Source: Sporosarcina sp. ANT_H38
GTDB taxonomy: Bacteria; Bacillota; Bacilli; Bacillales_A; Planococcaceae
Direction of reading: 5' to 3'
NCBI RefSeq assembly: GCF_008369195.1
Contig: NZ_VOBC01000001.1
Span: 2,480,001 to 2,544,000 of the forward strand
Length of the DNA stretch: 64,000 nucleotides
Part shown: in pieces, positions 1 through 64,000 of the stretch
Position numbering within the stretch: the first letter of the stretch is position 1
Layout: every line of letters begins with the position of its first letter
Program-made: the position numbers and the translations under genes
The notes under the pieces: model-generated
What the model saw: the letters and a program-made list of their open reading frames with translations, nothing else
Told to the model about the DNA's origin: nothing
The model's database searches: none

Positions 1-52
1 GTCATCACTGTTAATATGAAACTACCACTCTATTACATAAAAGGAGGACACA

Positions 53-1726
53 ATGAAGACAATTAAGTGGGCAGCAGTGTTAATAATGATTTTCACACTC
101 GTTTCCATAGTCCCAGGACAATCTTTCGCAAAAACACAATTCACGGACGTAACACCTGATAAGGAATATTATGAACAGGTCAATTACATAGCAGATCTCG
201 GAATTATTAAAGGGTATCTGGAAAATGGAATTTCAAAGTTCAAACCTAGCAACAATCTAACACGTGGACAGGCTGCTAAGATGCTTGTAATTGCTACTAA
301 AAAGCAGGGCATCCCTACCCCCTCTTTAAAGTTCAAAGACGTTAAATCAGGAACTGAGCAATACACCTATATTAGCCGTGCAGTTTCACTCGGCTACTTC
401 AAAACAAATCCTGACGGAACATTCAAACCAAACGAAAAATTGAAACGCGCTGAAATGGGTAATGCACTTGCGATAGCTTTCAATCTTTCTGAAAAGATTT
501 CTGCCGATAAACCAATGAAGTTTACAGATATGAAGAATCATACATACGCTGAGCGTATTAACGGTCTTTATTACGCTGGAGTAACAAAAGGGGATGCAGG
601 AAAGTTCCTACCAAACAATTTATTGACACGCTCACAGTTCTCGTTATTCCTAGCTCGCGCAATGAGTGATAAGTTCGCTCTACCTGTTTCGCCACCAGAT
701 CATACGTCAAGAACGTATTTTGCTAAAGTGGTGACAGACGGAGCAACACTGAACGTTCGCTCTCTTCCCTCAGTTGAAGGCGACATCATACACAAGCTAA
801 ATAATAACGAAATCGTTGAAGTTGTTGGGCAAACAGGCGATTGGCTACTTATCGTCCTCGATGAAGGTGAAGGCTATATCAATGGACGCTATACTGTTGA
901 AGTTGGCACAGAAACACCTGAGGAACCTACGGAACCTGAAGTCCCGGAAGAACCTAGCGGGAATGGTAACCTAGTAGGGAAAGTGACAGTGAAAAGCCTT
1001 AACATGCGACAAAGTCCAAGCACTAGCTCCCCTGTTATCGATAATTTAAAACTAGATCAAAAGGTCGAAGTGTTATCACTTAATGGAGATTGGGCAAAAA
1101 TCCGTGCGAACTCCAAAATAGGGTTTGTTAGTAAAACATATTTAAAACTGCTCAATCAAACGGGAAATCCGCTTAATAGTCGAATCATCGTCTTGGATCC
1201 AGGTCACGGTGCACATGATCCTGGTACTTCAAAAAATAAGGTTACCGAAAAAGCCATCACTTTAAAAGTCGGTAAACTTGTAGAAGCAAAATTGAAAAAA
1301 GCAGGTGCAAACGTTGTCATGACACGTTCAAATGATACTTTCCTTTCACTTGAACAGCGTACAGCTTTCGCCAAGAAGCACTTTGCCGAAACATTTGTGT
1401 CGATTCATGTGAATTCAGCCACTTCGACGTCAGCAAAAGGGTCTGAAACGTACTTCGATTCATCGTTAAATGCTAACTCTGCTGAAAGCAAATCCTTAGC
1501 AACTTACATTCAAAATAATCTTGTCAAAAGAGCCAACATGGTTAACCGTGGTGTGAAAGACAATCGTTTTTATGTCATTAAAAATACCAACGTAGCAGCT
1601 GTACTCGTCGAACTCGCTTTCCTCTCAAATGCGGATGATTTTAAAAAGCTGACGAGTGATGCCTACCTAGAAATCTATGCAGAGTCAATCTATCAAGGTC
1701 TAGTACAATATTATTCAGCACAGTAG
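53..1726 (+). CDS. SLH-anchored N-acetylmuramoyl-L-alanine amidase
   Basis: This is a secreted peptidoglycan hydrolase that should cleave the bond between muramic acid and the stem peptide while attached to the wall. A signal peptide (about residues 1-26, ending QSFA) is followed by three SLH motifs (about 29-200, e.g. FTDVTPDKEYYEQVNYI), an SH3b domain (about 222-285), a Pro/Glu linker, a second SH3b domain (about 308-368) and a C-terminal Amidase_3 domain (about 378-555). The amidase zinc and catalytic motifs are visible: VLDPGHGAHDPG, SIHVN and VELAFLSN. The ATG has an AAAGGAGG ribosome binding site about 6 nt upstream. The gene appears monocistronic, since a strong terminator follows directly. 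The domain calls are secure; the physiological role (autolysis, separation or turnover) is inferred. Confidence 0.93.
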   Translation: MKTIKWAAVLIMIFTLVSIVPGQSFAKTQFTDVTPDKEYYEQVNYIADLGIIKGYLENGISKFKPSNNLTRGQAAKMLVIATKKQGIPTPSLKFKDVKSGTEQYTYISRAVSLGYFKTNPDGTFKPNEKLKRAEMGNALAIAFNLSEKISADKPMKFTDMKNHTYAERINGLYYAGVTKGDAGKFLPNNLLTRSQFSLFLARAMSDKFALPVSPPDHTSRTYFAKVVTDGATLNVRSLPSVEGDIIHKLNNNEIVEVVGQTGDWLLIVLDEGEGYINGRYTVEVGTETPEEPTEPEVPEEPSGNGNLVGKVTVKSLNMRQSPSTSSPVIDNLKLDQKVEVLSLNGDWAKIRANSKIGFVSKTYLKLLNQTGNPLNSRIIVLDPGHGAHDPGTSKNKVTEKAITLKVGKLVEAKLKKAGANVVMTRSNDTFLSLEQRTAFAKKHFAETFVSIHVNSATSTSAKGSETYFDSSLNANSAESKSLATYIQNNLVKRANMVNRGVKDNRFYVIKNTNVAAVLVELAFLSNADDFKKLTSDAYLEIYAESIYQGLVQYYSAQ

Positions 1727-1734
1727 AAATATAT

Positions 1735-1772
1735 ACCTAAGAGAATGAAACTATTCTCTTAGGTATTTTTTT
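1735..1772 (+). terminator. Rho-independent terminator after the SLH amidase
   Basis: A perfect 12-bp stem (ACCTAAGAGAAT / ATTCTCTTAGGT) with a 6-nt loop is followed by a run of T. It starts 8 nt after the stop codon. Confidence 0.9.
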
Positions 1773-1906
1773 CTGTTCGTTTACAAAAATTTAATTTGTC
1801 CATTAATACCTATACTGTTACACTAAAATTGCAGACTATTTCTCTACAATTCTAAAGATTCGAATGATGACGAAATAGCACAAAAAAAAGAAAAGGAAGG
1901 TATACT

Positions 1907-4081
1907 ATGTCTACTAAATATTTTAAATGTACTGCGACTGCTATGCTTCTATTAAGTTTATCTGCCATCACACCTGTAATTGCTGCAGAAACGCCTGTTT
2001 CAGCAACGGGAGATTTCTCGTTGACGGTATTACACACGAATGATACGCATGCAAACCTCGCTTCAACTGCAGAACGTGCGGCACTCGTCAAAAAGCTCAA
2101 GGCCGAAAAGCCTTATAATGTATTACTTGATGCTGGGGACGTATTTTCTGGGACGCTTTACTTCAATGAATTTAAAGGACAAGCTGATCTCGCAGTAATG
2201 AATTATCTCGAATACGATGCCATGACATTCGGCAACCATGAGTTTGACCTTGGTACATCTGCTGAAGGACACAAAGCACTAGCAGATTTCATCAAAGGCG
2301 CAAAATTCCCGTTCGTTGGTGCGAATACTAATTTTTCTGCAGACCCACTTTTCGATGGTCTTCAATCTAAAACAATCGAAGCAAAAGCTGAAGATGGTAA
2401 AATATATAATGGAATTATTAAAGAAGTAAATGGCGAGAAAGTCGGTATTTTTGGTCTAACAACTGCAGAAACAAAAGACATTTCAAGCCCTGAGAAAGTG
2501 ACATTCTCGAACTATATCGTGGAAGCGAAAGAAGCAGTCACTGCATTTGAAAAAGCGGGTGTGAACAAAATTATCGCACTTACCCATATTGGATATAATG
2601 ACTCTGACAATATCGACAACGATCTCCTACTTGCTAAAAACGTACCGGGTATCGACATTATTGTCGGCGGTCACACACATGTTAAACTCGACGAACCTCA
2701 TGTCGTTAACAAAGATACTGAACCTGTTGTTATCGTCCAGGCGAATGAGTACAACAAATTCCTAGGACAACTTGACATCACCTTTGACGAAAAAGGTGTC
2801 ATCAAAGATTATAGCGGTGTACTTCATGCTGTCGGCGGTGAAAATGCTGCAACTGATGCAGACGCAGCCAAACTTATTAAGCCATTCTCTGATACAGTGA
2901 AAGCGACAATGGAAAAACCGACTGGCGCTACAGCTGATGTATTCCTAAGCGGTCTCCGTGATCTAGGCGGTGTTCGTGCAGGTGAAACAAATCTAGGTAA
3001 CCTCATCACGGATGGTATGCTTGCAAAAGCGAAAGAAATCGATCCATCGACTGTCATCGCATTCCAAAATGGCGGCGGTATCCGGACTTCTATTCCTAAA
3101 GGACCAATTACATACGGTCAAGCGATTGGCGTCCTTCCTTTTGGAAATTCCCTCGCTCTTATTGAATTGAGCGGTGCTGAATTGAAATCCGTCTTCGAAC
3201 ATTCTGTCAAAGATTACCCTAAAGAATCAGGTGGCTTCCTTCACTTTGCAGGAATGAAACTTATTTTCGATGGTAAAGCAGAAGCAGGCAAACGCGTCGT
3301 TTCAATTACAATTGATGGTAAAGAAATCGAATCTGACAAATCATACAAAGTTGCAACGAACGTCTTCACAGCGCAAGGTGGAGATGGTTATGACATGCTG
3401 AAAAAAGCATACGAAGATGGCCGAGTAAGAGAACCTGGTTTCGTTGACTGGGAATCTTTTGCAGAACATATGAAATCCATTGGTACAATTAACTCAGAAA
3501 TTGAAGGCCGTATTTCAGCAAAAGTCCCTTACAGTGACGTAGCTTACGATAGTTGGTCATATCAATATGTATCAGATCTCTATTACCGCGGTGTTTTGAA
3601 AGGTTCAGACGCGACATATGGTCCTAAAAAAGAAATGACACGTGCACAAGCTGCTTCTTGGATTGTCCGCGCACTTGACCTGAAAGCTGAAGGTACTGCA
3701 CCATTTAGCGACATCGAAAACTATGCGGCGGAAACAAAGGCTGAAATAGTTGCAGCCTACGAACACGGACTTATTAAAGGTGTTAACGGCAAATTCATGC
3801 CAAGCCAAAAAGTTACACGTGCACAATTCGCATTGATGCTAGAACGCGCGTATGAAAATTACACAGGCACAAAATATACAGCAGCTGCAAAAGCCCCCTA
3901 TGCGGATTTTGGCAATTATGATGCAGAAGCAGTAAACTCCATTTCAATGCTTCACGAACTTGGAATCGCTACAGGAGCTAACGGTAAATTTATGCCTGGA
4001 CGATCAACATCACGTGAACATGCAGCGAAAATTGTTTCGAACTTCATCTACAATGTGAAACAAGTGAAAAAAGCTAAATAA
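1907..4081 (+). CDS. secreted 5'-nucleotidase / cyclic phosphodiesterase with C-terminal SLH domains
   Basis: This is an extracellular metallophosphoesterase of the UshA/YfkN group, expected to release phosphate and nucleoside from nucleotides at the cell surface. After a signal peptide (about 1-26), the N-terminal metal-binding domain shows LHTNDTHANL, DAGDVFSG, GNHEFDLG, THIGY and GGHTHV. The 5'-nucleotidase C-terminal domain (about 335-530) has the substrate-pocket motif FQNGGGIRTSIPKGPITYG. Three SLH motifs follow (about 545-715). The start is supported by AAAAGGAAGG upstream. Domain order is catalytic then SLH, the reverse of the related enzyme at 7844-10213. The exact substrate preference cannot be told from sequence. 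Confidence 0.93.
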   Translation: MSTKYFKCTATAMLLLSLSAITPVIAAETPVSATGDFSLTVLHTNDTHANLASTAERAALVKKLKAEKPYNVLLDAGDVFSGTLYFNEFKGQADLAVMNYLEYDAMTFGNHEFDLGTSAEGHKALADFIKGAKFPFVGANTNFSADPLFDGLQSKTIEAKAEDGKIYNGIIKEVNGEKVGIFGLTTAETKDISSPEKVTFSNYIVEAKEAVTAFEKAGVNKIIALTHIGYNDSDNIDNDLLLAKNVPGIDIIVGGHTHVKLDEPHVVNKDTEPVVIVQANEYNKFLGQLDITFDEKGVIKDYSGVLHAVGGENAATDADAAKLIKPFSDTVKATMEKPTGATADVFLSGLRDLGGVRAGETNLGNLITDGMLAKAKEIDPSTVIAFQNGGGIRTSIPKGPITYGQAIGVLPFGNSLALIELSGAELKSVFEHSVKDYPKESGGFLHFAGMKLIFDGKAEAGKRVVSITIDGKEIESDKSYKVATNVFTAQGGDGYDMLKKAYEDGRVREPGFVDWESFAEHMKSIGTINSEIEGRISAKVPYSDVAYDSWSYQYVSDLYYRGVLKGSDATYGPKKEMTRAQAASWIVRALDLKAEGTAPFSDIENYAAETKAEIVAAYEHGLIKGVNGKFMPSQKVTRAQFALMLERAYENYTGTKYTAAAKAPYADFGNYDAEAVNSISMLHELGIATGANGKFMPGRSTSREHAAKIVSNFIYNVKQVKKAK

Positions 4082-4114
4082 AGTTAATCCTCAATCATTT
4101 GGATGGTTCTTCAT

Positions 4115-4152
4115 CCCCCACTTCTAGTGTCATCTAAGAATTGAAGTGGGGG
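4115..4152 (+). terminator. inverted repeat after the nucleotidase gene
   Basis: CCCCCACTTC / GAAGTGGGGG forms a 10-bp perfect stem with an 18-nt loop 33 nt after the stop codon. No T-run follows, so it may stabilise the 3' end rather than terminate by itself. Confidence 0.45.
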
Positions 4153-4245
4153 TCATACAGCCCGTTAATGCTCTATTACTTAAAAACAAGTAACTCATCT
4201 CGAACCTAGACACTGTTCCTGGTTGAATAACTTATAGTGCAAGTA

Positions 4246-4285
4246 AAAAAGAACAACAAGTCCGAGGACCTGTTGTTCTTTTTCT
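4246..4285. terminator. bidirectional terminator between convergent genes
   Basis: AAGAACAACA / TGTTGTTCTT is flanked by an A-run on the left and a T-run on the right, so it can end transcripts from both sides. It lies between the SLH nucleotidase and the chemotaxis receptor, which converge here. Confidence 0.8.
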
Positions 4286-4301
4286 TATTTCCATTTCCTA
4301 T

Positions 4302-5993
4302 TTACACTCTAAAATGTCTCATTTCCATTTGGAGATCTTCAGCCAGTTTCGATAATGTTTGTGCGCTCGATGAAATTTCCTGATTGACCGCCAACTGTTC
4401 TTCCGTTGCGGCGCTTGTATCACCTGCAGCCGCGGCAGCTTCGCTACTCAACTGTTCGATTTCACTAGCTCCATGGCTCACATCTTCTGCCATCGCCTGA
4501 ATTTCCTCGATTGCTGCAGAGACTGTTCCGACTTTGGCCGCAACATCTTCAACTGCATGATGAATATCTCCAAAGACAAGAAGTGATTGTTCGGTTGCTG
4601 CGATACCGATATCTACACGCTCACTCCCTGCCGTAATGGAAGTGACAGCTCTTTCTGATGCATTTCGGATTATACTTACCATTACTCCGATTTCTTTAGC
4701 AGACATCTTCGACTGTTCTGCCAGTTTCCGAACTTCCTCCGCCACAACCGCGAAGCCTTTGCCATATTCCCCCGCACGTGCAGCTTCGATTGCTGCATTG
4801 AGTGCTAACAAATTTGTCTGTTCAGCAATCGTAGTAATAAGTGTCGTGATCTTTTGGATTTCATTGGAATGCTGAGCCATTTCCATCATAATTTCGGACG
4901 ATTCATGGATTGTCGATTGGATTGTCGACATCTGATTTGACATATCCCCCACTACACTAGATCCTGTCGTAACGAGTTTTGATACGTTTTCTGTTGCCAG
5001 CAGCATTTCTTCATTATTAGCCGCAATATTAGCGACACCTAGTGATAGTTCCTCCATAGAAGAACTAGATTGTCCAATAATCCTCTGCTGCTGTTCGCTA
5101 CCTATCATCTGAGTTTCAGCAGTTTTGGCAACCATTTCTGAAGAGGCTAGGCTTTCTTCGGAACTGGCTGACAATTCTTCCGACTGAACTGCTAATTGAG
5201 CGGCAGAAGCGTTAATTTTCCGCACCATATTCGCGACGTCTGTCCCCATTTTATTGAACGCAGCCGCCATATCTCCAATTTCATCCTTGTTTTTAACTTT
5301 TAATAAATCAATCGTCAAATTTCCTGAAGCAATTTCATTTAAACCATCTGTCACCACACGCACAGGACGCGAGATATTGCGACTGATTACTGTGGAAATG
5401 ATAATACCTAATATTGTTGCGAAAACAATCATACCGATAACGAATAATTTCGAGACTGCAATGTATTTTTCCAACTCATTGCGCGTTTGCTCTAATGCCT
5501 TGAATTGTCCCTCTTTGATAATTTTTGCATTTTCTAATACAAGAGAGCCAACGTTTGCAGATGCCCGCCCAAGTTCTGTTGCTTTACGATCTTCTCCATC
5601 TTGGACACTTAGTACAATCTCATCTTGCAAATTCAAATATTTTGTTCGTGCTCCTTGAAGTTCTTCCAATAACATCAGATGTTCTTTCTTAACTAGAATA
5701 GCGTTCAATTCATCGTATAACTCGTTGTAACGATTTACATATTTAGTACGTGATTCTAAATATGAATCGTCCTTGAATAGCATAAAACCCCGTACTTCAT
5801 CTTGGATCTCATTGTGCTTTAAGATGAATTCATCCACTAGCTCTACTTTCTTTACACGGTCATCCAATAAATAAGTATAATCCGAGTTCAGACGAATAGA
5901 CGTCAATAAACTCATCACGCCGACAATTACAAGTAATACCAAAATCGTTGCAAAACCTACCCATAACTTTTTCGCTACAGTAAACTTCATCAT
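4302..5993 (-). CDS. methyl-accepting chemotaxis protein
   Basis: This is a transmembrane chemoreceptor that should signal through CheA/CheW. It has a first membrane segment at about residues 12-32 ([21 protein letters not shown] region), a roughly 150-residue helical extracytoplasmic domain of the four-helix-bundle type, and a second membrane segment at about 188-210. A HAMP domain follows ([11 protein letters not shown] ... [13 protein letters not shown]), then a cytoplasmic signalling domain with the family hairpin region [28 protein letters not shown] precedes the start; a second ATG follows immediately, so the first residue is uncertain by one. The ligand is unknown. No che genes are nearby, so it looks like an orphan receptor. 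Confidence 0.94.
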
Positions 5994-6171
5994 TACCCCT
6001 CACCATCTTTTAGCCTATTCTGATTATATAACTATTGACGGATAAAAGCATTACTTTTATACCTATTTTGAATATTCAATCTACACTACTCATTTTTCAC
6101 TGAACACGAATACAATACAGCTACTTGCGTACAATGATTTAAACAGAAATGGTTAAATAAGGAGATTACAT

Positions 6172-7104
6172 GTGAATAATAAGAAAAAATGGATTCTGGC
6201 AGGTGGAATTTCTGCAGTGGTCGTGCTCATCCCTACAATTTGGTTCGTCGCCTTCTATAAGAATGCGGCAAGCGCTGTAGCAGAAATGCACGAACCTATC
6301 GAGCGAGAAATTTCAGTGAAGCGTGAAGCTGAAGTTGTTTTCAAGAAGCAGGATCCATTTTCAGTCCTTCTTTTAGGCGTGGATGAGCGTGAAGGCGATT
6401 CTGGGCGCTCAGATACAATCGTAGTCATGACGGTAAATCCAACACAACAATCGACAAAAATGGTCAGCATACCGAGGGATACGTACACAGAGATAATCGG
6501 TCGAGACACTAAAGATAAAATCAATCACGCCTATGCATTTGGCGGAACAACAATGGCTTTGGCATCCGTTGAGTCATTACTCGACATTCCAATTGATTAT
6601 ATTGCGACCATCAACATGGAAGGTTTTGAAAGCATTATCAATGCTGTTGATGGAATTTCGATTGCAAATGAACTCGATTTCTATGTAGATGATCATGTAT
6701 TCCCTAAAGGTGAAATTCAATTGGATGGGGAATCTGCGCTCGTTTATGTGCGGATGAGAGACGAAGACCCGCGCGGAGATTTCGGCAGACAGGACAGGCA
6801 AAAGAAAGTCATCGAAGGTGTTTTGCGTAAAGGGGCTTCCCTGACAGGCCTCATGAACTATAAAAGCATTTTCAATGCACTAGGCGACAATGTCCGAACA
6901 AACATGACATTCGACGAAATGACAGACGTTCAAAAAAATTATCGTTCGGCTTTGGGTGAAGTAGAACAGTTTCACTTCCAAAACGGGAATGGTCAGAGAA
7001 TGAACGGCATCTGGTATTATCTGATGAATGATGCCGAACTTGCAGAAATATCAGAAGCATTTAAGGAGCATTTAGGGTTGGAAATTGTCACGTCTGTTGA
7101 TTAA
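6172..7104 (+). CDS. LytR-CpsA-Psr (LCP) family cell-wall polymer ligase
   Basis: LCP proteins transfer lipid-linked wall teichoic acid or other glycopolymers onto peptidoglycan on the outer face of the membrane. The protein has a single N-terminal membrane segment (about residues 8-28) and then the LCP domain: FSVLLLGVDEREGDSGRSDT, the arginine motif SIPRDTYTEI and KINHAYAFGG. The C-terminal part carries YVRMRDEDPRGDFGRQ. The start is GTG after AAGGAG; the overlapping ATG two bases earlier runs straight into TGA and is excluded. It stands alone between its own promoter region and a strong terminator. It may attach the polymer that SLH proteins bind, but that is inference. Confidence 0.92.
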   Translation: MNNKKKWILAGGISAVVVLIPTIWFVAFYKNAASAVAEMHEPIEREISVKREAEVVFKKQDPFSVLLLGVDEREGDSGRSDTIVVMTVNPTQQSTKMVSIPRDTYTEIIGRDTKDKINHAYAFGGTTMALASVESLLDIPIDYIATINMEGFESIINAVDGISIANELDFYVDDHVFPKGEIQLDGESALVYVRMRDEDPRGDFGRQDRQKKVIEGVLRKGASLTGLMNYKSIFNALGDNVRTNMTFDEMTDVQKNYRSALGEVEQFHFQNGNGQRMNGIWYYLMNDAELAEISEAFKEHLGLEIVTSVD

Positions 7105-7740
7105 CCAATTATTTGCAATGGATCATTCCCGGCTCGCTAACGGCGTTATATTCATGACCGTTTTAAGGAGGAATTGCAATTCATGCCTCCCTCGGGGGAA
7201 AGTGTGGCTAGAAGTGACGGAGTCACTTCTAGCCACACTTTTTTCGATAATCCTGTTGCGAATAATTGCCTGTCGCGTTCCTACAATGTTCAAGTGAAAA
7301 TTCTGTTGCTTTGAAAGAAAAGAATAGCTGACTTTCTATAGAAATTGTAAGTGCCCGAAGATACAATTTCGGGTACGCTAGTACTTTTTACAATGTGTTC
7401 CTTGCTTACTTTCAGCAAAAATCTTGTGATGCCCTATAGAAAGTGACCCTTCTTTAAAGTGAATAAAAAAACCATAGAAAAAGTATCAGCCGCCAAAATT
7501 GCATCTTTGGCGGCTTTTCTCCAGCTAAGAAGGCAGCTATTCTTTCTTCCCAAAAAGCTCCAGCACTCTGTGCACTTATGCATTTGGAGCGCGACGGATA
7601 AAAGACAACCATACGATTACCTAGGGATGCGACAAAGTCGCATCCCTAGGTAATCCTACTAGAAGTCATTTAATCCAAAAGCGCAACTATATCTGTAGTG
7701 GCCAGGAGGTGTACTGATTACGTTTGGTTAATCACAAAAT
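7090..7740. repeat. hairpin-rich intergenic tract, copy 1 of a diverged duplication
   Basis: This mostly non-coding tract between the LCP gene and the next gene begins inside the last codons of the LCP gene. It has a diverged counterpart at 31524-32110. Besides the LCP terminator it holds three hairpins: GTGCCCGAA / TTCGGGTAC (7351-7376), AGCCGCCAAA / TTTGGCGGCT followed by TTTTCT (7488-7519), and a 19-bp perfect stem with an AAA loop (7615-7655). The first and third hairpins are kept in copy 2. No convincing protein is encoded. It could be a small RNA locus or the residue of a duplicated region. Confidence 0.6.
7201..7245 (+). terminator. strong terminator downstream of the LCP gene
   Basis: AGTGTGGCTAGAAGTGAC pairs perfectly with GTCACTTCTAGCCACACT (18 bp, 3-nt loop) and is followed by six T. 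It starts about 97 nt after the LCP stop codon. Confidence 0.85.
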
Positions 7741-7796
7741 GTGGTAGATTGTTTTTTATTGTGATACATTTTTTTACTCCAACTATTTACAAATCA

Positions 7797-7832
7797 AAAA
7801 TGCGCAAAGGGTTCACTCCCCTTACGCATTTT
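7797..7832 (-). terminator. terminator of the SLH cyclic-nucleotide phosphodiesterase gene
   Basis: AAAATGCG / CGCATTTT with an inner GGG/CCC extension forms an imperfect stem. Read on the minus strand, it is followed by TTTTTGATTT. It lies 12 nt beyond the stop codon. Confidence 0.75.
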
Positions 7833-7843
7833 CTTTCAGTACA

Positions 7844-10213
7844 TCACTGCTGTTTCAATGAAAATTCCGCAAATCCATCTTTCGTCAGAGAAAGGTATTC
7901 AATACCTTTTCCTTCTTGAATGAATTCTTTCGCTTTACTAGACGTTTCAAATGTAACATTGATACTTTCATTCAATGGTGCGAACGCCCAGTTACTATCT
8001 GCTGACGGGTCGATTGTTCCTACATCAATCATGTAATCCATGATTACTTGGCGGTTTTCATAAGCATAATCGATTGAATCTGTAGCACTACGTACACCTG
8101 GGAAATCTCCGCTTGCACGGTAGTTATTTGTAACTACGATAAATTCTTGTTTCGGATCAATCGGTTTTCCATCATACTTCAAATTGACAACTCGGTTAGA
8201 TGAGTCATTAATCGTTTTTCCAGCGTAATCATATTTAGCAGGTTGCGTGACGTCAAATTCATATGTGACGCCATCGATAACGTCGAAATTATACGTACGG
8301 AATTCTTCATTGATCAAATTCTGATTTTCTTTAGATGACGGGTCAATTTGGTTGAATTGACCTGCCGACATTTCAAGCCATTCCTTCACATCTGCTCCTG
8401 TCATAACGAGTGCGAACAATGTATTGTCGAATACATAAAGGTCTGCCACGTTTTTAATGGCTATTTCACCTGTTGGAATTTCAGTGTAATAGTTTGCACC
8501 ATTACGACCACCTGCTTTGAATGGGGCACCAGATGATAGGACAGGCAGTTTCTCGTATTTAGTGCCTTTAATCTTATCTTCAACGAACCATTTTTGTGCA
8601 TTTGTTACGAGTTGAATCGAAGGATCGTCTTTCACAAGAGAAAAGTAACTATTGATTGGTGCCGTTGTTTTGCCGACTGGACTACGCACATACTTGATTG
8701 TTCCTTCATGTGCTTCTTTTACTGCATCAATTACCTTTTGAACAACTTTGTCTGATTTTTTATCAATTTCACGCACTGCACCTTTGCCTTTGATAACAGC
8801 CCATTGATCGCCTGATTTTTTAAGTTCAAGATCAATGATACCCAAGTGACTGCCAAATTTACCCGGCATAACGACAGGTGTTCCGTTTACTGTTCCCTGT
8901 TCCATATCAATATTTTTAAGATCCCCAAAATCTCCTGGGAATACTGCGTGGTTATGACCTGTTAAAATTGCGTCTACACCATCGAGTTGGGAAATTTGAT
9001 AAGTTACATCATCTTCATCAACAGTATGGATTTCATCTCCCATTCCTGAGTGAGATAAGACCACAATAATATCAGCACCTTGGCCCTTCATCTCGGGGAT
9101 GAATTTCTCAACTGTATTCGCTGCATCTTCTACAGTCACTTTACCATCAAGCAGTGCACGGTCCCAACGAACGATTCCCGGTGCAACAACTCCGATAACG
9201 CCAACTTTCAATGTATGTGCCTCGCCTAATCCATCAACAACTTCTTTATCGAAAATAGCGTAAGGTGTGTAGCGATTATTCTTCGTTTTTGCATCATAGA
9301 CATTGGCATTCAAAACCGGGAATGACGCTTCCTCCAATACCAAATCCAAATAGTCCAGACCATAGTTGAACTCATGATTGCCTAATGTACTCGCATCAAA
9401 ATTAAGTGACTCAAGGGCAGCAAGTGCCGGGTGAAGTTCACCTTTCTCGAGCTTGTCCACTGTTACTTTATAACCGCCAAGAGGTGTACCTTGGATTAAA
9501 TCTCCGTTATCAAACAACAGATTGTTCGGATTTTCTGCACGTGCTTGTTCGATCAAAACCGCTGTTTTAGCAAGTCCGACTTCATTCGACGCTTTGTCCT
9601 GGTAATAATCATAGTTAACAAAGTTCGTATGCAAATCAGATGTACCTAAAATACGCAGTGAAACCGAATTCGTTGGCGGTTCAACTTTATATGCACTTAA
9701 CAAACGATCAATAATTTTAGCAACTTGTACTTTTGTTACGATCTTCTGAGGTTTGGCCGTGCCATCCTCAAATCCTTGTAACAAACCAAGTCCGACACTT
9801 CTTGAAAGTTCCACAAGTTCATCTGTCTTAAATGAACTTTTGTCTTTGAATTTATCAAGTAGATCAGTAGAGAAAATTTCTTCTGACTTAATGGCCCGGG
9901 ACGCAATCAGGAATGCATGCTCGCGTGTCAGTTTCTGATTAGGCTTGAAAGTTGTTGAACTAGCCCCTTTTATAAGACCCATTTTCTGTGCTGCTTCCAC
10001 GTAAGGCGCCAATTTTGCATCTACATCTGTAAATTCAAGTGTCTCGCCGTCACTTAGTTTAAATTCAAGTGCTTTAACGATCGCTGAGATATATTCACCC
10101 CGGGTCACATCTTGCGTCTTCGTAGCAGCGTTCGCTTGAGTTGCAAACGTTAATCCACTTAATGTGAGTGCAAGAACGACAATCCACATACCCGTCTTTT
10201 TCAATAAAGACAT
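7844..10213 (-). CDS. secreted 2',3'-cyclic-nucleotide 2'-phosphodiesterase / 3'-nucleotidase with N-terminal SLH domains
   Basis: This is a CpdB/YfkN-type extracellular metallophosphoesterase. Signal peptide is about residues 1-29 (ending QANA). Two to three SLH motifs follow (about 30-170), then the catalytic domain with LGTSDLHTNF, DNGDLIQG, GNHEFNYG, LSHSGMGDE and TGHNHAVF. The 5'-nucleotidase C domain (about 515-770) has the CpdB-like SSGAPFKAGGRNG and NNYRASGDFPG. GGGGGAG lies 8 nt before the ATG. The order SLH then enzyme is opposite to the gene at 1907-4081. Together the two may recover phosphate from nucleic acid debris; substrate is inferred from family only. Confidence 0.92.
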   Translation of the reverse strand: MSLLKKTGMWIVVLALTLSGLTFATQANAATKTQDVTRGEYISAIVKALEFKLSDGETLEFTDVDAKLAPYVEAAQKMGLIKGASSTTFKPNQKLTREHAFLIASRAIKSEEIFSTDLLDKFKDKSSFKTDELVELSRSVGLGLLQGFEDGTAKPQKIVTKVQVAKIIDRLLSAYKVEPPTNSVSLRILGTSDLHTNFVNYDYYQDKASNEVGLAKTAVLIEQARAENPNNLLFDNGDLIQGTPLGGYKVTVDKLEKGELHPALAALESLNFDASTLGNHEFNYGLDYLDLVLEEASFPVLNANVYDAKTKNNRYTPYAIFDKEVVDGLGEAHTLKVGVIGVVAPGIVRWDRALLDGKVTVEDAANTVEKFIPEMKGQGADIIVVLSHSGMGDEIHTVDEDDVTYQISQLDGVDAILTGHNHAVFPGDFGDLKNIDMEQGTVNGTPVVMPGKFGSHLGIIDLELKKSGDQWAVIKGKGAVREIDKKSDKVVQKVIDAVKEAHEGTIKYVRSPVGKTTAPINSYFSLVKDDPSIQLVTNAQKWFVEDKIKGTKYEKLPVLSSGAPFKAGGRNGANYYTEIPTGEIAIKNVADLYVFDNTLFALVMTGADVKEWLEMSAGQFNQIDPSSKENQNLINEEFRTYNFDVIDGVTYEFDVTQPAKYDYAGKTINDSSNRVVNLKYDGKPIDPKQEFIVVTNNYRASGDFPGVRSATDSIDYAYENRQVIMDYMIDVGTIDPSADSNWAFAPLNESINVTFETSSKAKEFIQEGKGIEYLSLTKDGFAEFSLKQQ

Positions 10214-10361
10214 ACGCCCATCTCCCCCATTTTGTATTCTTTCCCGTGCGAATACACGGAATAGCCAATTGGCTCTAGCACACTAGCCAACCCATTTTCT
10301 AGCATATCATGAAAATTAGATTGTCCCGCACTAATCATACTTACTGTTAGGAATAATAAGA

Positions 10362-10401
10362 AATAAGCCCCTATTCGCTTTTGCTCAAATAGGGGCTTAT
10401 T
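10362..10401 (-). terminator. terminator of the ugp operon
   Basis: AATAAGCCCCTA / TAGGGGCTTATT is a 12-bp perfect stem located just after the ugpB stop codon on the minus strand. The following T-run is interrupted (TTCTTATT). Confidence 0.75.
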
Positions 10402-10411
10402 GTCTATGAAT

Positions 10412-11782
10412 CTATTTCTTCGTTTTGTTGGCGATTTCCATTGCACGATTTGTTCCTTCAGCCGCCTGATCAAGTACTTCTTTTGGGGCTTTTCCTTGAT
10501 AGAGATTTTCTAACGCAGTGACAACCTGCTGGCGTGATTCCGGGAAGACTGAAATTAGCGCACCTTGTGTCGCCAGGCCTGGTACCGTGTCTTGCAACTG
10601 ATCTACAGTTACTTTGTACTGCGGGAATTCTGCCCACTTCGCTTTTACGTTCTCTTCATCATAGGCCTTTGGATTAATGGCGAAATAGCCTGTATCCAAA
10701 TGCCATTGTGCCTGCACTTCTGGCGTTGTTAAATATTTCATGAACTCCCATGCCGCTTCTTGTTCTTTCTCAGCGATTCCTTTGGACATCCAAAGTGAAG
10801 CACCGCCAATAACAACACCATTTCGCTCCACTTCATCCGCATGTGGGATATAGGCAACCCCTACGTCAAATGGCGCTGTCGTGATGGCACCTGCTACTCC
10901 TGCTGATGAATCCATGTACATAGCGACTTTTCCGGATGCAAATGCTGCGCGAATGTCATCCCAGTTCGTTCCGAAGTTACCGAATGTACCGGCTTTATTC
11001 ATAGTATCCAAAAAGTTAAAGACGTTAAGTCCTTCTGGTCCGTTAAAGAGTGCTTCTGTTGCGTCACCTGAACGTCCATTGTCTTCATTGACATATAATC
11101 CACCTTGCGTTGCTACGAGCTGTTCGAAGAACCAACCATACGTCAACATGGAGAATCCATACATCTCACCCTTTTTCAGTTTTGCTGCCGCATCGATTAC
11201 CTCTGAAAACGTTTCGGGTGCTTTTTCAGGATCAAGTCCTGCTTCATTGAATGCATCTTTGTTGTAGACCATTACCGGAGTCGATGAGTTGAATGGCATT
11301 GAATAGAGTTCTCCGTCGACTTTATAGTAATTTAAAATATTTTCTTCGAGTTGTGATAAATCATAATTATCTTTGTCGATGAACGACTGTATTGGCTCAA
11401 TATATCCGCTGTCTATCATATACTTTGTGCCGACTTCAAACACCTGTGTAATGGCTGGCGCGTCTTTTGTACCCCCGACACCACGTAGTTTTGTCAGTGA
11501 TTCTTCATAAGTCCCTTGGAATTCGGCTACAACTTCATACTTATCCTGTGAGTCATTAAAACCTTTGACGATTGAATCGAGTGATACCTGCCCCGTGCCG
11601 GACATCGCATGCCAAAATTCAATGGACACTTTCTCATCCTCTGTTACTGTTCCTTCGCTTGTTGCTGGTTTTGACGTTTCCGCCTCTTCTTCATCTGTAT
11701 CATTATCGCTATTCGTACACGCTGTGAGAACCGCTAAACTCAAAATAAGAAGCCAGAAAATTGATGATTTCAACATTTTCAT
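10412..11782 (-). CDS. ugpB: extracellular solute-binding lipoprotein, glycerol-3-phosphate type
   Basis: This is the substrate-binding component of the ABC importer encoded directly upstream. The N-terminus is a lipoprotein signal with lipobox LTAC, followed by an acidic linker. The mature part starts like UgpB (SIEFWHAMSGTGQVSLDSIV) and has the family segment APAITQVFEVGTKYM. ATG at 11782 is preferred: AAAGGGG lies about 12 nt upstream of it, but directly abuts the in-frame GTG at 11794. It is the last gene of the ugpC-A-E-B transcription unit, with 34 nt between ugpE and this start. Glycerol-3-phosphate or a glycerophosphodiester is the likely ligand, supported by the divergent diesterase gene; a sugar ligand is not excluded. 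Confidence 0.85.
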   Translation of the reverse strand: MKMLKSSIFWLLILSLAVLTACTNSDNDTDEEEAETSKPATSEGTVTEDEKVSIEFWHAMSGTGQVSLDSIVKGFNDSQDKYEVVAEFQGTYEESLTKLRGVGGTKDAPAITQVFEVGTKYMIDSGYIEPIQSFIDKDNYDLSQLEENILNYYKVDGELYSMPFNSSTPVMVYNKDAFNEAGLDPEKAPETFSEVIDAAAKLKKGEMYGFSMLTYGWFFEQLVATQGGLYVNEDNGRSGDATEALFNGPEGLNVFNFLDTMNKAGTFGNFGTNWDDIRAAFASGKVAMYMDSSAGVAGAITTAPFDVGVAYIPHADEVERNGVVIGGASLWMSKGIAEKEQEAAWEFMKYLTTPEVQAQWHLDTGYFAINPKAYDEENVKAKWAEFPQYKVTVDQLQDTVPGLATQGALISVFPESRQQVVTALENLYQGKAPKEVLDQAAEGTNRAMEIANKTKK

Positions 11783-11816
11783 CCTACTTTGCACCCCTTT
11801 GTCATAGTAGTAAACA

Positions 11817-12635
11817 TTATTTTAACGCACCTTGAGACAACCCTTTCTGCAACTGCTTTTGTCCGATAAATAACAATAATAATGTCGGAATAATGACTAC
11901 GATTACACCTGCCATAACCACCCCCCATTCTGTTCCCGTTTCTTGCGACTGTAATTGCTTCAAACCAATTTGAACGGTTCTCACGGACTTATTTGTCGTA
12001 ATAAGCAACGGCCATAAATACATATTCCATGTCGTCAAAAAACCATAAGCACCAAGCGTGACCAAACTCGTTTTCGAAACTGGTAGAATCACACGTCGGA
12101 AAAAGGCGAATTTACTTAAGCCCGCAATTTGAGACGCTTCGTGCAACTCTTTCGGTATCGTTTTGAAATGTTGTCTTAGCAGGAACGTTCCAAACGCCAG
12201 TGCGAAAAATGGCAGCGTCAGTCCTTGATACGTATTGAGCCAATCAAGTTTTTGGATTGTGAATTTGTTTGGAATCATTGTTGCTTCCCACGGGATCATC
12301 ATTGTTGATATGAACAGGAAAAAGATGAAGTCACGCCCTTTGAACTGGATGAAAACGAACGCATAAGCAGCAAGACTACACACCGCCAGTTGCCCCAGCA
12401 TGACGCTTATGGAAACGATGAAACTGTTCAATAAATAATTCAACAATGGCAACCTATCAAATACTTTAATATAGTTATCCAAACTAAATGACTGCGGTAG
12501 AAACTTCCCCTGTAATAGCTCTGGTCCAGTCATAAATGAAATCAAGAACGCATACATAACTGGAAAGAATACAAGAAATGACGTAACAATTAGCAGGAAG
12601 TAGATCCAAATCTTTTTAGGAAGGCTTGTTGTCAT
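11817..12635 (-). CDS. ugpE: ABC transporter permease, UgpE type
   Basis: This is an inner-membrane permease of the MalG/UgpE branch with about six membrane segments. The cytoplasmic EAA loop that docks the ATPase is visible as ELHEASQIAGLSKFAFFRRV. Length (272 residues) is normal for the family. Its start overlaps the end of the upstream permease gene by 4 bp, indicating translational coupling. It forms the channel together with the UgpA-type partner. Confidence 0.88.
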   Translation of the reverse strand: MTTSLPKKIWIYFLLIVTSFLVFFPVMYAFLISFMTGPELLQGKFLPQSFSLDNYIKVFDRLPLLNYLLNSFIVSISVMLGQLAVCSLAAYAFVFIQFKGRDFIFFLFISTMMIPWEATMIPNKFTIQKLDWLNTYQGLTLPFFALAFGTFLLRQHFKTIPKELHEASQIAGLSKFAFFRRVILPVSKTSLVTLGAYGFLTTWNMYLWPLLITTNKSVRTVQIGLKQLQSQETGTEWGVVMAGVIVVIIPTLLLLFIGQKQLQKGLSQGALK

Positions 12636-13534
12636 TGGTAATGAACCCTCCTTTCTCCTAGTTTAAATTGAAGAATCGTTACAATTAGAATAATGATAAA
12701 CAAAGTGACTGCCTGTGCACTTGCTGTTCCAAACTGATAATTGATGAAGGCTTCACGATAAATGGAGTAAACAATAAGATTCGTCGACGCCGACGGACCT
12801 CCTTGCGTCAAAATATCAATCTGTCCGAACGACTGGAACGCATTAATGAGCGAAATAGTAATGATGAAAAACAAAGTTGGCGACAACATCGGAAGTGTAA
12901 TTCGACGTAATCGGTAAAAGTATCCTGCCCCATCTATCCTGGAACTTTCATAAAGATGCTCATCAATATTTTGTAACCCTCCGAGTAAAATGAGAAACGA
13001 AAAGCCAATGTTCATCCAAATCGTCGAAATGGAGACAGATAGAAGTGCCCATTCCGGATCGAGCAACCACTGTATTTGTGGCAAATTCAGCAAGCTCAGC
13101 ATCCGGTTGAACATCCCCATACTCGGATTAAACATGAATAACCAGATCACGGATGAAGCAGCTACAGATATTCCCATTGTCGACGAATACACTGTTCGAA
13201 AGAATCCGATCCCTTTCAGCTTTTCACTTGCTAATAAGGCGAAGAATAGCGCTAAGACGATACCAATTGGCACTGTGTATAAGACAAACAACCCTGTTGC
13301 TTTCATACTGTTGATAAATGCTGTGGACTCTAGTAAATAAGTATAGTTTTCAAAACCTACCCATATCGCGGCGTCACCATTTTGGTCAGTTAAGAAAAAA
13401 CTTAAGTAAATTGTTCTAAACATTGGGTAGAAGACAAATACTGAAAAAAGAAGTATTGATGGCAGTAAATAAAGAAGCGCGGTTCTGCCATTCACCGTCT
13501 TTCTCCAGATTCCGGGCTTTTCAAGCGTAGTCAT
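12632..13534 (-). CDS. ugpA: ABC transporter permease, UgpA type
   Basis: This is an inner-membrane permease of the MalF/UgpA branch: about six membrane segments, 300 residues. The EAA loop reads HLYESSRIDGAGYFYRLRRI. The first membrane segment is TALLYLLPSILLFSVFVFYP. It overlaps the ATPase gene upstream and the UgpE-type gene downstream by 4 bp each, so the three are probably translated as a coupled block. Confidence 0.88.
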   Translation of the reverse strand: MTTLEKPGIWRKTVNGRTALLYLLPSILLFSVFVFYPMFRTIYLSFFLTDQNGDAAIWVGFENYTYLLESTAFINSMKATGLFVLYTVPIGIVLALFFALLASEKLKGIGFFRTVYSSTMGISVAASSVIWLFMFNPSMGMFNRMLSLLNLPQIQWLLDPEWALLSVSISTIWMNIGFSFLILLGGLQNIDEHLYESSRIDGAGYFYRLRRITLPMLSPTLFFIITISLINAFQSFGQIDILTQGGPSASTNLIVYSIYREAFINYQFGTASAQAVTLFIIILIVTILQFKLGERRVHYQ

Positions 13535-14664
13535 ACTAGCACCTCTTTGCCGAATACGATGTTTCCAAGGTCCGTCGGCTTTTTGATTAAGTCTCCCGTT
13601 CTAGCTTCAAAGAGACAAAATGCACCGTAGTCAATAAGGATTGGAATCGAATCACCAATATCGATATGCCATTGTCCACTCCATTTTGCCATCCATTCAT
13701 TCGTGCCTAATTTGAATGAAAACACGGTTTCATTGCCCAAAACTTCTACGTTCGTTACGGTAACATACAGCTTATCCTCTTCTGGAGTTTCTTTTAATGC
13801 CGGTCTTAAATGTTCCGGTCGGATGCCCGCAATAAGTTGGTACTCGGGAATATCAATGATTTCCTCAGAAGGTACCGGCAAACGCAGTATATCTCCAATG
13901 ACGATTGCTGATGCTTTTTTATCGGCATCGGCATACGCTAAATTCATTGGCGGTGAACCGATGAACGTGGCGACAAATGGATTGGCGGGATTGTTGTAAA
14001 TATCAATCGGTTTTCCAACTTGTTGGATTTCCCCTTCATGAAGGATCATAATACGGTCCCCCATCGTCATCGCCTCAACTTGGTCATGCGTCACATAAAT
14101 CATTGTAATACCAAGCTTTCGCTGGATCCGTCTGATTTCCGTACGCATATGAGCCCGCAATTTCGCATCCAAATTGGATAACGGTTCATCCATAAGGCAA
14201 ATCGGCGATTCACTCACAATTGCACGAGCAAGCGCCACTCGCTGACGCTGACCACCCGACAGTTCGCGTGGCTTTCTTTTTAAGTAATCGGTGAGCCCCA
14301 ACATTTTAGCCACTTCTGCAGCCCTTTCTCGCTGTATAGCTTTCTTCACTTTTTTCACATCGAGCCCAAATGTAATATTTTGTTGAACTGTCAAATGTGG
14401 ATAGAGCGCATAGTTTTGGAATACCATGGAAAGGTCACGCTTATCGGGTGATAAATGATTGGCAACCTGATCACCGATTTTAAGCGTACCACTCGTAATA
14501 TTCTCAAGACCCGCAATCATCCGTAGCATTGTACTTTTCCCACAACCGGATGGACCGACAAGGACAAAAAATTCGCCAGGTTCGATGGTTACGTCTATAT
14601 TGGAAATAACGTCTATTTGTTTATCGTAAGACTTCGAAACGTTAATAAGTTCTACTTTTTTCAC
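13531..14664 (-). CDS. ugpC: ABC transporter ATP-binding protein, UgpC/MsmX type
   Basis: This is the ATPase that powers the importer. Walker A is GPSGCGKST (about residues 38-46), the signature is LSGGQRQRVALARA, Walker B is ICLMDEPLSNLD and the H-loop is VTHDQ. A C-terminal TOBE/OB-type regulatory region (about 240-377, including IAGIRPEHL) matches the carbohydrate and glycerol-phosphate subfamily. The start is GTG with AAAGGGA 8 nt upstream. It is the first gene of the operon and is divergent from the glycerophosphodiesterase gene. ATPases of this family can be shared among several importers. Confidence 0.9.
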   Translation of the reverse strand: MKKVELINVSKSYDKQIDVISNIDVTIEPGEFFVLVGPSGCGKSTMLRMIAGLENITSGTLKIGDQVANHLSPDKRDLSMVFQNYALYPHLTVQQNITFGLDVKKVKKAIQRERAAEVAKMLGLTDYLKRKPRELSGGQRQRVALARAIVSESPICLMDEPLSNLDAKLRAHMRTEIRRIQRKLGITMIYVTHDQVEAMTMGDRIMILHEGEIQQVGKPIDIYNNPANPFVATFIGSPPMNLAYADADKKASAIVIGDILRLPVPSEEIIDIPEYQLIAGIRPEHLRPALKETPEEDKLYVTVTNVEVLGNETVFSFKLGTNEWMAKWSGQWHIDIGDSIPILIDYGAFCLFEARTGDLIKKPTDLGNIVFGKEVLV

Positions 14665-14830
14665 AAATTCAATCCCTTTCCAATTGAAAATCCGATACGC
14701 ACTTATGCATTTACAAGGTGATTACTTCTGCCTATTGGTATAGCCTACTATAAAAGAATGCAACGTCTTTCATTATTTACTGAATCTTTATGAATATTTA
14801 CATTTCCCTAACAAATGAGGAGTGATTGCA

Positions 14831-15706
14831 ATGAAAAAAAGGACGCTACTGCTCTTACTTTTATTATCATTTGGTTGCATGAAGCTCTATGCTGAACGTC
14901 CTTCTTTACCTGATGATGAATTCCTCGTCATCGCTCACCGTGGGGCATCCGCCTATGCACCTCCTCACACGTTAGCCGCCTATGAGTTAGCTGTGCAGAT
15001 GGGTTCAGACTATATCGAACTTGATTTACATATGACAAAGGACGGAAAACTTGTTGCGTTGCATGACTCCTACTTAACATTTCAGGATAATGAACAAGCT
15101 ATTGCTGATGTGACGTTTAACGAACTTCAACTTTATTTGCCCGGTGAAGAATTTAACGAAACGAATCCTCGGTATGCTTCTCCTATTTATAAGCAATTGC
15201 GCATTATTGAATTGGAGGACATCCTGCTCCATTTTGGCGATTCGGTCAATTATTATATCGAGATGAAATCACCCAATAAGTATTCAGGTATTGAAGAAGA
15301 ACTAGTGCGGCAGCTTCGGGCCAATAATCTTCTTTCTAGTGATGATGTACTACCAAAAGTGATCATTCAATCATTCAGCGAAAGTAGTTTGAAGAACATA
15401 TTCGACATGGAACCGTCCATTCCGCTTATCAAATTATATTCATTCGATAAGGAAGCTCATCTTTCAAAAAAGAAAGTACGGCAACTCCTAAAGTATGCAT
15501 CAGGTGTAGGTTTGAACGTAGATTCAGTGACAAAGGAATTTATCGAATCGATGCATAAAGAAGGCTTGGACGTCCATCCTTTTACCGTCAACGATGAAGA
15601 AACAATACGTAAACTTATAGAACTTGGAGCAGATGGCGTGTTCACTGATAAACCTGATATCGCCGTTCGTGTAAAATATGAAGAAAGCAGTTTGGATGCC
15701 CATTAG
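14831..15706 (+). CDS. glpQ: glycerophosphodiester phosphodiesterase, exported
   Basis: The enzyme hydrolyses glycerophosphodiesters to glycerol-3-phosphate and an alcohol, matching the substrate of the divergent ugp importer. A hydrophobic export signal (KKRTLLLLLLLSFGC) may carry a weak lipobox at the cysteine. The GDPD fold shows VIAHRGASAYAP (first catalytic His), YIELDLHMTKDG (metal ligands), ALHD (second catalytic His), a YYIEMKSP strand and the closing VNDEETIRKLIELGADGVFTDKP. ATG at 14831 is chosen because GAGGAG overlaps the GTG at 14822 and sits 8 nt before this ATG. The 157-bp gap to ugpC must hold both promoters. A decayed fragment of a related gene lies at 31436-31523. Confidence 0.9.
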   Translation: MKKRTLLLLLLLSFGCMKLYAERPSLPDDEFLVIAHRGASAYAPPHTLAAYELAVQMGSDYIELDLHMTKDGKLVALHDSYLTFQDNEQAIADVTFNELQLYLPGEEFNETNPRYASPIYKQLRIIELEDILLHFGDSVNYYIEMKSPNKYSGIEEELVRQLRANNLLSSDDVLPKVIIQSFSESSLKNIFDMEPSIPLIKLYSFDKEAHLSKKKVRQLLKYASGVGLNVDSVTKEFIESMHKEGLDVHPFTVNDEETIRKLIELGADGVFTDKPDIAVRVKYEESSLDAH

Positions 15707-15726
15707 GATTCAAACTGCTTTTTTTC
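15684..15726 (+). terminator. terminator overlapping the end of the glycerophosphodiesterase gene
   Basis: AAAGCAGTTTG / CAAACTGCTTT with a 16-nt loop is followed by a T-run. The left arm lies inside the last codons. The convergent acyl-CoA ligase gene ends at the same place. Confidence 0.8.
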
Positions 15727-17227
15727 ATTGAATGTTGACTGGATCTCGGAGTATCGTTTTCAACACTTTCCCACTGGCGTTCCTCGGGAGTGAAGCGAGA
15801 AATTCGATAACAGCTGGAATTTTGAAGGAAGCTAGCTGGCTTTTACAAAAATCGATGACTGCTTGTTCAGAAAGCATATTCTCTTCTTTCAATACGATGC
15901 ACGCTTTCACTACCTCTCCGTATATTTCGTGAGGAATGCCAACGACTGCTGCTTCAAGTACCTCCGGAATGGCATACAAGACTTCTTCCACTTCTACCGG
16001 ATATACATTTTCTCCCCCGCGGATAATCATATCCTTTTTTCTGTCCACAATATAAAGCAGACCGTCTTCATCAAAACGACCGAGATCACCACTGTACATC
16101 CAGCCATCTTTTATCGTTCGTGCGGTTTCTTCTTCATTTCTCAAATACCCTTTCATCACTTGAGGACCTTTTACAGCAATTTCACCTACTTGACCCGCTG
16201 GAAGCGGTCTACCTAACTCATCCATTACCTGTATTTCAGTTTGCGGCAATGGTTTGCCTACAGAACCGATTTTCGACAATGCATATTGATCTTTTAGCGT
16301 CGTCGCTCCAGGTGAGTTTTCCGTCTGCCCATACAAGTTTTGTACATTGACATCTGGGAACAACGCTTTCACTTTTTTCACAAGTTCATAAGGCATTGGT
16401 GCCGCGCCATAACAGAACAGTCTCAAATTGGATAAATCCGATTTTTCCAGTGACGGCGTATTCAAAAGAATGCTGTACATGGCCGGCACTCCGAAAAATA
16501 TCGTCGCGCGTTGTTGCTCCATCGTTCGAATTGTTGCTTCAGGAGAAAACGCTTCTTCAATGATGACCATTCCACCTCTGTAAATGACGGGTATGCTAAA
16601 TACATGACTTGCCGCACAGTGAAAAAGCGGCGCCACGATATGCACTCGATCATTGTGGTCCATCTCCATCGATTCACTCCATATTTCAGCGGCTGCCGCA
16701 ATGTTTCTGTTAGTCAACATAACGCCTTTTGGTCGGCCAGTTGTGCCAGATGTGTAAAAGACAACCGCTGTATCAGCATCGAGTGATTCCCGTTGTTCTG
16801 CATGACGCTGTTCACCGTCAATAATAGCTTCGAATTGATGATTAGTGACCAATTTATGTTGTAATGCTGGCAACTTACCTTCGAGTAAATTAAACACCAT
16901 TGCCAGCCGCTCATCATAAATGAGCCCTTTCGCTTCTGAATGCGCTAAAATATAGTTCATTTCAGGTGCAGTCAATTTCGTATTAATCGGTAGCGCTGTA
17001 AATCCACCTATTTGGCATGCATAGTAACATATTAAAAAGGAATCTGAATTCAATAGACAGAATGCTAAAATATCATCTTTCACATATCCTAAATCTTGAA
17101 AATGCCTTGCTAGATTCTCAGCTTTACGATAGAAATCTCCGTATGAAGTATCTTTTCCATTAAACGATGTAATAACTCTTTCTGGATGTGCTTCGGAAGT
17201 AACCTTCAGTTTCTCTGCAATATACAT
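15725..17227 (-). CDS. acyl-CoA synthetase (AMP-forming ligase)
   Basis: This is an ANL-superfamily enzyme that activates a carboxylic acid, probably a fatty acid, to its CoA thioester through an acyl-adenylate. The P-loop motif is YTSGTTGRPKGVM (about residues 158-170). Further motifs are NLYGQTENSP, GWMYSGDLGRFDEDG and the hinge/C-domain region DRKKDMIIRGGENVYPVEVE. The catalytic lysine region is PRNASGKVLK. Length of 500 is typical. AAGGGGG lies 7 nt before the ATG. It is a single-gene unit with a candidate sigma-A promoter at 17268-17296. Chain-length specificity is not predictable here; a similar ligase is encoded at 33792-35312. Confidence 0.9.
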   Translation of the reverse strand: MYIAEKLKVTSEAHPERVITSFNGKDTSYGDFYRKAENLARHFQDLGYVKDDILAFCLLNSDSFLICYYACQIGGFTALPINTKLTAPEMNYILAHSEAKGLIYDERLAMVFNLLEGKLPALQHKLVTNHQFEAIIDGEQRHAEQRESLDADTAVVFYTSGTTGRPKGVMLTNRNIAAAAEIWSESMEMDHNDRVHIVAPLFHCAASHVFSIPVIYRGGMVIIEEAFSPEATIRTMEQQRATIFFGVPAMYSILLNTPSLEKSDLSNLRLFCYGAAPMPYELVKKVKALFPDVNVQNLYGQTENSPGATTLKDQYALSKIGSVGKPLPQTEIQVMDELGRPLPAGQVGEIAVKGPQVMKGYLRNEEETARTIKDGWMYSGDLGRFDEDGLLYIVDRKKDMIIRGGENVYPVEVEEVLYAIPEVLEAAVVGIPHEIYGEVVKACIVLKEENMLSEQAVIDFCKSQLASFKIPAVIEFLASLPRNASGKVLKTILRDPVNIQ

Positions 17228-17267
17228 TGACAGACCCCCTTTTAAATATTTTTACATTTATTAGATA

Positions 17268-17296
17268 ATTATAATAAGTTAAATAATTTAACGCAA
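17268..17296 (-). promoter_or_regulatory. candidate sigma-A promoter with a palindromic operator in the spacer
   Basis: On the minus strand TTGCGT and TATAAT are separated by exactly 17 nt, about 40 nt upstream of the acyl-CoA ligase start. The spacer contains the 15-nt perfect palindrome GTTAAATAATTTAAC (17278-17292). A repressor bound there would block RNA polymerase. Confidence 0.45.
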
Positions 17297-17405
17297 GGTA
17301 ATTGGTAGTGTGTACAAAACCTTTCTTATGTTGAAAATATATTATAGGATAGTAATAGCGTGATTTCATGATGAATACAACTCTATGTGGTGAGATAGAG
17401 ATAGC

Positions 17406-17971
17406 TTTCAAATACGCTTTGGCGCTAGGGGATGCCTCCCGCCATAAGCCTGATTACTGCGCTATCAGTCTTATAGCTTCGGCTACCCCTGTTAGGCGCC
17501 TTCGCTGAGTTTTCATAGCAAAACAGTCACCAGTAACATGGAGAAAAATGCTTCGTGTCGGTTACTGACACCACACTTTGGGTACCAAGACATAGACTGA
17601 AAATCTCTAGGAGCATATGGAACATAGAGTTTCCTTTCAAATACGCTTTGGCGCTAGGGGATGCCTCCCGCCATAAGCCTGATTGCTGCGCTATCAGTCT
17701 TATAGCTTCGGCTACCCCTGTTAGGCGCCTTCGCTGAGTTTTCATAGCAAAACAGTGACCAGTAACATGGAGAAAATGCTTCGTGTCGGTTACTGACACC
17801 ACACTTTGGATACCAAGACATAGACTGAAAATCTCTAGGAGCATATGGAACATAGAGTTTCCTTTCAAATACGCTTTGGCGCTAGGGGATGCCTCCCGCC
17901 ATAAGCCTGACCGCTGCGCTATCAGTCTTATAGCTTCGGCTACCCCTGTTAGGCGCCTTCGCTGAGTTTTC
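17406..17971. repeat. 2.5 tandem copies of a ~228-bp unit built on a palindromic element
   Basis: Units start at 17406, 17635 and 17863 (spacing 229 and 228 bp) and are nearly identical. Each begins TTTCAAATACGCTTTGGCGC and folds as an imperfect palindrome of about 105 bp (GCGCTAGGGGATGCC ... GGCTACCCCTGTTAGGCGC). A linker containing GTGTCGGTTACTGACACC joins the units. The third copy lacks the linker. Related single elements occur at 25064, 60985 and 63726. Apparent reading frames across it are by-products of the repeat. Confidence 0.85.
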
Positions 17972-18020
17972 ACATGTCATATCTATACTCAATATATAAA
18001 AACAGAAAGAGGCGATAAGC

Positions 18021-18599
18021 GTGGCAAAAGCGTTCAATAAGATATTCTGGGGTTCACTCCTCGTATTCTTCAATTTTTACATCAATAATTTTGATATCTT
18101 ACCTAACTTCCTTGGTTATCTATTCATCTATTTAGGTTTGACAGGTTTAATGTCCTATTCGGATCAGTTTTCGAAAGCGAAAACTTACGTACTAATACTG
18201 GGAGTGGTATCAATCCCTTTAATTTACCAATTCGAGGCGCACATAACAGAACAGATAGAGATGACGACAAACACCTATATACTGATGGCTATATACATGG
18301 TTGTCGCGTTTGTCCAACTGGGATTTGTCTATCACTTTATGCGTGGACTTTTGGAAATCGCACAAGTAGCCCCGTTCACATCACTTGAAAAGAAGACGGG
18401 TACTTTACTGCGTTTTTATATTATCCTGACAATAGTTACACAAATCATTTCACTGCTCATTTTAATCTCACACGCTTTCGCTTTATCTTTAGCTCCAATC
18501 ATATTAGTACTAGCGATTGTGTCCTTTATTGTCGAAATCATATTGCTTGTGTTGATTCGTCAATTTCGGTCAAAAAGCTTAGAACAAGACATGAATTGA
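18021..18599 (+). CDS. small integral membrane protein of unknown function
   Basis: This 192-residue protein has about five hydrophobic segments (LVFFNFYINNF, FLGYLFIYLGLTGLM, YILMAIYMVVAFVQLGF, FYIILTIVTQIISLLILI, LAPIILVLAIVSFIVEIILL) and a basic C-terminal tail. No catalytic motif is seen and I do not recognise the family. The start is GTG with AGAGG 8 nt upstream; an excellent terminator follows the stop codon, so it is a real single-gene unit. It lies immediately after the tandem palindromic repeat, leaving about 50 bp for a promoter. Confidence 0.8.
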   Translation: MAKAFNKIFWGSLLVFFNFYINNFDILPNFLGYLFIYLGLTGLMSYSDQFSKAKTYVLILGVVSIPLIYQFEAHITEQIEMTTNTYILMAIYMVVAFVQLGFVYHFMRGLLEIAQVAPFTSLEKKTGTLLRFYIILTIVTQIISLLILISHAFALSLAPIILVLAIVSFIVEIILLVLIRQFRSKSLEQDMN

Positions 18600-18600
18600 A

Positions 18601-18642
18601 AAATCCTGTAAGAAGTAAATTCACTTCTTACAGGATTTTTTG
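18601..18642 (+). terminator. terminator of the small membrane protein gene
   Basis: AAATCCTGTAAGAAGT / ACTTCTTACAGGATTT is a perfect 16-bp stem with a 6-nt loop followed by a T-run, directly after the stop codon. Confidence 0.92.
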
Positions 18643-19014
18643 TATGGGTTATTTAGTTCCATCTAATAATGCATTCAATACACAAACCAAATGGTACCTG
18701 TCCATAGGTGCAGTAACTGGCATACAGATATGCCAGATTTGACGACCCGAAATAATGGAAGCATATCGCGTCTCAGAATGCACAAACACGTATATTTACA
18801 GACACCAAAGCTTGGCGGAGTTGATAAGCACTGGACACCACACCCTGTCCTTCGCCATAGAAACAAATTGTATCTGTCTGTAATGAAATCACATCTCCAG
18901 TTATTGTTTGCACCTACTTGTTTAACATACTATCCATCACATATATCTCGATTTCTTCGTATGCATGGAGGACCGTTTCAGGCAATAACCTAGAGCTTAA
19001 TGTGCATTCTGCAA
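18643..19014. other. 372-bp stretch without a recognised gene
   Basis: No reading frame has a ribosome binding site or recognisable protein. It contains the palindrome CTGGCATACAGATATGCCAG (18717-18736) and fragments resembling the GTGTCC/GTAACTGG repeat family (around 18708-18736 and 18834-18860). It is probably degenerate repeat material. Confidence 0.4.
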
Positions 19015-19629
19015 TTATGATTCATCAGCAGCTAGCACTTCGATGCATACGGTGACGCCTTTTTTCAAATCTTCATGTGACCAGCTTGGAATTTTTCCGT
19101 GCTCAATCGCCAATTCGTGCGAAGCAGGTATATGAAGAAAACCCGATTTCATCGTTGGTCGTTGTGTGGCCGCGTAATGGAGTCCTTCATACATAACATT
19201 GTTGCATAGATATGTACCTGCAGTGTTTGAAACTTCAGCTGGCAGTCCTTCTTCTAGTAACCGGTCCACCATCGCGCGGACTGGCAGCGTTGACATATAC
19301 CCCGCTTCACCTTGCGCTTGAATCTCTTCATCGACGGGCGTATTGCCATTATTATCGGGCTCGCCGTCTTTTACATTAATCGCAATCCGTTCAGGCGTCA
19401 TTTTATAACGGCCCCCTGCAAGCCCCAATGAAAGCACTGCATCTGGTTTTAGCGCTTCAATATGCGTAAGGAGTTGCTCGCCAGATGATTGGAAGTCTAC
19501 CGTCAACACTTCACTGTGAATTTTGTAATTGCCAATCACTTTGCCATGTAGTTCTTCAACGATTTTCATTGTCGGATTAACGGTGAATTTTAAAAAGGGT
19601 TCAAACCCTGTAAGTAATAGTGTTTTCAT
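19015..19629 (-). CDS. pcp: pyroglutamyl-peptidase I (pyrrolidone-carboxylate peptidase)
   Basis: This is a cytosolic cysteine peptidase that removes N-terminal pyroglutamate from peptides. The N-terminus LLTGFEPFLKFTVNPTM is the family signature. The catalytic Glu lies in LAGGRYKMTPERIAIN, the Cys in NTAGTYLCNNVMY and the His in SGFLHIP. Length of 204 residues is normal for peptidase family C15. It appears to be a single gene, transcribed toward the small membrane protein gene. Confidence 0.93.
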   Translation of the reverse strand: MKTLLLTGFEPFLKFTVNPTMKIVEELHGKVIGNYKIHSEVLTVDFQSSGEQLLTHIEALKPDAVLSLGLAGGRYKMTPERIAINVKDGEPDNNGNTPVDEEIQAQGEAGYMSTLPVRAMVDRLLEEGLPAEVSNTAGTYLCNNVMYEGLHYAATQRPTMKSGFLHIPASHELAIEHGKIPSWSHEDLKKGVTVCIEVLAADES

Positions 19630-19797
19630 CCTGATAGCCTTCTTTCTTATAATTACGAACTAAATATTCCCTTCGCTCAATTTCCACATGCATACATAAG
19701 CTCTATTTATACAGAAGGGTTGTTGTAACTATAACGATAATCAGCTAACTTCACAATACTCTATTAATTATTCATGTTGGCTGGCCATCCAAGTAGT

Positions 19798-19935
19798 TAT
19801 ACGCGCGTCAATAGACGATATGATTGGTCTGAGACGTTATATGATTGCTTGTCAAGGTTGTACGATCTGTCCACACGCTTATATGATCGACCAACAAGGC
19901 TATATGATCGGTACGCATGCTTATATGATAGCTCA
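19798..19935 (+). repeat. 21-bp tandem repeat array 1 (about 7 units)
   Basis: TATGAT or a variant recurs at 19798 (degenerate), 19819, 19840, 19861, 19882, 19903 and 19924, exactly 21 bp apart. Consensus is close to TATATGATCGGTCNNCACGCT. The array lies between the pcp start and the glgP terminator. Because 21 is a multiple of three it creates a spurious peptide with LYDR repeats. Arrays 2 and 3 have the same period, core and orientation. Confidence 0.85.
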
Positions 19936-19951
19936 CCCCCTTTTCCCAACA

Positions 19952-19979
19952 CAAAAAGGGCTACCCGTTAAAGGATAGC
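19952..19979 (-). terminator. terminator of the glycogen operon
   Basis: On the minus strand GCTATCC and GGGTAGC pair (one G-U) around loop TTTAAC and are followed by CCTTTTTG. It shares its loop and flanks with the terminator at 35993-36024. Confidence 0.7.
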
Positions 19980-20021
19980 GCACATTATTTCCTTATTCAA
20001 ACAACTGCCGTTCCGGTTGCT

Positions 20022-22454
20022 TCAAAGCTGTTTTTTTAACTTCCAGATATCCGTCGCATAATCTTGGATTGTTCGGTCGCTGGAGAACTTTCCTGAGTGA
20101 GCGACATTCGTAACACTCTTATGGAGCCAGGATAATTTATCACGGTACGTCTGCTCCACTAGTTCGTGAGTTTCAAGATAAGGTTCAAAATCTTTCAAGA
20201 CAAAATAAGGATCATTTTGGGAGAGAATATTGTAATAAATATCTTTAAACTCTATTTCATGCGATCCAAATTCCCCCTGATTTAATTGATCTAAAATCCG
20301 GCTAATCCTGTCATCCGTATTGTAAATATCTGTAGCATTATAACCGCCATGTTGATAGTAATTCAATACTTCATCTGCTTTTAAACCGAAAATGAAAATA
20401 TTTTCATTGCCAACGGCCTCTTTAATTTCAACATTTGCACCATCCAGCGTACCAATTGTTAAAGCACCGTTCATCATCATTTTCATGTTGCCAGTACCTG
20501 ATGCTTCCTTACTCGCAGTTGATATCTGTTCACTAATATCGGCTGCCGGAATAATTTTTTCAGCAAGGCTAACATTATAATTTTCTAAAAAAACAACTTT
20601 CAGCTTACCTTGAATACCCGCGTCATGATTCACAATCGAAGCCACCTTATTAATAAGCTTGATCACTTCTTTCGCTAAATGGTAGCTCGGTGCGGCCTTA
20701 GCTCCGAAAATAAATGTACGGGGAATCATATCTAGATTTGGATTTTCTTTTAGCTCATTGTATAAATAAATAATGTGGAAAATGTTAAGCAACTGACGTT
20801 TGTATTCATGAAGTCGCTTAATTTGTACATCAAAAATTGATTGATCATCCACTAAAATACCCGTGCGCTCATGAATGAGGTTAGCTAATACTTGCTTATT
20901 TTCATGCTTCACTTGATGAAATTTCTCTAAAAATGAAGCATCCTTCGAATACTTTAATAAGCTGATAAGCTGTTTGGGGCGTTGTATCCACTGTGGACCA
21001 ATTGACTCTGTTATAAGTCCTGATAATTTGGGGTTTGCTTGCAACAGCCAACGGCGATGGGTGATTCCGTTCGTCTTATTATTAAAACGATCTGGGAAAA
21101 GTTCATAAAAATTCTTCATTTCCTTTTTCTTTAAAATATCCGTATGAATTTGTGCGACTCCATTCACACTGAAGCTACCCACAATTGCGAGCCGCGCCAT
21201 GTGGATTTGCTCATCAGCGATAATTGCTAGCTCCGGAATTTTCTCCCTAAGCTCCATATGATCAAACCAGAGTCCTTTACAAAAACGCTCGTTGATTTCA
21301 TTAATAATCATATAAATACGTGGAAGTAGATGCTCCATCATTCCTTTGGGCCAGGTTTCAAGCGCTTCACTCAATGTCGTATGATTCGTGTAGGCAATTA
21401 CTTTTGTCGTTACTTCCCACGCACTGTCCCAACTGAAGTGCTCTTCATCCATAAGAATTCTCATTAATTCAGGGATTGCTAGAGTTGGGTGAGTATCATT
21501 CACTTGAACAACCACTTTTTCAGGTAAATACTTTAACGATTTTTGATGATTCTTTTTAAAGTCCTTAATGATATTTTGTATACTGGAAGAAACAAGGAAA
21601 TACTGTTGCTTTAAGCGCAACTCTTTTCCTTCATACTTCGAATCATCGGGGTATAAATACCCTGAAATTTGCTCAATCGAGTGCTTATGATCAAGGTCAT
21701 GGTAATAATGCATTCCTTCTTCTGATGAACCATCCCGATCTTGACCAACTGATTCTGCACTCCAAAGACGAAGTGTATTGATTACTTCATTTTTATAGCC
21801 AACAACAGGAATATCATAAGGTATCGCTATTACCTTATCTGTATTTTCATGTTTAAATTCAATATTTCCATCATTCCGCTGAAACATATGTACGTTTCCG
21901 TGATAATGAATGCAAATAGCTTCGTCCTCTTTTCGTGTTTCCCAGGCGTACTGATCCTTTAACCAATAATCCGGAAGCTCAACCTGGTTACCATGGATAA
22001 TTCGCTGTTCGAATAAACCGTAACGATATCTTATTCCGAAACCATGTCCAGGATATTTAAGTGAGGCTAATGAATCAAGAAAACAAGCCGCTAATCGACC
22101 TAAGCCACCATTCCCTAATCCAGCATCATGCTCTTGAGCATAAATGTTATCAGGGTCTAACCCTAACTGCTTTAGCGCCTCATTTGATAGTTCAAGCATC
22201 CCACAATTAAGCAGGTTACTTTCAATTAAACTACCAACTAAAAACTCCATCGATAAATAATAAACTTGTTTACAGCTTTTCTCGTTATATCTTTTTTGAG
22301 TCAATTGCCAATGCGGTAGGATCTCCTCATTAACAATTGAAGCAATCACATAATAAATATCTTTACTGGTCGCATCCGCTACTTCTTTTCTTTTGTTTGT
22401 TTGTAATTTGCTAATGATCCGTTCTTTAAACTCATCCACAGTTAGTTCAAGCAA
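20022..22454 (-). CDS. glgP: glycogen phosphorylase
   Basis: This cytosolic PLP enzyme releases glucose-1-phosphate from glycogen. The PLP-lysine region EASGTGNMKMMMNGALTIGT and following LDGANVEI are present, as is the N-terminal signature VYYLSMEFLVGSLIESNLLN. Length of 810 residues is normal. The start is TTG with AGGAGG 7 nt upstream. It is the last gene of the glg operon, 11 bp after glgA. Confidence 0.96.
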   Translation of the reverse strand: MLELTVDEFKERIISKLQTNKRKEVADATSKDIYYVIASIVNEEILPHWQLTQKRYNEKSCKQVYYLSMEFLVGSLIESNLLNCGMLELSNEALKQLGLDPDNIYAQEHDAGLGNGGLGRLAACFLDSLASLKYPGHGFGIRYRYGLFEQRIIHGNQVELPDYWLKDQYAWETRKEDEAICIHYHGNVHMFQRNDGNIEFKHENTDKVIAIPYDIPVVGYKNEVINTLRLWSAESVGQDRDGSSEEGMHYYHDLDHKHSIEQISGYLYPDDSKYEGKELRLKQQYFLVSSSIQNIIKDFKKNHQKSLKYLPEKVVVQVNDTHPTLAIPELMRILMDEEHFSWDSAWEVTTKVIAYTNHTTLSEALETWPKGMMEHLLPRIYMIINEINERFCKGLWFDHMELREKIPELAIIADEQIHMARLAIVGSFSVNGVAQIHTDILKKKEMKNFYELFPDRFNNKTNGITHRRWLLQANPKLSGLITESIGPQWIQRPKQLISLLKYSKDASFLEKFHQVKHENKQVLANLIHERTGILVDDQSIFDVQIKRLHEYKRQLLNIFHIIYLYNELKENPNLDMIPRTFIFGAKAAPSYHLAKEVIKLINKVASIVNHDAGIQGKLKVVFLENYNVSLAEKIIPAADISEQISTASKEASGTGNMKMMMNGALTIGTLDGANVEIKEAVGNENIFIFGLKADEVLNYYQHGGYNATDIYNTDDRISRILDQLNQGEFGSHEIEFKDIYYNILSQNDPYFVLKDFEPYLETHELVEQTYRDKLSWLHKSVTNVAHSGKFSSDRTIQDYATDIWKLKKQL

Positions 22455-22465
22455 GATTCTGCCTC

Positions 22466-23890
22466 CTATACATTTATTAGCATTAATTGGTCGTATATAT
22501 TCGCATAATCTCGAGCTGAATCTTGCCAGCTGAACTGACTTTTATTTACGTTTTTCACCAACACAGACCACTGAATAGGATCATGATAAATTCTTAAAGA
22601 ATAGCGTAAGGTAGCCAATAAATCATCAGCATTGTAATTTGTAAAACTAAATCCATTTCCTTCACCAGTTATTTCGTTAAATGATAGAACTGTATCCTTC
22701 AGTCCCCCTGTTTCCCGCACAATTGGTACCGTTTTGTATTGTAAGGCAATGAGTTGGGCTAATCCACAAGGTTCAAACTTTGATGGCATTACAAAGAAAT
22801 CTGCACTTGCATATAATTGTCGTGCTAATTCTTCATCAAATGCCAACAGGGTAACAAGTTTATTGGGTTGACAATCAGCAGCATCCGCAAAATATGTTTC
22901 GAATTCTTCATCACCGGTTCCTAAGATAATGAATTGAACATCTTCGTGGAGAAAATCATCTAAAATATGTTGAACAAGATGCAAGCCTTTTTGTTCAACA
23001 AGCCGAGTAATAATAATATAGAGCGGCTTTTCAGCGGCAATCGGCAATCCTAGTTTCTCTTGGATTATAATTTTATTATCCTTCTTTTTAGCCCTTGAAG
23101 AACGGTAGTTAACTGCAATTGCCGAATCTGTTTGAGGATTATAATCTTTAGTATCAATACCATTAAGCACACCGATTAAATCAGCGGACCGTTCCAAAAG
23201 AAATGGGTGAAGTTCTTCGCCATAGTAAGGATCTTTTATTTCTTCTCCATAACTAGGACTAACGGTTGTGATTTTATCTGCATGAAACAAACCGCTTTTC
23301 AAACAGTTCAACATCCCATTCCATTCAAAACCACCGATATGCTCTCGTGACATATCAAAGAAATCCTCAAATATATCGACTGGCATCATCCCTTGGTACT
23401 TAATATTATGAATTGTCATGACCGTTTTCATATCGGGAATTGGCTGAATGATTTTAGCAAGAGCAACAGCCATGCCCGCTTGCCAATCATGTGCGTGGAG
23501 TACATCCGGTTTAAAATCTAGATGGGTTATTGCTTCAATAACAGCACGACTAAAAAACAAGAACCTTTCACCGTCATCATAATACCCGTATACCCCTTTG
23601 CGGGTGAAATAATACTCATTTGAAACGAAGTAATACATAATATTATTATATTTTAAAGAATAAAGACTTGCTTCCGAATTACGCCACCCTAGCGGTACAT
23701 TGAAGCTCATTTGATACTCCATTTGATTTCGCCATACTACCGGAATTTCATCATAAAGTGGAAGAATCACTCGAACCTCGATTCGCTCATTCTCTTTCAA
23801 TGCTTGTGGAAGTGATCCGATCACATCTGCTAATCCACCAGTTTTAATAAAAGGTGTACATTCCGAAGCTACAAATAATACGTTTCTCAT
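22466..23890 (-). CDS. glgA: glycogen synthase (ADP-glucose)
   Basis: This GT5 glycosyltransferase elongates alpha-1,4-glucan from ADP-glucose. The N-terminus VLFVASECTPFIKTGGLADV carries the KTGGL substrate motif. The GT-B C-terminal domain has ITRLVEQKGLHL and SKFEPCGLAQLIAL. ATG at 23890 is chosen because AAAGGGA lies about 10 nt before it; a longer in-frame TTG start at 23914 would place that site inside the gene. It follows glgD by 36 bp. Confidence 0.95.
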   Translation of the reverse strand: MRNVLFVASECTPFIKTGGLADVIGSLPQALKENERIEVRVILPLYDEIPVVWRNQMEYQMSFNVPLGWRNSEASLYSLKYNNIMYYFVSNEYYFTRKGVYGYYDDGERFLFFSRAVIEAITHLDFKPDVLHAHDWQAGMAVALAKIIQPIPDMKTVMTIHNIKYQGMMPVDIFEDFFDMSREHIGGFEWNGMLNCLKSGLFHADKITTVSPSYGEEIKDPYYGEELHPFLLERSADLIGVLNGIDTKDYNPQTDSAIAVNYRSSRAKKKDNKIIIQEKLGLPIAAEKPLYIIITRLVEQKGLHLVQHILDDFLHEDVQFIILGTGDEEFETYFADAADCQPNKLVTLLAFDEELARQLYASADFFVMPSKFEPCGLAQLIALQYKTVPIVRETGGLKDTVLSFNEITGEGNGFSFTNYNADDLLATLRYSLRIYHDPIQWSVLVKNVNKSQFSWQDSARDYANIYDQLMLINV

Positions 23891-23926
23891 ATGAAATCTT
23901 CCCTTTCCAACCAACGATTTCTTATT

Positions 23927-25033
23927 TTACATGACTTGTCTTTTTGCAATGACATATGGTTTTTCTTTCGATCCGATTAATTTTTGATTTGCGGTCACAT
24001 GAACGTCTTTATCTAAAATTACATTCTCCAAATGAACACCTGCTTCAATTTTACAACGCTGCATGATAATCGAATTTTTTATCGTGGCTCCTTCTTCTAC
24101 AGTTACACCTCGAAACAATACACTGCCCTCTACCTCGCCAGCAATAATACAACCATTTGCCAGAATTGATTTTTTGACACTCGCTTCATTACGATATTTC
24201 GTAGGTGGCTGATTTCCAACCTTCGTCCGAATAAATGGGAGTTTATAAAACAGTGCCTTATAATTCTCCTCAGATAATAGATTCATATTATGTCGATAAT
24301 AACTCTCGATTGAATTGATAAACACACCGTACCCATTGTTCCTATAGGTTTGAACCTTTAACTTAGCAAGATTCTCTTTAATTCCATGGACAAAAAAATG
24401 ATCTTGGTGGTGTGCGATACACTGGTCAACTAACGTCATTAATAAGTCTTTGTTTATAATATAAACACCCGTGAAAAGGTCGTTATTTTGCTTATCATTC
24501 GTGATAGTAGTGACCCAGCCACCCTCGTCTGCTTCAATACGAAAAGCAGAATCATGTTCAGTATTTAACGTCTCGACATGAGTAGAAATCAGCGTTACAT
24601 CTGCTTTATTATCCAGATGACTTTTAAACGCATCTTGATAATTCGTATTTGATATAAATTGACTTCCGCTAATCAGCACATAAGAAGATTTTCCACGAGC
24701 AAAATAATCACGGTTATTGTGAAAAAAACTCAAATCGCCTTTTGAAATATCAGACGGATCGTTCCAGTCCGGTGGAAGTATAAACAAGCCTCCGTTCCGC
24801 TCATCCATCTCCCAGCTATCACCTGTTTGAAGATGATCCATTAAGGATCTATATTTATTGCGAGTAAAAATCGCGACTGACTCTACATTAGAATTCCCCA
24901 TATTGGAAAGTGGAAAATCAATCAAACGATAACGACCTGCAAAAGGAATTGTGGCACCACTACGAAAATAAGTTAATTCATGAAAGTAATGATGCTCGTG
25001 TTCCAGATTAATAAGACCCATCATTGTGTTCAT
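23927..25033 (-). CDS. glgD: GlgD, accessory subunit of glucose-1-phosphate adenylyltransferase
   Basis: GlgD is the GlgC paralogue that in Bacillales forms a heteromer with GlgC. The GlgC-like N-terminus is present (PFAGRYRLIDFPLSNMGNSN), but the consensus GGxGxRL nucleotide loop of GlgC is replaced by GLINLEHEHHYFHELTYFR, as expected for GlgD. The C-terminal half is a left-handed beta-helix (e.g. ANGCIIAGEVEGSVLFRGVT). AAGGGGG lies 9 nt before the ATG. It is separated from glgC by 535 bp of repeats, which is unusual within this operon. Confidence 0.94.
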   Translation of the reverse strand: MNTMMGLINLEHEHHYFHELTYFRSGATIPFAGRYRLIDFPLSNMGNSNVESVAIFTRNKYRSLMDHLQTGDSWEMDERNGGLFILPPDWNDPSDISKGDLSFFHNNRDYFARGKSSYVLISGSQFISNTNYQDAFKSHLDNKADVTLISTHVETLNTEHDSAFRIEADEGGWVTTITNDKQNNDLFTGVYIINKDLLMTLVDQCIAHHQDHFFVHGIKENLAKLKVQTYRNNGYGVFINSIESYYRHNMNLLSEENYKALFYKLPFIRTKVGNQPPTKYRNEASVKKSILANGCIIAGEVEGSVLFRGVTVEEGATIKNSIIMQRCKIEAGVHLENVILDKDVHVTANQKLIGSKEKPYVIAKRQVM

Positions 25034-25063
25034 CTATTTTTTCCCCCTTAAATTGTATAGATA

Positions 25064-25213
25064 GGTTGAACTAAAGATTCCATTCAAATCCGCTGCGGCG
25101 CTCGGGGATGCCTCCCGCCCTAAGCCACGCAGCTTCGCCGCCAGTCTTAGGGCTTCGGCTCCCCCTGTTAAGGCGCCTTCGCTCAGTCTATATAGGTATT
25201 CATTTGTTCAACA
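25064..25213. repeat. palindromic MITE-like element between glgC and glgD
   Basis: This is a single copy of the element family seen in tandem at 17406. Imperfect terminal inverted repeats are built on TTGAAC ... GTTCAA (25066-25071 and 25206-25211). The core runs GCGCTCGGGGATGCCTCCCG ... GGGCTTCGGCTCCCCCTG and can fold on itself. There is no reading frame. Confidence 0.7.
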
Positions 25214-25219
25214 TATATT

Positions 25220-25498
25220 TATTCGGCACTATTTATTTCGAATTGACTAGGCGGTATATCTCACCAGTATAACGAACAAGTCTAGCGAAGAAGCGACACT
25301 AATGAAAGGCAGCCTAATATCGCCGCGTCCTGCGGCAAAGGCTGCACACCCGCTTCCTGCAGGCGCCGAAGCAATAAGACCTAGGAGGGATGTAGTTCAA
25401 TCCCTCCCCAGCGAACTTCTGACGGTCTTATTGCGGAAGGCCATCACCAAGCGACTAAGCGGTGTTGGAAGAACACTCCATTTGTTAAGTGCCGAATA
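25220..25498. repeat. second MITE-like element between glgC and glgD
   Basis: Terminal inverted repeats TATTCGGCACT (25220-25230) and AGTGCCGAATA (25488-25498) bound about 280 bp. Inside are a perfect 11-bp inverted repeat GCAATAAGACC / GGTCTTATTGC (25371-25381, 25424-25434) and GGAGGGAT / ATCCCTCC (25384-25407). The inner modules recur in the insert at 45721-45815. It encodes nothing recognisable, so a non-autonomous mobile element is likely. Confidence 0.65.
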
Positions 25499-25568
25499 TA
25501 TAGTACCGATGTTCACAACGTCATTTTACTGAAGAGTCCAACAAGCCATTGTCCTACTATTTCTTGTC

Positions 25569-26714
25569 CTAATAACTTAACGATAAAATCTCCGTCAATG
25601 TATCTTGAGTGATCACGAGCGGCTCTTCATTGAGTCCAATGCTAATATGTGTTCCTTCAGGAATCTTTGTATTTTCCATTACAATCACTCGTTCTAAAAT
25701 CGAATTCTTCCCCACCTCTACGCCAGGGTACAAGATTGATCGTTTTATCATGCTATCAGGCTGAATCACTACATTTTCAAATAATACAGAACTGTCAACT
25801 GTTCCACACACCCAACACCCCGAATTGATCAATGAATTCTTCACAACTGCAGTTTCCCCGATATACTCTGGGGGTATGTTCGTCTCGTTGGTGTATGTTC
25901 TCCAGTCCCCATTATTTAATAAGAGACTCCAATCTTCATCAAGCAGGTCCATATTGGCTTCCCAATAGCTTTGGATCGTACCGACATCCTTCCAATAACC
26001 TTCGAATCGATAAGCATACAAGCGAAGTTGATCATTAACCATTGCTGGAATAATATCCTTTCCGAAATCATGACTGGAGTGACTATTTTCGGCATCCTCC
26101 AATAAATAGGCTCTTAACGTTGCCCATGAAAATATATAAACGCCCATAGATGCTAAATTACTTTTCGGTTGTTGAGGTTTTTCATCAAATTCGTAGATGC
26201 GCATGTCATCGGTTGTATTCAAAATTCCAAACCGTGATGCTTCTTCCAAAGGCACCGGGATTGCAGAAATGGTGACATCAGCACCCGTTTGTTTATGATC
26301 TTCCAACATTGCTGCGTAATCCATTTGATAAATATGATCACCTGAAACGACAAGGACATATTCTGGGTCATGCCGGTCGATAAAATGAATATTTTGATAG
26401 ATTGCATCAGCCGTGCCAGAATACCAGTTTCCTCCGTCTTTCGCTGTATAAGGGGAAAGTATCGCCACACCCGTATTTTGCCGATTCAAGTTCCATGGTT
26501 TTCCATTCCCAATATGTTTGTTTAATTCAAGTGGTGAATATTGAGTCATCACGCCTAATGTCTTCAGTCCTGAGTTTGTACAATTACTTAACGTGAAGTC
26601 AATAATTCGATACTTACCACCGAAGTGCACTGCTGGTTTCGCTAAGTTGTTCGTTAATTTGCCTAAACGTTTCCCTTCTCCGCCAGCCAACAACATGCCC
26701 ACACAATCTTTCAT
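25569..26714 (-). CDS. glgC: glucose-1-phosphate adenylyltransferase, catalytic subunit
   Basis: The enzyme makes ADP-glucose from ATP and glucose-1-phosphate, the committed step of glycogen synthesis. Motifs are [20 protein letters not shown] (nucleotide loop), [30 protein letters not shown] and [12 protein letters not shown] beta-helix C-terminal domain follows. Its ATG overlaps the glgB stop codon (TAATG) with AGGAGG 7 nt upstream, indicating coupling. Confidence 0.96.
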
Positions 26715-28633
26715 TAATTAGCCTCCTCGATAAATTCCGGTGTTTTTTTGCATTTAAAAATAGTGATAGCTAAAGGTGGTACCTTTATTTTTATATGTTG
26801 TGATAATCTGTGCCATTCTTGTGGAACACTAAAGTGGTCAGCATCATTTACCTGTCCAGATCCCCCGAATTGAGTAGTATCTGAATTAAAAACTTCTAGA
26901 TAAGTTCCAGGAGTTGGCACACCAATTTTATAGTCAAAAAGGACATCAGGTGTGAAATTGCAGACAATGATTAGTTCATCCCCTGGGCTTGTACTACGTC
27001 TACGAAAAGCAATCACACTTTGATTGATATTATGAGGATCGATCCACTCAAACCCTTCGGAATCATGGTCTAATTCATAAAGTTCTGGATATTCAAGATA
27101 GAAATGATTGAGCGCTTTGACATAGTTAAACATCGCTTTATGAAGTGGATAATCCAATAGATGCCAATCCAATTGTTCTTGATCCTTCCATTCAGCGTAC
27201 TGTGCTAGCTCACCACCCATAAATAACAACTTTTTACCAGGGTGCGCCATCATATAGCCATATAGCAATCTAAGATTTGCAAACTGCCGCCACTGGTCAC
27301 CAGGCATTTTATCCAGCAATGATTTTTTACCATGAACGACCTCATCGTGTGACAGCGGTAGTAGAAAGTTTTCCGTATGTGTATACATTAATGAAAAAGT
27401 CAGCAAATTGTGATGCCATTTACGGTAAACTGGATCAGCTTCCATATATGTAAGCGTGTCGTTCATCCAGCCCATATTCCATTTGAAATTAAAACCAAGC
27501 CCTCCTACATGTGTAGGTGCCGTAACAAGTGGTAAATCTGAACTGTCTTCAGCCATCATCATTACGCCAGGCTCAAATGAAAAAATAACTTCATTTAATT
27601 TGCGAATAAAGGCATATGCTTCAAGATTTTCATCTCCACCGTATGAATTGTAGATTTTATCCTTGTCTTCTGATTTATCGAAGTTAAGATAGAGCATACT
27701 AGCTACTGCATCTACACGAATCCCATCGATATGGTATTCTTCCAGCCAAAAAAGCGCATTAGAGATTAAAAAACTTTGTACTTCAGGTCGCCCAAAGTCG
27801 AAGGTTAATGTTCCCCACAATTTTTTTTCGGCTTTACGAGGATCAGCATATTCATATAATGGCTCCCCATCAAATTGACGAAGTGCAAAAGCATCCTTAC
27901 AAAAGTGACCAGGAACCCAGTCCATAATTACACCGATGTTCTGTTGATGGCACTGATCAACAAAGTATTTAAATTCATCACGTGGACCATAACGTGACGT
28001 GACTGAATAATACCCAGTTATTTGATAACCCCACGACAGATCAAATGGATGCTCCGCAAGTGGCAGTAATTCAATATGTGTATAGCCTAGCGATTTTACA
28101 TATGGAACCAATTGATCAGCAAGTTCGCGATATGAATAAAATTCACCGACTTCGTTTGTTTTCCATGAGCCTAAATGAACTTCATAAATCGATACTGGAG
28201 ATGTATAAACATCAAACGTTTTCTTTTCTTCTTGCCACTCATCATCACTCCACTCATATCCGGATAGAGTCGGGGTTAAAGATGCCGTTTCTGGCCGAAG
28301 TTCAGATTGAAGAGCATATGGATCTGCTTTCAATAGCACCTGACCATTCTTCGATACAATTTCATATTTATAAGGGATGTTTTCGGGAATGTCCGTATAA
28401 AAACCAATCCATAGCCCTTCATTCGTAATTCTCTTTAATGAGTGGAAACTGCCTGTCCATTGATTAAAGTCACCGACTACATGGATTTCTTTGGCGTTAG
28501 GTGCCCACACTACAAATCGATAACCTTGTGTGCCTTCCCATTCAATAGTATGGCAACCCAATAATTGGTGACTATGATAATTAGTACCTTGGTGAAATAA
28601 AAATATATCCTGTTCTGAAATATTGTAATACAT
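26714..28633 (-). CDS. glgB: 1,4-alpha-glucan branching enzyme
   Basis: This GH13 enzyme introduces alpha-1,6 branches into glycogen. The N-terminal CBM48 is visible ([21 protein letters not shown]). The catalytic barrel shows [26 protein letters not shown] (nucleophile Asp), [10 protein letters not shown] (acid/base Glu) and [18 protein letters not shown] at 28633 is preferred: AAAGGAG lies 8 nt upstream and the candidate sigma-E promoter lies just beyond, whereas a longer in-frame start at 28717 would precede that promoter. It is the first gene of glgBCDAP. Confidence 0.96.
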
Positions 28634-28663
28634 CGTGCTGACTCCTTTCCTGAGCCAATTAAG

Positions 28664-28692
28664 ATTATATTCATGAAGGTTTAAGAATATGA
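28664..28692 (-). promoter_or_regulatory. candidate sigma-E (mother-cell) promoter of the glycogen operon
   Basis: On the minus strand TCATATT (28692-28686) matches the sigma-E -35 consensus KMATATT. After 14 nt comes AATATAAT (28671-28664), 6 of 8 with CATACAHT. Transcription would start close to the glgB ribosome binding site. The B. subtilis glg operon is known to depend on sigma-E. Confidence 0.5.
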
Positions 28693-28717
28693 CTATTTCT
28701 TCTTTATCGCAGATCAT

Positions 28718-29258
28718 CTATCATTTACTTCTTTGAAATAGCTGGATATAGGAAAGACATAACTTTCATAATCTTATGCAGCTACAATCGGAAGAACAAA
28801 ATCGCTGTAGTCTAGACGTGAAATTTCTATATTGCAGCTTATCCAAAGTACGTGATTTTATAGTTTCCTAAGCCAGGTGGAAACCTTATTGCTAAGAGTT
28901 ACAACAAATCTATGTTAACAGATAATTTTGCAAATAAATTTTAAATCGTTCTACAAATTTCTTTTATAGTCAATTTTAATGTAAGTTAATGTCGAATGAA
29001 TGACTTAACTCTCACTCCATATATAAATCCATCGTATTGTTTAAACTATAAATAGGTTGACAATAACTTCATTGAAGAAAAAATTTATCCATTTTCAGTT
29101 GAAGTTTAGATAAGTTTCTAAAATGGGGGTAGAACATATACTAAGAATAAGCAAGTGTGAACGGAAATAGTGGAGGTAGATTTTAGGTATCGGCAATAGG
29201 GACATTTGCGCTCGTATGTCCTGTATGTTAGTTCTAAACAAGAAAAGGGGTTGCTTTT
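28718..29258. other. 541-bp divergent intergenic region between glgB and pulA
   Basis: AT-rich sequence with no credible gene. A TTGACA at 29057-29062 has no good -10 partner. The promoter for pulA must lie here but I cannot place it with confidence. Confidence 0.4.
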
Positions 29259-31373
29259 GTGGAAACTCATGTAGCTTGGATCGATGATGTTCACGTGTTA
29301 ACCGTTATCGTGAACGATATATCAATATTGCTACACACGGAAGAACCACCCGTCATTTATTGGGCAGCAAAAGAGAAGTACTTTTTGACAAAGGTTGAAA
29401 ATGTAAACGCCGATTCCACTGTAAGGATCATTCTTCTAGAAGAACTGCCAATCGGAGAAAGTCTTGTGCTTTTATGGGGCACAGTGAAGATTCCTGTTTA
29501 TCCTAGAGCAATCGTCCGAACTGATTGGTTTGATCGACACTATTCCAATTTGAATACTAAATTAGGGACTGAGTACGAAGACTCGGCAACCACATTCTCT
29601 ATTTGGGCCCCGACGGCTACTTCTGTAAATTTACATTTAGATAATCGATATTTTTTATTAAATCGACAAAAAAATGGTCTATGGCAAATAAAAATCTATG
29701 GTGATTGGCATGGTTTTACTTATAATTATAAAATCATCGTCAATGGACAAACGACACATGTGAATGACCCATATGCGAAAGCTATGCTTGCGAACAGTGA
29801 AAAAAGCGTAATTATAGCCCCTACTAGAACAGGTCTGCCTAACTTTAGCAAACGAAACAGGCCAAAACTTCAAAATTTACAAGATGCAATTATATACGAG
29901 TTACATGTAAGAGATGCAACAAATCAAGAAGAAAGTGGGGTCGTTAATCGAGGTAAATATTTAGGTTTGACAGAAACAGCTACAACAACAAAAAATGGTT
30001 TTTCAACAGCGCTCACTTATATGAAAGAACTAGGGTGCACGCATGTTCAACTTTTACCAATTAATGATTTTGCACGTGTAGATGAGACTAGTCCGAACGA
30101 TGAATATAATTGGGGGTATGATCCATTATACTTTCAAGTACCAGAAGGTAGTTATTCCATGACACCTAATGATCCCGTAGCAAGAATCATTGAATGTAAA
30201 AAGATGATTCAAGCGTTTCATCAAGAAGAAATCGCAGTCATTCTTGATGTCGTTTATAATCATGTTTTTATCATGGAAGAATCCCCATTTGAAAAACTTG
30301 TTCCTGGATATTACTTCAGGTATCACAGTGATGGAAGCCTTAGCAATGGAACTGGGGTAGGTAATGATTTTGCAACAGAGCGAGCAATGGCGCGAAAATT
30401 CATAGTAGATACGATTGATTTTTGGCTTAATGAATATCATGTAGATGGATTCAGGTTTGATTTAATGGGGGCCATCGACATCGAGACAATGAACCAAATT
30501 CATGAACGCTGTAAAGAAGAAGCAATTCCGATTATGCTATTAGGTGAAGGTTGGGATCTTCCAACTTCATTAGCTTCAGAAAAGAAAGCTACTTCCATGC
30601 ACTCCAATCAATTAACAGGTATCAAATTTTTCAATGACTATTTCCGCGATTCTCTCAAAGGTCAGTTATTTAACAAATACGATACTGGTTATGTAAATGG
30701 TCAAGGCCGTTTCATCGAAAGGCTACCCCACCTCGTATCTGGAACCGCTTTAGAAGAATTTGGTGCACCATTCGTGTCCGATGTGAATCAAACGATTAAC
30801 TATGTCGAATGTCACGATAACCATACACTATGGGATCGGCTTCTACTTAGCAATGATCAAGACAGCGAATTAACGCGTAAGAAAATGCACCAACTTGCTT
30901 CAGGTATTACGTTATTAAGCCAAGGGATTCCGTTTATCCATGCCGGTCAAGAATGGTTTAGAACTAAACAGGGCGATGAGAATAGCTATATTTCCGGTGA
31001 TCAGATCAATCAATTAGATTGGCTGAAAAGAGAATTAGAAGATGAAAATGTTGAATTTATTAAAACGTTGATTGCACTACGAAAAAAATATGATGTATTT
31101 CGCCTTACTTCTAAACAAGATATTAGGAGAAGATTATATATATTAGACACGCCCGCTCCTGTTTTTGGCTTCACATTACTTGGAGATAACGAAGACTTTG
31201 CAATCTATATTAATCCAACAAAAATAGTCTATCAGTTACGCTTACCTTCATCAGCTAGGTGGCGAATTATGGCGAACAATAATTTTAATAAGAACTCAAC
31301 TCAACAGGAAGTTAAAGGTGAATTTACTTCTGTTAATCCTTATGAGTTTGTCGTCTTAAAGAAATCACGGTAG
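29259..31373 (+). CDS. pulA: type I pullulanase (glycogen debranching)
   Basis: This GH13 enzyme hydrolyses alpha-1,6 linkages in pullulan and branched glucans. The pullulanase signature YNWGYDPLYFQVPEGSY is present. CBM48 (about residues 100-190, TFSIWAPTATSVNLHL) precedes the barrel, which has VILDVVYNHVF, VDGFRFDLMGAI (nucleophile), LLGEGWD (acid/base) and NYVECHDNHTLWDRL. There is no signal peptide, so it acts inside the cell, consistent with glycogen debranching beside glgP. The start is GTG with AAAAGGGG 8 nt upstream. It is transcribed divergently from the glg operon. Confidence 0.95.
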   Translation: METHVAWIDDVHVLTVIVNDISILLHTEEPPVIYWAAKEKYFLTKVENVNADSTVRIILLEELPIGESLVLLWGTVKIPVYPRAIVRTDWFDRHYSNLNTKLGTEYEDSATTFSIWAPTATSVNLHLDNRYFLLNRQKNGLWQIKIYGDWHGFTYNYKIIVNGQTTHVNDPYAKAMLANSEKSVIIAPTRTGLPNFSKRNRPKLQNLQDAIIYELHVRDATNQEESGVVNRGKYLGLTETATTTKNGFSTALTYMKELGCTHVQLLPINDFARVDETSPNDEYNWGYDPLYFQVPEGSYSMTPNDPVARIIECKKMIQAFHQEEIAVILDVVYNHVFIMEESPFEKLVPGYYFRYHSDGSLSNGTGVGNDFATERAMARKFIVDTIDFWLNEYHVDGFRFDLMGAIDIETMNQIHERCKEEAIPIMLLGEGWDLPTSLASEKKATSMHSNQLTGIKFFNDYFRDSLKGQLFNKYDTGYVNGQGRFIERLPHLVSGTALEEFGAPFVSDVNQTINYVECHDNHTLWDRLLLSNDQDSELTRKKMHQLASGITLLSQGIPFIHAGQEWFRTKQGDENSYISGDQINQLDWLKRELEDENVEFIKTLIALRKKYDVFRLTSKQDIRRRLYILDTPAPVFGFTLLGDNEDFAIYINPTKIVYQLRLPSSARWRIMANNNFNKNSTQQEVKGEFTSVNPYEFVVLKKSR

Positions 31374-31383
31374 AACGTATAAA

Positions 31384-31416
31384 CAAGGGGAGCCAGATGC
31401 TTGGCTACCTCTTTTT
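31384..31416 (+). terminator. terminator of pulA
   Basis: AGGGGAGCCA / TGGCTACCTC forms a stem with one internal mismatch, followed by TTTTT. It starts about 11 nt after the stop codon. Confidence 0.7.
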
Positions 31417-31435
31417 GTTCGCTCCTTTTCACAGT

Positions 31436-31523
31436 GATCTACACGTGACAAGAGACGGAAAACTTATTGCGTTGCACGATTAGTTAACATTTCAGATACA
31501 AAACAAGCCCTTACTGATGTGAC
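31436..31523 (+). pseudogene. fragment of a glycerophosphodiesterase gene
   Basis: About 88 bp align with the glpQ interior around 15028-15115, with shared runs such as GACGGAAAACTT, TTGCGTTGCA, TTAACATTTCAG and CTGATGTGAC. A short gap is present and the frame meets a TAG right after the LHD motif. It encodes a remnant of DLHVTRDGKLIALHD and nothing more. It is directly fused to sequence matching the last codons of the LCP gene. Confidence 0.75.
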
Positions 31524-32110
31524 ACGTCTGTTGATTAACCATTTTCTTGCATAAGATACTGGTAAGGTAGGCGCAAAATTCTTCATTTGGCCTAGTACGT
31601 TTCCGGCTCGCTTTCGGCTAAATTAATCACTACAGTTTTACCGAGGAAAGGGAGTAGCTAGAACGTTCAAGTGAAAATTACAGCTGCTTGAAAAATAAGA
31701 ATAGATGACTTTTACAGAAGTTAAAAGTGCCCGAAGATACAATTTCGGGCACGCTTGCACGTTGTCCAATGCATTCCTTGATTACTTTTTGCAAACATCA
31801 TGTGATGCCCTTTAGAAAGTGACACTTCTATAAATTTAAAAATGAAAATCCTTATAGAGAGGACTTGAACAGCCAAAATTGTATCTTTGACGGCCATTGT
31901 CCAGATATGAAGCCAACTATTCTTTCATCAAAAAAACTTTAGCACTTCGTGTACCTGTGCCCTTGGAGAGAAGCGGATGAACGGCCCCCATAGGGATGCG
32001 AAGAGGTCACATCCCTATATTTCAAGATATCTCGGTAATTTCAGAGGAGTCGTTCAATCCAAGCGATCTAAAAGCAACTGTACCCGGAACGCCTAGTGTT
32101 TGATTAAGGT
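31524..32110. repeat. hairpin-rich intergenic tract, copy 2 of a diverged duplication
   Basis: Starts with ACGTCTGTTGATTAACC, identical to 7090-7106, and stays alignable to about 32110. Examples are GTTCAAGTGAAAATT, GTGCCCGAAGATACAATTTC and GATGCCCT..AGAAAGTGAC. Hairpin GTGCCCGAA / TTCGGGCAC is kept, and the G-U pair of copy 1 is G-C here. Hairpin ATAGGGATG / CATCCCTAT is also kept, while the middle hairpin is weakened. No gene is seen. Confidence 0.65.
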
Positions 32111-32125
32111 GTTTTTTGGTTATTT

Positions 32126-33814
32126 TTAGTCAATCGACACGTGTGACAGTACATCTTTAAAATACTTCACACTGCTCTTCACTTCACCGATCGCTCGTTC
32201 AGGCCAGTTCGTTTCGATGAAAATTTCCATCAGCTTGTCATATCGCCCTCCATATAATGCCGCCCATTCAAGCGCAACGACTCCTTCATAGAGTAAAGCC
32301 ATAGTACGCATTAATTCCTTTGCTTCGATTGTTTGATTGTCAGGGTCCAAACTTGCAAATATTGTGAGGTCTTTTGCTAGTTTCTCCACTGCGTTAAATA
32401 CCCGCAGTTTCCATGAACTTTCTGAAACAGAGTCTAACCTCTCTGTCATTTCATCAATGAACAGCAAGTGTGCACTGAATTTATTGACGAGTCTAAGGAG
32501 TTCCAATCCTAAAATATTCGCTGTCCCTTCCCAAACCGTCAATACTTGTGCATCGCGGAGTAACCTTGGAGTGACAAAATCTTCGATGTAACCATTGCCA
32601 CCGTGCATTTCAATTGCTTCATGAGCGAAATGGATTGCCTGTTCCGCGGTTTCTTTTTTCACGAGCGCTATCTTCAAACGGTTCAATGCAGTTTCTTCTT
32701 CAGAAGCGTTCCCAGAACTTACTTTATCAAAGAGCTTAATGAGATCGAATGTGGTTGCCAGTTCGACTTCAAGTTTAGACTTCATTGTCGACAAACTTTC
32801 TTGGACCATTGGGAAATCAGTCAATTTTTTGCCGAAAGCATTGCGTTTTTCCGCATACATCAACGCCTCGTTGAACGCTCGGCGCATGATGCCAAGTGAC
32901 GCGATGGCATTACAAATCCGCGATAAATTCAACGCTTCCATCATATAATAGAAGCCCTTTTTAGGATCACCTACGACATAAGCCAATGCACCGTCAAACT
33001 CTACTTCGCCGGATGGCACAGCACGCACACCTAGTTTGTCTTTCAATCTTCGAATCTTGATACCATTTGATGAGCCGTCGTCTTTTCTCCAGGGCACCGC
33101 GAATAAACTCAGTCCCCGCGAACCTTCTGCTGAACCTTCCATTCTAGCAAGAACCATCGCGACGCCAGCCATTCCGGCATTGGATGCAAAATACTTTTCG
33201 CCGGTTAAACGATAATTTTCACCGTCTGCCACTGCCTTCACGACATTGGCACCGACGTCTGAACCTCCTTGTCTTTCTGTTAAAAATGTCGCCCCTTCAA
33301 ATAATTCCATATCACCCGTTGCACAAACATGTGGCAAGAACTTTTCTTTTACTTCGTCACTGGCATAATGATCAAGCAAATAAGCCGTTGCTTGCGTCAA
33401 TGTTACTGGACAATGGAATCCTGGTTCCGCCTGTGACAGCAAATAGCCTTGTGCAAAACTGTATAAGTAGTTTCCCTTATGGCCAAGTTCCGGTATATCT
33501 TTATGAACATAGCCAACAATCCCTGTTCGATATGTTTCTTCCACTGTCTTCTTATAGCCTTCATTGACCCAAACACGTGAACTATCATCACCATATTTAT
33601 CATATTTCTCGAGTCGAGGTTGCCCTTCGCGGTCCGTATGTTTGGCACGATCATCGATTTCATTGGCTACCAGTGAACCAAATTTCATTAATTCTTTATG
33701 GACATACTCGTAGAAATTAGGAGACAATGATTCTTTTAATAGTGTTTGTAATGTCTCATCATGCTCAAAAAAATTCAATGACATTTTAATTTCAGACCGT
33801 TGTTGTAAGACCAT
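32126..33814 (-). CDS. acyl-CoA dehydrogenase family protein
   Basis: This FAD flavoprotein should oxidise acyl-CoA to enoyl-CoA. Motifs are LTERQGGSDVGAN (FAD/substrate region), YFASNAGMAGVAMVLARM, KDKLGVRAVPSGEVEFDGA and the C-terminal AIEMHGGNGYIEDFVTPRLLRDAQVL. At 562 residues it is longer than the usual 380-residue enzymes and has an extra helical C-terminal region, like the AidB/long-chain group. AGAAGG lies 8 nt before the ATG at 33814, inside the preceding gene, so it overlaps the ligase gene by 23 bp. It is the last gene of the merR-ligase-dehydrogenase unit. Substrate chain is unknown. Confidence 0.9.
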   Translation of the reverse strand: MVLQQRSEIKMSLNFFEHDETLQTLLKESLSPNFYEYVHKELMKFGSLVANEIDDRAKHTDREGQPRLEKYDKYGDDSSRVWVNEGYKKTVEETYRTGIVGYVHKDIPELGHKGNYLYSFAQGYLLSQAEPGFHCPVTLTQATAYLLDHYASDEVKEKFLPHVCATGDMELFEGATFLTERQGGSDVGANVVKAVADGENYRLTGEKYFASNAGMAGVAMVLARMEGSAEGSRGLSLFAVPWRKDDGSSNGIKIRRLKDKLGVRAVPSGEVEFDGALAYVVGDPKKGFYYMMEALNLSRICNAIASLGIMRRAFNEALMYAEKRNAFGKKLTDFPMVQESLSTMKSKLEVELATTFDLIKLFDKVSSGNASEEETALNRLKIALVKKETAEQAIHFAHEAIEMHGGNGYIEDFVTPRLLRDAQVLTVWEGTANILGLELLRLVNKFSAHLLFIDEMTERLDSVSESSWKLRVFNAVEKLAKDLTIFASLDPDNQTIEAKELMRTMALLYEGVVALEWAALYGGRYDKLMEIFIETNWPERAIGEVKSSVKYFKDVLSHVSID

Positions 33815-35312
33815 TTGCTTCGCCTTCTCTCAGTGGTTGTTTTAAAATCTTGCCGGATGCATTACGCGGAAGCGCCTCAACTTGTTCATATAAACGCGGC
33901 ACTTTATACTGCGAAAGTTGTTCTTTCGCAAATTGTTTAATCTCTTCTAACTCCAACACTTCACTTGCAGAAAAGTAGGCTTTTACCGTTTCTCCCCATT
34001 CCGGATGCGGCACGCCAACTACAGCGACTTCATTAATCGCCGGATGTGTAATGAGTACTTCTTCGACTTCTTTAGGATAAATATTGACGCCGCCGGAAAT
34101 GATTAAATCTTTTTTCCGATCGACAACCCAAATGTAACCGTCTTCATCAACTTTCGCCAAGTCGCCTGTTTTCAACCAGTCACCTATGAATGTTTCTGCA
34201 GTGGCTTCTTTATTGTTATAGTAGCCAAGCATATTGCCTTCCCCACGTAAAAGAATTTCCCCAACTTCTCCTTGTTGCACATCTTCCCCGCTAGGATTAA
34301 CAATCCTAAACTCTGCGTGAAGTGCCGCCCGTTTCCCAATACTTCCTGCTTTCGTTTTATGTTCACTTGCGCTCAATAATGTACCGTTCGGACCCGCTTC
34401 TGTCAGTCCATAGACACATATGAAATTATCCGATTTGAACTTTTTCTGCACAAATTCAACTTCAGGTTGCGATAAAGGTGCGCTTCCGTAAATCCACCAT
34501 TTCATCGAAGAAAAATCAGCTGTTTCCATCTTCGGGCTCTTCGCCGTCAATAAATATACGACAGGTGCTCCGAAGAAGTGTGTCGTTTTTTCCTGCTCAA
34601 CGGTCTCAATTAAAAGATCCGGTGTGAATGTTGGCGTTAATACACTAGTTGCACCAACTATTAGCCCTGCCATGAAAAAAAGATGAATCGGTGCTGAATG
34701 GCTAAGTGGCATCATAATGAGCAAGCGGCTCTCCGGTTTAATTTCCATCTCGACACAAATCATTTGCGCAACTGTTAAGATGTTTTTATAACTGAATAAC
34801 ACGCCTTTCGGTTTACCTGTCGTTCCGGAAGTATATAAAATCGTTGATTCACTAGACTCCCGTAAATTGCATTCGATTGGAGAATCATTTTCATCGAGAA
34901 CCGTTTTAAAACTGATCCAGCTGCTTTCTAACGCGGCACCGGTTTTGATTAATACTAATTCGCTGTCCAGCTTTTTCACCGATTCGAACAGTAACTCATG
35001 TACAATGAAGGCTTTTGCATCTGAGTTTTCAAGTACATACTCTACTTCTGGAAGCGTCATCTTAGCATTTATCGGAACAATGATTGCCCCAAGACGTTGA
35101 ACCGCAAAGTAAGAAATAGTAAATTCTGGAACGTTCGGCATGTATAGGACTACTTTGTCTCCTTGTCCTATTGCGAGAGATTTTAACCCATGTGCAAACC
35201 GGTTCACAAGCTGATCAAGATCCCTATACGTATACCGTTTCCCCATTCCGATAACCGCTTCAGTTTGAGGATACTTCCTCGCATTCCGTTCCAATAATTG
35301 TGAACTGTTCAT
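33792..35312 (-). CDS. acyl-CoA synthetase (AMP-forming ligase)
   Basis: This ANL-superfamily ligase activates a fatty or branched acid for the dehydrogenase encoded next. The P-loop motif is LYTSGTTGKPKGVLFSY. Others are FICVYGLTEAGPNG, DWLKTGDLAKVDEDGYIW, DRKKDLIISGGVNIYPKEVE and the C-terminal lysine region PRNASGKILKQPL. ATG at 35312 has AAGGGGGA upstream and starts 4 bp after the merR stop codon. The protein differs clearly from the ligase at 15725. Co-transcription with a LiuR/FadR-type MerR regulator points to fatty-acid or branched-chain-acid catabolism. Confidence 0.9.
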   Translation of the reverse strand: MNSSQLLERNARKYPQTEAVIGMGKRYTYRDLDQLVNRFAHGLKSLAIGQGDKVVLYMPNVPEFTISYFAVQRLGAIIVPINAKMTLPEVEYVLENSDAKAFIVHELLFESVKKLDSELVLIKTGAALESSWISFKTVLDENDSPIECNLRESSESTILYTSGTTGKPKGVLFSYKNILTVAQMICVEMEIKPESRLLIMMPLSHSAPIHLFFMAGLIVGATSVLTPTFTPDLLIETVEQEKTTHFFGAPVVYLLTAKSPKMETADFSSMKWWIYGSAPLSQPEVEFVQKKFKSDNFICVYGLTEAGPNGTLLSASEHKTKAGSIGKRAALHAEFRIVNPSGEDVQQGEVGEILLRGEGNMLGYYNNKEATAETFIGDWLKTGDLAKVDEDGYIWVVDRKKDLIISGGVNIYPKEVEEVLITHPAINEVAVVGVPHPEWGETVKAYFSASEVLELEEIKQFAKEQLSQYKVPRLYEQVEALPRNASGKILKQPLREGEANGLTTTV

Positions 35313-35316
35313 TTCC

Positions 35317-35691
35317 TTAATCCCCCTTTATGTTGGTTAGTTTTTCTGCGAACTGCACAAGTAATTGTTCCATTTCCCTCTTCATTTCTGTAAGTTCTTG
35401 AATCTTTGCTTCTACTTGTCCGATCTTTTCATGGCCGAAATGGATTGTCCGCTCCAATTGTTTGATCCCCGTCCGGTCTTTATCAAAAAGCAGAATCATC
35501 TCCTTTATTTCTTCCAGCGTGAATCCATACCTTTTCCCACGCAAGATAAGTTTTAACTTTACTAGTTCTGCTTTCGAGTAAATCCTACTGTTTCCCGCAG
35601 TCCTGTCGGGATGTAGTAAACCAAGCTCCTCGTAGTACCGAATTGTACGGGTCGACACATCATATGCTCGGGCCACTTTAGAAATATCCAT
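35317..35691 (-). CDS. MerR family transcriptional regulator of acyl-CoA genes
   Basis: N-terminal winged helix-turn-helix: ISKVARAYDVSTRTIRYYEE, then LGLLHPDRTAGNSRIYSKAE. A C-terminal coiled coil follows (about residues 75-120) with no metal-binding cysteines. ATG at 35691 is chosen because GGGGGAG sits 8 nt upstream; an earlier in-frame start at 35727 lacks a site. Being first in the unit with the ligase and dehydrogenase, and preceded by TTGACGTTAACGTTAA, it resembles LiuR-type regulators of leucine/fatty acid degradation. Autoregulation is inferred. Confidence 0.88.
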   Translation of the reverse strand: MDISKVARAYDVSTRTIRYYEELGLLHPDRTAGNSRIYSKAELVKLKLILRGKRYGFTLEEIKEMILLFDKDRTGIKQLERTIHFGHEKIGQVEAKIQELTEMKREMEQLLVQFAEKLTNIKGD

Positions 35692-35746
35692 CACTCTAGC
35701 TCCCCCTCGACCAGTTAGAATATTCAACTATATTACCAGTTTAACA

Positions 35747-35762
35747 TTGACGTTAACGTTAA
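35747..35762. promoter_or_regulatory. LiuR-like MerR operator
   Basis: TTGACGTTAACGTTAA is a 16-bp dyad with 7 of 8 positions symmetrical, 55 bp upstream of the merR start. It closely matches the TTTACGTTAACGTAAA-type motif described for LiuR regulators. Confidence 0.55.
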
Positions 35763-35796
35763 TGGCAAGTGAGGATATGGTTTAGAGTCAGTTGTT

Positions 35797-35978
35797 AGAT
35801 ATGATTGGTCGGCGCACTTTTTTGGTTGGTCTACAAGTTTATATGATTGGTCGGCACACTTTTTGATTGGTCTACAAGCTTATATGATCGGTCGGCACAC
35901 TTTTTTGATTGGTCTACAAGCTTATATGATCGGTCGGCACACTTTTTTGATCGGTCTACAAGTTTATATGATCGGTCA
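35797..35978 (+). repeat. 21-bp tandem repeat array 2 (9 units, 42-bp higher-order pattern)
   Basis: Unit cores start at 35800, 35821, 35842, 35862, 35883, 35904, 35925, 35946 and 35967, with spacing 21 except one 20. Two unit types alternate: TATATGATCGGTCGGCACAC and TTTTTTGATTGGTCTACAAG, giving a 42-bp period. The array lies between the merR operator region and the terminator of the aminotransferase gene. Same core and orientation as arrays 1 and 3. Confidence 0.9.
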
Positions 35979-35992
35979 CCCCCTATTTCCAA

Positions 35993-36024
35993 CACAAAAA
36001 AGGACTTTCCCGTTAAAGGAAAGC
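35993..36024 (-). terminator. terminator of the aminotransferase gene
   Basis: On the minus strand GCTTTCC and GGGAAAGT pair around loop TTTAAC and are followed by CCTTTTTTG. The loop and the outer CCAACACAAAAA flank are shared with the glg operon terminator, while the stem bases differ in a compensated way. Confidence 0.75.
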
Positions 36025-36042
36025 CCCCCTTGATTTTCTTCA

Positions 36043-37209
36043 TCAAACGACAGCCCGCACGTCTTCCTTAAACCTTTCAACTGCCTTCGCTGTATCAACC
36101 GTATGTCCGATTTCATTCAACGTGGCACCTATCAATTCAATCGCTTTTTCCAACATTTCCTCCGTTGTGTTACCCATATGCCCAATACGGAATGCTTTGC
36201 CTGCTAAATGAGCAAGTGAGCCTGCGACGATTACGCCTTTTTTACCGAGTGCTGCACGGAATTCGGCATCTTTAACACCTTCCGGATAAAGGATACAGCT
36301 CAATGTTGAAGCCGCGACTTGTTCATCAGCAATTGCTTTCATGCCGTATTCAGAAAGTGCAGCTCGCACCCCTTTGCCGAATGCCGTATGGCGAACAATC
36401 CTTTTTGACAATCCTTCCTCGTGAACGAGTCTCATTCCTTCATCATAGGCATAAATCAAGTTGACGGGCGGTGTTGCAAAATATTTTGAAGGATCGTTCA
36501 TGACTGGCATCCAATTGTAGATATCGCAATAATAAGCAGGGACACGTTCCAACTGCTCTCTTGCCGCCAATGCTGTTTGATTGAAAGCTACAATTGCTAA
36601 TCCTGGAGGAACGCCAATCGCTTTTTGGGAACCTGTCAAAATGACATCAATTTTATAATCCGGTTGTCCATATCCTTTGCTCATATCTTCTTCCATAGCA
36701 GCTGTTGCACAGACACCATCCAAAATGACTAATGCTCCATGCTTTTTTACAATTGGCACGAGCGCATCGAGATTAGCTGCAACACCCGTCGATGTATCGG
36801 CATGCGTAATTGTAACCGCTTTATAATTCCCTTCAGCAAGTTTCACTTCCACTTCCTCAGGAGTCACTTGGTTGCCCCATTCCGATTGGAGTACGTCCAC
36901 TTCAATGCCGAATGCTTGTCCCAGTTTAATGAACCGGTCACCGAAATAGCCCTGACTGACGACTAATATCTTTTCGCCGGCAGCAACCGTGTTAATGAGC
37001 GCCATTTCCATTGCAATTGTTCCAGATCCGGCAACGACGAATACTTCTCCGTCTGTTTTAAATAATTTCTTTGTTTGCTCAATGGCATTTTTGTAAATCG
37101 CAACAAATCGTGGATCGGTATGCCCTCTTGTTTCACTAGCCATCGCATCATAAATTGAGTCGACTACAGGCGTTGGTCCAGGTATCAGTAGCATCTCTTC
37201 ATTTCTCAT
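36043..37209 (-). CDS. class V aminotransferase, alanine-glyoxylate / serine-pyruvate type
   Basis: This PLP enzyme probably transaminates glyoxylate to glycine with alanine or serine as donor. Signatures: LLIPGPTPV at the N-terminus, DPRF, GSGTIAMEMAL, THADTSTGV, LDGVCATAAMEE and the PLP-lysine region DVILTGSQKAIGVPPG. ATG at 37209 is chosen since AGGGG lies 7 nt upstream; an upstream in-frame start at 37263 lacks a site. It is encoded just after the glyoxylate bypass genes, which make its likely substrate. A purine-catabolic (ureidoglycine-glyoxylate) role is an alternative but no such genes are nearby. Confidence 0.88.
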   Translation of the reverse strand: MRNEEMLLIPGPTPVVDSIYDAMASETRGHTDPRFVAIYKNAIEQTKKLFKTDGEVFVVAGSGTIAMEMALINTVAAGEKILVVSQGYFGDRFIKLGQAFGIEVDVLQSEWGNQVTPEEVEVKLAEGNYKAVTITHADTSTGVAANLDALVPIVKKHGALVILDGVCATAAMEEDMSKGYGQPDYKIDVILTGSQKAIGVPPGLAIVAFNQTALAAREQLERVPAYYCDIYNWMPVMNDPSKYFATPPVNLIYAYDEGMRLVHEEGLSKRIVRHTAFGKGVRAALSEYGMKAIADEQVAASTLSCILYPEGVKDAEFRAALGKKGVIVAGSLAHLAGKAFRIGHMGNTTEEMLEKAIELIGATLNEIGHTVDTAKAVERFKEDVRAVV

Positions 37210-37299
37210 TCTATTTCCCCTACCTTTTTCAGAATATTTCACTAGCACTAATACTACTTCCATATTTGTTACACAAACCCTCTTTTTCTTTAATAAAAC

Positions 37300-37340
37300 A
37301 AGTAAAAACGGCTTTATTCCACATATAGGAATAGAGCCGT
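37300..37340 (-). terminator. terminator after the YhfH-like gene
   Basis: ACGGCTTTATTCC / GGAATAGAGCCGT (13-bp stem with one mismatch, 7-nt loop), followed on the minus strand by TTTTACTTGTTTTATT. It lies just beyond the mini-protein stop codon. Confidence 0.75.
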
Positions 37341-37347
37341 TGCTATG

Positions 37348-37476
37348 TCACCCTTCGTTCGAACCAATGCACCGCTCACATTCGAACAATGGGGATTCGA
37401 CCTGTTCTACAATTTCACATCCACATTCACGACAAATCTTTCTCGGCAATTCTTTCCTGTTTTTGTTCGTTTGCAT
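37348..37476 (-). CDS. 42-residue zinc-ribbon mini-protein, YhfH-like
   Basis: The reading frame encodes a basic N-terminus, then LPRKICRECGCEIVEQVESP and FECERC. Two CxxC-type pairs (CRECGC and CERC) could bind one zinc. The layout LPxKxCxECG ... EQ ... CxxC matches the short YhfH family of Bacillales. A perfect ribosome binding site (GGAGGAGA) lies just before the ATG, and a terminator follows the stop codon. Function is unknown. It is downstream of aceB on the same strand. Confidence 0.75.
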   Translation of the reverse strand: MQTNKNRKELPRKICRECGCEIVEQVESPLFECERCIGSNEG

Positions 37477-37520
37477 AGTAATCTCCTCCATTTCCATATT
37501 GGTTGACCTCCACTTATACA

Positions 37521-39173
37521 TCATTTTAGTTTTTCATACCCTGGCAGTGTCAAAAACTCAACGAAGTCATCTTGTAATGTTAATGATGAAAACAGTTCTG
37601 CAGCTTCCTCATACTTTCCATCGTGGAAAGCATGATCACCAACAGTCTGTTTAATTAAGCCAAGTTCCTCTTGCAATACGTCTGTAACCAATACTCCGGT
37701 AATATCCAGCCCACTCGTAAGTTGACCTTGCGGATGACGAATCCATTGCCATACTTGTGATCTTGAAATTTCCGCTGTCGCCGCGTCTTCCATCAAATTA
37801 TTAATAGGAGCGGCTCCGTTTCCTCTGAGCCAAGAAGCGATATACTGAACGCCCACACTACAATTCATTCGCAGTCCTTGTTCCGTAATCGTTCCTTCAG
37901 GGACTTCAAGCAAGTCTGCAGATGTAACTTTCACATCTTCTCGCTTCCGGTCCATCTGGTTCGGTGTCGGCATATGTTCGTTAAACTGCGCCATCGCAAC
38001 TGCAACAAGCCCCGGATGTGCCACCCATGTTCCATCATGTCCGTCAGTCGCTTCACGGTGCTTATCTTCGCTCACTTTAGCAAACGCCGCTGCATTTGCT
38101 TCCGGATCATTTTTAATCGGAATTTGTGCTGCCATCCCACCGACTGCCGGTGCGTTGCGCTTATGGCACGTTTTAATACAAAGCAATGTATAAGCCCGCA
38201 TGAATGGCGACGTCATCGTCACTTGGCCACGATCTGGCAAAATAACATCCGGTTGATTGCGTAGTCGTTTGATATAGCTGAAAATGTAATCCCAACGACC
38301 GCAGTTAAGTCCTGCTGAATGATCACGTAGCTCGTAGAGAATTTCGTCCATTTCGAATGCTGCTGCAATTGTTTCGATTAACACCGTCGCTCGAACTGTG
38401 CCACCCTGAATTCCTAGTTGCTGCTGTGCAAAGACAAACACATCATTCCAAAGTCTAGCTTCCAAATGACTTTCGAGCTTCGGCAAATAAAAGTAAGGTC
38501 CAGATCCTCTTTCGATTAATTCCTTAGCGTTATGGAAGAAGTAAAGTCCAAAGTCGAAGAAACTTCCTGCAATCGGTTCGCCGTCAATTGCAATGTTCTT
38601 TTCTACTAAATGCAATCCACGCGGCCGTATCATTAACACAGCGATATCATCGTTCAACTTGTATGTCTTGCCATTGGAATGCTGTTCAAACTCAATTGTT
38701 CGTCGAACGGCTTCTTTCATATTGAGCTGGCCTTCCAACATATTTACCCATGTTGGTGATGTCGCATCTTCAAAGCAAGCCATAAATGTTTTTGCACCTG
38801 AATTCAATGCGTTAATAACCATTTTCCGGCCGACGGGACCTGTAATTTCTACACGTCTGTCCTGGAGATCATGCGGGAGGGGAGCAATCGTCCAATCTCC
38901 ATCCCGAATATGCTTTGTTTCGGCTAAGAAATCCAGTTGTATGCCACCGTCGATATCGCTTTGACGTTGTTGCCGGTTAGCTAAAAGTTCTTTCCGTCTC
39001 CCGTCAAAATGATCATGAAGAGATTGTAGAAATGCTAATGCTTCCGGTGTTAAAATCTCTTCACTTTCAGCAGTCAGTTCGCCTAAAACTTCTATACTAT
39101 GGGATGTCGCTTGTTTCGTAGACAGATGGATCACCCTCCCTAATTGTTGTTGCTGTCCAGTTACTGACACCAT
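37521..39173 (-). CDS. aceB: malate synthase A
   Basis: The second enzyme of the glyoxylate bypass condenses glyoxylate with acetyl-CoA to malate. Signatures are [65 protein letters not shown] and [17 protein letters not shown]. Length of about 535-550 fits the A isoform. The start is uncertain: the ATG at 39173 lies in a short GTGTCAGTAACTG repeat with GAAGGG upstream, whereas AGGGAGG occurs further in (around 39132-39139) with only a CTG or GTG in reach. It follows aceA by about 40 bp, so the two are likely one operon. Confidence 0.95.
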
Positions 39174-39210
39174 TCATGCCCTTCGAATTGAGGCAGTAAC
39201 TGACATCGAA
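39160..39210. repeat. short GTCAGTAACTGAC repeat pair between aceA and aceB
   Basis: CCAGTTACTGACACC and GGCAGTAACTGACAT lie 19 nt apart; each is itself nearly palindromic. The same motif occurs at 17567-17582, 17793-17808 and, as a perfect palindrome, at 61026-61044. Confidence 0.6.
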
Positions 39211-39213
39211 CCA

Positions 39214-40494
39214 TCATACAAATTGTGCAGTTTCTGTTGAGCCTTTCATCGCTGTTGTAGAAGATGTACCGCCAGAAATGATCTGAGACACTTCATCAAA
39301 GTAACCTGTTCCAACTTCACGTTGGTGTCTAGTCGCTGTGTACCCTTTGTCTTCATTGGCAAATTCAGCCTGTTGCAGTTTTGAATATGCCGCCATGCCA
39401 TTATCTTTGTAGTCATGCGCAAGATTGAACATGCTGTGGTTCAACGAATGGAATCCTGCAAGTGTAACGAACTGGAATTTGTAGCCCATTTCACCAAGTT
39501 CCACCTGGTATTTGGCGATTGTCGCTTCGTCCAAGTTCGCTTCCCAGTTGAATGAAGGTGAACAGTTGTAAGCAAGCATTTTTCCAGGGAATTTCGCATG
39601 GATTGCATCCGCAAACTGTTGTGCCTCTTCAAGTGATGGATGCGATGTTTCACACCAGACAAGATCTGCGTAAGGCGCATAAGCCAATCCGCGTGCAATC
39701 GCTTGGTCAATACCAGGTTTTGACCGGTAGAAACCTTCAGGTGTACGTTCCCCAGTAAGGAATTCAGTATCTACTGGATCGATGTCGCTAGTGACCATAT
39801 CTGCTGCATCTGCATCTGTACGCGAGATAAGAACAGTTGGTACGCCGAGAACGTCAGCCGCAAGTCTTGCAGCAACTAAGTTACGGATTGCATTTTGTGT
39901 CGGTAGCAATACTTTACCGCCCAAGTGTCCACATTTCTTTTCCGATGCAAGTTGGTCTTCAAGGTGAACGCCTGCTGCTCCAGCCTCAATCATGCCTTTC
40001 ATTAATTCAAATACGTTAAGTGGTCCGCCGAAACCTGCTTCAGCGTCCGCTATAATTGGTGCGAACCAGTCAAAACCGTCTGCACGCCCTTCTGAATGGT
40101 CGATTTGGTCAGCCCGTTGAAGTGCTTGGTTGATGCGTTTGACAACAGAAGGAACACTATTTGCTGGATATAAACTTTGGTCAGGATACATTTGTCCTGA
40201 TAGATTTGCATCCGCCGCCACTTGCCAGCCACTTAGATAGATTGCTTGAAGTCCTGCTTTTACTTGTTGAACAGCCTGATTGCCTGTTAGAGCACCAAGG
40301 GCATTGATGAAATCCTCTTCATGCAATGAACTCCATAAGCGAGTTGCACCTTTTGTTGCCAGTGTTTGTTCAATCAAAACGGAGCCACGAAGCTTTACAA
40401 CATCTTCTGCAGTGTAAGGACGTTCAATCCCTTTCCATCTGCTATCCTCAGCCCAACTTTTCTCCAATTGTTCAATCTGTTTTTGTCTAGTCAT
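39214..40494 (-). CDS. aceA: isocitrate lyase
   Basis: The first enzyme of the glyoxylate bypass cleaves isocitrate to glyoxylate and succinate. The catalytic signature [14 protein letters not shown] is intact. Also seen are [28 protein letters not shown] and [15 protein letters not shown]. Length of 426 residues is typical of the Bacillales enzyme. GGAAGGTG lies about 10 nt before the ATG. It is first in the aceA-aceB unit, divergent from a LytTR regulator, and a cre-like site lies in the gap, so carbon catabolite repression is plausible. Confidence 0.96.
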
Positions 40495-40648
40495 ATCAAC
40501 TTCACACCTTCCAATTTTTATAACGAACAGCTAATTATGAAATTAATTCTTTTGTACTGTTTCATAACAGCTAAAGTTGTTATACAGTAATATATAACAG
40601 AGGACTCTGGGTTGTCTGTACTTTCTGACAAAAGGTTATTATTTTGGG

Positions 40649-40664
40649 ATGAAAGCGATTTAAA
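40649..40664. promoter_or_regulatory. candidate CcpA (cre) site
   Basis: ATGAAAGCGATTTAAA matches the cre consensus WTGNAANCGNWNNCW except for A instead of C near the right end. It lies in the divergent region between aceA and the LytTR gene. Confidence 0.35.
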
Positions 40665-40720
40665 GATGACGAAATAGTTTGCTAGTAACATTTTCATAGA
40701 AAACAAAGGGGGAAACAGAC

Positions 40721-41392
40721 ATGATGAAGGCGAATGTGGGGATTGCGAAAGAACTGTTACAACAATATGCTGCTATATTGGACGACTGGATACCAAAGGA
40801 TGCTGCTGTTGCGATTGCAGTTGGCGATCGCTACATTTATTACGTGGAAGGCATTCATCAGATCGAATTAAAAGAAGGGCAACCCGTTATGTCCGGTAGT
40901 ATTGCCGATAAAGTAATTAGCGAGCGACTTAAAGTTGATAAAATCATGGATAACACATTGTTCGGAGCCTCGTATTATGGAATCGGCTATCCAATTGACC
41001 TCCAGGGCCAGCCCGGTGCACTAATCGTTATCTTGCCGCCGAATTATCATGTACTGAAACACGAACCATTTCGCTTCCTTACTGGCAAGCAAGAAGAAGA
41101 ATGGAGTCCTATTCCAATCGAAGAGATTGCCTATATCGAAAGCTTACAAAAGAAAACCTGGTTTTATGTTGATGGTGAACAGTTCTGTACCAGTCATACG
41201 CTGAAAGATTTGCAACTGCGGCTACCGAAGACATTTCTACGCATCCACCGTTCATACATTGTCAATATTTTAGCCATCGAGCGCATTTCTAGGGATATTA
41301 CTTCAAATCTTTTGCTCACATTAAGAGATGGTACAGAGTTGCCTGTTAGCCAGACATATATGGCTGATGTTAAGAAGGCACTTGGGTTTTAG
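40721..41392 (+). CDS. LytTR-domain one-component regulator with an N-terminal sensor-like domain
   Basis: The C-terminal half (about residues 125-220) is a LytTR DNA-binding domain: IPIEEIAYIESLQKKTWFYV, LRLPKTFLRIHRSYIVN, LRDGTELPVSQTYMADVKK. The N-terminal half is not a response-regulator receiver and lacks the phospho-acceptor Asp pocket. The stretch YYGIGYPIDLQGQPGALIVI resembles the core of small-ligand sensor domains. There is no membrane segment. AAAGGGGG lies 8 nt before the first of two ATGs. Divergence from aceA suggests it controls the glyoxylate bypass, possibly sensing a carboxylate; that is inference. Confidence 0.8.
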   Translation: MMKANVGIAKELLQQYAAILDDWIPKDAAVAIAVGDRYIYYVEGIHQIELKEGQPVMSGSIADKVISERLKVDKIMDNTLFGASYYGIGYPIDLQGQPGALIVILPPNYHVLKHEPFRFLTGKQEEEWSPIPIEEIAYIESLQKKTWFYVDGEQFCTSHTLKDLQLRLPKTFLRIHRSYIVNILAIERISRDITSNLLLTLRDGTELPVSQTYMADVKKALGF

Positions 41393-41404
41393 GATTTTTT
41401 CGGG

Positions 41405-41710
41405 TGGTATGATCGTTTGGTGGGCGGATATGATTGCTGTGCTGGAGTATATAATCAGTCTGCGGATGGATATGATTGGTCCGCTGGGATATACGATCGG
41501 TCTGCGGATGGATATGATTGGTCCGCCGGGGTATAGGATCGGTTTGCAGCGTTATATGATTGGTCCCCTGGGGTATATGATCGGGGTGCAGCGTGATATG
41601 ATTGGTGCCCTGGGATATATGATCGGGTGCAGCGTGATAGGATTGGTCCGCTTGGGTATATGATCGCTCTGCGTGTGGATATGATTAATTCACTGAGTTA
41701 TATGATCGCT
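41405..41710 (+). repeat. 21-bp tandem repeat array 3 (15 units, 42-bp higher-order pattern)
   Basis: Cores (TATGAT or close variants) start at 41408, 41429, 41450, 41471, 41492, 41513, 41534, 41555, 41576, 41597, 41618, 41638, 41659, 41680 and 41701, spaced 21 bp except one 20. Units alternate between GGATATGATTGGTCCGCTGG and GATATACGATCGGTCTGCGG types. It fills the space between the LytTR gene and the convergent pyruvyl transferase terminator. Confidence 0.9.
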
Positions 41711-41726
41711 CCACACCACAAAACAC

Positions 41727-41769
41727 AAAAAAAGCCACAAAAGTAGCATTCACTTTTGTGGCTTTTTTT
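41727..41769. terminator. bidirectional terminator between LytTR and pyruvyl transferase genes
   Basis: AGCCACAAAAGT / ACTTTTGTGGCT is a perfect 12-bp stem with a 7-nt loop, flanked by A7 and T7 so it works on both strands. Confidence 0.9.
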
Positions 41770-41776
41770 GTGTTAT

Positions 41777-42922
41777 TCACTTTTTCTTTATTGCTGCTAC
41801 AAACTGTTCTGTCCCTTTCATCGATTCATCGTACAAGTCCTGGGACAGTTTTTTTGTATCTTCGACCGTTGCGGGCCAGTTTTCTTTCATAGCATTGAAT
41901 GCATCCAAGAACAATGTTTGCTGTTTATTGATGTTCCCAATTGGAAAAGCATACTTTTCCAAGTGAGCGAGTTTCATGAAGTCATTCACTTTATGGTGAT
42001 AGGAAATTGCCATGACGGGTGTCTCTGTGCAAGTTGCCAAAATTAATGAATGGAGCCTCGTACCGATAATGATATCTTGCTGTGCTGTCACATCCAATAT
42101 CATATTTGGCAGAAGATTATCATCGATGATTGTCGTCTTGTCTTTATGTGTCATTTTTGCCTGGATATCTTTTGTGACATCTGCATCTTGCGGGAACTTT
42201 GTAGCAAAAAATGTCAGTTCCACATTGTGCTGCGCTGCAAGACTGTCCAGGTTTTTCGCCATACCTTCTACATAATCATTATAAATTGTGGGATTACCTT
42301 CCGGCCAATAACCTGCATTGTAATAAGGGACAGCGGTAATACCAATTTTTGTTGGCACAGCCGATTTTTCCACACCCGTTTGACGTAAGGAAAACGCCGG
42401 ATCACCGATAGTCAAAACTCGTTCTTTCACACCGATTGATTTCAACAGTTCAGCAGATTCAGGGTCACGTACCGAAATACTATCTGCATGTTTAGCCATA
42501 TAGCGGATGAACCATTTTCCTAAACCACTGCTTAATGGACCGGCACCACATCCGTAAACAACATAAGGTGTATTCGAGTTTTTAGCCATCATTGCGTATG
42601 ATCCAAATAACGGCGCTTCTCTTTTATATAAATCCATTAAGATTCCGCCGCCACCTATAACAAGAAGATCAAACGTTTTAACGATTTTTTTATTATTTTG
42701 ATACGTTGCGAAAAATGTCTTTACTGCATTGCCTTTTTTATAATACAGTGGAAAACTCGTTACGCTATATCGTTCTGCTGTTTGTTTAGGATTATTACTA
42801 AATACAGTTAGATCATTGCTGCTTATCTTGAACGTTGACGTCAACTGTTTAATAATGCTAAGTAAAATTGCCTCGTCCCCGTTATTATCATTTCCATAAT
42901 TACCCACAACACCAATTTTCAT
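41777..42922 (-). CDS. polysaccharide pyruvyl transferase family protein (CsaB-like)
   Basis: Family members transfer pyruvate from phosphoenolpyruvate to a sugar of a cell-surface polymer. The N-terminal GVVGNYGNDNNGDEAILLS and the C-terminal GTRLHSLILATCTETPVMAI and SYHHKVNDFM are typical. CsaB pyruvylates the secondary wall polymer that SLH domains recognise, and six SLH proteins are encoded in this window, which makes that role attractive but not proven. ATG at 42922 is preferred (GAAGGAA about 8 nt upstream) over an in-frame start at 42958. Confidence 0.85.
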   Translation of the reverse strand: MKIGVVGNYGNDNNGDEAILLSIIKQLTSTFKISSNDLTVFSNNPKQTAERYSVTSFPLYYKKGNAVKTFFATYQNNKKIVKTFDLLVIGGGGILMDLYKREAPLFGSYAMMAKNSNTPYVVYGCGAGPLSSGLGKWFIRYMAKHADSISVRDPESAELLKSIGVKERVLTIGDPAFSLRQTGVEKSAVPTKIGITAVPYYNAGYWPEGNPTIYNDYVEGMAKNLDSLAAQHNVELTFFATKFPQDADVTKDIQAKMTHKDKTTIIDDNLLPNMILDVTAQQDIIIGTRLHSLILATCTETPVMAISYHHKVNDFMKLAHLEKYAFPIGNINKQQTLFLDAFNAMKENWPATVEDTKKLSQDLYDESMKGTEQFVAAIKKK

Positions 42923-42980
42923 TTGACAACTTCCTTCACTACATGATTGTTCCATCATAACATAACTGTGCTATTTCATG

Positions 42981-43029
42981 AAAATGGAACCCATTGGCCA
43001 GCGGTAAGTTGGTCAATGGGTTCCATTTT
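42981..43029 (-). terminator. long hairpin downstream of the SLH phosphodiester glycosidase gene
   Basis: AAAATGGAACCCATTG pairs with CAATGGGTTCCATTTT and the stem extends to 21 bp, with a 9-nt loop. The T-run on the minus strand is only TTTT. It separates the SLH gene from the pyruvyl transferase gene. Confidence 0.65.
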
Positions 43030-43090
43030 AAAAAGATAAGAATGTATACGTTTTTTAATTTGAGTTAGTGCCTAGACTCTAACGCTTTTC

Positions 43091-45397
43091 TTACTTATTA
43101 ATACTGCGGTATAGGAATGCACTGAATTGAGCACGGTTCACAGGTTTATTTGGCTCAAAATTGCCTTTTTCATTTCCTGTTGTGATTCCATTTTTCGCTA
43201 AAATATGAACTTGTTCATACGCCCAGTGGCTTGTAGGAACGTCTTTAAATTTCTTCGTTGACTCGCCTGATAGCTTGTACGCTTTCACAAGAATTGCCGC
43301 CATTTGTGCGCGCGTTAGCTGGCCAGCAGGATCGAATGTTCCATCCCCTTTACCACCTACGAGATTCGCGCTTGCAATAGCATTAACTTCATTGAAATAA
43401 CGATGTGTTTTAGGTACATCTTTAAACTTTTGTGTACTAACAATAGATGTATCCAAGTCAAACACTCGACTCAAAATGACAGCCGCATGCTCACGTGACA
43501 ATGTATTTCCAGGGTTGAATTTACCGTCTAAGTCCCCTTTTATATAACCAAGGTCTTTCAAGAAACTTATTTCTGTATAGTATGCGTAAGTAGAAGGGAT
43601 ATCAGTAAACGCAGGCGTATCGTCAGACAAAACAATAGGAATGCTTGTCGTTTTCGATCCGAGTGTCACGTTCACTGAGCCTTTTCCTGCCTTATTAACA
43701 GCTTTAAAGCTTCCTGCTGATGTAATCGTTCCAATATCACCCGTAACACTCCATTTCAACTGTTCTGGTGAATAAAGGATTGGTTTTCCCTGTGCATCCG
43801 TTGCATTCGCTTTATAAGTTACAGTTGCACCTGGTTTCACTTTCGTTGAAGAAGGTACGATCGTTAACTTTGCAGGTGCATCGACAACAGTTACAGGGAA
43901 TGAGTGCTTCGCATTGCCATATTGTACGGAAACCCGGTCTTCCCCTGCCTTCACTGCATTATATGACAATCCCGAACCTGTAACACTACCTTTTTCTGAA
44001 GTCAGTGTTAGTTGGCTATTATCTACTTTAAGTGGATTATAATAGGCATCCAGGACATGATTCACTATTAATGAAGCTTTTGAACCTACAAGCATTGTGC
44101 CAACTTGACTACGCGAAACGCTAATATGAGCTGGCTCGCTAACAGGTCCTGTGCTGATCGCCTCAATGATTGCTGACACTTTTCGTTCAGCACTTGTGGG
44201 TCTGTTTGCTAACACCACCGTATTGCTGCCATGATTCCTGACACCCATTGCAGTCGAACCACCGCCATCAAAATTAATTGCTCGGTCATAGCCCTGTGCA
44301 GCTAAGTAACTTGCAAATTGCTTGAGCGTCATCCCCTTACTATATCCTTTACGGTTGTCCACCGTTACCAGATCTACACGTTTTTTATCTTTGCTGATCG
44401 CGATAGCTGTGCGTGCCGTCGGAGAACTTGCCCGCCAATTGGTTGTATCCATCGTGATGTGTGGCTTACCGTCTTTCAATAGCATTGGACCGCTTGCCAA
44501 CATAAACTCGGAATTCATCCACTTATCATCGATTGATAATGAAAGAGATACATCATCTCCAACTTTCATGTTTTTGAACCTTTCCAGATTCTTCGGACCA
44601 TGGACAGAGAGAACAAATCCTGTTTTTGGAATTTCCACATTCCCTTTTACCCCATAGCCACGTACTTTAACAACTTTTCCAGACAGTTGCTGCCCGTACT
44701 GTGTATTCGTAATCGCCTGTCCTGTGTCAACGACGATTTCGATTCCGAATTCATTGGAATTAGTATTTTCACTATTATGTTGTGGTGTAAAAATGATAGT
44801 TTCATCACTCTGACGTTCACGGTTTATACCAGTCATTTGAAAATCTAATCCGTTATAGCCCAGATTAATACCCATTTTGTAATAATCAATTTCAGCCAGC
44901 CCGTCTTTCGTCACACCAAAAGCAATCGGATTGCTTACATAATAGCTAGACGAGTCGGAAATAACGCCTCCGTTAACAATCTCGTTGCCTTTCGAAATCA
45001 AATACATCGGCAGGCCACTTTTCATATCAAAGAACGAAGCATTAACCGCGCCCACAACACGATTGCCATCGCTTGAATCTCGATTGGCAAGAGCTGTTGT
45101 TGTAGATGTTTTTGCGATTGGTGCTGGTAACCCAATACCTAACTTCGTATAAGGATCACCCAAATTAACTGATAGATGATTTATGTAGTTTGTTGTCAAA
45201 TTATTATATTGTGAATATGTCACACCTGATGACACAGGATAACTCTTCACCGGACTCTGATTGGCCGAGGCACTTGCTGGTACAGTCCAAAGAAGCGTGG
45301 CTGCTACTGCTGTCATTGCGACTTGTTTACTGAAATTTTTCAATGAATCTACTTTTCTAGTGATAAAACGACACTCTCCCTTCCTATTAATATACAT
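43091..45397 (-). CDS. SLH-anchored phosphodiester glycosidase-like (NAGPA domain) protein
   Basis: A signal peptide (hydrophobic stretch VAMTAVAATLLWTVPASASA) is followed by a large NAGPA-type domain (to about residue 400) with ASSPTARTAIAISKDKKRVD, KGMTLKQFASYLAAQGYDRA and INFDGGGSTAMGVR. Ig-like or linker sequence (about 410-590) precedes three C-terminal SLH motifs (about 595-768). NAGPA proteins remove sugars from phosphodiesters, so a wall polymer could be the target. The start is unsettled: ATG 45397 has no ribosome site, a strong AGGAAGGGAG lies inside at about 45376-45385, and an in-frame TTG at 45343 begins the signal peptide. Confidence 0.85.
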   Translation of the reverse strand: MYINRKGECRFITRKVDSLKNFSKQVAMTAVAATLLWTVPASASANQSPVKSYPVSSGVTYSQYNNLTTNYINHLSVNLGDPYTKLGIGLPAPIAKTSTTTALANRDSSDGNRVVGAVNASFFDMKSGLPMYLISKGNEIVNGGVISDSSSYYVSNPIAFGVTKDGLAEIDYYKMGINLGYNGLDFQMTGINRERQSDETIIFTPQHNSENTNSNEFGIEIVVDTGQAITNTQYGQQLSGKVVKVRGYGVKGNVEIPKTGFVLSVHGPKNLERFKNMKVGDDVSLSLSIDDKWMNSEFMLASGPMLLKDGKPHITMDTTNWRASSPTARTAIAISKDKKRVDLVTVDNRKGYSKGMTLKQFASYLAAQGYDRAINFDGGGSTAMGVRNHGSNTVVLANRPTSAERKVSAIIEAISTGPVSEPAHISVSRSQVGTMLVGSKASLIVNHVLDAYYNPLKVDNSQLTLTSEKGSVTGSGLSYNAVKAGEDRVSVQYGNAKHSFPVTVVDAPAKLTIVPSSTKVKPGATVTYKANATDAQGKPILYSPEQLKWSVTGDIGTITSAGSFKAVNKAGKGSVNVTLGSKTTSIPIVLSDDTPAFTDIPSTYAYYTEISFLKDLGYIKGDLDGKFNPGNTLSREHAAVILSRVFDLDTSIVSTQKFKDVPKTHRYFNEVNAIASANLVGGKGDGTFDPAGQLTRAQMAAILVKAYKLSGESTKKFKDVPTSHWAYEQVHILAKNGITTGNEKGNFEPNKPVNRAQFSAFLYRSINK

Positions 45398-45447
45398 TTT
45401 ACCAAAATAATTAGTAGATTACTATAATCCATAAGAAGGAAATAATG

Positions 45448-45550
45448 AAAAGGAGAAGCACCTGTTCAGCTCAAAAAAGCGCTGAAGGACCTAAATAAAT
45501 AAGCGTTATTTTCCTTTTCGGCAGGTCTGAAGCAACTCGAAGAGCTAGAC
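45448..45550. repeat. degenerate copy of a GAAAAGCGGAAGCGCC-type repeat
   Basis: Begins GAAAAGGAGAAGCACCTG and ends GAAGAGCTAGACAA, the same edges as the two copies that follow but with a diverged interior. No gene. Confidence 0.55.
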
Positions 45551-45555
45551 AATAA

Positions 45556-45674
45556 CGAAAAGCGGAAGCGCCGTTTAGACGTGACAGGCATAAGACGGAC
45601 CGACGAAGTGGCGTTCTTTGCCACGCAGTCGGGCTGGCTTATGACCCGAACGTCTGGCGCTTTGAGCTAGACAA
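45556..45674. repeat. GAAAAGCGGAAGCGCC-type palindromic repeat, copy A
   Basis: Runs from CGAAAAGCGGAAGCGCC to GGCGCTTTGAGCTAGACAA. Its arms are inverted (AAGCGCCGTTTAGACGTGA near AACGTCTGGCGCTTT; GGCATAAGAC near GGCTTATGACCC), so it folds. The interior has GTGGCGTTCTTTGCCACGC. Confidence 0.75.
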
Positions 45675-45677
45675 TTA

Positions 45678-45884
45678 CGAAAAGCGGAAGCGCCGTTTAG
45701 ACGTGACAGGCATAAGACGGATAAAGGAAGGCAGTCTAAATTCGCGACATCGTGTCGCAACAAGGAGGGATGAAGTTCAATCCCTCCCGACTGCATGACC
45801 TGCATCCTGCAGGCCTAAGTGGCGTTCTTTGCCACGCAGTCGGGCTGGCTTATGACCCGAACGTCTGGCGCCTGGAGCTAGACA
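45678..45884. repeat. GAAAAGCGGAAGCGCC-type repeat, copy B, carrying a nested insert
   Basis: Identical edges to copy A, but about 100 bp (45721-45815) replace a few bases of the interior. The insert holds its own palindromes: GCGACATCGTGTCGC, GGAGGGAT / ATCCCTCC (45764-45787) and CCTGCATCCTGCAGG. Similar modules occur in the element at 25220-25498. Confidence 0.75.
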
Positions 45885-45888
45885 CAAA

Positions 45889-45932
45889 AAAAACCGTTCA
45901 AGGCAGATTACTCTACCCTGAACAGCTTTTTT
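45889..45932 (-). terminator. terminator of the O-antigen-ligase-like gene
   Basis: An imperfect GCTGTTCAGGG / CCTTGAACGG stem on the minus strand is flanked by A7 and T8. Confidence 0.7.
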
Positions 45933-45934
45933 TG

Positions 45935-47398
45935 TTATAAGTCTTTAATTTTAAACTTAACATATTGATTCGAATAGGATGCGAATACACCAAAGATGAT
46001 GAAGAAGAACATCGTGTAAAATTTAAGTTCCCAAATATTATAGTAGAATCCGGAAACCCCGGTCGCGAACCAGAAGGCTATCATAAATTTGCCGAATACT
46101 GTTTTTCGTTCTTTCCAGAAAAGCGCAAGCATACATAGCAAGAACGCTGCAAATAGAACAACGCCAACAACACCGGTTTCAGCAATTACCTGAATGTACT
46201 GGTTATCCGAGTAGAAATACTTGCCTCCATAGATGTCTGAACGAATCCCATAAAACTTATAGATTGGCGATCCATAAGACAATGTCGCAGACCCACCGAA
46301 TGAACCGAACCCTGCTCCTGCAACCGGATTGTCTTTGAATACTTCAAACCCTTTTTCAATATAAAAGAATCGACCGCTTTCTGTCATGAGTGCCAAATTA
46401 CTTTGATCGAAAGTCTCCCCAAAACGATCGCTAATGCTTCCAGGTTTAATCGGATCAGCTTTAAGACCAAGAGTTTGGAAGTACTGGACACCGAGATTAA
46501 CAGGGTAATAAATCAGTAAGATTGAGGCTATGCCTGCAAGAATTAGTCGTTTCATAAGAATCCAGTTTTTCGACAATATAATGAAAATTACACCGAGTAC
46601 GAATGCTGAGATCCAAGTCCCCCTAGAATAAGTGAGGATGAATACTCCAATGAACAAAACAAGATTTACATTCAGAAACCATTTGTATTTCTCAGTTTTG
46701 TAAATTGATTGAAGAAATAGGACAGCAATAATTCCGAAAAGCAGTAACAACGCGAGTGAATTCGGATTCCCAGGCAATCCATAGATTCTAACAAAGTTCG
46801 TCGCCGAGAGCGTTTTATATTTCCATACATCGGGCAACAGAAGCTGTCTCATAGACAGTTTTTCGATAATGCCATGAACTGAAACGATTAGGCCTGTCCA
46901 AACAGTTACCCACGCAAGCCGTTGGAACCATCCTTCTGGTAACAGCATCCGTGAAACTGTGTAATAAAGCAGATACATAATAATAAATGTCCGTAATTGG
47001 AAAATAACAGCTGATGGTAAAACACCTTGAACTAGTCCGCTGACAGCTCCGAACATTAGGAAAGCGAAAAATGCCCATTCAAACCATTTGAATGAAAACA
47101 GAGACTTCCAATCTTTTCTACCTGCAATAATTACTTTTGCAAACGCAATGAACGTGATAAGATCCCCGATTAGCTTAAGGCCCGGATTCACTTCTACAAG
47201 GAGCGGGCGAATGCTTACATAGATAACCAGGAATAACAAACTTTGCTGCGGCCTAAAAAATGCGAATAACGCAAAAAACAAGGAAGTAACGACAAGTGCA
47301 ATCGACGATGGAAGAAACAATGCTATGACGATTACTGCCAATGCTGCGAAGAAATACATGATTTCTTTATCTTTTAATTTCTCTATTATAGTTGTCAT
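45935..47398 (-). CDS. O-antigen ligase / Wzy polymerase-like membrane protein
   Basis: The 487-residue protein has about 11-12 hydrophobic segments and one large extracytoplasmic loop (about residues 300-390) between late membrane segments, the layout of the Wzy_C (O-antigen ligase) family. Visible features are LPGNPNSLALLLLFGIIAVL and TYSRGTWISAFVLGVIFI, with the conserved Arg/Gly of the family, and GFGSFGGSATLSYGSP in the loop. Members polymerise or ligate surface polysaccharide. AAAGGGAAA precedes the ATG. It may act on the same wall polymer as the pyruvyl transferase, but no glycosyltransferases are adjacent. Confidence 0.8.
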   Translation of the reverse strand: MTTIIEKLKDKEIMYFFAALAVIVIALFLPSSIALVVTSLFFALFAFFRPQQSLLFLVIYVSIRPLLVEVNPGLKLIGDLITFIAFAKVIIAGRKDWKSLFSFKWFEWAFFAFLMFGAVSGLVQGVLPSAVIFQLRTFIIMYLLYYTVSRMLLPEGWFQRLAWVTVWTGLIVSVHGIIEKLSMRQLLLPDVWKYKTLSATNFVRIYGLPGNPNSLALLLLFGIIAVLFLQSIYKTEKYKWFLNVNLVLFIGVFILTYSRGTWISAFVLGVIFIILSKNWILMKRLILAGIASILLIYYPVNLGVQYFQTLGLKADPIKPGSISDRFGETFDQSNLALMTESGRFFYIEKGFEVFKDNPVAGAGFGSFGGSATLSYGSPIYKFYGIRSDIYGGKYFYSDNQYIQVIAETGVVGVVLFAAFLLCMLALFWKERKTVFGKFMIAFWFATGVSGFYYNIWELKFYTMFFFIIFGVFASYSNQYVKFKIKDL

Positions 47399-47591
47399 GA
47401 TATTTTCCCTTTCTACGACTAAATCGTTTCATATTAATGAACAAAGTCCTCCGTAATTATAGCATCTTATAAGACGTTGTGGCTTATTCTTTAGTTTCAT
47501 ATTTATTACAGTTCCTTCTTATGTAATTTGAACCTATTAATCTATCAAATTTCTGCTACTATTAAGTAAGACTATAGAAGGAGGTTTACAC

Positions 47592-49610
47592 GTGAAAAAA
47601 TTAATAACTTTCACTTTACTCACACTGCTCATGTTCTCCCCTTTCCTACAGATACAAGCACAGGCAAGTGACATTAAAGGTCACCAGATGGAAAGTGAAT
47701 TGAATTATTGGATTAAAAAAGGCGTCATTCGAGCAGACGCAAAAGGGAATTATACTCCCAATAAGGCCGTTACGAGAGGCGAATTTGCTTCGTATATCGC
47801 ACGCGCTCTTAAATTACCAGTTTCCACAAAGTACATATTTAAAGACTTGAAAACAAATTCAGGTCGCACAATTGAAATCCAGAATGCTGCTGGCGCTGGA
47901 ATCCTTGCGGGTTACCCAGATGGTACATTTAAAGCCGACGACAAGATTACACGTCAGCAAATGGCAGCTATGATGTATAAAGCGATACGTTATATGGACA
48001 TTCCTGTTAAGAAAAAAACTCTTACATTTAAAGATTCCAAACAGATTTCAGCTAACTTTGTAGATGCAGTCTCAGTTGCGGTCAATTATAACATTATCCG
48101 AGGAGATCACCGAAAAAATGGTGTTTATTTCATGCCAAAAGGGAACGCAACGATTGCACACGCTTCAGCATTCCTGTTCAGGTTGTTTGCAACTGCCGAA
48201 GAATTGAAGCCAACTAAACCTGTAGATCCTGTGGAACCTGGAATTCCTCCAGTGGACGTTCCAGACGTTGATCCTGAAGTATACAAAGTAAGTAGAAATT
48301 CTAACGGTCAACTTCAACAGACAACGGCACTGTATAAAACATATGAAGATGCATTGGCTGCTTACAATGAATCTTCATCCGTTAAAACGATCGAGAAGGA
48401 TAAAAAAATCATCAAAATGAAAGCAGGTAAAGCTTTCGCTTCGAAGGAAAATAAAACCGCTATCCTTTATAAAGATTCCTCTTTCCTCACTGTTGCGACA
48501 TCTATTCAAGAAGGCCGTGAAATGAAATATATAGGAAGCAGCCCGAACCACGTTATTCTCGAACTGGGCGGATTGACCTTCTATGCGAAACAAATTGAAG
48601 TTGATCTTGTCCCGACTGAACTTGTCACGAAATCTGACTACTATGAAGTTAAACAAGACGGTGTACTGTATCACCACACATATGATAATATCTCTAAAAA
48701 AACCCTTGCTGAATACTCAATTGGACCTGCAGCTCCGACCATGAGAATTGGAAAAAGTTATACAAGTCTCGATGGAGTCCAATTTAAAGAAATGAATTCG
48801 AATAATACGATTACGCACTACCCATACTTCCAATTCCAATCCGTCCGTCAACCATCTTCATATAGCGGTGCTGAACTTGATTACTTTATCGCTGAGATTT
48901 TGAAAGACCGTCAGAGTACGGGGGCTGCCCGTTACAAAGATGCTCCAACCAAATCGAAGTTGCTTGGTCTTGGCAACTATTTGAAAGCGGTTGAAGAAAC
49001 ACATCGTGTCAACGCATTGTTCATTCTTGCCGCAGCCATCCACGAAAGTGATTACGGTATAAGTGAAAATGCAATAAAGAAAAATAATATTTTCGGCATT
49101 AGAGTATTTGATTCCAGTCCGGAATCAGGTGCAATGTACAAACATCCTGAAAATAGTGTCGATGCATTTATTAAGGAATACATCAACAAAAATTACGCTA
49201 ACCCACTAGGTGGATATGCAAATGGAGCAAGTCCAGGCAATAAAGTTGTCGGGTTTAATGTGAGGTACGCTACCGATCCAAACTGGGGGAGTAAAATCGC
49301 CGGACATATGTGGCGAATCGATACATTCCTCGGCAAGAAGGATTACAAACAAGCGGATCTCGGCCGCATCATTTATACCGGTCCCGTAGGTGTCAATGTA
49401 AGGACAAGCCCTGATGCGTTAAGTGCTAAACTATTCTCTTACAAACCGAAAGACCCCGGCGCCAATGCCGCATTCGGCTATCCAGTAGTTATAGTCGATG
49501 AAACAGTCGGCAGTGATGGTTTCAAATGGTATAAGGTACTAGCAGACATCAATCCTCCTTCAGACTTCGGCTGGATTCGATCAGATCTTATAGAGCGAAT
49601 TACGGAGTAA
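47592..49610 (+). CDS. SLH-anchored endo-beta-N-acetylglucosaminidase
   Basis: This is a secreted peptidoglycan hydrolase. Signal peptide is about 1-26 (ending IQAQA). Three SLH motifs (about 30-195) are followed by a proline-rich linker (TKPVDPVEPGIPP). A middle region of unknown role precedes the glucosaminidase domain (about 455-595): VNALFILAAAIHESDYGISE with the catalytic Glu, KKNNIFGIRVFD, ENSVDAFIKEYI and GHMWRIDTFL. A C-terminal SH3b domain follows (about 600-670, VGVNVRTSPDALSAKLF). The start is GTG with GAAGGAGG upstream. A strong terminator follows. Confidence 0.92.
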   Translation: MKKLITFTLLTLLMFSPFLQIQAQASDIKGHQMESELNYWIKKGVIRADAKGNYTPNKAVTRGEFASYIARALKLPVSTKYIFKDLKTNSGRTIEIQNAAGAGILAGYPDGTFKADDKITRQQMAAMMYKAIRYMDIPVKKKTLTFKDSKQISANFVDAVSVAVNYNIIRGDHRKNGVYFMPKGNATIAHASAFLFRLFATAEELKPTKPVDPVEPGIPPVDVPDVDPEVYKVSRNSNGQLQQTTALYKTYEDALAAYNESSSVKTIEKDKKIIKMKAGKAFASKENKTAILYKDSSFLTVATSIQEGREMKYIGSSPNHVILELGGLTFYAKQIEVDLVPTELVTKSDYYEVKQDGVLYHHTYDNISKKTLAEYSIGPAAPTMRIGKSYTSLDGVQFKEMNSNNTITHYPYFQFQSVRQPSSYSGAELDYFIAEILKDRQSTGAARYKDAPTKSKLLGLGNYLKAVEETHRVNALFILAAAIHESDYGISENAIKKNNIFGIRVFDSSPESGAMYKHPENSVDAFIKEYINKNYANPLGGYANGASPGNKVVGFNVRYATDPNWGSKIAGHMWRIDTFLGKKDYKQADLGRIIYTGPVGVNVRTSPDALSAKLFSYKPKDPGANAAFGYPVVIVDETVGSDGFKWYKVLADINPPSDFGWIRSDLIERITE

Positions 49611-49620
49611 AAACAGGTAA

Positions 49621-49658
49621 ATCCTGTCCACTTGTGTTTGAGTGGACAGGATTTTTTT
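49621..49658 (+). terminator. terminator of the SLH glucosaminidase gene
   Basis: AATCCTGTCCACT / AGTGGACAGGATT is a perfect 13-bp stem with an 8-nt loop followed by a run of T. Confidence 0.92.
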
Positions 49659-49783
49659 GTTGATGAAATTGGTTTTTTTATATTTAATGTCGGGTTAGTT
49701 TGGATTGATTTGAAACTGTAATGGCTAATCAACTAACTCTTACGACTTTCGGCAAAACTGGCATTTCCATCCCTTTTCATCCC

Positions 49784-49828
49784 CTCAAAAAAATCCCCTG
49801 CACTGAATAATTCCAGTGCAAGGGATTT
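49784..49828 (-). terminator. terminator of the SLH protein gene of unknown activity
   Basis: AAATCCCCTGCACTG / CAGTGCAAGGGATTT (15 bp, one mismatch, 8-nt loop). On the minus strand it is followed by a T-run. Confidence 0.88.
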
Positions 49829-49847
49829 CTATTGTAATCACTTTACC

Positions 49848-52115
49848 TCAAAGAGCATCCGTATGTTCTTTGCCTGCCGGAAGAATATCCGACATGCCAA
49901 TACGCTCAAGGCCTTTTTTAATCTTCGTCGTATAACCTAATCTGTTCTTGTCCAAATAACCCGCTTTGGAACGAATCATTTCTTCAAAGACTGGCAACTT
50001 CTTATCATCGATTGCCGACCACAGTTCATAGGATTTAATTAGATCTTCCAATGTTAAATGTACATAATCGCGACCCGAAAATTTATGTTCCGGAGAAACT
50101 TTATACCAAATATCGCCGTCAGGACGGATCCACTTGTTTTTTTCCTTTTCAATCGCTGTCTGAATACTCGTAGCAGTAGCTAAGTATGCAGGATTTTTTA
50201 ATTCTTGATATGCCATTAGAAGGACGTTCATCCCGCCAAGTGCGTGGTTCATGGACGTATGTGTCTTCACTTTTTGCACCGAAGGGAAATAGTCTGAAAT
50301 ATAGTAGGACTCTTTGTCCACTTTGACGATATTCCCTTTTCCCTTTTGCGATACAAGCAGATTGGCATAGTTTTTCAGACCGACATTGTAATCCGTATGC
50401 CCAAACGCTTTGCCACCATTATACAAGAACAATGCGATTTGTTCGTTGAATCTGGTATCGACGAACGGAGCCGTTATACCGTACAAACTTTTAAGGTACG
50501 TGCTTGTTACTTCTGTTTCCCAATACGTCGATTTCCCTCTGAATACATCCAAATTGGCAAATGAATTATATAGAAGGTTTTCATAATACCGTCCGCCAGT
50601 TTCGGTATAAAGTGCCATAACCCGGTCCTCTTTCACTAGAAGAAGATTTCGTCCATACCCTCTGCCTGACTTCGGTATTGGTTCAACCGTTACCGCCATC
50701 TTATTGTAAGGACCAGTGGCCGTGTACCATTTGTTTCGTTTTTTATAATAAATCGCTGACTCAAGCATCCAAGAGTCCATTTGCTTCCGATCCTCAAACA
50801 ATCGTTCTCCGGAAGACATGAGCCATTGATCGACTATATCGAAGCCTTTCGACTGTAGTCGGTAAACGGAAAGTTGCGTTTCTCCAAGCTTAACACCACT
50901 AAACGCTTCAGACTCCTGATGTAATTCCCTTGTATGACTTTCCGCGCCGGTAGGGTACTTTTGGTTTAGTTCAGTTGACCGGTATGATTTACCAATCATT
51001 CGTTGAGATACTCCACCGTCTGTTTGTATTTTTTCAAAAATGCCTGTTGGATACGTCATCAAATCATGACCAAACGTTTCATCAAAAACTTTTTTGATTG
51101 GGAATCGGCTATATTCATGAAGCACCGCTTTTGATAATCCCTCTTCTGTTTGGATGACATCAACAGTAATCGGTTTGTTCTGTGGATTTCTCAGTTCGTT
51201 GAATAAAAAGTAATCTCCGTTAGGCAGTTCCCTTTTCGTCAATTTAACTGTCACCGATGGAAAACCGCTTATGCGGTATGTGAAAACGATATCAGTTGCA
51301 TGCGCATATTTGACGGTTTTTTCTCCCGCAAATTGCATGATATGATTCGAACGTAAATATGTTTTGGTCGAAGTCGAAAGTGGAACTTCGACAAATTGCT
51401 GCTCTTGTCTGACTGATTCAAATGCACCGAACGTATCTGGTGCTGTAAATACTGTTGCAGGCAATTTCTCGATTAACCCGTTTTGCAGCATCGCTCTATG
51501 TAGGAATACGACATATGTCGCGCGGTTGACGGCTGTTTTCGGATCGAATGTACCGTCTTCCTTACCAGTTGTGATACCGTGCTGCGCAAGTACTTTAACG
51601 CCCAGTTTATGAGATTCACTAATTTTGTAATCGTCCTTGAATGTGATTTCTTCTCCCGTATCCTGCAACTTGAAAGCCCTAACGATGACAGTCGCCATCT
51701 GCTCACGTGTCAAAGAGTCGCCGACGCCAAAGGTCCCGTCTTCTTTCCCCAAGAAAATGCCGGCTTCATATGTAGCCATTGCACCTTTCAAATGGGAAGA
51801 CTTGGCACTGACATCTTTAAATATCGGCTTGTAAGATGCAAATGGTAACTTAAGTGCATTCGTTATCAGGTTAGCCGCCTGTGCCCGTGATACCTCTAAA
51901 CTCGGTCTGAATTGCTTGTCCGGATAACCGTTAATAATTTTCAAATCGACAAGTTGGGTTACTTCATCTTTAGCCCAGAAATCATTATGTACATCCGTAA
52001 AACTTGGACTAATTGGATTCGCGCTGGCATTCAATATGCCAAAGCCGAACATTGAAAGAACTGCGACAATCAGTCCAACTTTTATTGGACCTTTGATTTT
52101 TCTCTTGTGTAACAT
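49848..52115 (-). CDS. SLH-anchored surface protein with an unrecognised catalytic-like region
   Basis: A signal peptide (about 1-32) and three SLH motifs (about 36-210, e.g. FTDVHNDFWAKDEVTQLVDL) are followed by about 540 residues that I cannot assign. The middle (about 240-480) looks beta-rich. The last 270 residues are helix-rich with Trp/Tyr/His clusters, such as THTSMNHALGGMNVLLMAY and RPDGDIWYKVSP, resembling alpha/alpha-toroid sugar-processing folds such as glucuronyl epimerases or polysaccharide lyases. That comparison is only by appearance. GGGGAGG lies 10 nt before the ATG. It converges on the SLH glucosaminidase gene. Confidence 0.8.
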   Translation of the reverse strand: MLHKRKIKGPIKVGLIVAVLSMFGFGILNASANPISPSFTDVHNDFWAKDEVTQLVDLKIINGYPDKQFRPSLEVSRAQAANLITNALKLPFASYKPIFKDVSAKSSHLKGAMATYEAGIFLGKEDGTFGVGDSLTREQMATVIVRAFKLQDTGEEITFKDDYKISESHKLGVKVLAQHGITTGKEDGTFDPKTAVNRATYVVFLHRAMLQNGLIEKLPATVFTAPDTFGAFESVRQEQQFVEVPLSTSTKTYLRSNHIMQFAGEKTVKYAHATDIVFTYRISGFPSVTVKLTKRELPNGDYFLFNELRNPQNKPITVDVIQTEEGLSKAVLHEYSRFPIKKVFDETFGHDLMTYPTGIFEKIQTDGGVSQRMIGKSYRSTELNQKYPTGAESHTRELHQESEAFSGVKLGETQLSVYRLQSKGFDIVDQWLMSSGERLFEDRKQMDSWMLESAIYYKKRNKWYTATGPYNKMAVTVEPIPKSGRGYGRNLLLVKEDRVMALYTETGGRYYENLLYNSFANLDVFRGKSTYWETEVTSTYLKSLYGITAPFVDTRFNEQIALFLYNGGKAFGHTDYNVGLKNYANLLVSQKGKGNIVKVDKESYYISDYFPSVQKVKTHTSMNHALGGMNVLLMAYQELKNPAYLATATSIQTAIEKEKNKWIRPDGDIWYKVSPEHKFSGRDYVHLTLEDLIKSYELWSAIDDKKLPVFEEMIRSKAGYLDKNRLGYTTKIKKGLERIGMSDILPAGKEHTDAL

Positions 52116-52715
52116 TTACAAATATCCTCCCCGCTCACTTACATATTCTGTTCAGTCATTCATCTATAATACCATAGAAGAGTATAGAAAAACCGCCACT
52201 TATCTAGGAAGCTTATTTGTTATCCTATGGCTAGTTGGGTAACAAACGCCCAGCAAGAGCCATAGTTACAAAATAGAACCTGGAATAACCGTATTAAAAA
52301 TATCATATTATCGTAAACAAAAATTAGTAGGAAATGAAATAATGGAATATAAATGGGTTATTAAGTTAAGGTAGAATGACATGTGAATCTCTATGTTGAG
52401 GATATCAATTTAATATTGAATAAAACCATTTTTTTCCACAGCTAGCTCGCAAATCATATTCGCTCGCTTTATGACAGACAGTTTTATGGGTTGGTGCTAA
52501 GGGCTAGGATTAGAGGCCTCAGGTAACACAACAGCGAAATGTTTAGTTCCCCTTCGTGATGAAGTTCTGCAACGCGACCTCCATCTGATTCGTGTCACTA
52601 CAGCTATATTCCTTGATAAACAAAAAATTATGTCCTTTTCTTTTCGCCGACTTAATACACGCAGGCATTAAAAACTTGCACAATTTATCGGATGATTGCT
52701 CACCCCTATAAAAAA
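52116..52715. other. 600-bp intergenic stretch, largely unexplained
   Basis: AT-rich, with promoter space for the SLH gene on its left side. The only coding-like piece is the 41-residue frame at 52543-52668. I see no element ends, no hairpins other than the gltS terminator at the right edge, and no match to the other repeat families here. Confidence 0.35.
52543..52668 (-). pseudogene. possible remnant of a small gene
   Basis: A 41-residue frame contains HNFLFIKEYSCSDTNQMEVA and ends in LQNFITKGN. The composition looks protein-like (mixed, amphipathic C-terminal helix), but the ATG has no ribosome binding site and I do not recognise it. It may be the end of a decayed gene or chance. Confidence 0.25.
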
Positions 52716-52756
52716 AGGATCCAATTGCTATCTAATTGACAGCAATTGGATCCTAT
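52711..52756 (-). terminator. terminator of the GltS-type symporter gene
   Basis: AGGATCCAATTGCT / AGCAATTGGATCCT is a perfect 14-bp stem with an 11-nt loop. On the minus strand it is followed by TTTTTTATAG. The right arm overlaps the region just beyond the stop codon. Confidence 0.9.
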
Positions 52757-52760
52757 TTTA

Positions 52761-54092
52761 TTATGCTTTTCTATTCAACCATTTATTTTTAATCGCCATC
52801 AGATAAATAACGAATGCAAATGCAAATGTGATAGCAACAAAGACAAAACCTTGAGAGTTCAATACGAGCATCGGAGCGAATGTAACGAGCATAATTTCAA
52901 CCGGCGCAATTGGTATATAGGCCAAGCTGTAATCATCCAGCGTCTTACTTTCCGATTTCGGATCGACGATTCTAAGTAGCGCCATACCCATAGCGACCGT
53001 TCCTGTTGTCCAGCCCCATGTGAATATCCCTTTTTCAAACCAGTATTGTGGGAAAAACTTCTTCGAAAAAATCGCAAAGAATAAGAATGCATACACAAGT
53101 CCAAACACAAATAACAAAATTAACGGAACAGCGTAATCAAGCACAACTGAAATACTGATTGAACCAATTCCGAATGCTACGAGAATATCCGTCGCACTAC
53201 CACTAATCCTCGACACAACATCCTTACTGACATACTTATCGGTATCCGTAGAATTTAATATCTTCTTCACGAACAATCCAACAAGAAACGCCAATGAAAA
53301 TGCAGGTATAACAACGCTTGGTAATAGCATCGCACCTAATTGACTTAAATAATAACCGCCCATGGCGATAATTATAATGATAGATAAGTGAAAAACGTAT
53401 GGATCAATCGAGATCGACGACACCGTATCTGTTTCAGACTTCGTTCTCGATTCAGGTGGGATTAATCCCGTTCTAAGCTCATCTGGCAAATCTTTGAACG
53501 AAGCGAGGAATGACGTATGCCCCTTTGATGAACCCCATTTGATGAAGACAATCCCTATTAGTATGGCACTCATAATCCCTACAGTGGCAGATGTCATAGC
53601 TAATGAAGTCGCTTCTTCCCAGCCATTTTGCGCAAACGTCGCACCAATAGCCGCTGCAGTTCCGTGTCCTCCTACGAAGCCGGCTGCAAGTAACAAGCCG
53701 AAACCGTCATGTACATCCCAAAATGGATTAATCAGTAGGAGCGCGAATAACAATCCTCCACCCCACATTAATACCATTGCAATTTGAGAGTACGACCACA
53801 TGCTACCGACTCTTGTCTTAATCGCATTCCAGTCAATCCGTGGTGACAGTAACGGCAGTGTTCCAAAGATGACTGCTATCAAGATTGCCGGATAGACTCC
53901 CATTTGATTTGAAAATGGCAAAAGACCAAAACCATTCGGTCCAAACAGCAAAGCCAGGAGCCCCGCAATGATACTAGCCGGCAAAAACATTTGCTGGATG
54001 AACTTAACCTTCGCTCGAATAATCGTCCCTACAAGCAGAAGCAGTGATATCAAACCGAAATCCGTAAATAAAACCCATGGTGAAAAATCCAT
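52761..54092 (-). CDS. gltS: sodium/glutamate symporter, GltS family
   Basis: This is a sodium-coupled glutamate (or related acid) importer with about 11-12 membrane segments in two halves. The reentrant-loop motif GFVGGHGTAAAIGATFA is characteristic, and a second such loop appears at GIFTWGWTTGTVAMGMALLR. Length of 443 residues is slightly above E. coli GltS. AAGGAG precedes the ATG. It is a single-gene unit; the substrate is inferred from the family. Confidence 0.85.
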   Translation of the reverse strand: MDFSPWVLFTDFGLISLLLLVGTIIRAKVKFIQQMFLPASIIAGLLALLFGPNGFGLLPFSNQMGVYPAILIAVIFGTLPLLSPRIDWNAIKTRVGSMWSYSQIAMVLMWGGGLLFALLLINPFWDVHDGFGLLLAAGFVGGHGTAAAIGATFAQNGWEEATSLAMTSATVGIMSAILIGIVFIKWGSSKGHTSFLASFKDLPDELRTGLIPPESRTKSETDTVSSISIDPYVFHLSIIIIIAMGGYYLSQLGAMLLPSVVIPAFSLAFLVGLFVKKILNSTDTDKYVSKDVVSRISGSATDILVAFGIGSISISVVLDYAVPLILLFVFGLVYAFLFFAIFSKKFFPQYWFEKGIFTWGWTTGTVAMGMALLRIVDPKSESKTLDDYSLAYIPIAPVEIMLVTFAPMLVLNSQGFVFVAITFAFAFVIYLMAIKNKWLNRKA

Positions 54093-54502
54093 ATTTTTAT
54101 TCTCCTTATCTATACACTATTTTTCGCTGAATTTAATGCCCCTTTCTCAACACGTATGTAACCGTTTACATGAACATATAAAAGCATAATATTTTATCAA
54201 CTTTCACTAAGATAACATTTTTTAAAGCCATAGTAAACTTAACGGACAACTCCGAATTTCATGTTGAATTCATAATAGATTTATAATTGATTTCAACTAT
54301 TGATATGTAATTTGATTCCTAGCAAAAAAATAATGAATTTGTCATATCACATTATCTTCAGTATATGGACAGGAAGGATTCCGGGAGAAATAATGATAGT
54401 ATTTCTGGACTTTAAATATGCTTTTAATTATAGCTAAGTAGTTGTTTGTCCCCTCACCCCATTTTTTTACTGAATAAGATGTTACAGAAAGGAGGTGAAA
54501 AA
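54093..54502. other. 410-bp AT-rich region upstream of the collagen-like gene
   Basis: No gene is seen. The promoter of the BclB-like gene is expected here; I could not find a convincing sigma-K pair (AC and CATANNNTA at the right spacing), so regulation is open. Confidence 0.3.
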
Positions 54503-56593
54503 ATGAATTTTTATAACTATCAAAGAAATTGTTTTAATGGTCGAAAATTTATTATTCCTTGTTCTAGTCACAATTTCCGTAAAATAGTATGCACAGGACC
54601 TCCTGGACCTCCGGGACCTCCAGGTGCTACTGGTGCTACCGGTGCTACTGGTGCTACTGGTGCTACTGGTGCTACTGGTGCTACTGGTGCTCAAGGTATT
54701 CAAGGATTACCGGGAACTACCGGTGCTACTGGTGCTCAAGGTATTCAAGGATTACCGGGTACTACCGGTGCTACTGGTGCTACCGGCGCTCAAGGGTTGC
54801 CAGGTACTAATGGCGCGGACGGTGCTACTGGCGCTACCGGCGCTCAAGGTATTCAAGGGTTACCAGGTACTAACGGCGTAGACGGTGCTACTGGCGCTAC
54901 TGGTGCTACTGGTGCTACTGGCGCTCAAGGTATTCAAGGGTTGCCAGGTACTAATGGCGTGGACGGCGCTACTGGTGCTACCGGCGCTCAAGGTATTCAA
55001 GGGTTGCCAGGTACTAATGGCGTGGACGGCGCTACTGGTGCTACTGGCGCTCAAGGTATTCAAGGATTGCCAGGTACTAATGGCGCGGACGGCGCTACTG
55101 GTGCTACCGGCGCTCAAGGTATTCAAGGGTTGCCAGGTACTAATGGCGCGGACGGCGCTACTGGTGCTACCGGCGCTCAAGGTATTCAAGGGTTGCCAGG
55201 TACTAATGGCGCGGACGGGGCTACTGGCGCTACCGGCGCTCAAGGTATTCAAGGGCTACCAGGTACTGACGGTGCTACTGGCGCAACTGGTGCTCAAGGT
55301 ATTCAAGGATTACAGGGAACTACTGGCGCTCCAGGATTACCGGGAACTAACGGAGCTGACGGGGCTACTGGCCCTCAAGGTATTCAAGGGTTACCAGGTA
55401 CTGACGGTGCTACTGGCGCAACAGGACCTCAAGGTATTCAAGGGTTACCAGGTACTAATGGTGTAGACGGCGCTCCAGGATTACCGGGAACTGACGGGGC
55501 TACTGGCGCTACAGGACCTCAAGGTATTCAAGGATTACCAGGTACTAACGGCGTGGATGGCGCTCCAGGATTACCGGGAACTAACGGAGCTGACGGGGCT
55601 ACTGGCCCTCAAGGTATTCAAGGATTACCAGGTACTAACGGCGTGGATGGCGCTCCAGGATTACCGGGAACTAACGGAGCTGACGGGGCTACTGGCCCTC
55701 AAGGTATTCAAGGGTTACCAGGTACTAATGGTGTAGACGGAGCTCCAGGATTACCGGGAACTGACGGGGCTACTGGCGCTACAGGATTACCGGGAACTAA
55801 CGGAGCTGACGGGGCTACTGGCCCTCAAGGTATCCAAGGATTACCAGGTACTAACGGCGTGGATGGCGCTCCAGGATTACCGGGAACTAACGGAGCTGAC
55901 GGGGCTACTGGCCCTCAAGGTATTCAAGGGTTGCCAGGTACTAATGGCGTGGACGGTGCTACCGGCGCTCAAGGTATTCAAGGGTTACCAGGTACTAACG
56001 GAGCTGACGGTGCTACCGGCGCTCAAGGTATTCAAGGATTGCCAGGTACTAATGGCGCGGACGGCCCTCAAGGTATTCAAGGGTTACCAGGTGCTAGTAC
56101 AGTAATACCATTTGCATCAGGAACTTCGGTTGTAACTTTGAATACACTAGCATTAGGATTAGTTGGTACTCCGGCTCTTGTAGGATTCGGAAGTTCTATT
56201 CCAGGCGTTTCTATTCTCGGCAGTTCATTCACACTTCCAGCTCTAAGTAACTTTAGCTTTATGGTTCCTCGTACAGGGACCCTTACAAGTATTTCAGCAT
56301 ACTTTAATAGCACAGTAGGACTAAGTCTCATAGGTTCTACGGTGACTGTCCATGCAGAGGTATATCGTGCATCCGGCAATAGCAATGAATTTTTCGCAAC
56401 AGGCGTTACTGTACCTCTAACATTTACTGGAACAATCAATATCGGTACCATAGAGACTAACACCGCTAGCGGCTTCTCATTAGGAATAAACGCAGGAGAT
56501 CGTTTACTAATGGTATTTTCCGCTACTGCAACAGGGCTCAGTCTAGTAAACACTATAACAGGTGCTGCAAGTGCAGGTTTGACAATCAATTAA
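54503..56593 (+). CDS. BclB-like collagen-repeat spore-surface glycoprotein
   Basis: A short N-terminal region (about 31 residues) precedes about 167 uninterrupted Gly-X-Y triplets (54596-56098), beginning [13 protein letters not shown] and dominated by [16 protein letters not shown] blocks. The C-terminal domain (about 165 residues: [68 protein letters not shown]) matches the BclB exosporium protein C-terminus. The domain likely trimerises and forms hair-like fibres on spores, with threonines as sugar sites. ATG at 54503 has a perfect AAAGGAGGTG 5 nt upstream, so an upstream in-frame ATG at 54446 is rejected. Two block types (with [11 protein letters not shown] or DGAPGLPG) show growth by internal duplication. 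Confidence 0.9.
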
Positions 56594-56650
56594 TAAATTG
56601 ATATACAAAGAAACATTGCTCCTAACGAAGATTTTAGAACACCAAATAGC

Positions 56651-56696
56651 AAAAAAATAGCCCCTTTCATTTCACAACAATGAAAGGGGCTTTTTT
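56651..56696. terminator. bidirectional terminator between the BclB-like and threonine dehydratase genes
   Basis: AGCCCCTTTCATT / AATGAAAGGGGCT is a 13-bp stem with a 7-nt loop, A7 on the left and T6 on the right. Confidence 0.9.
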
Positions 56697-56764
56697 CAAT
56701 TTGCTTGTTCAACTGCAGTAATTCTAACGATGCTCTTTGTTGTGTAACTAGCATAATATTTGTA

Positions 56765-57742
56765 TTAAAAATTTAGAACAGAGTCGTTACATCTCGCAAT
56801 ACAACTTCCCAACTTTCCAACGTCGAAATTTCCTCCTGAGACGATCACGCCGACTCGCGCAGCCGCAATTGGTAATTTCTTATTCATAACAGCCGCAATC
56901 GCCGCAGCTGCGGCCCCTTCAACAAGCAACTTCTCACGCTCTAACATGAAAAGAATCGCAGAAGATATTTCCTTTTCCGTCACTGTAATCATATCGTCTA
57001 CATAATTACGAATGATATCCATCGTTACTTTACCAGGTTCTCTAACGCAAATACCTTCTGCAATCGTCGGTAAAAAGTGAGTCAAATTATTTTTTCTACC
57101 ATGATAGGACGAAGCAATTGCAGGTGCATTTTCGGCCTGGACTCCAATCACTTTTACCGAAGGCCGGATTGTCTTCACAGCAAGTGCAGTCCCTGCGAGT
57201 AGACCCCCACCGCCTGCGGGTACAACAATCGTATCCAAATCAGGTTGCTGCTGCAACATTTCCATCGCAACAGTTGCCTGGCCCTCGATAATTGTTAGAT
57301 CGTCGAATGGATGTATAAACGTCGCGCCTGTTGCTAGTTGTTCAGTTCGCGCAGCTTTATAAGCTTCATCAAAACTCTTTCCAACAAGCTTTACAATCGC
57401 TCCGTATTTCCGGGTTGCATCTACTTTTGCTGCTGGAGTCGTTTCAGGCATGAATATTGTAACTCGGGCTCCCACTTTACGTCCTGCCAATGCAACACCT
57501 TGTGCATGATTTCCCGCGGAAGCCGCAAGTAAACCTTTTGCGCATTCAGCTGCTGTCAGTTGAGAAATTTTATTGAACGCACCGCGCACTTTAAACGACC
57601 CTGTCTTCTGTAAATTTTCAAGTTTCAAAAACACTTTGGATTGTGACCATTCATTCAAAGTCATAGATTGTTTAATAGGCGTGCGGTGAACGATTTCCGT
57701 TAAGCGTTCAAATGCTTCGAATAAGCGCGCTGTATTATACAA
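56765..57742 (-). CDS. threonine dehydratase (short form, no regulatory domain)
   Basis: This PLP enzyme deaminates threonine to 2-oxobutyrate, the first step toward isoleucine. The PLP-lysine motif is LQKTGSFKVRGAFNKI, and the phosphate-binding glycine loop is VVPAGGGGLLAG. At 325 residues it lacks the C-terminal ACT-like domain of biosynthetic IlvA and looks like the catabolic TdcB form. Its place 36 bp after leuD suggests a role in branched-chain synthesis, possibly without isoleucine feedback. The start is non-standard: TTG at 57742 has only GGGG 2 nt away, while AAAGGGAG sits 8 nt before an in-frame ATT. Confidence 0.85.
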   Translation of the reverse strand: MYNTARLFEAFERLTEIVHRTPIKQSMTLNEWSQSKVFLKLENLQKTGSFKVRGAFNKISQLTAAECAKGLLAASAGNHAQGVALAGRKVGARVTIFMPETTPAAKVDATRKYGAIVKLVGKSFDEAYKAARTEQLATGATFIHPFDDLTIIEGQATVAMEMLQQQPDLDTIVVPAGGGGLLAGTALAVKTIRPSVKVIGVQAENAPAIASSYHGRKNNLTHFLPTIAEGICVREPGKVTMDIIRNYVDDMITVTEKEISSAILFMLEREKLLVEGAAAAAIAAVMNKKLPIAAARVGVIVSGGNFDVGKLGSCIARCNDSVLNF

Positions 57743-57778
57743 ATCCCCAATTACACCATCTCCCTTTTAAGTCGATAT

Positions 57779-58369
57779 TTACGCCTTTTGAAGTTGCTTC
57801 TCATAGTTTGCAATTTGTTCTTCATATTTGAAGGTCAAGGATATTTCATCCCAACCATTTAATAACATTTCTTTATAGTACGGGTCTATATTAAACGAAT
57901 AGGACTTGCCATCCTGCCCCGTTACCGTCTGTTCAACTAGATTTACTTCTACTGAATAGGGATTTCTTTGACCATTTACTAACAACTCTTCTACTTCCGA
58001 CATTTTCAACTTAATCGGAAGCAAGCCGTTTTTCATACAGTTATTATAGAAGATATCCGCAAAGCTTGGCGCGATGACGACATTGAATCCATAATCTAAA
58101 ATTGACCATGGTGCATGTTCACGCGAGGAGCCGCAACCGAAGTTTTCTTGGGCGACGAGGATTTTAGATCCTTTGAACCGCTTATCATTCAAGATGAACT
58201 CTTCCACTTCGCTTCCGTCCGCGTGATGCCGCCAATGATAAAATAAATACTTCCCGAATCCAGTCCGTTCAATTCGCTTCAAGAACTCTTTTGATATTAT
58301 CTGATCGGTATCGACGTTTTTACGATCGAGCGGCGTTATAACGCTTACGACTTCATTAATCGGTTCCAT
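57779..58369 (-). CDS. leuD: 3-isopropylmalate dehydratase small subunit
   Basis: Forms the swivel domain of isopropylmalate isomerase together with LeuC. Motifs: VITPLDRKNVDTDQIISKEF, NFGCGSSREHAPW (substrate loop) and IAPSFADIFYNNCMKNGLLP. Length of 196 residues is typical. It follows leuC by 19 bp. Confidence 0.96.
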   Translation of the reverse strand: MEPINEVVSVITPLDRKNVDTDQIISKEFLKRIERTGFGKYLFYHWRHHADGSEVEEFILNDKRFKGSKILVAQENFGCGSSREHAPWSILDYGFNVVIAPSFADIFYNNCMKNGLLPIKLKMSEVEELLVNGQRNPYSVEVNLVEQTVTGQDGKSYSFNIDPYYKEMLLNGWDEISLTFKYEEQIANYEKQLQKA

Positions 58370-58388
58370 CTAATCATCCTCTCCTCAG

Positions 58389-59798
58389 TTATGCATGCAC
58401 CGCTTGTAATTCACGTACATCTACAAAATGACCCGCAATTGCTGAAGCCGCTGCCATGGCCGGGCTTACAAGATGTGTACGTGCCCCCATTCCTTGACGT
58501 CCTTCAAAATTCCGATTCGAAGTAGAAGCGCATCGTTCTCCTGCTGGCACAACATCATCATTCATCGCTAGACACATACTGCAACCAGATTCCCGCCACT
58601 CGAAACCAGCTTCAAGAAATACGGCATCAAGGCCTTCATCTTCCGCCTGCATTTTAACTGTGCGTGATCCAGGTACGACGATTGCCGTAACAGAGGGGTG
58701 AACTTTCTTCCCTTCAATCACTTTTGCCGCTGCACGCAGATCGCTTATTCTCGCGTTCGTACACGAACCTATGAATACGTGCTGGATGTCAATGGACGTC
58801 AACGGAACTCCTTCTTCAAGGCCCATATAAGTTAGTGCCTGTTTCAGTGCGTCTTTATCAGATTCCACTTTAAAGTCCCGCGCGTAAGGCACACTAGCTG
58901 AAATACCAGAGCCCATTGAAGGGTTGGTTCCCCAAGTCACGAACGGTTCGATTTCACCCGCGTTCATTTCAAGAACAGTATCATACGCCGCGCCCTCATC
59001 TGTAGCCAGTGACAACCAATATGCCGCGGCTTCATCAAAAGCTTCAGCTTCCGGAACATATCTACGATTTTTTAAATAGGCAATAGTCGTTTCATCCGGG
59101 CTTATTAAACCGGCTTTTGCACCTGCTTCAATAGACATATTACAAACGGTCATCCGTTCTTCCATCGTGAAATTGCGGATTGCTTCACCTGTAAATTCGA
59201 CAATATGACCTGTGCCCATATCGATGCCGTATTTAGCAATAATCGCTAAAATAACATCTTTCGCAGCTACACCAAATCCAAGATCCCCGTTAATGCGGAT
59301 TTCCATCGTTTTCGGTTTTGATTGCCACAATGTTTGTGTTGAAAGAACATGCTCAACTTCACTTGTACCGATGCCGAATGCAATTGCCCCGAACGCACCA
59401 TGTGTAGATGTATGGCTATCGCCGCAGACAATTGTTTTGCCAGGTTGCGTCAATCCAAGTTCTGGCCCAATAATATGGACAATCCCTTGATCTGGATGAT
59501 CCATATTCGCAAGAGGAATTCCGAATTCATCACAATTCGTTTGTAATGTGTTGATTTGTTTTCGTGCAATCGGATCTTTAATCGCATCGCGGTTTCGTGT
59601 TGGAACGTTATGATCCATCGTCGCAAAACAGAGGTCGGGTCTGCGCACAGTACGATTCGCAAGTCGCAGCCCTTCAAATGCCTGCGGAGAAGTTACTTCA
59701 TGCAATAAATGAAGATCGATATAGAGCAAATCAGGCTTCCCTTGTTCTTCGTATACGATATGCTGATTCCAGATTTTCTCGATAATATTTTGTGCCAT
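58389..59798 (-). CDS. leuC: 3-isopropylmalate dehydratase large subunit
   Basis: This is the iron-sulfur subunit of isopropylmalate isomerase. The three cluster cysteines lie in [13 protein letters not shown] and [11 protein letters not shown]. Other signatures are [26 protein letters not shown] and [20 protein letters not shown] precedes the ATG. It lies 35 bp after leuB in the operon. Confidence 0.96.
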
Positions 59799-59833
59799 AT
59801 GGCAGCCCTCCCTCTCTTATCAAATGAATGAAG

Positions 59834-60934
59834 TTAAACATATGAAAACATAATGCTATTTGAGACGAATTGTGTATCAAGTTCGCCAATGACTTTGTCC
59901 GTCCATTCTTTTGTTGATAAAACCCGGTTACCAGGTTCTACAAGATCCGCTGTGAAGAAACCGTCTTCGAACACCGTGTTAACTGCTTCTTCAATTGCTG
60001 ATGCTTCCGTATCCAGGTTAAATGAATACTTCAACATCATTGCAACAGATAGAATCGCTGCCGCTGGATTTGCCAATCCGAGTCCCGCAATTTCAGGTGC
60101 GGAACCATGGACAGGCTCGTATAGACCAAATCCGTCCGAACGAATACTCGCTGATGGAAGTACGCCTAATGATCCCGTAATGACGGATGCTTCATCACTC
60201 AAAATGTCCCCAAACATATTTTCCGTAACGACAACATCAAATGCTGCCGGGTTTGTAATCAGTTTCATAGCAGTAGAATCGACTAACATATGCTCCACTT
60301 CAATATCGGGATAAGCTTTCTTTTTCTCTTCAACAACTTCACGCCATAACTTACTCGTTTCAAGCACATTTGCTTTATCAACAGAAGCAACTTTTCCTCT
60401 GCGCAAGCGAGCAATTTCAAACGCTTTTACAACAATACGTTCAATCTCTTCGCGTGAATAAACGAGTGAATCCACTGCAGCATCTGCCGTCCGTCGACTC
60501 GGTTCTCCGAAATACAGACCGCCTGTCAATTCCCTTACAATCATCATATCTACGTTTTTCGCCACTTCTTCTTTTAGAGGAGATGCATGGAGCAAGGATG
60601 GCACAGCTTTCACAGGCCGAAGATTTGCAAACAAGTCGAAATGTTTTCGAATTGCAAGTAGTCCTTTTTCCGGTCTCATTGCCGAAGGATTTTGATCCCA
60701 TTTCGGACCGCCTACAGCGCCAAGAAGTACTGCTTCACTCGCTTCACAAAGTGCTACTGTTTCATCTGGAAGCGGATTTTGATGTTTATCAATTGCAGCG
60801 CCGCCAATCACTCCGTATTCTATATGGAATGTGTGGTTAAAACGTCTTGCAATCACTTCAAGCACTTTCACTGCAGCTTCAGTCACTTCTGGGCCGATTC
60901 CATCACCTGGTAATACTGCTACTTTCTTCTCCAT
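59834..60934 (-). CDS. leuB: 3-isopropylmalate dehydrogenase
   Basis: This NAD-dependent enzyme converts 3-isopropylmalate to the 2-keto acid precursor of leucine. Motifs: LPGDGIGPEVTEAAVKVL, AVGGPKWD, RELTGGLYFGEPSRR, VENM-type loop TENMFGDILSDEASVITGSL and EPVHGSAPEIAG. Length of 366 residues is normal. AGGAGGAG precedes the ATG. The 164-bp gap to leuA contains a palindromic element. Confidence 0.96.
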   Translation of the reverse strand: MEKKVAVLPGDGIGPEVTEAAVKVLEVIARRFNHTFHIEYGVIGGAAIDKHQNPLPDETVALCEASEAVLLGAVGGPKWDQNPSAMRPEKGLLAIRKHFDLFANLRPVKAVPSLLHASPLKEEVAKNVDMMIVRELTGGLYFGEPSRRTADAAVDSLVYSREEIERIVVKAFEIARLRRGKVASVDKANVLETSKLWREVVEEKKKAYPDIEVEHMLVDSTAMKLITNPAAFDVVVTENMFGDILSDEASVITGSLGVLPSASIRSDGFGLYEPVHGSAPEIAGLGLANPAAAILSVAMMLKYSFNLDTEASAIEEAVNTVFEDGFFTADLVEPGNRVLSTKEWTDKVIGELDTQFVSNSIMFSYV

Positions 60935-60984
60935 AGAACTTCTCCTCCTTATTGTTTTTGAATCTATTCTCGCTAACTATAAAA

Positions 60985-61089
60985 TTTGAGATAAAGATTC
61001 CCTTCAAATCCTCTTCGGCTACCCGGTGTCCAGTTACTGGACACTGTAAGGCGCCTTCGCTTGGTTTATGCAGATATTCATATGCTCAA
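60985..61089. repeat. palindromic element between leuA and leuB
   Basis: Its flanks match the family at 17406 and 25064 (AAAGATTCCCTTCAAATCC ... GGCGCCTTCGCTTGG ... TATTCATATGCTCAA). The usual core is replaced by the perfect 19-nt palindrome GTGTCCAGTTACTGGACAC (61026-61044). Confidence 0.65.
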
Positions 61090-61098
61090 TGTATATAG

Positions 61099-63691
<2,593 letters not shown>

Positions 63692-63725
63692 TTAGTTTGA
63701 TAATGCTGTCTAGATATGTTGTAAT

Positions 63726-63794
63726 AAAGAATTTCATTGAATCCGCTTCGGCGCTAGGGGATGCCTCTCACCATAAACAAAGCAGCTTCGACTT
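63726..63794. repeat. truncated palindromic element between ilvH and ilvC
   Basis: The left half of the family is recognisable (AAAGAATTTCATTGAATCCG, GGCGCTAGGGGATGCCTCTC, CATAAACAAAGCAGCTTCG). The right half is missing or diverged. Confidence 0.55.
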
Positions 63795-63803
63795 ACACTT
63801 TTC

Positions 63804-64000
63804 TTATTTTAAAATGGATAACTGAGGTAATTGGACTTTCTGTGTTTCGCGAACAAATGCCGTAGCACCTGTTCTTGTCAATTCTTTAATGCCATAAGGT
63901 CTGAGCAAATCGATAAATGCCTCAATCTTTTCTGGATTTCCGATTACTTGGTACGTGACGACATTTTTTCCAGTGTCGATAACCGTTGCTCGGAATGGCT
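63804..64000 (-). CDS. ilvH: acetolactate synthase small subunit, C-terminal part (runs off the window)
   Basis: About 65 residues of the C-terminus are visible, starting PFRATVIDTGKNVVTYQVIG and ending VQLPQLSILK. The middle shows IEAFIDLLRPYGIKELTRTG. This matches the regulatory subunit that binds valine and activates IlvB. It is the first gene seen of the ilv-leu operon; ilvB and the leader lie outside the window. Confidence 0.92.
   Translation of the reverse strand, partial: PFRATVIDTGKNVVTYQVIGNPEKIEAFIDLLRPYGIKELTRTGATAFVRETQKVQLPQLSILK

Follow-up and report, generated by a model that had tools for sequence, protein, structure and literature searches.

Tandem arrays at gene ends in Sporosarcina and relatives keep a two-turn spacing between species while the repeated word differs: a possible DNA-binding platform of a kind not yet described

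The window studied here (the whole stretch of DNA analysed, 64,000 nucleotides of Sporosarcina sp. ANT_H38) contains a tandem array of direct repeats between a LytTR gene, whose stop codon lies 14 bp ahead of the array, and a convergent polysaccharide pyruvyl transferase gene (Table 1). Two features described in the sequence-only reading are real: the unit detector gave 15 units, with 13 of the 14 gaps measuring 21 bp and the remaining one 20 bp, and two unit types alternate in a 42-bp super-period, with TRF scores of 289 for period 83 (two dimers), 277 for period 42 and 124 for period 21. That reading counted 31 units in the window; the three arrays are there, but the detector gives 30 units. 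No inverted repeats were found within the target array; complementary stretches able to form hairpins were spotted by eye in its spacers. The terminator-like hairpin of Table 1 separates the array from the stop of the pyruvyl transferase gene, and none of the three arrays of the window has an Rfam match. As a single word, with up to two mismatches, the core TATGATYGGTC occurs 67 times in the window, 29 of them within the three arrays, against an expectation of 32.7 (sd 5.5), such that outside the arrays it is not clearly enriched there. Other elements of the window are two matches to the Rfam Bacillaceae-1 RNA (25298-25363 and 45720-45813, + strand), a 228-bp unit repeated 2.5 times with 98% identity (17405-17972), and a region of dense repeats with periods that are often multiples of 9 bp (54596-56082), which we assume to resemble a collagen-like coding region.

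Table 1. Position of the arrays and of the elements that flank the target array within the window.
Feature	Coordinates	Strand	Description
Target array	41406..41711	+	15 units, core TATGATYGGTC, 42-bp A/B dimer
Second array, TATGATYGGTC family	35798..35977	+	9 units, one gap of 20 bp
Third array, TATGATYGGTC family	19817..19934	+	6 units, more degenerate
Left-hand gene, LytTR DNA-binding-domain protein	40721..41392	+	Pfam PF04397
Right-hand gene, polysaccharide pyruvyl transferase	41777..42958	-	Pfam PF04230, convergent
Hairpin, intrinsic-terminator-like	41734..41762		T-runs on both sides, by eye

The target array belongs to a family that is spread over the whole source genome (G000, an assembly of 4.63 Mb in 19 contigs). 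The pair ATGATYGGTC-N11-ATGATYGGTC, with up to three mismatches, was found 184 + 96 times genome-wide, and its reversed control 0 + 0 times. At least 36 arrays with 416 units were counted, of 4-27 units each and including the three of the window; the total is a lower bound, since 150 of the 876 first-look candidates were scored by the model search of the genome itself, and one stretch, L089, had no array with three or more units. Neighbouring arrays may lie on opposite strands (on C1, at 68 kb - and 87 kb +; at 2361 kb + and 2376 kb -), so that, with the origin of replication not located, no orientation that follows the fork, as in replication-polar signals of the KOPS/Chi kind, is evident.

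Each unit is made of a core of 11-13 bp and a spacer of 8-10 bp, the spacers being duplicated as dimers. From 152 units, the G000 core reads T-A-T-G-A-T-Y-G-G-T-C, and the two positions that precede it avoid C. Core identity was 0.781 between arrays and 0.77 between adjacent units, figures raised by construction because units were selected by core likeness, which leaves spacer identity unaffected; the latter was 0.287 between arrays, against 0.272 expected from composition. Inside arrays, spacer identity was 0.307 for adjacent units, 0.687 for next-but-one units and 0.321 for units three apart, and the next-but-one value exceeded the adjacent one in 34 of the 36 arrays. Since next-but-one spacers are alike and adjacent ones are not, arrays grow by 42-bp steps, and the core is held for a reason other than this growth. 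The contrast of core and spacer between arrays was also seen in a second genome, G002, and in both array types of S. limicola (G006), the second of which has adjacent spacers that are somewhat similar (0.36-0.63 by position).

The pitch is nearly fixed. With a chain detector that accepted distances of 18-24 bp, or a single missing unit, and penalised departures from 21, the G000 gaps (n=380) were of 21 bp in 333 cases, 20 bp in 35 and 22 bp in 1; with a detector allowing 19-23 bp and multiples, the corresponding counts were 112, 122 and 3 in G002 (n=252) and 313, 163 and 3 in G006 (n=480). The claim that spacing is stricter than sequence is thus borne out, with gaps nearly always of 20 or 21 bp and spacers near background. 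A strict 21-bp period was too narrow a description: the pitch is kept, but gaps of 20 bp also occur, in G002 as often as those of 21 bp. Likewise, the phrase 'rather than passive slippage' is too strong, as duplication in 42-bp steps does amplify arrays.

A scan for the core across the genome and related Planococcaceae had been proposed as a check. It revealed the G000-wide family, but the core is not universal and the relatives carry others. Among 61 genomes, the TATGATYGGTC pair with up to two mismatches was found 208 times in G000, 98 in G027, 58 in G002, 10 in G009, 6 in G017 and at most once in each of the rest (controls at most 3). Other genomes of Sporosarcina, the genus being taken from named orthologues of the right-hand gene, have arrays of equal pitch with different cores. 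ATYGGTCGCTT occurs 257 + 135 = 392 times in G006 and no more than 7 times in any of the 40 remaining genomes of the genus (controls 0), and TTGRRCGCG, for example, 455 times in G032, 445 in G064, 321 in G012, 305 in G004 and 3 in G000. For the latter word the reversed control is high in several genomes, among them G010 (115 + 36), G025 (51 + 32) and G061 (35 + 78), where the pattern is not clean; we take this as a putative sign of another, GCGCGAGTT-like array type (compare the named loci L263 and L266). The AGCGGTGATA pair was found in 13 of 41 genomes (70 in G036, 67 in G006, 60 in G032; control at most 1). AACGTGGAATAAA, the core of a Metasolibacillus array, occurs in each of the 5 genomes sampled from one genus but in 0 of 146 other genomes of the family (controls 0). 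Some cores are therefore private to one species or genus and others common to at least 12 genomes, and a genome may hold several.

The pitch itself extends further. A period detector (10-64 bp) applied to 28 named loci returned 21 rows, of which 18, in 15 loci, peak at 20-21 or 40-42 bp and the remaining three at 39, 18 and 52 bp; the former loci include Lysinibacillus composti, Metasolibacillus and Bacillus ndiopicus. By eye, monomer-like copies occur in G004. Among the matches listed, arrays of the AGYGGTGATAA type cluster, mostly on one strand, at G032:C11:532-734 kb, G006:C12:13-116 kb and G023:C1:140-313 kb, and are present outside those clusters too. At two loci (L280 8158-8337 and L282 4921-5061) the core AACGTGGAATAA and the stop codon of the preceding gene overlap.

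We then compared the target locus itself, with the pyruvyl transferase gene as the anchor in relatives and up to 520 bp of its 3' side at each of 21 orthologous loci. Arrays with a pitch of 20-21 bp are present at 7 of them, and their cores differ: TATGATYGGTC in G000, a TATGATCGGTG/TATGATCGCTT pair in G002, AATCGGTCGCTT in G006, CTTTGGACGCG in G032 and, by eye, TTGAGCGCG in G004, AAGCGGTGATA in G029 and TTATGAGCGCG in G034. The detector confirmed those of G002, G032 and G006 and added Sporosarcina sp. JAI121; in G002 and G004 the contig terminates within the array. The other 14 loci have no array in the stretch compared, and in some of them (e.g., G027, G063, G014, G011 and G017) the LytTR gene is replaced by a different one.

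Shared positions are not limited to this locus. When 27 arrays of G002 were compared, at least 13 of the 36 G000 arrays were matched by one at the orthologous locus, with equal side and orientation; when 43 arrays of G006 were compared, at least 4 of the 36 were matched, with a fifth partially so, all by arrays of the ATYGGTCGCTT type. By a rough estimate, with intergenic regions numbering in the thousands in each genome, chance alone would yield less than one locus in common. Arrays absent from relatives and free in period would have pointed to ordinary expansion; instead, they are present at orthologous loci and their pitch does not vary freely. Between orthologous arrays copy number varies, and spacer likeness is 0.40 compared with 0.32 for random pairs; so little memory in the spacers means that turnover is fast. 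Arrays are gained and lost between species.

The arrays also have a preferred place. In 29 of the 36 G000 arrays the right-hand gene, in array orientation, points at the array, and a terminator-like hairpin lies between the two in 19 of these 29 cases, a raw count without a background rate. Compared with other gaps, in a baseline built on simple ORF calls and limited to lengths of 60-800 bp (convergent gaps are often shorter), array-bearing gaps were convergent in 11/34 cases in G000 (others 9/78), 7/19 in G002 (2/36) and 16/37 in G006 (3/52), with p values of 0.014, 0.0054 and 3.4e-5. None of the array gaps was divergent in G000 (0/34, others 21/78) or G002 (0/19, others 13/36), with p values of 0.00034 and 0.0021; the depletion in G006 was not significant (4/37 vs 12/52, p 0.17). 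In tandem array-bearing gaps a promoter may still be nearby. A TGTGGATAA-like word, presumably reminiscent of a DnaA box, lies to the left of 4 of the 7 G000 arrays that are followed by a + gene (L088, L095, L113 and L115). Twenty neighbour proteins of the 36 arrays (19 right-hand, 1 left-hand) include FtsZ, CTP synthase, an AAA/M41 protease, lipoate ligase, MurJ, a cytochrome bd subunit, SOD and a phosphorylase, and one of the 20 has no Pfam match. We rejected a regulon of related genes, as the neighbours examined are functionally unrelated, with nothing obvious in common.

The recurrence of one core at dozens of loci, among spacers that bear no relation to each other, points to a reader of this core, and to this extent the cooperative DNA-binding platform of the sequence-only reading is supported, with the protein itself still inferred. 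Our preferred explanation, adopted tentatively, is that an array serves as a platform on which a multimeric protein binds DNA; the word it recognises would shift from one lineage to the next, and its role at gene ends would be insulator-like. We are led to a multimeric binder of drifting specificity because the core is kept across loci, the spacers are free, the pitch equals two turns, and pitch and locus outlast the core. Each core of 11-13 bp would be one site, arranged head to tail, for a sequence-specific multimeric protein; at a distance of 20-21 bp, two helical turns, the sites would fall on about one face of the DNA such that the subunits could touch and bind cooperatively, and the bound subunits would wrap or stiffen 100-500 bp. 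The arrays immediately follow the 3' ends of many unrelated genes, in many cases where two genes converge, and there they would most probably serve to insulate, either blocking transcription that reads through, as a roadblock, or taking up supercoils, an idea suggested by the gene-end placement and the convergent enrichment. The target word of the protein would drift by lineage and the arrays of the genome would follow, with pitch and position retained. The presence of several core types per genome, some of them common to many genomes, means that several such factors would be needed. The 42-bp amplification step, for which the binding model does not account, speaks against the platform, and so do the gain, loss and fast turnover of arrays, the coexistence and sharing of core types, and the non-significant divergent depletion in G006.

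No binding factor for the arrays was found. In the protein encoded next to the target array, the part of the LytTR domain which we take to contact DNA barely differs among species whose cores do, and thus this protein is probably not the reader. As the domain hardly varies and LytTR is present in 41 of 41 genus genomes (G000 has 7 matches), this neighbour is disfavoured as the cognate factor.

Known systems show that the geometry of the arrays is workable. The CoxC operator has three repeats at intervals of 18-21 bp, and LytTR regulators are described as using direct repeats at two-turn intervals (PMC11347149). Like the arrays, with their 20-21 bp pitch, the operators of CoxC and RcoM are short direct head-to-tail repeats two helical turns apart, and the target array follows a LytTR gene; binding of a LytTR protein to the arrays is hypothetical. 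The operators described there, however, have 2-3 sites at promoters, whereas the arrays have 4-27 sites each and follow the ends of genes at dozens of loci, and no array lies in a divergent gap in G000 or G002. Of two other proteins, RemA forms a ring, has a LytTR-related domain and is suggested to wrap DNA where weak sites recur periodically (PMC8481266), and BldC forms head-to-tail multimers on variable numbers of direct repeats (PMC5859096). Their repeats, as described there, have a spacing of about 9-10 bp and occur at promoters or upstream of these, in contrast to 20-21 bp at gene ends, and the descriptions mention neither a 21-bp array nor gene-end placement.

A serious rival, although we consider it rather improbable, is a selfish extragenic repeat of the REP/BIME kind, in which a hypothetical enzyme would target the core, place copies of it at gene ends and evolve together with it in each lineage, while the host gains nothing. 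It fits a dispersed, extragenic family at gene 3' ends with lineage-dependent sequences and several types per genome, and PMC3733652 describes comparable traits for REPs, with associated RAYT transposases, and a proposal that gyrase cleavage at ORF 3' ends relieves supercoiling. The family fails to be REP-like on hairpins and transposase. REPs are palindromic, whereas the array units are not, the target array has no inverted repeats, and the units are not clear hairpins: mean fold z for array strand/reverse (25 shuffles each) was -0.85/-0.21 in G000 (28 arrays), -0.53/-0.14 in G002 (25) and -0.53/-0.73 in G006 (28). Although at least one Y1_Tnp (RAYT-class) match is present in 32 of 41 genus genomes, there are 0 in G000, the richest of the 61 genomes in the core TATGATYGGTC; RAYT association is not absolute, as CGTC-type REPs are said to lack a dedicated transposase (PMC3733652). 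Nor would a REP-like origin predict the 20-21 bp pitch or common loci with changed cores.

Ordinary minisatellites, that is, short direct repeats that replication slippage has expanded where a terminator and the following gene leave the DNA between them unconstrained, are an unlikely explanation. Bacterial minisatellites (VNTRs) resemble the arrays in tandem copies, variable number and local amplification; the 42-bp dimers are clearly amplified within arrays (next-but-one spacer identity 0.69), copy number varies between orthologous arrays, and divergent promoter regions are avoided in two genomes. However, the likeness of whole adjacent units typical of VNTRs is absent in the 36 G000 arrays (0.307 vs 0.287) and present only at the level of the 42-bp dimer (0.687). 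VNTR loci have unrelated units, whereas these arrays have one core in common and a pitch that hardly strays to 22-23 bp, and slippage would not give loci in common to species with different cores.

Improbable to a greater degree is that the array acts as RNA, with the repeated word in read-through transcripts binding a protein or small RNA and setting the fate of the mRNA 3' end. The position just past gene ends, often behind the terminator-like hairpins counted above, would suit such a role; folding is weak, though, the arrays of the window lack an Rfam match, and a pitch of two B-DNA turns has no obvious meaning in RNA. A heptapeptide-repeat protein (21 bp being seven codons) was rejected as next to impossible: long open frames do cross some arrays (e.g., 41328-41663), but 16 of the 36 G000 arrays have gaps indivisible by 3 and 122 of 252 gaps in G002 are of 20 bp. 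A phage or plasmid origin was also set aside, as the G000-type core had 0 exact matches in viral_contigs and no blastn match in plasmids or phages. In CRISPR arrays the repeats measure about 23-47 bp, the spacers are unique and cas genes lie next to the array; here the core is 11-13 bp, the spacers are of 8-10 bp and duplicated as dimers, and the target array is flanked by LytTR and pyruvyl transferase genes.

No published description of such arrays was found among the matches listed, mostly from open-access literature. In kind they are extragenic repeats or operator arrays, and they would be more than a variant of these if the platform with a swappable word is true. That spacing is kept between species while the word changes suggests an undescribed DNA-binding platform and not ordinary repeat junk. 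The broader proposal, possible but in our view doubtful, is a code of fixed-pitch, swappable-word arrays at gene ends of the Planococcaceae, in which drifting multimeric binders and dozens of co-evolving arrays per genome would insulate transcription units; if true, it would be a prokaryotic counterpart of the co-evolution of satellites and their binding proteins. Even without any protein, a repeat family whose pitch and loci outlast its sequence demands a new explanation. The core of each species is a ready bait for a protein, and, if the binding model is true, the arrays would be a repeated insulator-like element of the chromosome whose recognition word changes by species while spacing and location are retained, and would offer a natural series for the joint change of a DNA-binding specificity and dozens of its sites.
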